Shown here one piece after another: positions 1 through 36,728 of a stretch of 36,728 nucleotides of DNA; the stretch's first letter is position 1; each line of letters starts with the position of its first letter. The DNA is taken from positions 1 to 36,728 of the forward strand of contig JAILGI010000056.1 of NCBI GenBank assembly GCA_024696885.1, written 5' to 3'. Origin of the DNA: Bacilli bacterium (lineage in GTDB: Bacteria > Bacillota_I > Bacilli_A > RFN20 > CAG-826). A model generated the notes under the pieces. That model worked only from the letters and a program-made list of their open reading frames with translations. It searched no databases and was not told where the DNA came from. Made by a program: the position numbers and the translations under genes.

Positions 1-153
1 ATTTAAATCAATTGTGGTGGGTAAACTTGTTGAGTATACGCATCCATTAATCGCATGAACAGAAAGATAAGATGCTTTATTATTAAAAGTGGATATTGAG
101 GTTACTAAACCCCCTAATAACAGGGCATTTAAAATAATTATGTTCTTTTTCAT
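1..153 (-). CDS. Secreted protein, N-terminal fragment (runs off window)
   Basis: The first 51 codons of a minus-strand gene are visible; the rest lies beyond the left edge. It starts at the ATG at 153-151, seven bases downstream of a strong AGGAGG Shine-Dalgarno (complement of 161-166). The start MKKNIIILNALLLGGLVTS has a Lys-rich tip followed by a hydrophobic stretch of about 15 residues, which is a classical Sec signal peptide or membrane anchor. A Ser/Thr-rich segment with one Cys follows. No domain can be recognised from so little sequence. It diverges from the flavoprotein operon, so the roughly 105 bp between them hold both promoters. Confidence 0.65.
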   Translation of the reverse strand, partial: MKKNIIILNALLLGGLVTSISTFNNKASYLSVHAINGCVYSTSLPTTIDLN

Positions 154-176
154 AATATATCCTCCTTTATGATTAT

Positions 177-249
177 TATCCTTTATGAAGGATATAACTA
201 ACAAGGTTTTTATATAAATCTTTTTATTTTAGAAAATTATGTTCTAAAA
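177..249. promoter_or_regulatory. Divergent regulatory region with two inverted repeats
   Basis: Between the secreted-protein gene and the flavoprotein operon are two perfect palindromes. The first has arms TATCCTT and AAGGATA around four bases (177-194). The second has arms TTTTAGAA and TTCTAAAA around seven bases (227-249). The second contains a TAAAAT that could be the -10 of the rightward operon (245-250), only eight bases before the ATG at 259. No convincing -35 is visible. The palindromes are probable operator sites; their regulator is not identified. Confidence 0.4.
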
Positions 250-258
250 TAGTTTTGT

Positions 259-1689
259 ATGTTTGACATAGTTATTATCGGCGCGGGTATTACAGGCACT
301 CTTATTGCAAGAGAACTTTCAAGATACCATTTAAAAGTGGGTGTTATTGAGAAGTGTAATGATGTGGGTAACGCCACTACTAATGCGAACTCCGCGATCA
401 TCCATTCTGGTTACGATCCAGTTCCTGGAACATTAAAAGCGAAATTTAATGTTTTAGGTAATCCTATGTATGATCAGTTAACTAAAGAGTTAAACGTTCC
501 TTTCTATCGCCTTGGTTCATTAACGGTAGCGATATATGATGAACAAATTCCACTTCTCAAAGATTTAGCGGAACGTTCCAAAGTTAACGGTGTTCCTGTT
601 CAATTATTGAATAAAGAAGAAGTTTTGGCGTTAGAACCTAATATTAATCCTAATGTGAAGATGGCGTTATTCGCTCCGACATGTGGCATTATTGATCCAT
701 TTAACTTAACCGTAAGAGCGATGGAAAATGCGATTGATAATGGGGTGACACTTCTTTTAAGTGAAGAAGTTATTAATATTAGTAAAGAAAAGGATATTCA
801 TGTTATTCACACTAAAAAGAATAGATATGAAGCGAAGATAGTCATTAACTGCGCGGGTAATTACGCGGATAATATCGCTAGTATGATTGAACCTATTGAT
901 TGGTCTATTACGCCGAGAAAAGGTGAATATTATGTTTTAGACCATTATAAAGCGGGTTTAGTGAATAGAACCATATTCCCATTACCTAGTGAAAAAGGTA
1001 AAGGAATTTTAGTGAGTGTTACGACATCCGGAAACTATATCGTAGGTCCTAGCTCTGAACCAGTCCCGGATAAAGATGATGTATCCACCGATGCTTTAAC
1101 TTTAAAGAATGTCAAAGAACAAGCCTTAGACTTAGTTCCTTCTGTTCCATTTAATCAAGTGATTAGAACATTCTCTGGATTAAGACCATCCTGTTCGAGA
1201 CATGATTTCATTATTGAATACGCGAAAACAGATAAGACATTTATTAATGTCGCTGGGATTGAAAGTCCGGGAATTGCCTCTTCTCCAGCGATCGCTAAAT
1301 ATGTGGTTAATGATTTAGTGAAACCATTAATGGAATTAAAAGAAAAAGAAGACTTTAATCCAAATGTGAGAAAAGTCGAAAGATTATATTATGCCGAACA
1401 AAATAAAGATTATTCCTTTATTAATTCACATGAAAACTATAGTGAAGTGATTTGCTCTTGTGAAAAGGTCACATTAGGAGAAATCATGGATCAATTAAAT
1501 AGAAGTTGTCCACCTCACTCAGTTAAAGGTGTGAAAAGAAGAACAAGAGCGGGATTTGGTAAATGCCAAGGTGGATTCTGTCAATCTAAGATTGTCCTCT
1601 TATTAGCGAAGCATTATGGTGTTTCCCCATTAGATATACCTTTAGATGATGAAGGCAGTAATATCCTTTTAGAGAAAGTGAAAGATTAA
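259..1689 (+). CDS. GlpA/LhgO-type FAD oxidoreductase with C-terminal Fe-S binding Cys
   Basis: This is a 476-residue FAD-dependent oxidoreductase of the DAO/GlpA superfamily. The dinucleotide-binding loop GAGITG is at residues 8-13 and is followed by a DAO fold. A C-terminal BFD-like module has C399-x-C401 and C436-x4-C441, which in this family binds a [2Fe-2S] cluster. The known role is oxidation of glycerol 3-phosphate or of a 2-hydroxy acid, passing electrons to a partner flavoprotein; the real substrate cannot be read from sequence. It is the first gene of a three-gene operon found widely in Bacillota, with only four bases before the next gene. No Shine-Dalgarno precedes the ATG, yet the FAD motif begins immediately after it, so no later start is plausible. 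Confidence 0.85.
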   Translation: MFDIVIIGAGITGTLIARELSRYHLKVGVIEKCNDVGNATTNANSAIIHSGYDPVPGTLKAKFNVLGNPMYDQLTKELNVPFYRLGSLTVAIYDEQIPLLKDLAERSKVNGVPVQLLNKEEVLALEPNINPNVKMALFAPTCGIIDPFNLTVRAMENAIDNGVTLLLSEEVINISKEKDIHVIHTKKNRYEAKIVINCAGNYADNIASMIEPIDWSITPRKGEYYVLDHYKAGLVNRTIFPLPSEKGKGILVSVTTSGNYIVGPSSEPVPDKDDVSTDALTLKNVKEQALDLVPSVPFNQVIRTFSGLRPSCSRHDFIIEYAKTDKTFINVAGIESPGIASSPAIAKYVVNDLVKPLMELKEKEDFNPNVRKVERLYYAEQNKDYSFINSHENYSEVICSCEKVTLGEIMDQLNRSCPPHSVKGVKRRTRAGFGKCQGGFCQSKIVLLLAKHYGVSPLDIPLDDEGSNILLEKVKD

Positions 1690-1693
1690 ATAT

Positions 1694-2941
1694 ATGCGTC
1701 ATGTTGATTTAGTCATTATTGGAGGTGGTTCCGCGGGTATGGCCGCGGCAATCGAAGCCAAACATCAAGGCATTGATGATATTTTAATCTTGGAAAAGAA
1801 CAATCAATTAGGAGGCATTTTAGATCAATGCATCCATAATGGTTTTGGTTTAACCGAATTTAAAGAAGAATTAACCGGTCCGGAATATGCCTCTAGATTC
1901 GCTAAACAAGTCAAAGAATTAAATATTCCTTATTTACTTAACACCTATGTTATGGAAATAACTAAGGATAGACATGTTTTATTCGCCTCTAAAGATGAGG
2001 GTGTTGAGGAAATTGAAGCTACGGCGATTGTCATGGCGACAGGCTGTTATGAAAGAAACGCGGGAGCAATTCAACTCGCGGGTTCTCGATGTGCGGGTGT
2101 TATTACCGCGGGAGCGGCGCAGAGGTATTTAAATATCCACGGTTATATGTGCGGTAAAAATATCGTTATCTTAGGCAGTGGCGATATTGGTCTTATTATG
2201 GCTAGACGCTTAACATTAGAAGGGGCGAATGTCATCTGTGTTTGCGAATTAATGCCATATAGCAATGGTTTAAATAGAAATATCGCTCAATGTTTAAATG
2301 ACTATAATATTCCTTTATATCTCTCTACGACGATTAAAGAAGTTATTGGTAAAAAGAGATTAGAAAAAGTAGTTTTAACGAAAGTTGATGAAAAATTAAG
2401 ACCAATCGAAGGAAGCGAACAAGAGATAAAATGCGATACATTAATCCTTTCTGTTGGTTTAATTCCTTATATATCTTTATTAGAGAATATTGATTGCCCA
2501 ATTAGCTCCACGAAGGGCGCAATTGTTAATGAAGATATGGAAACAGGTATACCTGGTATATTTAGCTGTGGTAACTGTTTACATGTCCATGATGTCGTCG
2601 ATTTTGTCACCGATGAAGGAAGAAGTGCAGGAATAGGGGCTTCTAAATATATTAAAGGTCTATCATCTAAAGGTAGTTATATTAAAGTTATTCCGTCTGA
2701 TAATGTGTCTTATGTTGTTCCTCAAAATATCCATAAAGACACTAGTGATGATGTGACATTAAAGTTTAGAGTGAGAACACCGATTAAAAATGCAGTTATT
2801 GAAATAGTAAGTGGGGATAAAGTGATCTATCGCATGAACAAAATAGCGTGTATCCCCAGTGAAATGAATTTAATCAAGATTAGTAATAGTAAATTAGCTA
2901 ATTTAGAAAACGATATTTGTGTGAAGGTGAATGGACGATGA
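1694..2941 (+). CDS. FAD/NAD(P)-dependent oxidoreductase partnered with the GlpA-like protein
   Basis: A 415-residue pyridine nucleotide-disulfide-type flavoprotein. GGGSAG at residues 10-15 is the FAD loop and GSGDIG near 161-166 is the NAD(P) loop. The ATGC segment near 115 and the FSCGNCLHVHD segment near 290 are typical of this subfamily, the last being the second FAD contact. In known trios it works with the GlpA-like subunit and the DUF1667 protein, apparently to move electrons between a hydroxy substrate and NAD(P). It follows its partner by four bases and overlaps the next gene by the ATGA arrangement, so the three are probably translated in a coupled way and made together. A cytoplasmic location is likely: no signal peptide or membrane segment is seen. 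Confidence 0.85.
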   Translation: MRHVDLVIIGGGSAGMAAAIEAKHQGIDDILILEKNNQLGGILDQCIHNGFGLTEFKEELTGPEYASRFAKQVKELNIPYLLNTYVMEITKDRHVLFASKDEGVEEIEATAIVMATGCYERNAGAIQLAGSRCAGVITAGAAQRYLNIHGYMCGKNIVILGSGDIGLIMARRLTLEGANVICVCELMPYSNGLNRNIAQCLNDYNIPLYLSTTIKEVIGKKRLEKVVLTKVDEKLRPIEGSEQEIKCDTLILSVGLIPYISLLENIDCPISSTKGAIVNEDMETGIPGIFSCGNCLHVHDVVDFVTDEGRSAGIGASKYIKGLSSKGSYIKVIPSDNVSYVVPQNIHKDTSDDVTLKFRVRTPIKNAVIEIVSGDKVIYRMNKIACIPSEMNLIKISNSKLANLENDICVKVNGR

Positions 2942-3282
2942 AAAGAGAATTTGTGTGTATTGTTTGTCCTAGGGGTTGTCAATTAACGATTGATGATGAT
3001 TTAAATGTCACCGGGAACACTTGTATGCGCGGTAAGGATTACGCGATTAGTGAAGTTACTCACCCCACAAGAATCATTACTTCCTCAATTAGAGTGAGTA
3101 ATCGAGAGGACACCTTAGTGTCCGTGAAAACGGATAAACCGATTCCTAAAGAAAAAATCTTTGAGGTTATGGAAATTATTAATAGGGCAAGCGTAAAAGC
3201 CCCAACAGTGATTGGGGATATCGCTATCAAAGATGTATTAGGATTAGGTGTTAATGTTGTAATAACGAAAGAAATTAAATAG
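2938..3282 (+). CDS. DUF1667 family four-cysteine protein
   Basis: A 114-residue protein with CxxCPxGC near the start (C7, C10, C14) and a fourth Cys, C29, in CMRG. These match the DUF1667 family, whose members accompany GlpA-like and NAD(FAD)-type flavoproteins and probably carry a metal or Fe-S centre as an electron-transfer subunit. The ATG at 2938 overlaps the upstream TGA (ATGA) and has an AAGGTG ribosome site about ten bases earlier. An in-frame ATG at 2917 would add seven residues inside the previous gene and is less likely. The stop codon lies inside the stem of the terminator that closes the operon. Confidence 0.85.
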   Translation: MKREFVCIVCPRGCQLTIDDDLNVTGNTCMRGKDYAISEVTHPTRIITSSIRVSNREDTLVSVKTDKPIPKEKIFEVMEIINRASVKAPTVIGDIAIKDVLGLGVNVVITKEIK

Positions 3283-3305
3283 GCTTGAAGAAAGTCTATT
3301 TTTTC
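3278..3305 (+). terminator. Rho-independent terminator of the flavoprotein operon
   Basis: AATAGGCTT pairs with AAGTCTATT (nine pairs, one G-U) around a five-base loop, followed directly by a T run. The left arm includes the TAG stop of the DUF1667 gene. Confidence 0.85.
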
Positions 3306-3308
3306 TTA

Positions 3309-3349
3309 AGTGCAATTCTTTTGTGCAATTGCACTTTAAGATTGCACTT
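3309..3349. promoter_or_regulatory. Cluster of four AAGTGCAAT half-sites
   Basis: Two copies read forward (3309-3317 and, with TT in place of AA, 3321-3329) and two read in reverse (3328-3336, 3341-3349). The middle two form the perfect palindrome GTGCAATTGCAC at 3323-3334. No T run follows on either strand, so this is not a simple terminator. It sits about 110-150 bp before the ribbon-helix-helix gene and may be an operator. Confidence 0.4.
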
Positions 3350-3460
3350 TAAAAAATATGGATGCTATTTGCTCTCAAATAACGGTTCCAACTTATCAAT
3401 ATTTTGATTATAAGGTGCAGTATGTATAACTTTTGTGATACAGTGTTATTAGGATATTTT

Positions 3461-3781
3461 ATGAAAAAGACCGAAATAATACATACAAGGGTAACACCTG
3501 AAACAAAAAGAAAATGTGATGAGATATTTAATAAACTTGGCATCACCACAAGTTACGCAATTACACTATTTTTAAATCAAGTAATGCTTAGGAAAGGATT
3601 ACCTTTTGATTTGACATTACCAGAAAAAGAAGATTTGGTTGCTTTTGCGATAAATGTTAATTCTATAGATGGCAAAGTTCCTAGTGAAAAAGCCCAACAA
3701 ATCATGCACTTATATGATGATGGGCTTATTGATTTAGAAACTGCAGAATCCGCAATTAGAAAATTGCATATTAGTAAATAG
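3461..3781 (+). CDS. RelB/DinJ-family ribbon-helix-helix antitoxin, orphan
   Basis: A 106-residue protein. The first 50 or so residues match the RelB/DinJ antitoxin DNA-binding fold: a beta strand KTEIIHTRVTPETK, then helices with the GITTSYAITLFLNQV pattern and the GLPFDL end motif. In the family the N-terminal half dimerises and binds the operator while the C-terminal half wraps the toxin. The C-terminal half here, from about residue 60, does not look like a usual DinJ tail. Its IDGKVPS and DDGLIDLETAESAI segments resemble VbhA-type Fic antitoxins. No YafQ/RelE or Fic toxin gene is next to it; the neighbour is a convergent HipA-type kinase whose stop is three bases away. The ATG at 3461 is chosen for the AGGA six bases upstream; an ATG at 3404 in the same frame would lie within the probable promoter. 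Confidence 0.75.
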   Translation: MKKTEIIHTRVTPETKRKCDEIFNKLGITTSYAITLFLNQVMLRKGLPFDLTLPEKEDLVAFAINVNSIDGKVPSEKAQQIMHLYDDGLIDLETAESAIRKLHISK

Positions 3782-3783
3782 AT

Positions 3784-5169
3784 TTAAAGGTAATTTTTAA
3801 TTAAGAAATCCACTCTCGCAATAAGGGAATCACTAATCGCAGTGATTCTTTCTTTATCTAAGTATTTTGATTCAAATTGTAAAAATAATGGTTTTATTCT
3901 TTCTTTAAGTATATTTAGTTTATCTATACTTAACCATTTAAAGGATTTAACTAACTTTAATTGTTCTAATGGTTTTTCTTTAAATGGTTTAGAAACAATA
4001 TCCTTAAATGGTTTGATATCAAATGTGAGTTTATCAAAACCAAAAGAAGCACCACTATCAAAGATAGGGGACGGACCAATAAACTTTAATGTAATTGCGT
4101 CTCTAATAAAACCAAAATTGTTAAAGTGTCTATCTTCATTAGCGATGATGAAATCAAAGACGATTAATTTATCTAAATAATCTTCCACATTTTCAATGCC
4201 TAAATGATGAGCACATTTCACAAAATGGGAATAAGCACTGTCGTTATTATTCTTCTTTAACACTTTATTAATTTGATAGGCAGTAACTAAGTCTTGGCTA
4301 TTATTAATAAAATCTTCACATTTGGAATATGGATAATCTCCATCATCAAAGAATGAATACTGAACAGAATCTAAACCTAATATAGAGGCTATTTCAGAGG
4401 CTACTACTTCGTTGAATGGTTCTTGTCGATAAGGATTAGAGCCACCTTTCATCATTACTCTTTTATTGTTAATAATCTTCCAACGCTTTTTTAAATTACC
4501 TACAGATGTGCTATCAGGGGAAGAAAGATTCAATTCCTTCTTTCGTTTATTACCATTTAATAAAATGGTTCCTAAATCTTCTGAGAAGTCATTTTCAAAG
4601 AAGTTGATATCTTCCCAGGATATATTTTCATCTTTTGGTTTAATCCAATATTGATCAGATAAACTTAAGCCAAAACATTTTAATAACAATACTTTTGGAT
4701 CAGAGATATTAAGTTTATCTAAAGCATCTCTAATACCACTTCTAGTTAATGGGATACTTCTATCATTCCACCAGTCAAGAAGGGATTTTATATCTTTAAC
4801 ACCTATAGGAAGTAGTTCTTTTAAATAGACATCACCAATAGTGTGAATTCTTCCCGTTTCAAAAGAAATGGTTAAGTCTACGACCTGATTATTTAAGTGC
4901 ATCAATGAACAATATAAAAGTTCAGAAGATTGGAATCCTTTCTTTAGAAGTTTTAGTTGTTGCTCTAATAGTTGTCTTTTTTTAATTAAGATATCAAGGT
5001 CATATAATTCTTGTCCATTGACATATTTGCTATTCTTTTTACCGTTCTCTGACCATTGATGGTAATAGTAAATATTACCACCTATATTCTTAATGGATAT
5101 ATATCCCTTAGGTAGTTGTTTTATTCTTTCATTTAGCTCTTTAATCTTGTTAATTGTTTCTTGTTTCAT
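3784..5169 (-). CDS. HipA-like Ser/Thr kinase with N-terminal coiled segment
   Basis: A HipA-domain kinase of 461 residues. The C-terminal half shows the signature kinase residues: a glycine/serine-rich segment STSVGNLKKRW before the VMMKGGS strand, IIANEDRHFNNFG with the catalytic Asp at about 346, and PIFDSGASF with the metal-binding Asp at about 371. HipA kinases phosphorylate tRNA synthetases or other translation targets and cause growth arrest. The first 75 residues (LPKGYISIKNIGG, then a Lys/Leu-rich helix) are a short module unlike the usual HipA N-subdomain. No HipB partner with an HTH is adjacent. The start chosen is the ATG at 5169: the promoter predicts transcription beginning on that base. 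An upstream in-frame ATG at 5187 lies in front of the -10 box and would not be transcribed from this promoter. Confidence 0.75.
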   Translation of the reverse strand: MKQETINKIKELNERIKQLPKGYISIKNIGGNIYYYHQWSENGKKNSKYVNGQELYDLDILIKKRQLLEQQLKLLKKGFQSSELLYCSLMHLNNQVVDLTISFETGRIHTIGDVYLKELLPIGVKDIKSLLDWWNDRSIPLTRSGIRDALDKLNISDPKVLLLKCFGLSLSDQYWIKPKDENISWEDINFFENDFSEDLGTILLNGNKRKKELNLSSPDSTSVGNLKKRWKIINNKRVMMKGGSNPYRQEPFNEVVASEIASILGLDSVQYSFFDDGDYPYSKCEDFINNSQDLVTAYQINKVLKKNNNDSAYSHFVKCAHHLGIENVEDYLDKLIVFDFIIANEDRHFNNFGFIRDAITLKFIGPSPIFDSGASFGFDKLTFDIKPFKDIVSKPFKEKPLEQLKLVKSFKWLSIDKLNILKERIKPLFLQFESKYLDKERITAISDSLIARVDFLIKNYL

Positions 5170-5175
5170 GAGATC

Positions 5176-5220
5176 ATTATACCCCATCTTAACCCCTTTG
5201 TTAACCCCTTTTTTAACCCC
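5176..5220 (-). promoter_or_regulatory. Promoter of the HipA-like gene with three tandem GGGGTTAA boxes
   Basis: Read on the minus strand, -35 TTAACA (5204-5199), 17-bp spacer, -10 TATAAT (5181-5176). The expected start of transcription is at or next to the ATG at 5169, giving a leaderless mRNA. GGGGTTAA occurs three times with an exact 12-bp period (5220-5213, 5208-5201, 5196-5189), covering the region upstream of the -35, the -35 itself and the spacer. This is the layout of a repressor-controlled, self-limiting promoter. Confidence 0.7.
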
Positions 5221-5233
5221 CGTTTGATGGTAA

Positions 5234-5264
5234 TAAAAAGTAGATAATTTTTATTTATCTACTT
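5234..5264 (-). terminator. Terminator at the end of the polysaccharide operon
   Basis: On the minus strand AAGTAGATAA pairs perfectly with TTATCTACTT (ten pairs, seven-base loop) and is followed by TTTATT. The capF stop codon lies at the loop, so transcription ends right after the gene. Confidence 0.8.
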
Positions 5265-6348
5265 CTTCTCTATATGTATCGTGGGTATCAGGATTATATA
5301 TCTCACTGATCCACATTATCGTATGACTATTGATATCACCAATATTGGTTATTTGATGTGTGTAATAAGGGATGATATTGACTGGATGAGGATTGTTTCC
5401 ATCGACGATATCCTCTAAAACACTATTATCTTTAATGTTTCTTTGTTTGATATCGCACTTACCTATTACTGTATAAAAGATTTCTTTTTTATAAGTGTGA
5501 TAATGTCCACCTTTGGTGATTCCTGGATAAGCGACATTATCACTTATTTGTCCCCACTTCTTGGATTTATATAATTCTTCAAAGGAACCTCTAGCGTCCG
5601 TCGCATAATTATATGTATATCCTTCATCGGATAGATAATCTAAGAAGGTTTTGAATAACTTTAATTCGAATTCGTCATGGATAATGGGAAGGTGTCTATC
5701 ACTTTCCACTTCTTGTTTAAAGTAATAGAGTAAGTCAGCGAGTTTTCCTAAAGAACAATCATAGGTGGGATTAACATATAAGATATTTTTACTTCCTTTT
5801 TGATCACCTTTAATTACCTTAATGAATTCTTCGACGATATCTTCGACATAGTTATAGTGAACGACATAATCTCTATCTCTAATTTGAATAGGAAGATTAT
5901 GAGCGATGTTATAACAGAATGTCGCGGAAGCGGAATTATAATTAGGTCTACACCACTTACCAAAGGCGTTCGCTAAACGGTAGATATAAACTGGTAAACC
6001 AGAATTTAATAAATAATTTTCCCCCATCTTTTTGCTTTTACCATAGTCATTATCTAATATGGCTTGGATGGAACTAGACATGATGATGGGAACGTTTTTA
6101 TTTAATTGTTTAACATAATCGCATAACTTCTTAGTAAAATTTGTGTTTCCATCATAAAACTCTTCTGTAGTTAAGGGGCGATTAATACCGGCGAGATGGA
6201 CGATGAAATCACATTCCTTAATATAATTAAGCAAGTCTTCTTCTTTCTTGTCTATATCGTACTTTAAAGGGGTAAAACCATGCCTTTCTAGATGAAGGCA
6301 CATGTGTTTACCTATAAAGCCATTACTACCAGTGACTAATACTTTCAT
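5251..6348 (-). CDS. capF: UDP-2-acetamido-2,6-dideoxy-hexulose reductase, CapF/FnlB/WbjC type
   Basis: A bifunctional 365-residue enzyme of the UDP-L-FucNAc pathway. It has an N-terminal short-chain dehydrogenase domain with TGSNGFIG (residues 6-13) and a YGKSK catalytic Tyr-Lys pair, and a C-terminal cupin from about residue 250 with GGHYHTYKKE (His282, His284, Glu289) as metal ligands. In the known CapF the cupin epimerises C3 and the SDR domain reduces C4 of the CapE product. Length and domain order match CapF exactly. It is the last gene of the CapE-CapG-CapF sub-operon, four bases after CapG, and is followed by a strong terminator. No strong ribosome site is visible; translation may be coupled to CapG. 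Confidence 0.9.
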   Translation of the reverse strand: MKVLVTGSNGFIGKHMCLHLERHGFTPLKYDIDKKEEDLLNYIKECDFIVHLAGINRPLTTEEFYDGNTNFTKKLCDYVKQLNKNVPIIMSSSIQAILDNDYGKSKKMGENYLLNSGLPVYIYRLANAFGKWCRPNYNSASATFCYNIAHNLPIQIRDRDYVVHYNYVEDIVEEFIKVIKGDQKGSKNILYVNPTYDCSLGKLADLLYYFKQEVESDRHLPIIHDEFELKLFKTFLDYLSDEGYTYNYATDARGSFEELYKSKKWGQISDNVAYPGITKGGHYHTYKKEIFYTVIGKCDIKQRNIKDNSVLEDIVDGNNPHPVNIIPYYTHQITNIGDINSHTIMWISEIYNPDTHDTYREEVDK

Positions 6349-6352
6349 ATAT

Positions 6353-7501
6353 TTAGTCTTTTCTCCACACCATCTTGTTGACTACACCTACGTAGGATTG
6401 GATTAATTTCACAACTTTATCGGATACATTTGTATCGGTGTAGTCTCTAACTGGTTTACAGCCATTCTTGTTATTTACTGCGACCTCTACGGCTTGTAAG
6501 AGATTGATTTCATCAATACCAGCGAGGACAAAGCAAGCTTCATCTAAGGCTTCTGGTCTTTCGGTGCTTGTTCTAATGCACACCGCGGCGATAGGTTTAT
6601 TAATTGAAGTATAGAAACTTGATTCTTCGGGTAATGTTCCGGAATCGGATACGACACAGAAGGCATTCATTTGTAAGTTGTTATAATCATGGAATCCTAA
6701 TGGTTCATGCATCACAACTCGTTTATCTAATTTAAAACCTGTTTGTTCTAATTTCTTTTTGCTTCTTGGGTGGCAGCTATAGAGAATAGGCATATCATAT
6801 TTCTCAGCGAGTTTATTAATCGCATTGAATAAGCTATAGAAGTTCTTATCGGTATCGATATTCTCTTCTCTGTGTGCGCTTAAAAGGATGTATTTTCCTT
6901 TTTGTAAATGTAATTTAGTGAGGATATCACTATTATTGATATCTTCTAAGTTATTGAATAAGACTTCACTCATTGGTGAACCGGTGACATAGGTTCTTTC
7001 TTTAGGAAGACCACAGTCCGCTAGATAACGTCTAGCGTGTTCACTATAGGCTAAATTAACATCAGAGATGATATCAACGATTCTTCTATTGGTTTCTTCT
7101 GGTAAGCATTCATCTTTACATCTATTGCCCGCTTCCATGTGGAAGATTGGGATATGTAATCTTTTGGCGCCTATGACTGATAAGCAGCTATTGGTGTCCC
7201 CTAATACGAGGACAGCATCTGGACGTAGGTCCACCATCGCTTGATAGCTTTTAGCGATGATGTTGCCCATGGTTTCACCTAAGTCTTTACCAACAGCGTT
7301 TAAATAGATATCAGGATCTTTGATTTTTAAATCTTTGAAGAAGATACCATTAAGGGTGTAATCATAGTTTTGTCCAGTATGGACGAGTAAGGTATCAAAG
7401 TATTCGCGACATTTATTGATTACTGCGCTTAATCTAATGATTTCGGGTCTAGTACCGACGATAATCATTAATTTGATTTTTCCATTATTTTGAAAAGGCA
7501 T
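6353..7501 (-). CDS. capG: UDP-HexNAc 2-epimerase, CapG/FnlC type (final UDP-L-FucNAc step)
   Basis: A 382-residue non-hydrolysing UDP-GlcNAc 2-epimerase family enzyme. GTRPEIIRL near residue 17, LGDTNS near 101, HMEAGNRC near 122 and SDSGTLPEE near 285 are the family's substrate loops; the WecB paralogue in this window carries the matching motifs with different residues. Placed between CapE and CapF, it is the CapG/FnlC enzyme that converts UDP-N-acetyl-L-talosamine-type intermediate to UDP-L-FucNAc, rather than a ManNAc-forming WecB. A strong AAGGAGG ribosome site (complement of 7512-7518) overlaps the end of the CapE gene. A cytoplasmic enzyme with no membrane segment. Confidence 0.88.
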   Translation of the reverse strand: MPFQNNGKIKLMIIVGTRPEIIRLSAVINKCREYFDTLLVHTGQNYDYTLNGIFFKDLKIKDPDIYLNAVGKDLGETMGNIIAKSYQAMVDLRPDAVLVLGDTNSCLSVIGAKRLHIPIFHMEAGNRCKDECLPEETNRRIVDIISDVNLAYSEHARRYLADCGLPKERTYVTGSPMSEVLFNNLEDINNSDILTKLHLQKGKYILLSAHREENIDTDKNFYSLFNAINKLAEKYDMPILYSCHPRSKKKLEQTGFKLDKRVVMHEPLGFHDYNNLQMNAFCVVSDSGTLPEESSFYTSINKPIAAVCIRTSTERPEALDEACFVLAGIDEINLLQAVEVAVNNKNGCKPVRDYTDTNVSDKVVKLIQSYVGVVNKMVWRKD

Positions 7502-7516
7502 ATATTATAGTCCTCC

Positions 7517-8710
7517 TTATTCATGTTGTTTGACTGGACCACCGAATAATTCTAATTTCTTTAAGAGTTTCTTCATTCCTTCGACATCTAATCTGGCGGT
7601 GTTATGGGATGTATAGCTCTCACCTAAGTTTAACTTTTTATTTCCTTTAGAGAAATATTTATCATAGTTTAAGTCACGGTTATCCGCTTTCACGCAGAAG
7701 AAGTTACCCATATCGATGGATTTTAACATTTCTTCTTGTGTCACTAATGTTTCGTATAGCTTTTCACCGTGTCTTGTACCAATATAGCTAATACCGGTTT
7801 TAGAACCTGTTAATTCGATAACCGCTTTAGCGAGTGTATCAATTGTGGCTGCAGGTGCTTTTTGGACGAATAAGTCACCTTGTTCACCATGTTCAAAGGC
7901 ATATAAGACAAGATCCACAGCGTCATCTAATGTCATCATGAATCTAGTCATATCTGGATTAGTGATGGTAATGGGTTTACCTTCATGGATTTGATTTAAG
8001 AACAATGGGATAACAGAGCCTCTAGAGGCCATAACATTACCATATCTAGTTAAACATAAGACTGTATCATCTTTTAAGAGTTGTCTACTTCTAGCAATAA
8101 CGTTCTTTTCCATTAAGGCTTTAGAGATACCCATAGCGTTAATGGGGTAGGCGGCTTTATCTGTTGATAAGAAGATGGCTTTCTTAACGTGATTACGGAC
8201 ACAGGCGGTAATGACGTTATCACTGCCCATGACGTTAGTGCGGACCGCCTCCATGGGGTAAAATTCACAAGATGGGACTTGTTTTAACGCTGCAGCGGAA
8301 AAGACATAGTCAACACCTTTAAAGGCATCGATGATGCTATCGAGATTACGGACATCACCGATATAGAATTTTAATTTATCGTTGTTGTATGCTTTACGCA
8401 TATCATCTTGTTTCTTTTCATCTCTAGATAAGATTCTGATTTCTTTAATGTCTGTATTTAAGAATCTATCTACGACTGCATGACCAAATGATCCTGTACC
8501 ACCAGTAATTAATAAGACTTTATCTTTTAATATTGTGGTATCTTTACTAGCGTATTCATTTAATCTATCTTTAATACCTTGTAATTTGATTTGATCTGCT
8601 TTCTTTTCATCTACTTCATAAGAAACATATGTTCTTAAAGGCATACCCACGACTTGGGATGCTTCTTTTTGTGTTAATTTGCAATTTTTGCGTATTTCTT
8701 TAAGTGTCAT
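7517..8710 (-). CDS. capE: CapE/FnlA-type UDP-GlcNAc 4,6-dehydratase/5-epimerase with N-terminal HTH
   Basis: The first enzyme of UDP-L-FucNAc synthesis, 397 residues. The SDR domain starts with TGGTGSFG at 69-76 and has the FlaA1/CapE-type catalytic M194-x3-K198 in place of YxxxK, with SSTDK-like STDKA just before. The first 55 residues are an added helix-turn-helix of the XRE type: LKEIRKNCKLTQKEASQVVG, then LRTYVSYE. Usual CapE enzymes are about 340 residues and lack this. The HTH might let the enzyme bind its own promoter and adjust the pathway; that is inference. The gene has its own promoter and a ribosome site AAGAGGTG about six bases before ATG, and heads the capE-capG-capF group. Confidence 0.88.
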   Translation of the reverse strand: MTLKEIRKNCKLTQKEASQVVGMPLRTYVSYEVDEKKADQIKLQGIKDRLNEYASKDTTILKDKVLLITGGTGSFGHAVVDRFLNTDIKEIRILSRDEKKQDDMRKAYNNDKLKFYIGDVRNLDSIIDAFKGVDYVFSAAALKQVPSCEFYPMEAVRTNVMGSDNVITACVRNHVKKAIFLSTDKAAYPINAMGISKALMEKNVIARSRQLLKDDTVLCLTRYGNVMASRGSVIPLFLNQIHEGKPITITNPDMTRFMMTLDDAVDLVLYAFEHGEQGDLFVQKAPAATIDTLAKAVIELTGSKTGISYIGTRHGEKLYETLVTQEEMLKSIDMGNFFCVKADNRDLNYDKYFSKGNKKLNLGESYTSHNTARLDVEGMKKLLKKLELFGGPVKQHE

Positions 8711-8732
8711 AATTGCACCTCTTTTCCTTTAT

Positions 8733-8760
8733 ATTATATATATTAAGGATTTATATGCAA
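8733..8760 (-). promoter_or_regulatory. Promoter of the capE-capG-capF sub-operon
   Basis: On the minus strand TTGCAT (8760-8755), 16-bp spacer, TATAAT (8738-8733) within an AT-only stretch. It begins right after the upstream terminator and gives a leader of about 15-20 bases carrying the AGAGGTG ribosome site. Confidence 0.65.
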
Positions 8761-8784
8761 AGAAAAAGTGCAGAAGTTGCACTT
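8757..8784 (-). terminator. Terminator after the UDP-glucuronate epimerase gene
   Basis: On the minus strand AAGTGCA pairs with TGCACTT (seven pairs, five-base loop), followed by TTTTTCTTT. It separates the long upstream operon from the capE sub-operon. Confidence 0.75.
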
Positions 8785-8816
8785 ATTCAATATTTTATTA
8801 CTTCTAAATATACTTA

Positions 8817-9842
8817 TTATCTTTTTAAATAGAAGCTTGCGTACCACTTCGCAAATCTTCTAAGACCCTCTCTTAAACTTGTGGATGGTTTATATCCAAA
8901 ATCTCTTTCTAAATCAGATGTATCTGCATATGTAATTGGTACATCGCCTTTTTGCATTGGTACTAATTTCATATGAGATTTGATATCAAAATTGGATGGC
9001 AATACTTCCGCTTTAACGAGTTCTTCTGATAACACTTTTACAAATTCCATCAAGTCTTCTGGACTATTGTTTCCAATGTTATAAATCTTATATGGAGGGA
9101 TAGGTAATCCGTCTTCACCATTCTTTTTCTCAGGTGCTTTATTCATTACTCTAATAACACCTTCAACAATATCATCTACATAAGTGAAGTCTCTCTTGCA
9201 ATTGCCATAATTAAAGATTTCAATGGTTTCACCTTTAATGAGTTTATTGGTAAATGAGAAATACGCCATATCAGGTCTACCCATTGGTCCATATACTGTA
9301 AAGAATCTTAATCCAGTTGTAGGAATGTTATAGAGTTTAGAATAAGCATGAGCGATTAATTCATTAGATTTTTTGGTTGCAGCATATAAGCTTACTGGAT
9401 TATCCACTTTATCATCGGTGCTAAATGGTACTTTTTGATTTCCACCATAGACAGAAGATGAAGAAGCGTATACAAGATGTTTAACTGGATGATATCTACA
9501 TGCTTCTAGGATGTTATAGAATCCAATAACATTAGATTGAATATATACATCTGGATGATCAATGGAATATCTAACACCAGCTTGAGCGGCTAAATTAACA
9601 ACGATATTAAACTTATATTCATTGAATAAATTATCAATAAATGATTTATCAGAGATATCGCCTTTAATGAACTTAAAGTTATTATATAGTTTAAGCATAT
9701 CTAATCGCGCTTCTTTCAAAGAAACATCATAATAATCATTGATGTTGTCTAAACCAAAAATATGATGGTCAGTGGTTTCTAAAAGACGCTTGCATAGAAA
9801 CGCTCCTATAAATCCAGCGGCACCTGTAACTAATATTTTCAT
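8817..9842 (-). CDS. UDP-glucuronate 4-epimerase (CapI-like)
   Basis: An extended SDR epimerase of 341 residues. TGAAGFIG near the N terminus binds NAD; NDYYDVSLKEARL, YAATKKSNE (catalytic Tyr and Lys) and GRPDMAYFSFT are hallmarks of UDP-glucuronate 4-epimerases, which make UDP-galacturonate. The substrate would come from the Ugd enzyme encoded at 26108-27316, so the pathway is complete in the window. The start is set at ATG 9842, which begins MKILVTG exactly as in the family; a longer reading from 9881 would run into the sugar transferase gene. AAGGAG lies about twelve bases upstream, inside the end of the previous gene. It is the last gene before a terminator. Confidence 0.85.
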   Translation of the reverse strand: MKILVTGAAGFIGAFLCKRLLETTDHHIFGLDNINDYYDVSLKEARLDMLKLYNNFKFIKGDISDKSFIDNLFNEYKFNIVVNLAAQAGVRYSIDHPDVYIQSNVIGFYNILEACRYHPVKHLVYASSSSVYGGNQKVPFSTDDKVDNPVSLYAATKKSNELIAHAYSKLYNIPTTGLRFFTVYGPMGRPDMAYFSFTNKLIKGETIEIFNYGNCKRDFTYVDDIVEGVIRVMNKAPEKKNGEDGLPIPPYKIYNIGNNSPEDLMEFVKVLSEELVKAEVLPSNFDIKSHMKLVPMQKGDVPITYADTSDLERDFGYKPSTSLREGLRRFAKWYASFYLKR

Positions 9843-9846
9843 AATC

Positions 9847-10464
9847 TTAACTCGCTCCTTTTGATGAAAAGACAACACCAATAGCTTTAAATATGAGTTT
9901 TAGATCATACCATAAGCTTCTTTTCTTAAAATATTCCAATTCCAATTGCTGTCTTTTACCATCAGAAAACAACACTTCGCTTCTTCCGTTTACGCCCCAG
10001 TTAGAGATTAAACCAGGTCTAGCGGAAAGAAGAAGTTTCTGCTCATCAGCGGTGTAATTATCATCTAATTCCTTTTTTGTGATAGGTCTAGGACCAACCA
10101 CAGACATGGAACCAAATAAAATATTAAATAATTGTGGTAGTTCATCTAAAGATGTTTTTCTTAGGAATTTACCAACTTTAGTAATTCTTGGATCGTTAGT
10201 GATTTTTCTTTCTTTTTCCCAAGCTTCTATTTCTTCTGGAGTTAAGTACTTTTCTAATCTCTCTTCGGCGTCGATATACATGCTTCTAAACTTTAAAACC
10301 TTAATCGTCTTGCCTTTCTTGCCTACTCTTACATCCTTAAATAAAACAGGACCTTTCGAACTTAATTTAACAAGCAAGGCTAAAACAATTAGCAATAAAG
10401 ATAGAAGAATAATTGCTAAGAATGATGAGACTATATCAAATGTTCTTTTAATAAAAGCGTACAT
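9847..10464 (-). CDS. Initiating undecaprenyl-phosphate sugar phosphotransferase (PglC-like)
   Basis: A 205-residue bacterial sugar transferase (monotopic phosphoglycosyl transferase, PF02397 type). One N-terminal hydrophobic stretch (about residues 8-33) forms the re-entrant membrane helix. KFRSMYIDAEE, the Asp-Glu pair in SLDELPQLFNIL and the SVVGPRP loop are the conserved catalytic core. It transfers a sugar phosphate from a UDP-sugar to undecaprenyl phosphate, which starts each repeat unit. This is the short PglC/WcaJ-core form without the extra N-terminal membrane helices of WbaP. The sugar is not known; FucNAc-precursor or other HexNAc sugars would suit the locus. The stop is four bases from the next start, so it is co-transcribed with the epimerase. 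Confidence 0.9.
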   Translation of the reverse strand: MYAFIKRTFDIVSSFLAIILLSLLLIVLALLVKLSSKGPVLFKDVRVGKKGKTIKVLKFRSMYIDAEERLEKYLTPEEIEAWEKERKITNDPRITKVGKFLRKTSLDELPQLFNILFGSMSVVGPRPITKKELDDNYTADEQKLLLSARPGLISNWGVNGRSEVLFSDGKRQQLELEYFKKRSLWYDLKLIFKAIGVVFSSKGAS

Positions 10465-10527
10465 AAAACTTTATACCGTCGTAATCAGTATATTAGCACA
10501 AATCATTATATAATGATATAAAAGGTT

Positions 10528-11724
10528 TTAACGTTTTGATAAATCTTGAAGCAGTTGCTTTTTATAATCATTAATGGCTTTTAAAGAAACACTATTTGTT
10601 CCTTTATTAATTAATAAATGTATTTCGTTATAAATGCCTTCATATGTTAAATGGTTATTAAATCCAAACTGTTTTAAAATTCCTGCATTTTTAAAACCCC
10701 ATTCTTCGAATGCGAAACCGACAACGGGTGTTCCTGAAGAAATAGATAATATACTTGCGTGTAATCTCATCGAAACGAGAACGTTATGTTTTGAATAAAC
10801 GTTTTTAAGATAATAAGCGTCATTACTCTTGACAAAAGCGATGTTGTTTACACCATCAGCTTGAAGTTTTTTATAAAATGTTTCCATGGGTTCATTATCT
10901 TTTTCTGTTTGACAAACAAATGTAAATAATGAATCTGTATTCTCTTTGATTAATTTGAGATAGATGCTGTTAATTAATGCAATCTTGTCATCACTTATAG
11001 AACCAATATCTCCGATTCCAGTTAATCGCACATTAATAGCGATTTTATTCTTATATGAATCATTCTTCCCTAAATCATAAGTTTCTTTGCATAGATTCTT
11101 AGTAAAGAAAGCTAAATCGCACGATTGAGAAACCTTTGTTTTATCGCATATATTGTTTTCTAAGAAATAAGAATAGGAAATAGGATCTCTAATAAATATA
11201 TGATCAAAATTACCACAAAGTTTTTTGATTGTCTTTAAAGAAGTTTTATTCTTCGCTTTAGCGGTTGATTGAGGCATACAAATAACTGTTTTGCCATGCT
11301 TTTTTGCGTATTTGATTGGGAAAAACAACGCTTTTAAGCGAAGTTTATCAGTCATTGAATTGCATCTTAAATAATTACCCCCGTTAAATAAAATGAGGTC
11401 TTTATCTTTAATATCTTCTTTTAATCTCTTTGAAAAGCGAGCAAATGTTGAAATAAACCAACCAGAAATATATGACTTTAATTTCGAAAAAATGCCTTTA
11501 GATCTATCGAAATTAATATATCCAGGTTTAACAAGAACTGATGGGTGGTATTTATTAATGATTTCTTTAGATTCTTTAAACAGAGGGTCTTTTTTTGCAT
11601 AACGAGACACCATTGTAATCTCGTAATCAGGCATCTCTTCTAACAAATCAAGTAAACCAAAGCAAATGGCCATGTCACCAGCATTTTTTTGAGAATAACT
11701 ATAATAAACTAATACTTTTTTCAT
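10528..11724 (-). CDS. Polysaccharide pyruvyl transferase family protein
   Basis: A 398-residue member of the CsaB/WcaK-type polysaccharide pyruvyl transferase family. The N-terminal NAGDMAI segment, LILFNGGNYLRC near residue 110, IFIRDPISYSYF and the C-terminal SMRLHASILS followed by GTPVVGFAFEEWGFKN are the family signature; the RLH segment lies at the active site. Family members add a ketal pyruvate to a sugar in the growing unit, and some have other transfer roles. It overlaps the upstream glycosyltransferase gene by ATGA, so expression is coupled. No signal peptide or membrane segment is present. About 63 bp without a clear terminator separate it from the sugar transferase gene. Confidence 0.85.
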   Translation of the reverse strand: MKKVLVYYSYSQKNAGDMAICFGLLDLLEEMPDYEITMVSRYAKKDPLFKESKEIINKYHPSVLVKPGYINFDRSKGIFSKLKSYISGWFISTFARFSKRLKEDIKDKDLILFNGGNYLRCNSMTDKLRLKALFFPIKYAKKHGKTVICMPQSTAKAKNKTSLKTIKKLCGNFDHIFIRDPISYSYFLENNICDKTKVSQSCDLAFFTKNLCKETYDLGKNDSYKNKIAINVRLTGIGDIGSISDDKIALINSIYLKLIKENTDSLFTFVCQTEKDNEPMETFYKKLQADGVNNIAFVKSNDAYYLKNVYSKHNVLVSMRLHASILSISSGTPVVGFAFEEWGFKNAGILKQFGFNNHLTYEGIYNEIHLLINKGTNSVSLKAINDYKKQLLQDLSKR

Positions 11725-12899
11725 AACGTTTTAATAAAACCTTTTATTTTTTGTGCGATTGCTTTTTCTGAGATTCTGTTTATTATAAATTCTTTCGCAC
11801 GGTTACCAAAATCAATATTTTCCTTTTTGTTCATAGATGTATATTGTTTTAACGCGTTTGTCAGCTCTTTTTTAATGTCTTTTCCACCACCATTAATTTG
11901 TAATATGAAATCGCAATATTGATTTGGAATACCAGGATACATATATCCAATCACAGGTGTGCCAGATGCAAGATACTCGATTATTTTAGAATGGAAACTA
12001 TATTTTGCATATTCGTTGTTCGGGTTTTCAGGAAGAACTAAATAAGCCGAGTTTGAAAGTAAAGATAACACTTTGTTTCTAGGAATAAAACCTAGATATT
12101 CAATGGATTCATCATTATTGCTATAATCAATCACTTCTTTTTCGCATTCGCCCTTACCACAAATGATAAGTTTATATTCATTTGATAAACCTGCGTCTTT
12201 AAACGATTCAATTAAATCAATGATTCCGTATTTTCTTGATAAACCGCCAGAGTAAATGATGCTATTTTTATAACCATCACGACTTTGCTTGTTAATATCT
12301 ATATCTTTAACAACGCCCTCAATGGTGAGAGAGTTTTTAATATATTTATTCATGTATTCGCCAAGGTGATCTGTTATTGGAATTAAACCATCTACGTATT
12401 TACACTTTTTAAAGAAATTAATCGATAACAATTTCCTTGCTATTTTGTGTTTAAATGAACTTTTGTTTATAACAAGGTTTGGTAAATCGGGAAGAATTAA
12501 TATAGATTTCGCGTTCTTATTTAATTTCTTTACATATTTAAATAAACGCCAATCATGATAGGTTGAAAAAACAAACAAATCTGCTGATTTAATGATTTTG
12601 TTTTTTTCATTATCTTTTGTGATTGTTTTATAAAAGAACCTATTTTGATATTTATGAGAACAAAGAATAATGTCGTTTTTATTTATCGATGAAAGTGAAT
12701 CACTATCAAGGTTTTGGCAATAAGGGAAAAATTCTCGGTTTATTTGAATTAGTTCTACACCATTCATTAATTTTATAGAATTAATAAAACCTTCTTCATA
12801 ATTAGAAATGGCTACACCGGGTAATTTTTTGCCTTTACTTTGTAAGTATTTAGCTAAGCCATTTTCTGAGTAGATATGTGAGAAAAACACTACTTTCAT
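11721..12899 (-). CDS. Glycosyltransferase, GT4-like
   Basis: A 392-residue protein with a GT-B fold pattern. The C-terminal half holds YSGGLSRKYGIIDLIESF, the strand LIICGKGECEKEV, YLGFIPRNKVLSLL and the donor-binding FHSKIIEYLASGTPVIGY. The last is the E-x7-E-type motif of GT4 enzymes, here with Ser/Ile spacing and the second Glu kept. Such enzymes add a sugar from a nucleotide donor to the lipid-linked unit on the cytoplasmic face of the membrane. Donor and acceptor cannot be told. It lies eight bases after the preceding gene and overlaps the next by four bases. Confidence 0.8.
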   Translation of the reverse strand: MKVVFFSHIYSENGLAKYLQSKGKKLPGVAISNYEEGFINSIKLMNGVELIQINREFFPYCQNLDSDSLSSINKNDIILCSHKYQNRFFYKTITKDNEKNKIIKSADLFVFSTYHDWRLFKYVKKLNKNAKSILILPDLPNLVINKSSFKHKIARKLLSINFFKKCKYVDGLIPITDHLGEYMNKYIKNSLTIEGVVKDIDINKQSRDGYKNSIIYSGGLSRKYGIIDLIESFKDAGLSNEYKLIICGKGECEKEVIDYSNNDESIEYLGFIPRNKVLSLLSNSAYLVLPENPNNEYAKYSFHSKIIEYLASGTPVIGYMYPGIPNQYCDFILQINGGGKDIKKELTNALKQYTSMNKKENIDFGNRAKEFIINRISEKAIAQKIKGFIKTL

Positions 12900-12907
12900 A
12901 ATCAGAA

Positions 12908-14005
12908 TTACAAAGCCTTCTTGCCTTCAATAATCTCTTTAATAATATTTTTATTATTTTCAAAAAGATATTTTTGGCCACTTTCAAATGCATTTTTATG
13001 ATATTGGTCAATAACTAGTTTATCGGCTAAAGCATTGCATAATTTTGCCTTTAAATCATTATAATCGCCTAATTTAAATATTATTCCATCGTAGCCATCG
13101 GTTAATATCGATGACACTTGACTATATGATGAGGCAATAACCGGAACACCCGCGATTAATGATTCAACAATGAAACCAGGGGTACCTTCACCATTGTGCT
13201 TAGTGGGCAAACAAGAAAAAGCATAGTTAGAGATAGTTTGAGGAACTAATTCGTTTGGAATTGGACCATAGTATTTAATTGTGTCAGATAATAAAGAGTT
13301 GAATAGCGCATCTTCTTCACTGTTCAAATGCTTTTCGCCATAAATACATAAATGTATCTTTTCTTCATCTTTTTTATCACTATTAATTTCTGAAACAACT
13401 TTGATTAAATCAAGTATTCCCTTTTCTTTTACTACTCGAGAAATAAAAACAATACTTCTTTCTTTATAATTTTTTGAGATTTCTTTCATTTCTGAATGCA
13501 TTCTAAAATTAGGCAATACTTTCACATTGTTTAATTCATAGAATTCAACAAAGCATCGTTTTAATATGTCGTTTTGTGCGACAACACAATCTATCTTTGA
13601 AAGTGTTTTTTTCATTCTTTCATCTTTGATGCCGTGGAAATTCCTCTCCATGATAAAATCATTCACTAATTCAGGACTCTTTCCGCTGAGTATTGGATTA
13701 AGTGGACCTGTTCCAAACGGGCAAAGAATCAAACGCTTTTTACGCTTCTTATTGAAGAAAAGAATTAATTTAAGAAGTTTACGACAAGCATTTCCTCCAA
13801 GCATCAAAACAATTGAATCACCATAACGTAATGCTTGTTTTATATTGGAAAGCAATTTAAAAACTTTAATCTTTGATAAAGATGTAGAAAACAGTTTTGT
13901 TTCATATCCGAGCTTTTCAAAAGCGGATTGATATATAAAAATCTTAGGGTTTGTTTTCCCTTCTTTAGCGTTTTGTTTAATTGGACCAATAATAGATATT
14001 CTCAT
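12908..14005 (-). CDS. Glycosyltransferase, GT4 family
   Basis: A 365-residue GT-B enzyme. VFISRVVKEKGILDLIKVV (about residues 185-203), the strand HLCIYGEKH, YYGPIPNELVPQ and the donor motif EGTPGFIVESLIAGVPVIAS are typical of the GT4 glycosyl transferases group 1 domain. The first Met gives an N-terminal Rossmann start RISIIGPI. Its sugar specificity is not visible. It sits three to eight bases from each neighbour in the long minus-strand operon, so it is surely co-transcribed with the other repeat-unit assembly genes. Confidence 0.85.
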   Translation of the reverse strand: MRISIIGPIKQNAKEGKTNPKIFIYQSAFEKLGYETKLFSTSLSKIKVFKLLSNIKQALRYGDSIVLMLGGNACRKLLKLILFFNKKRKKRLILCPFGTGPLNPILSGKSPELVNDFIMERNFHGIKDERMKKTLSKIDCVVAQNDILKRCFVEFYELNNVKVLPNFRMHSEMKEISKNYKERSIVFISRVVKEKGILDLIKVVSEINSDKKDEEKIHLCIYGEKHLNSEEDALFNSLLSDTIKYYGPIPNELVPQTISNYAFSCLPTKHNGEGTPGFIVESLIAGVPVIASSYSQVSSILTDGYDGIIFKLGDYNDLKAKLCNALADKLVIDQYHKNAFESGQKYLFENNKNIIKEIIEGKKAL

Positions 14006-14008
14006 AAA

Positions 14009-15166
14009 TTAATTATTTACTATTTCATCCATTTCTTTATAGAAATTCTTAATATCTAATTTTTCAACCGCTGTCTTTTTGGCATTTATTTTCATATCTC
14101 TAATTTCTTCAATTGTTTTAGATATGGCCAAGACTAATGCATCCTTAAAAGCATCTGAAGTATCACCATGAACTTCAATACAGTTGATTTCGTTTTTAAG
14201 ATATAAACCAAGATCACTAGTAAAATTAGTGACAGGAGGCACTCCATATTCTAAACTTTCAGAAATCTTGGTTGGGAATCCTGCTTTTGCGTATCTAGCT
14301 TCAAACGGTCTAAGTAAAAGGGAATAATCATATGATTTATACGTTTCGATGATTCTTGAAAATGGTAAACTTCCTTTAAATGATGAAAAGGTCAAGATTT
14401 TATTTTTAAGGTCTTTTGAGATTTTTTGTTTCAAAAGCCACTTATTATCAATGCCGATAACATCAACTTCGCATTTCGATAATAAAGCATCGGGTAATTT
14501 TGTAAAAGCAATAAGGATATCGCATAATAAATCCTTTTTTCTTGGGTTTCCACAATAAATAAATCTTCTCTTTTCACTATTTGCTATTGAAACATCTAAT
14601 TTGTTATCTTTGTTATTAATAACAAAGGGGATTGCAACCACTTTCATATTCATGTTAGCAAAATGGTTCTTTAGATAATTGCTTATTGCAATAACCTTGC
14701 CATCACTAGGTTTAATCTTTGTGTTAAAGAATATGTTTTTATGATATCCACTAGAAAATAATCCATTTAGCGGATATTCCGATGGGGAATAAAATTCAAC
14801 AGATGAATATATGATGTTTTGTGTCTTAAACGATTTGATTCTTTTTCTTAATGTTTTAAATAAATTGGGTTCAGAAAAAATAATATCTGAATCACCATAA
14901 TGTTGAATGCCATAGTTAACTATCTTTTTTTCCACAAATAAATGGTTCAAAATCTTTTGGATAAAATTTGGGTTTTTATATCGTTTAAGTGAAACCATTG
15001 ATACGCCATCGATGGATTCAACTTTTTTATAAGGTGTTCTACCCATTCCAATAAAAACCACTTCATAGCCTCTATCAATAAAGTATTTAGCAAAAATACA
15101 GTCTCTTTTTGAAGAGGCGTCGCCATCTGGATATCTTCTTTTGGTTAAAAATAACACTCTTTTCAT
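14009..15166 (-). CDS. Glycosyltransferase, GT4-like
   Basis: A 385-residue protein whose start KRVLFLTKRRYPDGDASSKR is the acceptor-side Rossmann strand with a glycine-poor loop, as in many GT4 enzymes. FIYCGNPRKKDLLCDILIAF and the donor-side segment AGFPTKISESLEYGVPPVTN keep the C-terminal Glu. A cytosolic, membrane-peripheral enzyme adding one sugar of the repeat unit is the expected role. The gene overlaps the heparinase-like gene upstream by ATGA and precedes the next glycosyltransferase by three bases. Confidence 0.78.
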   Translation of the reverse strand: MKRVLFLTKRRYPDGDASSKRDCIFAKYFIDRGYEVVFIGMGRTPYKKVESIDGVSMVSLKRYKNPNFIQKILNHLFVEKKIVNYGIQHYGDSDIIFSEPNLFKTLRKRIKSFKTQNIIYSSVEFYSPSEYPLNGLFSSGYHKNIFFNTKIKPSDGKVIAISNYLKNHFANMNMKVVAIPFVINNKDNKLDVSIANSEKRRFIYCGNPRKKDLLCDILIAFTKLPDALLSKCEVDVIGIDNKWLLKQKISKDLKNKILTFSSFKGSLPFSRIIETYKSYDYSLLLRPFEARYAKAGFPTKISESLEYGVPPVTNFTSDLGLYLKNEINCIEVHGDTSDAFKDALVLAISKTIEEIRDMKINAKKTAVEKLDIKNFYKEMDEIVNN

Positions 15167-16764
15167 TTTTTCAAAAACACCTTAGAACTATTATTATTTA
15201 TTTTCAAATCATAATAATAAGTCTTTGTAATTGTACCATAGGAAGGTGAAAAAACATCAGCATTCGGTAAAACATCTTTGTCCATTAACATAATTATTAA
15301 AGGATTGTTGTTTTGTTCAGCGCATATTTTATAACCAATAATTTTGTTATTTGATTCATCGGAGATTAAAACACCATCATCTTGGATAGATATGGTTCTA
15401 GTAACAATAGTTCTGCCAATTCTAATTATCCCTGAAACATAATCATAACCAGAAGTAAGGGAAACGGATCTGATTGTTTTTTTATGTCTAAATTTGGTAA
15501 CTAGATTGTCGCGATTGACATTTTCAATATGTGGTGAGTTACTATACTTTTGAGAAGCAAGTTCAAGTCTAATCTTTTCATCGGGGCCATTATAATGGTA
15601 ACTTCCAGGTGAAAAGATAACTTGTTTGCCTTTGTACCACAATAAAAATGACAGGGATTGAACGTGAGCGTGATTAATATCATAACCACCGATCAATGCA
15701 ACTTTATAATCACCTTTTTCTTTTGTGGATAGGTATTTAGATGATTCTTGAACAATTGGAGAAACGTTTTCTAGTTTTCTACCAACAATTAAAAAATGAG
15801 AATTAAGGGCCTTGATATTGTTTCTATTAAATGAATCAATGACAAAGAATAAACCATCATCGCAATCGCCAAATTTACCAATATTTCCATTTTTATCACT
15901 AATCGATTTTAAAATGTTAATTGAGTTAGCAATTCTAACGAGAATAGCATCATCGAAATCATCGCATATCGAGGATATAATCATGAGCATTTGAGTAACA
16001 AAAAGATGATACCCAGATGACTCTTCTACCGATTCTCCATCTTTTGTTATTAAAGATAGTCTCTTTTTAATGGTCTTCTTCGCATATTTTTCCCATTCTG
16101 CATTCTCAAAAAGCTTAGAAGCGAGAAGAAGCGAAACGGCTTCTCCTAAAGAGTGATTGTTTGGGACGCATAGATTGGTTCTATGCAAATCATAATAAAG
16201 ATGGGAGCCGTAATTATATAAAACGTTTTCTAAATCGATTTCAATTTTATCGCCAAGATAAAAATATAAACGATATAACGAGAGGAATCTTATCGCTATT
16301 TCTAAATTAGAAATATGATTCCAACCATAATCAGCAGGATTATTCTCAAACCATTTGTTTAAAAAATCGTTAATTGAAGAAATGATAAATAAATCTTTTG
16401 TTATTAAATAGTTATTAATAAGTAAACTGAGATTTTGAAGTCTAGCGGATTCCCAATATTGACGGATATCACCATCGAATCCGCTTTCTTTTAACTTATA
16501 CCATACCGCATTATTTTTATTGAAAGGTATATCTCTAATGTCTAAATCCACGCCACAATAATTTAATGTGTATGGGTTATCTGTTAGAGGTAAGTCTTTT
16601 TCGTTTTGGAAAATATTAATCAAATTTTTAATGTTGTGTTTTGATTTTTTGTTTTTCTTAATGATTCGCTGATATTTATTGAATTTTTTATCAATAAAAA
16701 AGATAAACCTCCCAAGAAGTTCTCCTTTATTCAAAACAGAAAGTTTATTTAGAAAATGCTTCAT
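15163..16764 (-). CDS. Heparinase II/III-like protein (uronate polysaccharide lyase fold)
   Basis: A 533-residue protein of the heparinase II/III-like family. The N-terminal all-alpha toroid region includes AIRFLSLYRLYFYL and NNHSLGEAVSLLLASKLF; the C-terminal beta-sandwich begins near residue 350 with NHAHVQSLSFLLWYKGKQVI and FSPGSYHYNG, the family's conserved His-containing segment. These enzymes cleave uronic-acid polysaccharides by beta-elimination, consistent with the ManNAcA and GalA supply encoded here. No signal peptide is seen, so either it acts inside the cell or export is unusual. Homologues often sit in capsule operons and may trim or release the polymer. The ATG lies inside the end of the WecB gene (20-bp overlap) and has no good ribosome site, pointing to translational coupling. 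Confidence 0.8.
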   Translation of the reverse strand: MKHFLNKLSVLNKGELLGRFIFFIDKKFNKYQRIIKKNKKSKHNIKNLINIFQNEKDLPLTDNPYTLNYCGVDLDIRDIPFNKNNAVWYKLKESGFDGDIRQYWESARLQNLSLLINNYLITKDLFIISSINDFLNKWFENNPADYGWNHISNLEIAIRFLSLYRLYFYLGDKIEIDLENVLYNYGSHLYYDLHRTNLCVPNNHSLGEAVSLLLASKLFENAEWEKYAKKTIKKRLSLITKDGESVEESSGYHLFVTQMLMIISSICDDFDDAILVRIANSINILKSISDKNGNIGKFGDCDDGLFFVIDSFNRNNIKALNSHFLIVGRKLENVSPIVQESSKYLSTKEKGDYKVALIGGYDINHAHVQSLSFLLWYKGKQVIFSPGSYHYNGPDEKIRLELASQKYSNSPHIENVNRDNLVTKFRHKKTIRSVSLTSGYDYVSGIIRIGRTIVTRTISIQDDGVLISDESNNKIIGYKICAEQNNNPLIIMLMDKDVLPNADVFSPSYGTITKTYYYDLKINNNSSKVFLKK

Positions 16765-17851
16765 CTATAATATCCGCAATTCTATCTGAGGCAAATCCAT
16801 CACCGTATGGATTTATGGCGTTTGCCATCTTATCGTAAATGCTGTTTTTGTTTTCCATCAATTCAATTGCAGCATTTAAAATAACTGTTTTATTAGTGCC
16901 AACTAATCTTAAAGTGCCAGCATCAATACCTTCTGGTCTTTCTGTAACATCTCTTAAAACCAATACCGGTTTATGTAATGATGGGGCTTCTTCTTGAATA
17001 CCACCACTATCTGTTAAAACAAAATGCGATCTGGCAATCAATGCATGGAAATAAAGAGGATCAAGAGGATCAACTAAAAGTACTTGTTCATTATTGCCTA
17101 AAATTCTATTTGCGCTATCTCTAACGCGAGGATTCATGTGAACAGGGTAAACAACTTTAATCTCCGGATACATTTTGGTTAATTCATCAACTGCATGGAA
17201 AATATTTTCCAATGGCTCACCCCAGTTTTCACGGCGATGAGCGGTTAATAAAATCATCTTGCTATTGCCAATCCAATCAAAAATTGGTGATTCCACTTTG
17301 ATATTACAAGTAGTTTTAAGAGCGTCTATTGCTGTATTACCAGTAATATATATGGTTTTTTCATCCACATTTTCTTTAAGAAGATTCTCTTTAGCGAGTT
17401 GAGTGGGTGCAAAATTGTATCGAGCAACGATTGACACACCTCTTCTATTGAATTCTTCTGGGAATGGAGAATAAATATCGTTTGTTCTTAATCCAGCTTC
17501 AACATGGCCGACAGGAACATTTAAATAAAACGCCGCTAGAGCAGAAGCAAATGTTGTAGATGTGTCACCGTGAACGAGAATTAAATCAGGCTTTTCTTTC
17601 TCAATAACATCTTTCATTTTCAAAAGAATTGAGGAGGTGATATGAAAAAGATCTTGTTTATCTTTCATGATGTCGAGATTATATTTTGGAGTCACTTTAA
17701 AAACATCGAGAACTTGTTGAAGCATCTCTCTATGTTGACCAGAAACGCATGTAATAACTTCAATATTTAACTTTTTTTCTAATGCCTTAACAACAGGGCA
17801 CATTTTAATAGCTTCTGGCCTAGTGCCAAAAATAACCATGACTTTTTTCAT
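16745..17851 (-). CDS. wecB: UDP-N-acetylglucosamine 2-epimerase (non-hydrolysing), WecB type
   Basis: A 368-residue epimerase interconverting UDP-GlcNAc and UDP-ManNAc. FGTRPEAIKM at residues 8-17, VHGDTSTTFA near 95, GHVEAGLRT near 115, LTAHRRENWG near 205 and LTDSGGIQEEAPSL near 283 match the family along its whole length. Its product is the substrate of WecC, encoded immediately before it in the operon with one base between the two, so the pair makes UDP-ManNAcA. The last bases overlap the heparinase-like start codon. Confidence 0.93.
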   Translation of the reverse strand: MKKVMVIFGTRPEAIKMCPVVKALEKKLNIEVITCVSGQHREMLQQVLDVFKVTPKYNLDIMKDKQDLFHITSSILLKMKDVIEKEKPDLILVHGDTSTTFASALAAFYLNVPVGHVEAGLRTNDIYSPFPEEFNRRGVSIVARYNFAPTQLAKENLLKENVDEKTIYITGNTAIDALKTTCNIKVESPIFDWIGNSKMILLTAHRRENWGEPLENIFHAVDELTKMYPEIKVVYPVHMNPRVRDSANRILGNNEQVLLVDPLDPLYFHALIARSHFVLTDSGGIQEEAPSLHKPVLVLRDVTERPEGIDAGTLRLVGTNKTVILNAAIELMENKNSIYDKMANAINPYGDGFASDRIADIIDEAFSK

Positions 17852-17852
17852 A

Positions 17853-19076
17853 TTAATATCTATATAGTTTATCTAAACCTTCTAAACAATGTTTTGTATC
17901 AAAGATAACTTTTCCTGAAATCTTTTCTTTTGCGTTGATTATGTGACTATGATTTTGCATAACAATAATCAAATCTACTTTATTTAAGAAATCATCAAAA
18001 CTGAGAGTTTGGTTGGGAACAATCGCGGTTTCAACCCAAGGATCATAACTAACAAATGGTTTTTTGTTCATTGATTCGAGATATTCAATCATTTGAAGAG
18101 ATGGACTTTCTCTAACATCATCAACATTTTCTTTATATGTTAAACCATATATGCCAATTCTCTCTTCTTTGATGCCGAGTTTATTTGCGATTTCCTTCAC
18201 TCTTTTCAAAACATAAGATGGCATTGAATCATTGATTAATCTAGCTTGTTTAACAAGTTTAGCTTCTTCAGGGTAATCACCCACTAAGAACCATGGGTCA
18301 ACGGAAATACAATGACCACCAACACCTGGGCCTGGTTGAAGAATATTTACTCTTGGATGCATATTTGAAATACGAATTACTTCATATACGTCGATTCCAG
18401 CTTTTTCACAAATCTTAACTAATTCATTAGCAAAAGCAATATTAATATCTCTAAATGTGTTTTCAACAACTTTAGTCATTTCTGCAACTTTGATAGAGGT
18501 AATTACAATATTTCCATCGCAAAATGATTGATAAATTGACTTAACAATTTCACCAATTTCTTCATTATCACAACCAATTGTTCTTGAGTTGTGCTTTAAT
18601 TCATAAATCATGTTGCCAGGAATAATTCTTTCTGGGCAGTGTACTAAATGAATGGCTTTTTCTTTAACTAAAGGTCTAACAAATCTATCAATTGTTCCAG
18701 GAGAAATTGTTGATTCAATAATAATGATGGCTTTTTCTTTGCAGACGCTATAAACGCTATTAAAAGCAGAAACAACATAGGATGGATCAATTTTCTTATC
18801 ATCGCGATCATATGGTGTTGGCACAGAAATGATAAAAACATCTCTATTGGCAATATCATTTAAAACCGATGTGAATTTAACTCCATTTTGTAATGCTCCT
18901 GCAAAGAGCTCATCAAGGCCTTTTTCTTTGAATGTGGTTTTACCACTTTGTAATGTGTTAATTTTTTTGGAATCTAAATCATATCCAAGAACATCAACCC
19001 CGCCATAAGCGAGGGCTAATGATGTTGGAAGACCAATATATCCCATTCCAATGACTGTAACTTTATATTTGTTCAT
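17853..19076 (-). CDS. wecC: UDP-N-acetyl-D-mannosamine dehydrogenase, WecC type
   Basis: A 407-residue NAD-dependent four-electron dehydrogenase that oxidises UDP-ManNAc to UDP-ManNAcA. The NAD loop GMGYIGLPTS is at residues 10-19; CPERIIPGN, the central KVVENTFRDINIAFANE helix and PGPGVGGHCISVDPWFL carry the substrate contacts and the catalytic Cys. The GGHCISVDPWF wording separates WecC from the Ugd protein of this window (GGYCLPKD). It is followed by wecB one base later. It lies 24 bp after the fused glycosyltransferase gene. Confidence 0.93.
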   Translation of the reverse strand: MNKYKVTVIGMGYIGLPTSLALAYGGVDVLGYDLDSKKINTLQSGKTTFKEKGLDELFAGALQNGVKFTSVLNDIANRDVFIISVPTPYDRDDKKIDPSYVVSAFNSVYSVCKEKAIIIIESTISPGTIDRFVRPLVKEKAIHLVHCPERIIPGNMIYELKHNSRTIGCDNEEIGEIVKSIYQSFCDGNIVITSIKVAEMTKVVENTFRDINIAFANELVKICEKAGIDVYEVIRISNMHPRVNILQPGPGVGGHCISVDPWFLVGDYPEEAKLVKQARLINDSMPSYVLKRVKEIANKLGIKEERIGIYGLTYKENVDDVRESPSLQMIEYLESMNKKPFVSYDPWVETAIVPNQTLSFDDFLNKVDLIIVMQNHSHIINAKEKISGKVIFDTKHCLEGLDKLYRY

Positions 19077-19100
19077 AACAATAATTCCTTTTCACAATTG

Positions 19101-21479
19101 TCATTTAATTACTTTATCAATAATTGATAAATATGTCGAAGATAATTTATCAAAATCAAAGTCTTTTGATGCTTTTTTTGCATTATTGCAATATTCAGAA
19201 TATTCCTGTTTATTCATCTTTTTGAACATTTCAACAGCTTCAGCTAAATTCTTAGGAGTGTATTCATCCAGTTCAATGCCACATTTGTATCTATTAATTA
19301 AGGAATACCCCATCTTAACTGTTGATATGATAGGTTTACCACTCGCCATATATTCAAATAATTTATTTGAACTATTACCTCGTGACCAGTTGTACATCGA
19401 ATTAGAATAAACCAAAATGTTCAAATCCATTTGACTTAAGAACGATGGAACAAACTTCTTATCAAGATAACCTGTAAATTTAACATTAGTGAGTTTCTTT
19501 TCTTCAACGAGTTTTTTCATATCTTCTAATAAAGATCCAGAACCCGCGATACAGAACACTATTGATTCATTGTTTTTTAACAATTCAGCGGCTTCAATGA
19601 TGAAATCAACCGAATTCATCGGTCTAATTGAACCAGCATAACCAACATAGAACTTTTTAGAACCTTTTTCTCTAATATCGTATTTGTTTTCTTTAATATT
19701 TTGATTCCATTCATCAAAATCAACACCATTATTTACGTAATAGCACTTTTCAAGATTAATCTTGCCACCTTGTCCTTTGTCCCACTTCATTTCCTTAATG
19801 TGGTCTACATCGCCTTCTTTTGTAAAAACGATTGCGTCTGAATGAATGTAAATATTTCTTTCCATTCTTGAAAGCATTTTACCAAATAAACTCTTTTCTT
19901 TGACTTTTCCAACTGTAAATAACTCTTCTGGCCAAAGGTCTCTAACTTCTGTGATATATGGAATATCATGTTTTTTCGCTATCTTATGAGCCGCCACACA
20001 CGTTAATAAGTGGGCGCTAGATCCAATTATTACTTTTGGTAATCCATATTTTAAGGCAACACCATCCCAAGAGCGGAGAATGGCAAAATAGAAGGAAATC
20101 ATATTAATGATTCTCTTAATTCCATTGCCTTTATATCTATATGTTTTAAGGAAGGCAAAAATAATATCATCATCAACGTTAACTTCAGTGAAGTGTCCTT
20201 TTTTAACTGCGACTTCTGTTCCTGTTGCGTGAAGTTGATTAGAAGCGAAAATAATGACTCTATATCCTTCTTTAGCAAATCGCTTCGCTAAATAATAGTG
20301 CCTTGGTAATGGGCCATTATCCGGAGTTGTTGCGTAGTGATTCATAATCCAAATAGTCTTTTTACCCTCAGGATAAGATGGTCTTTCATCCAAATGGTTT
20401 TCAATAGCCTTTTCCTTTCTTAACGCGCCAAGAATAGTTGTCATACAAGTGAAAAGACCAAAAGCAACTGGGAATACAAATGCACCACTATATGCGAACA
20501 AGAATTTAACGCCAAACAAAGTTGGTGTGATTTTTGAGAATAAGAATAATAATCCAAAGAATAACAACAACGATATGATTGGCAGTGAATAAAGTAAGAA
20601 TTTGTTTTCAAAGAAATATTTCACATAATCAGAAATAAATTGAATTAATAAAACAATAGCAATGATAAGCAAAACGATGCCAAATGACATGCAAAGAGGC
20701 AGTCTTTGATTAATGGTTGTGTACAATTTATACCTTTCTTGAATGGCCTTGCATGAGAATTTAGCCGTACCGCTATCAAATCCTTCAGTGTTGATCCATT
20801 TTTTAATTTCTCGTTCAATAACTGCACTTTTCTCGAAATATTTAGATATAGTTTTAAAGAAAGAACTGATTGTAATATCATTTAAGTCTTCTTGTGAAAC
20901 AACAGCAAAATAACCAAAAGTTCCCGCAAAAATACTACCGGTATTATTTCTTTCTCCGTTTATCGCACCGAAGCACATTCCGATAACTTCAAAAGATTTG
21001 GTTTTGTTACCAAGCGTAATTGTCATATTGTCGCCAGGGTTAAAACCGAGTTTTCGATATAAATCACTAGATAAAACGATATAACCACTCTTTAGTTTGT
21101 TCCATACATTCTCGCCGTAAATATGATTATATGAATAAGAGCTGTTGTTATAATAAGGAACATCAAAAACAGTAAGGTCCAATTCATTATATTTAGTTGT
21201 GACATATCTGGATGCTGAATACTTATATGGTTCATCTTTCGTGTTTTCGTAGCTTATGTTTGACCAAAAATCAGGATCAACATTGTCTTTATTTCTATTT
21301 ACGCAAACAATCAAATCAGAATCGCCACTATTGATAAGGTTGTCACCGCTTTTAGATATGAAAAATTGTTGATTGCCACCAAAAATAAACAGTGAGGAAA
21401 ACAAAGCAACAAAGAAGATGGTTGCTTGATATAAAACGTGTAAGAAGAAAGTTAGTATTTCTTTTTCTTTATTTTTCAT
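19101..21479 (-). CDS. Fusion of FtsX/MacB-like membrane and extracellular region with WbuB-like GT4
   Basis: A 792-residue protein with two parts. Residues 10-34 form TM1; 35-258 form an extracellular domain with the MacB/FtsX periplasmic-core wording YIVLSSDLYRKLGFNPGDN and a following EVIGMCFG strand; 262-285, 294-314 and 325-353 are three more membrane helices. This is the four-helix, large-loop layout of MacB/FtsX permeases, but no ABC ATPase is nearby. From about 374 (TIWIMNHYATTPDNGPLPRH) to the end is a GT4 enzyme of the WbuB type, with YVGYAGSIRPMN, FCIAGSGSLLEDM and GNSSNKLFEYMASGKPI (E-x7-E region). WbuB enzymes are linked to FucNAc transfer, matching CapE-F-G here. The GT faces the cytosol. 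The ATG overlaps the upstream gene by 11 bases. No frameshift is visible at the junction. Confidence 0.82.
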   Translation of the reverse strand: MKNKEKEILTFFLHVLYQATIFFVALFSSLFIFGGNQQFFISKSGDNLINSGDSDLIVCVNRNKDNVDPDFWSNISYENTKDEPYKYSASRYVTTKYNELDLTVFDVPYYNNSSYSYNHIYGENVWNKLKSGYIVLSSDLYRKLGFNPGDNMTITLGNKTKSFEVIGMCFGAINGERNNTGSIFAGTFGYFAVVSQEDLNDITISSFFKTISKYFEKSAVIEREIKKWINTEGFDSGTAKFSCKAIQERYKLYTTINQRLPLCMSFGIVLLIIAIVLLIQFISDYVKYFFENKFLLYSLPIISLLLFFGLLFLFSKITPTLFGVKFLFAYSGAFVFPVAFGLFTCMTTILGALRKEKAIENHLDERPSYPEGKKTIWIMNHYATTPDNGPLPRHYYLAKRFAKEGYRVIIFASNQLHATGTEVAVKKGHFTEVNVDDDIIFAFLKTYRYKGNGIKRIINMISFYFAILRSWDGVALKYGLPKVIIGSSAHLLTCVAAHKIAKKHDIPYITEVRDLWPEELFTVGKVKEKSLFGKMLSRMERNIYIHSDAIVFTKEGDVDHIKEMKWDKGQGGKINLEKCYYVNNGVDFDEWNQNIKENKYDIREKGSKKFYVGYAGSIRPMNSVDFIIEAAELLKNNESIVFCIAGSGSLLEDMKKLVEEKKLTNVKFTGYLDKKFVPSFLSQMDLNILVYSNSMYNWSRGNSSNKLFEYMASGKPIISTVKMGYSLINRYKCGIELDEYTPKNLAEAVEMFKKMNKQEYSEYCNNAKKASKDFDFDKLSSTYLSIIDKVIK

Positions 21480-24171
21480 CGTTTTCCTTCGCCTTTCTAA
21501 TTTGTTGTCTATATTTTTTGATTAAAAATGAGAAATTAACCACCAGAAGTGGAATCCACACAACCACATTTATTGTATAAATAATGTTCCAAGTTACAGT
21601 CTCATCTATCGCATGTATCAAGAACACTAAACCGATTTTTAAAGCCGCTGCAGCAGCAATAGATATAGCTTGTGGGAGCAAACATTGAAAACTATTTAAT
21701 AAAGATCCAGTGCTTGAAACAAATAAGTTTTCAATCGTAAAGATTAATAGCATTAACACGATAAAGAAATTAATGGTAAAGCTATCTTCTCCTAACCAAA
21801 CGTCGAGGAGCGGTTGCATGAAAAACGCCACCAGCAAGCATAGGAAGCAAATAACGATATCAAATATAAATAGGGACTTGATTCCTTTTGTTAATTGGTG
21901 ATTGTTTCCGCTTGCAATAGATTTACATGCGCTAGTCCACATAATGCCGTTATAAATATTTGCAATAGATAAGATGACATTAAAGAATTTGGAGTATTTT
22001 GTATATTCAACAACATTCTCAGAAGAGAAAATACTAGAAATAATAATTTGATCAGCGGAATTCAAGAATAATAAAGCCATTTGAATAAGGAAAAACATCA
22101 AACCAAGAGACATGATTGTCTTTCCTTTTTTAAATGATGAGTATTTGAAACTTGGTCTAATCTCTTTCATTGGACCAATAAAAGCAATTAATGACGCTAA
22201 TATATATGGAAGAACCGTGATGGTTGCATAAGCAATTGATAAGAACAATAACTTTTGAGACACATCATTAAATCTTGCAATTAAAGCAAAAAGAAGCAAA
22301 CCTGTGTTTGCTAAAAGCGGCAAGAGGTTAGACAGGAAGTGTTTTTGATGGGATTGGAATACATGACATATGTTTTTAAGAACAAACTCAACTGCGATAG
22401 TTGCAAACGTTATACAAAACGCCAATCTAACTGTTGAGGCAGAAATTGAATCTGGATCAAAATTAAATATTTTAACAGGATCAAGCAAGTTGATAACAAT
22501 TAAGCCAACACTTAGGATAATTGCACCAATTACAAACGAAAAGGAATATGTCGATGAAACTATCCGCTTTCCTTCTTCCTTTTCACCTTTGTTTAAAGCT
22601 TCAATTAGTTTGTTCTTCATTCCGTTTCCGAACCCCAAATCAAAAGTCATAACCCAAGTGATGATTGATAGGAAGGTTAACCAAATACCGTAAGTTGAGT
22701 CATTATTAAAATATTGTGAATATACTGGGATGGTAAATAAGCCAATAAGAAGAGCAACACCCTTAAGACCAAAACTCAACAAAGTATTTCTAGCAACAAC
22801 ACCTGTATGATTATCTTGTTTTAAAATGGTCATCAATGTTCTATCATCAGATTCCACTTCTTTTTTCTTTCGTCGAGCCAAAATCTTAGCATCAAATGTT
22901 TCATAAACGAAATAGAATGGTATGGCCCAAGAAAGCAACATATTACTATGTGGTTCTTTATTGACAATAATAAGCATCAATAGCATGAATGAAACAACAG
23001 AAAGATGACCTGCTTTATCATACAAAACTATTCCTGCGATAAGCATCAATGTAAAAATTGCACCAAAAATACCAAATCTAGCCAACAAGCTAACAGATGT
23101 CGTTGTTTGGGCATCAATCAAATTGGTGTATTCACCGGAAGTTGCTATTTCAACATACTTAGCATTGGCTCCATGAATGCCCCATCCAAAAAATGGTTTT
23201 TGTAAAAAAATATCAATATTTATTTTTGGTGAATAAAGTCTTGAGGTAAATGAGTTTTCTTTTTGTGCTATTTTGGAAAAAACATCCGGCAAATATTTTG
23301 CTAAATCTCCCGAAAAAAGAAATACTATTAGAATCGCCCCAAAGAAAACTGGAATAAATGACAATTGAAGAGCGGATTTTAACTTTTCGTGTTTAACCCT
23401 ATCAATTATGGCGGGAACAAGAACAAGAATTGTTAAAAGATAACCAGCGGTTGAAAAAGTGAATACCAAAGCAACCAAATATACAATCACATGACTAATT
23501 TTTGTTTTACTAGAAAAAAGTAGTTCAAACGCTAAAGCAATTAAAAGGAACGAAGCGAAAACTCCTGGTTCCCAGAAAATGGATTGGGTTCTGTTATTGT
23601 GTATTGCATGGAAAGCAACAAACATTACATTTTCAAATGTATTGCTGTTATCGCCAATGAAAGAAAAACCAATTATTGATGGAATTAATGTATAAATCAA
23701 ATAAACCAAAACAGAAATGATTGATAGAACAAAAATAATGTTGCAAAAGATTATTTTGAAGCGATCAAAGGGAATTACCCTTACTAATAAAACAGCAGAA
23801 ATGACAAGTATGCCAAAATAAAAATAAGACATAAAATAATGGCCTTCACCATTAATTAATAAAGTGATAGATGCAGAAACCCCAATAAGGAGAAAACACG
23901 CAATAGTTGGAAGCGGTATCAATTTTCTTTTATCTTTTTTTATTTCTTTGAAATAACTTAATTTGAATGAAAGAGCGTATCTAACTAAAATGGAACCACA
24001 AGTAATGATTGCGCACATGGTTCTAGGTGTGGTGTTTTCGGTGGTAAACAAAGAATACCCACTGCAAAGAAGGCAAAGTGCGACCAAAATATAATCTAGC
24101 GTCAACCCAAATGAATCAGATTTTACAAAGCTAGTAATTTTAGTTTTGATGTTTTCGAAAAAAGTTCTCAT
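21469..24171 (-). CDS. Fusion of Wzy-like polymerase and Wzx-like flippase
   Basis: A 900-residue, multi-helix membrane protein. The first 430 or so residues are an O-antigen polymerase/ligase-like unit with about a dozen hydrophobic segments, the SIFWEPGVFASF motif near 195-206, and a loop with SFTSRLYSPK then KPFFGWGIHG near 325-332, all typical of Wzy_C-type polymerases. A charged cytoplasmic linker (LARRKKKEVESDD) follows. From about 455 (NTLLSFGLKGVALLIG) to the end is a Wzx flippase with FTIPVYSQYF, YGIWLTFLSIITWVMTFDLGFGNG split over two helices, and a basic C-terminal tail. Both functions are normally separate proteins. The gene heads the operon; its ATG has no ribosome site, and the -10 lies about 25 bp upstream. 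Confidence 0.85.
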   Translation of the reverse strand: MRTFFENIKTKITSFVKSDSFGLTLDYILVALCLLCSGYSLFTTENTTPRTMCAIITCGSILVRYALSFKLSYFKEIKKDKRKLIPLPTIACFLLIGVSASITLLINGEGHYFMSYFYFGILVISAVLLVRVIPFDRFKIIFCNIIFVLSIISVLVYLIYTLIPSIIGFSFIGDNSNTFENVMFVAFHAIHNNRTQSIFWEPGVFASFLLIALAFELLFSSKTKISHVIVYLVALVFTFSTAGYLLTILVLVPAIIDRVKHEKLKSALQLSFIPVFFGAILIVFLFSGDLAKYLPDVFSKIAQKENSFTSRLYSPKINIDIFLQKPFFGWGIHGANAKYVEIATSGEYTNLIDAQTTTSVSLLARFGIFGAIFTLMLIAGIVLYDKAGHLSVVSFMLLMLIIVNKEPHSNMLLSWAIPFYFVYETFDAKILARRKKKEVESDDRTLMTILKQDNHTGVVARNTLLSFGLKGVALLIGLFTIPVYSQYFNNDSTYGIWLTFLSIITWVMTFDLGFGNGMKNKLIEALNKGEKEEGKRIVSSTYSFSFVIGAIILSVGLIVINLLDPVKIFNFDPDSISASTVRLAFCITFATIAVEFVLKNICHVFQSHQKHFLSNLLPLLANTGLLLFALIARFNDVSQKLLFLSIAYATITVLPYILASLIAFIGPMKEIRPSFKYSSFKKGKTIMSLGLMFFLIQMALLFLNSADQIIISSIFSSENVVEYTKYSKFFNVILSIANIYNGIMWTSACKSIASGNNHQLTKGIKSLFIFDIVICFLCLLVAFFMQPLLDVWLGEDSFTINFFIVLMLLIFTIENLFVSSTGSLLNSFQCLLPQAISIAAAAALKIGLVFLIHAIDETVTWNIIYTINVVVWIPLLVVNFSFLIKKYRQQIRKAKENDEK

Positions 24172-24195
24172 AATTAGTAAAGTGAACTATTACGT

Positions 24196-24224
24196 ATTAT
24201 AATAGTTACTGGTTACTATGCAAA
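24196..24224. promoter_or_regulatory. Shared bidirectional -10 between the polymerase-flippase and Asp-box genes
   Basis: The palindrome ATTATAAT (24196-24203) reads TATAAT on both strands. Leftward: -35 TTTGCA (24224-24219), 17-bp spacer, -10 TATAAT (24201-24196), serving the long polysaccharide operon. Rightward: -10 TATAAT (24198-24203) with only weak -35 candidates, serving the gene at 24218, whose leader would be about eight bases. The leftward -35 overlaps the ATG of the rightward gene, so the two promoters should compete. Confidence 0.6.
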
Positions 24225-26065
24225 CAAAAAAGATTACAAGAGCAGAAAATTTCTTCTATAGAAGAGCGGGTAGAATTTACAAAAGAAAGAACCACTACTT
24301 TAATTATAACTTTTTAAGTTCGTCTGAAAAATACGATATCTATATGGATATCGGTGGCAAGAAAAAAATCGTTGCCGCTTTAAATGACGTCATATGTGTT
24401 CAAAAGAATCCTACAACAATTGAATTATATCCAAATTACAGAAATACACTTCTCAAATACACAATAAAATTGACGCCCAATAAATTCGAAGGTTTAATTA
24501 AAGGAAGTAAAATAGACTTATGTCTACTTCTCCCATATTGTAGGCAATGCAAAGAAGGAGAAATAATCGATTCTTGGAGACTAGTAATAATCACAAATAA
24601 ATGCCAAGTGTTCCATAACTTTCCAAATAGATCAAAAGACTTCAATTATGAAGGTGAAAGTCAGCCATTGGATTTAGTTCATTTCGAAGAAAGTGCAATA
24701 TGGGATATTCCAGGAAGAAAATACCCTTCTATGAACGAAAAATGCGATGCCAATGAATTCTTCTTCCCGGTTTTCGATAAAGAGGTTTACGAATATCATC
24801 CACGTATAAATGGAAAACATGAAACAAAATATGGCAACAAGGGTTTTCCAAAATATTTAAAAAACGCAGACGGTGATATTATTTCTAGATTTTATTTCCC
24901 AAAACGACAATCCGAAAGTAATCCATTTTTCTATTTAGATGGACTAGAAATCGATACCAAAATCACATTAGTTGGAACTTATAGATCAAATACCAACCAA
25001 CCAGCAAGAATAGTTGTTTTTGCCACTACTGATGGAGGTAGAAATTGGTTCGCTAAATATGAGTTTGGGGACTATGGTCAATATGATTTTAGACAAGGCA
25101 AAGAAAGCGATTGGGGATTAAATTTTGGAAATTCAATCAATATTACTAATATTGAATTTGATGAAAAAGATGTTAATTCTTTAGAAATTTTAAAGCGAGA
25201 ATTAACACTAGATTTCAAAACAAACAATTATCAATCTTTCTCAAATCCTATTAGTATCAAATCCATAGTTAAGGGGTCAACAGCGATAATCGAAACACAT
25301 GACCCACATGGTTTAACTAATGGAAACATTGTTTTGTTAAAAGAAGTGCATGGCGCTAGCAAATTATCATTTTTAACAAATAACAATGCAAGCGAATTTA
25401 GTCCAGGAAACGGTATTTTCTTTAAAGTTAAAGTCATTGATAATTATCGTTTTGAATTATATGAAAATGTTTCTAATACGAATAATGTTTTACCATGTCG
25501 TCATATTCATTTTATAGACAGAATAAGAGATGGTTGGACTATTGGAACAGGTGAAATATATCCAAATGGATGGTTGTTAATCATGCAAAGCTTGGAAGGA
25601 GACACATATTCCAATATCAAAATACGTGAACCTTTTAATGTTACACAATTAACTTTTGGCAAAGAAGCGACACAAAGAGGTATGGGTTTATATTTATTTG
25701 AAAGAGAAAAAGAAAACTATTTCATCTTTGCATCTGATCACGATTTGCTAAAAAGGGATTTTGAACTACCAAATGGAGATTCTATAACCAGAAATTCAAC
25801 AGGGGTTTTTGTTGGTAAAATTTCAAATATTGATGATTATAAAAAAATGTCACCAATTTACGAAACAAATGAACCTTGCCTATATTTCAAGTTAATCGAT
25901 GACACTTATATATTTGGCGGGCAAAGAGGAGAAATTGCATTCGGACACAATTATGGTGACAGATGGGAAAGTTCAAAAATCAGTAAACCCATTAAAAGGT
26001 TTAGAGGAAGAACTTATGACTTTTTAGTCTATGATTCGTGCCTTTTCATAAGAAAAAACAAGTAA
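24218..26065 (+). CDS. Intracellular Asp-box (sialidase-fold-like) protein with phage-tail-type insert
   Basis: A 615-residue protein not assigned to a named family. TTDGGRNWFA near residue 268 fits the Asp-box S/T-x-D-x-G-x-x-W of sialidase and BNR beta-propellers, and GHNYGDRWES near 573 is a weaker second copy. Residues about 345-420 include HDPHGLTNGN and a FKVKVIDNYRFELYEN end, which match the small E1_FCCH-like module common in phage tail and tail-fibre proteins. No signal peptide or membrane helix is present. It is the only rightward gene in the locus and shares a promoter with the polymerase-flippase fusion, so a role in glycan sensing, tailoring or export control is possible; none is proven. 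The N terminus is basic (TRAENFFYRRAGRIYKRK). No ribosome site precedes the ATG. Confidence 0.6.
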   Translation: MQTKKITRAENFFYRRAGRIYKRKNHYFNYNFLSSSEKYDIYMDIGGKKKIVAALNDVICVQKNPTTIELYPNYRNTLLKYTIKLTPNKFEGLIKGSKIDLCLLLPYCRQCKEGEIIDSWRLVIITNKCQVFHNFPNRSKDFNYEGESQPLDLVHFEESAIWDIPGRKYPSMNEKCDANEFFFPVFDKEVYEYHPRINGKHETKYGNKGFPKYLKNADGDIISRFYFPKRQSESNPFFYLDGLEIDTKITLVGTYRSNTNQPARIVVFATTDGGRNWFAKYEFGDYGQYDFRQGKESDWGLNFGNSINITNIEFDEKDVNSLEILKRELTLDFKTNNYQSFSNPISIKSIVKGSTAIIETHDPHGLTNGNIVLLKEVHGASKLSFLTNNNASEFSPGNGIFFKVKVIDNYRFELYENVSNTNNVLPCRHIHFIDRIRDGWTIGTGEIYPNGWLLIMQSLEGDTYSNIKIREPFNVTQLTFGKEATQRGMGLYLFEREKENYFIFASDHDLLKRDFELPNGDSITRNSTGVFVGKISNIDDYKKMSPIYETNEPCLYFKLIDDTYIFGGQRGEIAFGHNYGDRWESSKISKPIKRFRGRTYDFLVYDSCLFIRKNK

Positions 26066-26107
26066 AAAATAGCGAAATATTAAACAAAAACTTTATAAAA
26101 ATTATTA

Positions 26108-27316
26108 TTAATCTCTCTTTAATAAATCCCTTGTGTAAACTTTTGAGGCAACATCATCTAAAGATGAATCGTATCTATTAGCAATGATGACTTTAGATAA
26201 TTTCTTAAATTCATCAAAATCTTTAGTAACTCTGCAATTAAAGAATTCTTCATCCTTTAATGTTGGCTCAAAAATAACTATCTTAACACCTTTAGCGTGT
26301 AATCTCTTCATTACACCTTGGATTGATGATTGCCTATAGTTATCACTACCAGATTTCATGGTCAAACGGTAAATACCAACTGTAATATTATCCTTACCGT
26401 CGTTCTTGAATCCTGCAAGTTGTAATACTTTATCAGCTATAAAATCTTTTCTAGTTCTATTTGATTCCACGATTGCAGAAATAAGATTTTCTGGCACATC
26501 TTCAAAGTTTGCTTTGAGTTCTTTCGTGTCTTTAGGCAAGCAATATCCCCCATAACCAAATGAAGGATTGTTGTAAAAATCACCAATACGTGGATCACCA
26601 CATACACCTTTAATGATATCTAATGTATCCAAACCTTTTGTTTGAGCAAATGTATCTAATTCATTAAAATAAGCGACACGTAATGCTAAATATGTATTAG
26701 CGAATAACTTAACAGCTTCTGCTTCTGTACAACCTAATATGTGCACATCAATATTTTCTTTAATTGCACCTTGTTTTAATAATTCAGCAAATTCTTTTGC
26801 TTTAGATAAATATGGTTCTATCTTTTCAGGAACACCTACGACTATACGAGATGGATATAAATTATCGTATAATGCTTTTCCTTCTCTTAAGAATTCAGGA
26901 GAGAAAAGAATCTTATCATAATTGTGCTTTTCTCTAGCGTATTTAGTAAAACCAACTCCCACGGTGGATTTAACAATTATCCAAGCATTAGGATTAACTC
27001 TTTTAACTTGTTCAATAACGCTTTCAACAGATGAGGTGTCAAATTTATTAGTGATACTGTCATAATTAGTAGGAGTAGCAATAATTACCAAATCAGATTG
27101 TTTATATGCTTCATCACCATCTATTGTTGCGGTTAAATCTAATTGTTTGGTGGTTAAATACTCTTCTATTTCTTTATCAACGATTGGAGACTTTTTAGAG
27201 TTAATTAAATCGACTTTTGATTGGATGACGTCCACAGCAAAAACTATATTGTGTTGAGACAATATAATTGCGTTACTTAATCCTACATATCCCGTTCCTG
27301 CTACCGCTATTTTCAT
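26108..27316 (-). CDS. ugd: UDP-glucose 6-dehydrogenase
   Basis: A 402-residue NAD-dependent enzyme making UDP-glucuronate. The NAD loop [10 protein letters not shown] is at residues 7-16; [24 protein letters not shown] and [15 protein letters not shown] (catalytic Cys) are diagnostic of Ugd in the short, bacterial group that includes HasB-like enzymes. It provides substrate to the 4-epimerase at 8817-9842, giving UDP-GalA. The ATG overlaps the stop of the glutamate dehydrogenase gene (ATGA), so the two are made from one message. The 42 bp after its stop separate it from the convergent Asp-box gene and show no strong hairpin. Confidence 0.92.
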
Positions 27317-28623
27317 AAATGTTTTCCTGATTTTATCATCTTATCCACTAAGCCTACAAAGGCATAATTATTTGCCCCTTTAACAAGATTATACTCATCA
27401 CCCAATTGGTTTGCCATATTATATATGTTCTTAAATATTGTAGACATAATTTCCTTTAGTCTATTATCTACTTCTTCAAATGACCAATGTTCATTCTTTT
27501 TATTTTGTTCTATTTCTAAACCAGATACCGCTACTCCACCTGCATTAGATGCTTTACCGGGTGAATAAATGACTTTATTACTGATAAATAGGTTTGCAGC
27601 TTCAATAGTGCATGGCATATTAGCGCCTTCAAACACACCTATACATCCGTTATCTATGAGTTTTCTAGCGTCATTTTCATCTAATTCAAATTGTGTGGCG
27701 CACGGGAATGCAATATCACATTTTATGGACCATATATCCTTCGAACTTGGTAAAACAGTGACGTTTTGCGCTAGTTTTGCGCATTCTTTTATTCTTTCGC
27801 GTCTATCTTCTTTTAATGCTCTTATGGTTTCAAAATCAATTCCATCAGGACAATATATAGCGTTAGATGAATCAGACATAGCAATTACCGTTCCACCTAA
27901 TTCGGTGACTTTTTTAAGACAATATAAAGCAACATTGCCACTTCCTGACACAATTACTTTCTTACCTTTTAAGTCTGTTGCTTTATATTGTTTCAATGCT
28001 TCTAAAGCAAAATAAGTAACTCCATATCCCGTAGCTTCTGTTCTACATAATGAACCGCCTAAATCTAGTGGCTTACCAGTTAATGAACAGTCGTTCTTTC
28101 CTGAATATAGCTTATATGCTTCATATAGATATCTGATTTCTCTAGCGCCTACACCTATATCTCCTGCAGGAACATCTAAATCTACACCTATATATGGATA
28201 TAATTCTTTCATAAAGGCGTAACAGAAGTTTTTAACTTCGTTATCACTTTTGCCTTTGGGATCAAAATCACTACCCCCTTTAGCGCCTCCCATAGGGAGA
28301 GTAGTTAAATAGTTTTTAAATATTTGTTCGAAGGCTAAAAATTTAAGGATTGATAGATTGACTGATGGATGAAAACGTAATCCACCTTTATACACACCAT
28401 TAGAGTTATTAAATTGCACTCTATAGCCTTTGTTGGTGTGTTCAACTCCACTATCGTCTAGCCATTTAACATCAAAGGAAATAATTCTATCTGGTTCTAT
28501 TATTCTTTCTAACACTTGTTGATATTTGGCATTAGAAAGAATGCTTTCATCAAGAGATGATAACATCTCTTCTAAAGCGGTTTTAAACTCTGGTTCATTG
28601 TTATATTTAGATAAATCAATCAT
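27313..28623 (-). CDS. gdhA: NADP-type glutamate dehydrogenase
   Basis: A 436-residue hexameric-type glutamate dehydrogenase that makes glutamate from 2-oxoglutarate and ammonia. [28 protein letters not shown] (catalytic Lys region), [17 protein letters not shown] and [12 protein letters not shown] (cofactor loop) align along the whole family. The length fits the NAD(P) small GDH class found in anaerobic Bacillota. It overlaps ugd by four bases, an unexpected pairing of nitrogen assimilation with capsule precursor supply. A GAGGT ribosome site lies about seven bases before the ATG, and a -35/-10 pair is visible upstream. Confidence 0.93.
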
Positions 28624-28682
28624 AATCTTTACCTCACGTTAACGCTTGTGTTACTGAAGAATGATATTGAGGTTCCTAATAC

Positions 28683-28711
28683 AATATACGCCCATTTGTG
28701 CGATATGTTAA
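28683..28711 (-). promoter_or_regulatory. Promoter of gdhA-ugd
   Basis: On the minus strand TTAACA (28711-28706), 17-bp spacer, TATATT (28688-28683), giving a leader of about 50 bases with GAGGT before the ATG. The arms AGGTTCC (28670-28676) and GGAACCT (28748-28754) bracket it as a 7-bp inverted repeat. The 28624-28896 interval otherwise holds only the terminator described next. Confidence 0.55.
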
Positions 28712-28833
28712 TTGTCTAACAAGCAACATAACGATGATTGTAACTGTGGAACCTGATTAATTGCGCGCGATATACATTATCTATCATTGATAAAAGTTTT
28801 GGGCCAAAGAATGGCGAAATTGCTAGCATAATC

Positions 28834-28880
28834 AGAAATAAAGAAAAACAAGCATCTAGTTAAGCACTTGTTTCTTTTGC
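28834..28880 (-). terminator. Terminator after the HNH gene
   Basis: CAAG (28849-28852) pairs with CTTG (28867-28870) and AAAGAAA (28840-28846) with TTTCTTT (28871-28877), interrupted by two unpaired A's. The minus strand ends in a T-rich run. It could work on either strand. Confidence 0.55.
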
Positions 28881-28896
28881 TTTTTAAGCGCGTTGT

Positions 28897-29328
28897 TTAT
28901 TTATTTCGGATAAAATATTTACCTTTCTTGGCCTTCCAGTCAATTCTGTTGCCATCCTCGTCAGTTATGCCATAACCAAGGAGACTATTTTTTGAACAAA
29001 TATCGCACTTAACAACGGTATATGTTTTGCCGTCTATTGTGAATTGAGTATAGTTATCTGCTTTTACACGATTATGATTCCACCACATTGGTTCGTAATT
29101 ATTGTAAATATTCGAATCAGACTCGTTCTTAAAATCACTTTTTGGTCTAATATGATCAATTTCCCATCCATATGAATAATTCTTCCCGTCTCCACCCGGT
29201 CTTTTACGCATCGTTTCTGTATCGCCGTAATCGTTGCGGTACATCCAGGTTCCAAAACAATCGGTTTGCCACTCATTATTTTTGCCATAAATAGCATCCC
29301 ACAACGCCAATGCTTCTTCTTTTTCCAT
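28897..29328 (-). CDS. HNH endonuclease
   Basis: A 143-residue nuclease. The core is WEIDHIRPKSDFKNES, followed by YNNYEPMWWNHNRVKADN: a DH pair for the first HNH strand, the Asn of the loop and the NHNR helix with the third metal His. The C-terminal VKCDICSKN holds a CxxC pair, possibly half of a zinc site. HNH enzymes cut DNA and occur with ATPases in defence systems (for example PtuB in Septu). It follows the RloB gene by six bases with AAGG in the gap, so it belongs to the same operon as RloA and RloB. The size and the lack of other domains suggest an effector that works with the partner ATPase. Confidence 0.78.
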   Translation of the reverse strand: MEKEEALALWDAIYGKNNEWQTDCFGTWMYRNDYGDTETMRKRPGGDGKNYSYGWEIDHIRPKSDFKNESDSNIYNNYEPMWWNHNRVKADNYTQFTIDGKTYTVVKCDICSKNSLLGYGITDEDGNRIDWKAKKGKYFIRNK

Positions 29329-29334
29329 AGCCTT

Positions 29335-30018
29335 TTATTCCTTTCTTTTTGTTTTGTCATCGATATAAGCTAAAATGAACTCAACAAATTGATAAATACC
29401 ACTCGATGGATTGGGTTTAATATTAGAATCAACATCCTTGTTTTTCATTAGCCGAGTGGCCTTTCTTATATCCCCACCATATTTAGTCAAGAAACGATGC
29501 ATGTCTTCCATATTCTTTTCATACTTTTTTGGACTACCGTTTTTCTTAAGAAAGGCATTAATCTTTGTTATATATTGGCTGCGTTTAATAGGGGTTTCAA
29601 GATTTTCAAAGTAATGATAAATCCACACTTCAAAGCATTCATTTGACCAGCACGCTTTCCAATCAATATTACCATCAAGTTCATCTTGTTCTCTTATTAA
29701 ATCATATGCCTTATCAAAATCTTTATAATCATCCTTATCATAGAAAATCCATACATTAGTGATGATTTCTTGTTTCTTTTTTCGCTTTTCGACATCTTTA
29801 ATCGCAAATTCAACAAGATCAATAGTATGTTGGCTCTTATTTGTTTTCACAGGTATGATTTCAATATCTTCTTTTTTGACCTTAAGTACTTCAGAAACAA
29901 ACACTTTTAAATCTTCCACGTAAAGTGGTTCTGTTTTGGTCCCTTCCGCGTAGATAAGATGTCTGCCGAATGGAATCAAGAATGTAGGAATGTTTCTTCT
30001 TCCTTGAGGTCTATTCAT
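29335..30018 (-). CDS. RloB-like Toprim protein (AbiL/RloAB defence partner)
   Basis: A 227-residue RloB family protein. YAEGTKTEPLYVEDL near residue 26 supplies the Toprim-type Glu, FYDKDDYKDFDKAYDL near 93 the Asp-x-Asp pair, and NECFEVWIYHYFE near 127 the conserved family helix (SNPCFE-like, changed to SNECFE). RloB proteins pair with the RloA ATPase and their Toprim fold is expected to cut or nick nucleic acid. The ATG at 30018 overlaps the end of RloA (TGGTGTGATGAATAG), so translation is coupled; a GTG one codon earlier is possible. A cytoplasmic protein. Confidence 0.8.
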   Translation of the reverse strand: MNRPQGRRNIPTFLIPFGRHLIYAEGTKTEPLYVEDLKVFVSEVLKVKKEDIEIIPVKTNKSQHTIDLVEFAIKDVEKRKKKQEIITNVWIFYDKDDYKDFDKAYDLIREQDELDGNIDWKACWSNECFEVWIYHYFENLETPIKRSQYITKINAFLKKNGSPKKYEKNMEDMHRFLTKYGGDIRKATRLMKNKDVDSNIKPNPSSGIYQFVEFILAYIDDKTKRKE

Positions 30019-31288
30019 CACACCAATTTAATCCTTTCTTGATAAATGGATCCGCGCCAAAGCGACCTTCTAAATATTGCTTGCTATATACGGCATCTTT
30101 TCTAATCATTTCACCCTTATAATTGACAATATTTGAAAGTGGAACATATTGCGTGGAATAATCATCATCTCTATAAGCAAACCAAATTTCATCTCTTCTA
30201 AAAAGTTTGTTGTTCATGTTGATAATATCATGAGAATTGAAGATTAACTGTCTGGACTCATTCTCTTTTGAAGCAAATAATTCAATAATTGCTCTTAAAA
30301 GTTTTGGATGGAGATGGGCATCGAAATCATCAGCAATACAAACACTTTCTTTTGGAGAAGTTAATATATCAAAGATTATATTAACTGCCTTAATTGTGCC
30401 ACTAGATTCATTCGTAAGAGGCATAGACACCAACTTGCCATCTTTGTTTTTGCGTTGGATATATAAGTAGTAGAAACCTGGATCTTTTTCCTCGAAAGAA
30501 AGACCTTCAATTCTAATATCTAACGCATTGAGCATTTGTTTGCTTTTATTTAAACAAGGTTTTAACATCTCGACAGCATCTTTTAGATAATTAAATGTTC
30601 TTAATTCTCTTCTTACCCAAACATAAGATCCTATCTCTGTGTAAAAAATGAAAATGGGTGTCGCGTCAGCATTTGTTTGGTCTTGAACAAACGAATCATT
30701 GAAGTATTTTAAAAATGTATAGTTCTTTGAAAGCGACCTGTTGTTTTTGATTAAATCAATATCGCTCAATAATTCGGATTCAACAATTCCACTGTTATTT
30801 CTTTTAAACAATGTTAAAAACTCTAAGTCTTCTAATTTGCGATAGACCATTTCTTCTTCTAAGATTTCAGCATCTACCACCCAAGCAAGTTGTCCAGCAA
30901 AAGGATTAGCAACGGTTTGTTGCATTTTATTTAGATTTAATGTCAAAGAGTAGCCGATTTCGTAGCCGCCTCTAACAATATAAAGGGTAAAAACGGTATT
31001 TTTATTATCTAAATAAATATTTGGAAAATAGTTCTCATTTTTAATTGAATCGTTAAAGAGTGAATTTTGTTTAATAATTACCGCAAAAGCATTGAGTGCC
31101 TTTAAAAGATTCGATTTACCACCACCATTAGGACCATAGATAGAAGTCACCTTAAGTAATCTTTCACCGCTAACTTCAATCACGTGTTCTGGATATTCAG
31201 ACACAACTGTTTTTGGGCAAGCTTCCATAGTAAAGACCTGCTCTTTTTGAATTGATTTGAAATTAGATACTCTAAATTCTTTAAGCAT
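30011..31288 (-). CDS. RloA-like AAA15 family ATPase (AbiL/RloAB defence)
   Basis: A 425-residue ATPase of the AAA15/OLD-like group. FRVSNFKSI near residue 5 and GPNGGGKSNLLKAL near 52 (Walker A) open the protein; SSGTIKAVNII is the ABC-type signature and VCIADDFDAHLHPKLLRAII the Walker B/D-loop, with Asp where most relatives have Glu. IFNSHDIINM gives the switch His. RloA works with RloB in phage defence (AbiL). Its promoter is a strong regulated one (see next entry). GGAG lies seven bases before the ATG. The three genes RloA, RloB and HNH form one minus-strand operon with overlaps or gaps of under seven bases. Confidence 0.85.
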   Translation of the reverse strand: MLKEFRVSNFKSIQKEQVFTMEACPKTVVSEYPEHVIEVSGERLLKVTSIYGPNGGGKSNLLKALNAFAVIIKQNSLFNDSIKNENYFPNIYLDNKNTVFTLYIVRGGYEIGYSLTLNLNKMQQTVANPFAGQLAWVVDAEILEEEMVYRKLEDLEFLTLFKRNNSGIVESELLSDIDLIKNNRSLSKNYTFLKYFNDSFVQDQTNADATPIFIFYTEIGSYVWVRRELRTFNYLKDAVEMLKPCLNKSKQMLNALDIRIEGLSFEEKDPGFYYLYIQRKNKDGKLVSMPLTNESSGTIKAVNIIFDILTSPKESVCIADDFDAHLHPKLLRAIIELFASKENESRQLIFNSHDIINMNNKLFRRDEIWFAYRDDDYSTQYVPLSNIVNYKGEMIRKDAVYSKQYLEGRFGADPFIKKGLNWCDE

Positions 31289-31298
31289 ATTTGCACTC

Positions 31299-31373
31299 CA
31301 TGAGATTTTTTCTCACGGATATTATGCCATGGTTTTCCAATGTTGTAAAGACCTCATGAGATTTTTTCTCACG
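31299..31373 (-). promoter_or_regulatory. RloAB-HNH promoter flanked by two identical 19-bp operator-like repeats
   Basis: CATGAGATTTTTTCTCACG occurs at 31299-31317 and again at 31355-31373 (56 bp apart), each holding an interrupted TGAGA/TCTCA inverted repeat. Between them, on the minus strand, lie TTTACA (31349-31344), a 17-bp spacer and CATAAT (31326-31321). One repeat sits six bases upstream of the -35; the other covers the start of transcription. This is the geometry of a tightly repressed promoter. Confidence 0.7.
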
Positions 31374-31450
31374 AATTCATTCTTGTCTTTAGCGTACTGT
31401 GGTAATCCCAAATATTTTTTTGCCGAGGTGCGGTCATTTTTTCGTACCAC

Positions 31451-31681
31451 TTAATAGCCTAAGCTAGCGCGGTAATCCATTGGACTTAAATATCCTAACC
31501 TTTCTTTTATTCTCTTTATTTTAAACCATTTAAGATAATCATCTAATGCTTTTATGAATTCTTCAATTGTGGCTTTGCTCCAATCATGATTATGGAAGAA
31601 TTCTCTTGAACCAAAAGTCATCAGACTGTACTCATCCAAAACTAACAAAAACATATTTGGGCTTTCTGTGTATGTTAACAA
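31451..31681 (-). pseudogene. IS3-family transposase (OrfB) C-terminal remnant
   Basis: About 70 residues keep the end of an IS3/IS150-type integrase: a changed segment FGSREFF in place of the catalytic-Glu region, then IDDY-like EEFIKALDDYLKWF and KRIKERLGYLSPMDYRASLGY, the family's conserved tail. The rest of OrfB and all of OrfA are missing. The 60 bp beyond the stop (to about 31391) include GTGGTAATCCC and may be the old right end of the element. It is a scar of insertion and decay next to the defence operon. Confidence 0.75.
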
Positions 31682-31705
31682 GATTAATATCCGACTACAT
31701 CAATC

Positions 31706-31774
31706 TATGTGAAACATTTTAGCTATTTTTATAAGGTTTTGTTTCACATAAAAAAGCCGCCATTTCGGTGGCCT
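31706..31774. repeat. Inverted repeat and terminator downstream of the decayed gene
   Basis: TATGTGAAAC (31706-31715) and GTTTCACATA (31741-31750) are a perfect 10-bp inverted repeat around 25 bases. Just to its right, on the minus strand, GCCACC pairs with GGCGGC (one G-U) around five bases and is followed by TTTTTT (31774-31750): a rho-independent terminator that probably served the decayed gene. Confidence 0.6.
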
Positions 31775-31863
31775 GTATTAGAACAATAGTGAATAATCTA
31801 TTTCTTAATGTATCTTGCTTTGCTGGTTGATCCTATTTTGGTGATCATTCTATCTTTAAGCAT

Positions 31864-32349
31864 CTAAGATAAAACTTTTTAAATTGTGTTGACTGTAATT
31901 ATTTTTTCGCCACCATAATAATGCGCGTTGTAAAGAGAATTATTAATAAAACCAGCGACAACGTACGCTTCTTTTTTGAGTAGTTGTGGTAAATGGTTTG
32001 TGATTCAGTTATTTATTCGTTTTTCCATTTTATTCTTCAGATTATCTATGTCACTGCCGTTTTTGAGTTCCAAATCAACAAAAACTGATTTTTCTCCATT
32101 TGATAAAACGGCAACAATATCCATCTCTGTTATTTCGGTCGAATAATTGAAGATAAATGGATGAAAACTATCAACATTTTCAAAACACCTTAAATCTAAA
32201 AGCAAGCAAAACAAAGAGAGAAGATTTTTAAACTCATCTCTTAAAAAGCCAATCCAAGAAAAACTTTTAAAGGTTTCGATTCCGTAAAGGTTTGGCAAGT
32301 CATCAAAAGATGACAATAACTTCCGAGCCAATACTTTGTTTAATCTCAA
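31864..32349 (-). pseudogene. Decayed gene with PD-(D/E)xK-like N-terminal domain
   Basis: The reading frame from a TTG at 32349 gives 114 residues ending TGA at 32007-32005, yet the same frame continues with protein-like sequence for 41 more codons (NHLPQLLKKEAYVVAGF and so on) before TAA at 31881, with a further TAG at 31866. EMDIVAVLSNGEKSVFVD followed by LELKN resembles a PD-(D/E)xK nuclease core (Asp, then E-x-K). It has no ATG and several stops, so it is probably inactive. The complete parent might have been a nuclease or nuclease-helicase of a defence or mobile element; that is inference. TGA reading as Trp is unlikely because TGA ends many intact genes here. Confidence 0.5.
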
Positions 32350-32428
32350 GCATTTATATTCATAGATTATTTATTTGTAATGTCTCGTTAACTGATGTAA
32401 TTTTAGATAGTGTTAGGGACAAAGTCTT

Positions 32429-33643
32429 TTAGAAGTCAACTATTTTAAGTTGACTATGTTTGTCTATTTTTTTAACGAAAGTTAAAGAAACAAGCTTGCT
32501 AGATTCTTTAATGACGTCGCCAGTTTCAGAAACGATGGTGATTTTTTCTATTTCGGCATCGTAAATAGAACCATTAACATCAAATTGTTCTAATCCAATC
32601 ATCTTAAAATCAACACTACCAGAATATTTTGTATTATTGTTTGCAAGAAAACTAAAGAAGTTCCCACTACTAGTTAGAATACCGGTTAGAATACCTCTAC
32701 AAGAAACGGGTTCTTTAATTGTTTTTGAATTGTTTTTTATATATTGAAGAGCCTTACTAATAGCAACCTTTTTTTCTTTGGTTCCTCTTTTGCTCATGTC
32801 GTATGAAATTGGCTTGCTTCTGTCTGGTGATGCCACAACGATTTTTGGTTTTGTATCATTTGTTTTTTCAAAAGTTTTTATAAGATTGTCATATTTTTTT
32901 AATACTTTTTCTGTTTTTTTGTTTTGTTCAGATAAAAGCGAAACAGTATCTGATGTTGATAACATATTTCCAAGTTCCGAAATACCTTCTGAAGAAGACG
33001 GCGTCATTTTGTTTTCGCCTTGAAGCAAGGGACCATCGTGATCGTTAAAAGTAAAAGTAATCACCGTCGATGAATGCATAACAGAAAAATCTGAATTCAT
33101 AATATCTAACGGATGAGATAAGTTTTTACAAATTGAGCTAATATAATTAATGATTTTATAAATAAGTTCAGTTACACAGCCTTTTTTGTTTTGAAGAACA
33201 ACACTAACTTTGTTTGAGTTCTCTTGTCTTGCTTCTAAAGCAAATTGATGGTAGTCAAAAAGAGAATCCATGTCACAAAAGTTTCTTTTAAATATATTTC
33301 CTTTAATTGAATACTTTTCTTTAAAGTCATCAACTTTAGATAAAACGCCAGTAGACGAATTTTTAAATAGCAACTCGTATTTTGGTTTATCTATAAATAA
33401 CGACTGAATGTTTTTGTATCCGTTGTTTACATCATTAATGTCATCCAAAGAAACCTTGGTTACGTTCCATCCAAATAAATCATCTTTATTTTCTATTTCT
33501 AAAAAAGCATAATAATCACCAGCATTAGAGGTAATGAAGCATCTTGAATAATCAATTTCAATAATGCTTGTTTCAATAAAGAAATCACCATATCCATTTA
33601 CAGGTATGCGTCTTTCTTCTACTAAATCAAAGATTCTTGACAT
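32429..33643 (-). CDS. Unrecognised protein, DUF6575-like N terminus
   Basis: A 404-residue soluble protein of uncertain family. The N-terminal 100 residues (IIEIDYSRCFITSNAGDYYA, then WNVTKVSLDD and SLFIDKPKYELLFKN) follow the pattern of the uncharacterised DUF6575 domain; I place this only tentatively. The middle, about 215-290, is Ser/Lys-rich and looks like a linker with a short coiled coil (NKKTEKVLKKYDNLIK). The C-terminal third is predicted beta-rich. ATG at 33643 is chosen over a TTG at 33661, because it lies just after the stop of the partner gene. It forms a two-gene unit with the upstream gene and lies beside defence genes. Confidence 0.6.
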   Translation of the reverse strand: MSRIFDLVEERRIPVNGYGDFFIETSIIEIDYSRCFITSNAGDYYAFLEIENKDDLFGWNVTKVSLDDINDVNNGYKNIQSLFIDKPKYELLFKNSSTGVLSKVDDFKEKYSIKGNIFKRNFCDMDSLFDYHQFALEARQENSNKVSVVLQNKKGCVTELIYKIINYISSICKNLSHPLDIMNSDFSVMHSSTVITFTFNDHDGPLLQGENKMTPSSSEGISELGNMLSTSDTVSLLSEQNKKTEKVLKKYDNLIKTFEKTNDTKPKIVVASPDRSKPISYDMSKRGTKEKKVAISKALQYIKNNSKTIKEPVSCRGILTGILTSSGNFFSFLANNNTKYSGSVDFKMIGLEQFDVNGSIYDAEIEKITIVSETGDVIKESSKLVSLTFVKKIDKHSQLKIVDF

Positions 33644-33647
33644 GGGA

Positions 33648-34091
33648 CTATTCTTCTTCAATTAATGGTTTAAAATCATGATAACAATTTGTACCGTCAT
33701 CTTCTGGTTTAAAAAGGTAGTAATTAATGTGGCCTTCTTCATCTTCATCAGAAGCAGTACCTCGTGAAATGTTGATTTCTCCTACAGCAATGAAATTTGC
33801 ACTATTTCTTTCTGAAGGTACAAAATCTGTATATTGAATCAAATTTTCTCTGGATGTATATATAGAAACACTGAAATTGGAAATTTTGGTTTTTAAATTC
33901 TGTCTTTCATATGAAGGCATCTCATTATTATTATAATGCATTATTGTTGGATAAAAATCCTCTTTGCAAAGGGGCGAATCAACTGAATGATAAATAGCAC
34001 GGTAAACTGGTTTAAACTTTTTTGGTTTGGATTCTTTAAGAATTCTCTCCTTAATCTCTTCGCTATAAATGTTACTAAATTTATCTTTCAT
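33648..34091 (-). CDS. Unrecognised small acidic protein, partner of the DUF6575-like gene
   Basis: A 147-residue protein with no family I recognise. The N-terminal third is basic and helical (EEIKERILKESKPKKFKP); the rest is mixed beta with an acidic end (SDEDEEGHINYYLF, LIEEE). The next gene starts four bases after its stop, so the two are co-transcribed. A TACAAT seven bases upstream of the ATG could be a -10 giving a near-leaderless mRNA; a good -35 is not visible. Possible roles include an adaptor or antitoxin-like partner; nothing in the sequence proves either. Confidence 0.55.
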   Translation of the reverse strand: MKDKFSNIYSEEIKERILKESKPKKFKPVYRAIYHSVDSPLCKEDFYPTIMHYNNNEMPSYERQNLKTKISNFSVSIYTSRENLIQYTDFVPSERNSANFIAVGEINISRGTASDEDEEGHINYYLFKPEDDGTNCYHDFKPLIEEE

Positions 34092-34279
34092 AAGAATAAT
34101 TGTAACAACAATTAATTATTATTGCGATATCAAATTGTTAACTATTTACAACTATCTATAGTAAAAACAATAATCCAATTAATAGAATTAATAAATAGAA
34201 AGAAAATAATAAATTAACAATCTAATCACCAATATAAACTAACACCATCTTATTGGCTGGTTGTGATCCATATCTCATT
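34092..34279. other. AT-rich intergenic stretch
   Basis: No gene is seen. ATTGTAACAACAAT at about 34099-34112 is a short inverted repeat beside the start of the 147-residue gene and may be an operator or promoter element. The rest is A/T-rich with no convincing ORF or hairpin. Confidence 0.4.
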
Positions 34280-34437
34280 TTAAAATACAAGCGGATACAC
34301 ATCCTTCTTTATAAGTGATTCTAAATTAGATATTAATTTATTAATAAAATATCTCTTTACTATATTTCTTAAAACAAACTTCTTTAGCTTTCTTACCTAT
34401 TTCTTGCAATTCTTTTATATTTAATTTTTTATTATAT
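34280..34437 (-). pseudogene. Relic of a glycosyltransferase C terminus
   Basis: In one minus-strand frame the segment reads NIKELQEIGKKAKEVCFKKY then SKEIFY and stops. Shifting the frame at that point continues FINKLISNLESLIKK and reaches a stop at 34280. This is the usual ending of GT4 or related glycosyltransferases (a helix with an Arg/Lys-rich turn, then KYS, then a last helix). The gene body is missing and there is a frameshift, so it is a remnant, perhaps of an older capsule locus or of a mobile element cargo. Confidence 0.4.
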
Positions 34438-34447
34438 ACTTAAGCGC

Positions 34448-34600
34448 TTATGCATCACCCGATGCACATACATATCCAACTTCATTACTTATAATAAGGT
34501 AAGCGCACCCACCATTAATATCTCTAATAGCACTTCCCCGTCGACGAGTGTTTGTTGAACCAAAAGCAACCACACCACCACTAATTGAAACACGAGCCAT
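34448..34600 (-). CDS. Possible 50-residue protein, glycine-rich (low support)
   Basis: A complete frame ATG 34600 to TAA 34448 encoding 50 residues: SISGGVVAFGSTN, then RRRGSAIRDINGGC and AYLIISNEVGYVCASGDA. It has two Cys and a block of CG-rich codons (cgtcgacgg) unlike its surroundings. No ribosome site precedes the ATG. It may be the scar of a larger surface protein or a small peptide; I do not recognise it. A palindrome TAAGCGCTTA covers its stop codon. Confidence 0.25.
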   Translation of the reverse strand: MARVSISGGVVAFGSTNTRRRGSAIRDINGGCAYLIISNEVGYVCASGDA

Positions 34601-34668
34601 GTGCCATTTTTAAAAATATGGCTATATATTTATAATGCATCATCAGTAAAAAGAGCAGGGACATGATA

Positions 34669-35520
34669 TTATTTCTTGTTGTTTTTATTATCTTCAAATT
34701 CCTTAATTATATTTTTAGAAATGCTGTATTGTTGAACAAAAAGACATAGAGAAAACAAATTATCTAACTGTTTCTTTTTATTTACGAAAAACCATTTATA
34801 TTGTGGGTCATCTTTTTTAACTTCTGGATGTCTAATTAATTGACTATACTCTCTAATCTTTTTAATTATTGGTTGATCTGAATATGTTTTAAAAAGCGGT
34901 TCAACTAAATCAATAAAAGTATGTAAGTAATTCTCTTTTGTTTTAACATCTCTATTGCTTAAGTATCCCATAATAGCGTCAGCAATATCTGTCTTTGATT
35001 CTGCCGCAATTGCTTCCGCTACTGGATTGTCCATAGCTAATTCAACATTCAAAGAATCTTTTTTAATGTAATGTTTGTAATTAAAACATTTTAGGCTAGA
35101 TTCAATCATTTCCACCAATTGGTTAATTATCTCCATATTTAACGAAATAATAAAATGTTTACTTAATATATCGGATTGTTTGTTGATTATATAATTCACC
35201 ATCGTCAAAACAATTTGACAATATGTCAAAAACTCATTTAATAGTAATTCTTTAGTGTCTTCATCAATTAATGAATTATAAGAATCGTTTGACAAAACAT
35301 CATATTTAAAAAGAGAAGAACAATTCTGCCATATACAATCCTTATAATCTGGGTAAATTCTTCTCAAATCTTTGCAATAAACAAAAGCATCTTCTAGTAA
35401 TGAAGAAAGTTTAATCAGACGATCAATCTCCGCACTGTTGATGAAGCTGTTGATTTTTTTAAATTCATTAACAGGGTTGCTGTTGTAATTCTTTATACGT
35501 TCAAATAATGATTTATACAT
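34669..35520 (-). CDS. Helical protein of unknown function
   Basis: A 283-residue, mostly helical, soluble protein rich in Leu, Lys and Asn with no family I recognise. It has no signal peptide, nucleotide loop or visible metal motif. QLIRHPEVKKDDPQYKWFF near residue 225 and KKQLDNLFSLCLFVQQYS near 250 may form the C-terminal bundle; the general shape recalls abortive-infection or HEPN-like helical proteins, but the diagnostic HEPN R-x4-6-H is not clear. A promoter TTGTTT (35555-35550), 17 bp, TAATAT (35532-35527) would begin transcription at the ATG itself, 35520. It stands alone between two repeat-rich regions. Confidence 0.6.
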   Translation of the reverse strand: MYKSLFERIKNYNSNPVNEFKKINSFINSAEIDRLIKLSSLLEDAFVYCKDLRRIYPDYKDCIWQNCSSLFKYDVLSNDSYNSLIDEDTKELLLNEFLTYCQIVLTMVNYIINKQSDILSKHFIISLNMEIINQLVEMIESSLKCFNYKHYIKKDSLNVELAMDNPVAEAIAAESKTDIADAIMGYLSNRDVKTKENYLHTFIDLVEPLFKTYSDQPIIKKIREYSQLIRHPEVKKDDPQYKWFFVNKKKQLDNLFSLCLFVQQYSISKNIIKEFEDNKNNKK

Positions 35521-35526
35521 ATCTTG

Positions 35527-35555
35527 ATATTAATTATTTATTGAAAAATAAACAA
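35527..35555 (-). promoter_or_regulatory. Leaderless promoter of the helical protein gene
   Basis: On the minus strand TTGTTT, 17-bp spacer, TAATAT, with only six bases between the -10 and the ATG at 35520. Transcription would start on the initiation codon. There is no ribosome site. Confidence 0.5.
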
Positions 35556-35590
35556 GATTTTGTGATTAAAGAAAATAATGGTACTGCAAT

Positions 35591-35705
35591 CAGTTTGCAT
35601 ATTTCTGTTTTCAGTCTGCATATTATTTGGTCATTTATATGCAAACTGTTTATACTCACTAAACACTTTTGTGATATTTAATAAAACTGTTTAGTAGAAA
35701 AGTGT
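35591..35705. repeat. Cluster of 12-bp iterons and nested inverted repeats
   Basis: CAGTTTGCATAT (35591-35602) and CAGTCTGCATAT (35612-35623) are direct repeats 21 bp apart, two helical turns. ATATGCAAACTG (35637-35648) is a perfect inverted copy of the first. Next to them, CTAAACA (35659-35665) with TGTTTAG (35688-35694), and ACACTTTT (35663-35670) with AAAAGTGT (35698-35705), are overlapping inverted repeats. Such layouts occur in operators, replication iterons and recombination sites. The 35521-35933 interval holds no gene. Confidence 0.6.
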
Positions 35706-35831
35706 CGTTAAATCTAAGTTATGGCGTATACTTTTGCATTTTTTTCAAATTATTACGCATTAACGCCCATTTTTCGTGAATGGCATGAACAATCTAAAAA
35801 AACATAACAAAACTGCAAATTATGCATTTTT

Positions 35832-35867
35832 GTAACCCCTACACCTTCAAAATTAGTAACTCCTACA
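35832..35867 (+). repeat. Direct repeat GTAACnCCTACA
   Basis: GTAACCCCTACA (35832-35843) and GTAACTCCTACA (35856-35867), one mismatch, 24 bp apart, about 70-100 bp upstream of the small rightward gene. They could be regulator or recombinase sites. Confidence 0.4.
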
Positions 35868-35933
35868 ATTAAAACTACTTGAATAACTTTTTATCTTGAT
35901 GGATTTATAAACACATAAGGAACAGGCGCTACT

Positions 35934-36263
35934 ATGCACAATAAAGACAAGGTTATCTTTGATAAGAAACTTCCATACGAATATAACATCTGCCTTTATA
36001 TCTTAGAAGAATTATGTGATAAGGGAGTTATCGATGTTTTTGAAATGACTGAAGCCATAATTCTTCTAAGAAAGAAATGCAAAATGCCTGTTATAAGTAT
36101 CTATGGTAAAAAAGACAATAATTACAGCGGTTACAAAGGAAAGAATATCCGGGGTAACGCTCCTAGCAATTATCTAACATCCCTATATTTCTTCTTACTA
36201 TATAAAACATATCTAAATACATATATCAGGCTCTTTAACCAATTAAATCCTTGTGATTCATGA
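35934..36263 (+). CDS. Small protein resembling the SHOCT-like proteins of recombinase loci
   Basis: A 109-residue reading frame. Residues 12-45 (LPYEYNICLYILEELCDKGV then DVFEMTEAIILLRKK) follow the pattern of the short proteins encoded just before serine recombinases in Bacillota elements, a helix with LxxGxI-S and a second helix. No recombinase gene is seen within the window. AAGGA lies about twelve bases before ATG. The last 35 residues (KTYLNTYIRLFNQ) are less convincing and a minus-strand frame overlaps them, so the end could be altered. The gene may be a remnant of an integrated element. Confidence 0.4.
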   Translation: MHNKDKVIFDKKLPYEYNICLYILEELCDKGVIDVFEMTEAIILLRKKCKMPVISIYGKKDNNYSGYKGKNIRGNAPSNYLTSLYFFLLYKTYLNTYIRLFNQLNPCDS

Positions 36264-36506
36264 TATACACGATACATTGATTTAACTAATTTAGATTTAT
36301 TAGAGTTCTTACTATTAGAGTGAATAACATAAGTCGCTAAAACATTATTATTACCTTTAGCCAAAAGGTTATAACGTCTATTAAGAAGCATCATTAACAA
36401 ATATCAAAGTTGCAATTACTTATTCAAGAATAAGAAGCAACATCTTTTTGTTATGCTTTCTAACTTAAATATAACTAGAAATACGCTTAGTGTTCAAGAT
36501 AAAAAA

Positions 36507-36543
36507 GCCCCGCTCCTCACGTTACGTGTGTATGGGAGACTTA
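36507..36543 (-). terminator. Possible terminator or attenuator
   Basis: On the minus strand CTCC pairs with GGAG around a CACGTAACGTG core, followed by CGGGGC and a run of six T. The stem is imperfect, so support is moderate. The GC content stands out against the AT-rich flanks. Confidence 0.35.
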
Positions 36544-36666
36544 TTTTGCCAGAGAGTTGCAATTAATTATTTAATTGACAAACTAGAAAAAAGTATAGAA
36601 TTGTGAATATTATCACTGCTTTTTATCTTTTAAAATAATGTTTTAATTCGACCGAACATTCTGGCA

Positions 36667-36728
36667 TATCATAATAACCATTAGGCACAAAGAAGTTAGC
36701 AATAATTTGCCTAATGGTTATTATGATA
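36667..36728. repeat. Perfect 21-bp inverted repeat at the window edge
   Basis: The left arm (36667-36687) begins TATCATAATAACC and the right arm (36708-36728) is its exact reverse complement, ending with the window. The loop is 20 bases. The arms may extend past the edge. Such a long hairpin could be a MITE or transposon end, a terminator for a gene beyond the window, or a recombination site. Confidence 0.8.

Follow-up and report, generated by a model that had tools for sequence, protein, structure and literature searches.

The N-terminal membrane module of a protein encoded at 19101-21479(-) in the window (the whole 36.7-kb contig analysed, 32% GC, from a 1.08-Mb draft genome made up of 97 contigs) has as its constant genetic partner not the glycosyltransferase to which it is fused, but a neighbouring gene coding for a Wzy-Wzx fusion, a link that the sequence-only reading had missed. 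We propose, with a probability of roughly 0.6, that this module serves a Wzx/Wzy system as an ATPase-uncoupled subunit of FtsX fold, which would recruit glycosyltransferases on the inside and contact the polymer or the polymerase on the outside. What is new here is that the module is tied to Wzy-Wzx, that it stands alone in most relatives, and that it has recurrently been fused to GT4 enzymes.

The 792-aa protein is encoded in a single continuous frame from an ATG. Hydropathy and Pfam confirm the architecture first described from the sequence, i.e. four membrane helices with a large external loop between the first two, followed by a complete GT4. The helices (~15-33, 261-279, 295-313, and 335-353) all lie within residues 1-361, and TM1 is followed by an external domain of ~225 aa that includes LSSDLYRKLGFNPGD (residues 136-150). 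The C-terminal ~420 residues (~373-792) form a complete two-domain GT4 (Pfam Glycos_transf_1, E 9e-19) that shares 68% identity with a standalone GT4 of G004, a genome from the same family.

Directly upstream lies the Wzy-Wzx gene (Table 1), which at its 3' end shares 11 nt with the start of the ORF. We searched with the Wzy-Wzx protein, then screened 273 genomes of the order with a Wzy-Wzx profile (distribution beyond the order being sampled in part), and found the fused gene in 17 genomes, all belonging to one family. A 4-TM protein, in which a large external domain separates TM1 from three further helices, adjoins Wzy-Wzx in 17/17 loci, although, given the near-duplicate pairs L076/L077 and L080/L081 and two more that are close, these represent closer to 13-15 independent loci. 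The two reading frames overlap by 4-20 nt in the 15 loci measured; in L076 and L077 the 4-TM member is located upstream of Wzy-Wzx, and an uncertain start leaves the extent of the overlap imprecise. Most pairs of 4-TM members are very divergent and some have no BLAST link, yet hhalign indicates that the window pair (window and G004) is homologous to the other 15 members (E 8.8e-12).

Table 1. Coordinates and supporting information for the main features of the window
Feature	Coordinates	Strand	Details
CapF/CapG/CapE-like genes	5251..8710	-	Family matches
Probable initiating sugar-phosphate transferase	9847..10464	-	Translation read by eye; BLAST homologues in L047, L072, L076-L079
GT4 of a subfamily present in most related loci	14009..15166	-	L046 and L071 carry this subfamily as a fusion to the FtsX-like module
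GT4 (WbuB/WcaI-like) domain, residues 373-792, complete	19101..20363	-	Pfam Glycos_transf_1
Module of predicted FtsX/LolC fold (residues 1-372)	20364..21479	-	TM1 ~15-33, external PCD-like ~34-260, TM2-4 ~261-353, short linker
Wzy-Wzx fusion, 900 aa	21469..24171	-	Wzy_C at 229-374, Polysacc_synt at 460-741

A profile of the 4-TM family retrieved no convincing member away from the Wzy-Wzx loci in 147 genomes, its weak matches elsewhere being other proteins. We could not find any relatives in viral contigs, plasmids or phages, and a scan of genome contigs returned the G004 record alone. Three more distant Wzx matches, from other families of the class, have a separate Wzy and no 4-TM neighbour. 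The adjacency in the 17 loci shows a functional linkage of the 4-TM protein with Wzy-Wzx, as distinct from contact. A phrase search of the open-licence literature retrieved nothing on FtsX-like proteins together with Wzx/Wzy, nor on a 'Wzx-Wzy fusion'.

Two other neighbours of Wzy-Wzx deserve mention. A 566-aa protein (L076 5488-7188 (-), L077 9916-11616 (+)) overlaps the Wzy-Wzx 3' end by 14 nt. It was first counted as a family member and then rejected, as it reads by eye as a series of Ig-like repeats with a VanZ-like membrane part at the end; the true 4-TM member is the gene on the opposite side of Wzy-Wzx. A 615-aa protein is a divergent neighbour of Wzy-Wzx in both the window (24218-26065 (+)) and L006 (4536-6476 (-)), has no clear Pfam or NCBIfam match, and is 60% identical between the window and G004.

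The N-terminal module is predicted to adopt the FtsX/LolC/MacB fold, an assignment that relies on a structural model; similarity to FtsX at the sequence level is weak (MacB_PCD E 0.029 for the window protein). An AF2 model from two sequences was poor (pLDDT 44.1). That obtained from the alignment of all 17 members, which is noisy with sequences 11-37% identical, reached a pTM of 0.63 and a mean pLDDT of 66.6, with residues ~91-210 mostly at pLDDT 76-93; TM3-TM4 are below 50, and the membrane part is based on hydropathy and partial alignments. Foldseek ranks MacB, LolC/E, YbbP, and a pneumococcal MacB-like transporter at the top of 39 matches at E <= 0.001, with E 4.3e-8 to 5xu1_M and to MacB 5lil_A. 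VIA gives Z 12.2 to the LolC periplasmic domain (172 residues, 4.8 A) and, for full LolC, Z 11.3 (257 residues), where unrelated folds start at ~7.8. These comparisons support the FtsX/MacB fold that the sequence-only reading had put forward.

Concerning sequence searches, the window and G004 members have no match to PF02687 at E <= 1, nor at E 10, and this family is not among the 25 listed for the 17 members, while bona fide FtsX permeases elsewhere in the same two genomes do match it. In PDB, Pfam, and NCBIfam, sequence searches yielded weak or chance matches, the best being lolCE for one member (E 0.0016). Comparison by hhalign of the module with FtsX permeases of the same genomes gave a probability of 30% and E 5.7e-4 over the GD-I-I/F-I-G hairpin, against E 0.096 for an unrelated control pair.

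The absence of a nearby ABC ATPase, remarked on at the outset, is borne out in all 17 loci: none of the 224 ORFs (120 aa or longer) from the window and the 16 related loci carries an ABC signature, whereas the signature is seen in an ATPase encoded next to a genuine FtsX permease of the same genome. Moreover, the FtsX coupling motif between TM2 and TM3, searched with one regular expression, is present in 0/17 members versus 8/9 controls (ORFs with an FtsX domain, drawn from the genome of the window and from two relatives), and the hydropathy-based TM2-TM3 gap has a median of 17 residues versus 38 in the FtsX controls, both measures being simple enough to miss cases. As the family is devoid of the ATPase-coupling motif, the earlier suggestion that the protein does something other than pump gains support, and the module is probably not a pump. 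A true FtsX-type permease might still be energised in trans by a MacB/LolD-like ATPase and extrude polymer, lipid-linked intermediates or lipoproteins; this would agree with the LolC/MacB fold and topology, and the genome does contain FtsX permeases, at least one of them beside an ABC ATPase. However, the missing motif, the short TM2-TM3 loop, the lack of PF02687 matches, and the absence of an ATPase gene from every locus make such a pump distinctly unlikely.

In G004 the cluster is syntenic with that of the window (48-90% identity for most genes, 36% for the module), and a 392-aa module and the GT4 are separate genes that overlap in different frames, the GT4 starting with a good Shine-Dalgarno and ATG (AGGAGG...ATG). 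At the corresponding junction of the window both signals are missing, and an in-frame TTG ahead of the GT4 is a possible internal start. Because the GT4 start signals are absent, the frame is open throughout, and the N-terminal family is joined to GT4s in five other genomes, the concern raised beforehand that the module is a mis-joined neighbouring gene is not supported. In a draft genome one might suspect that two overlapping genes were joined artificially by an assembly or frameshift error, the more so as G004 keeps both genes apart; the lost start codon and Shine-Dalgarno and the five further fusions of the same kind render this extremely improbable.

The 4-TM protein is standalone in 11 of the 17 loci and carries a GT4 at its C-terminus in the remaining six (window, L046, L071, L047, L072, and L049). 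Among 24 GT4s placed in a tree, the fused state needs at least four changes (losses could be among them), and a single origin is recovered in 0/200 bootstrap trees, L049 sitting on a long branch with unsure placement. The module would have acquired a GT4 independently on about four occasions. The GT4 subfamily represented by 14009-15166 also often adjoins the module in related loci. Since the module is encoded beside Wzy-Wzx throughout and GT4 fusions are recurrent, the idea of a docking of the enzyme onto the export machinery is favoured, albeit indirectly, and the repeated fusion to sugar-building enzymes suggests a physical assembly line.

Two other roles can be envisaged. The module might merely anchor glycosyltransferases to the membrane, its external domain having no role, which would suit the fusion of several different GT4 lineages. 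This is very improbable considering that a PCD-like hairpin is recognisable across a very divergent family, standalone members included, and that the neighbour is Wzy-Wzx rather than one glycosyltransferase. Alternatively, the external domain may be a sensor relaying the state of the polymer or the envelope across the membrane to the glycosyltransferase, by a MacB-like mechanotransmission without ATP. An external domain and a cytoplasmic GT4 in one chain do make a two-sided architecture, and fusion to enzymes recurs, but the majority of members have no fused enzyme, and we regard a sensor as unlikely.

We favour a scenario in which a membrane protein of the FtsX/LolC/MacB fold would have lost ATPase coupling and joined a complex for Wzx/Wzy-type glycan assembly as an accessory subunit. 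On the outer side, it would probably touch the nascent polymer or the Wzy polymerase by means of its external domain, possibly filling the co-polymerase job of Wzz/CpsC that is seemingly missing in most of these genomes. Its cytoplasmic face would recruit glycosyltransferases, a recruitment that may have become permanent through gene fusion in some lineages. In the window, the recruited enzyme would be the WbuB-like GT4, probably adding an L-FucNAc-type sugar.

The cluster surrounding the ORF also encodes nucleotide-sugar genes and four more GT4 or pyruvyl-transferase genes. We take the CapF/CapG/CapE-like genes to represent the UDP-L-FucNAc pathway, and it is because of these genes and of the WbuB-like similarity that the donor of the GT4 is probably an L-FucNAc-type sugar. 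The CapE-like enzyme (Polysacc_synt_2, window 7517-8710 (-)) bears an HTH_3 domain (residues 3-46) fused to its N-terminus, and the same fusion is present in L076 (2788-3993), L077 (11887-13092), L080 (14907-16100), and L081 (12828-14021). A HipA-like protein (HipA_C E 2.8e-6) is encoded at the edge of the glycan cluster (3784-5187 (-)), and an AAA_21 ATPase, a RloB-like protein, and a small adjacent ORF (28897-31288 (-)) resemble a defence island.

Family-model searches identified no LCP in 17 genomes and no PBP transpeptidase above cut-off in 20 genomes, several genomes being 74-88% complete, and the host group appears to consist of bacteria without a cell wall. Wzz is above cut-off in 2/17 genomes, on other contigs, as counted with PF02706, outside which Wzz-like proteins could exist; this family has no match at the 17 Wzy-Wzx loci at E <= 0.1. 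A WzyE-WzzE complex has been reported (PMC10030265). It is tempting to go further and to speculate, at somewhat less than even odds, that in these apparently wall-less Bacilli the ATPase-free FtsX-fold protein is an obligate third component of the Wzy-Wzx machine, replacing Wzz/CpsC and providing an enzyme-docking platform.

If true, this would represent a new architecture of the Wzx/Wzy pathway, and would show that an ABC-permease fold can be reused without its motor as a glycan-assembly subunit. It would also offer a system in which the physical tethering of glycosyltransferases to the Wzx/Wzy machinery could be tested directly, and bear on how Wzy-type surface glycans are made in bacteria where no LCP (wall-attachment) and few Wzz (length-control) genes are found.

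With respect to known systems, the module has in common with LolC/LolE, MacB, and other FtsX-type permeases the arrangement TM1, periplasmic-core-like domain, TM2-4 (TM3-TM4 being modelled at low confidence), but differs from them in having no coupling motif, a short TM2-TM3 loop, and no ATPase gene nearby, and in being linked to Wzy-Wzx and sometimes fused to a GT4. Like the Wzz/CpsC co-polymerases (PCP), the 4-TM protein sits in the membrane, has an external domain, and is encoded beside Wzy; however, these have two helices, whereas it has four, a predicted LolC/MacB-like fold, and no PF02706 match. The C-terminal 420 residues of the window protein form a complete GT4 as in WbuB/WcaI-type enzymes, but are borne on a membrane module, the G004 counterpart being a separate gene. 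Finally, the window cluster shares with Wzx/Wzy-dependent capsule systems flippase and polymerase domains, nucleotide-sugar genes, and several GT4s, and departs from them in that the searches identified no LCP gene in the 17 genomes, Wzy and Wzx form one chain, and an FtsX-like subunit is present.
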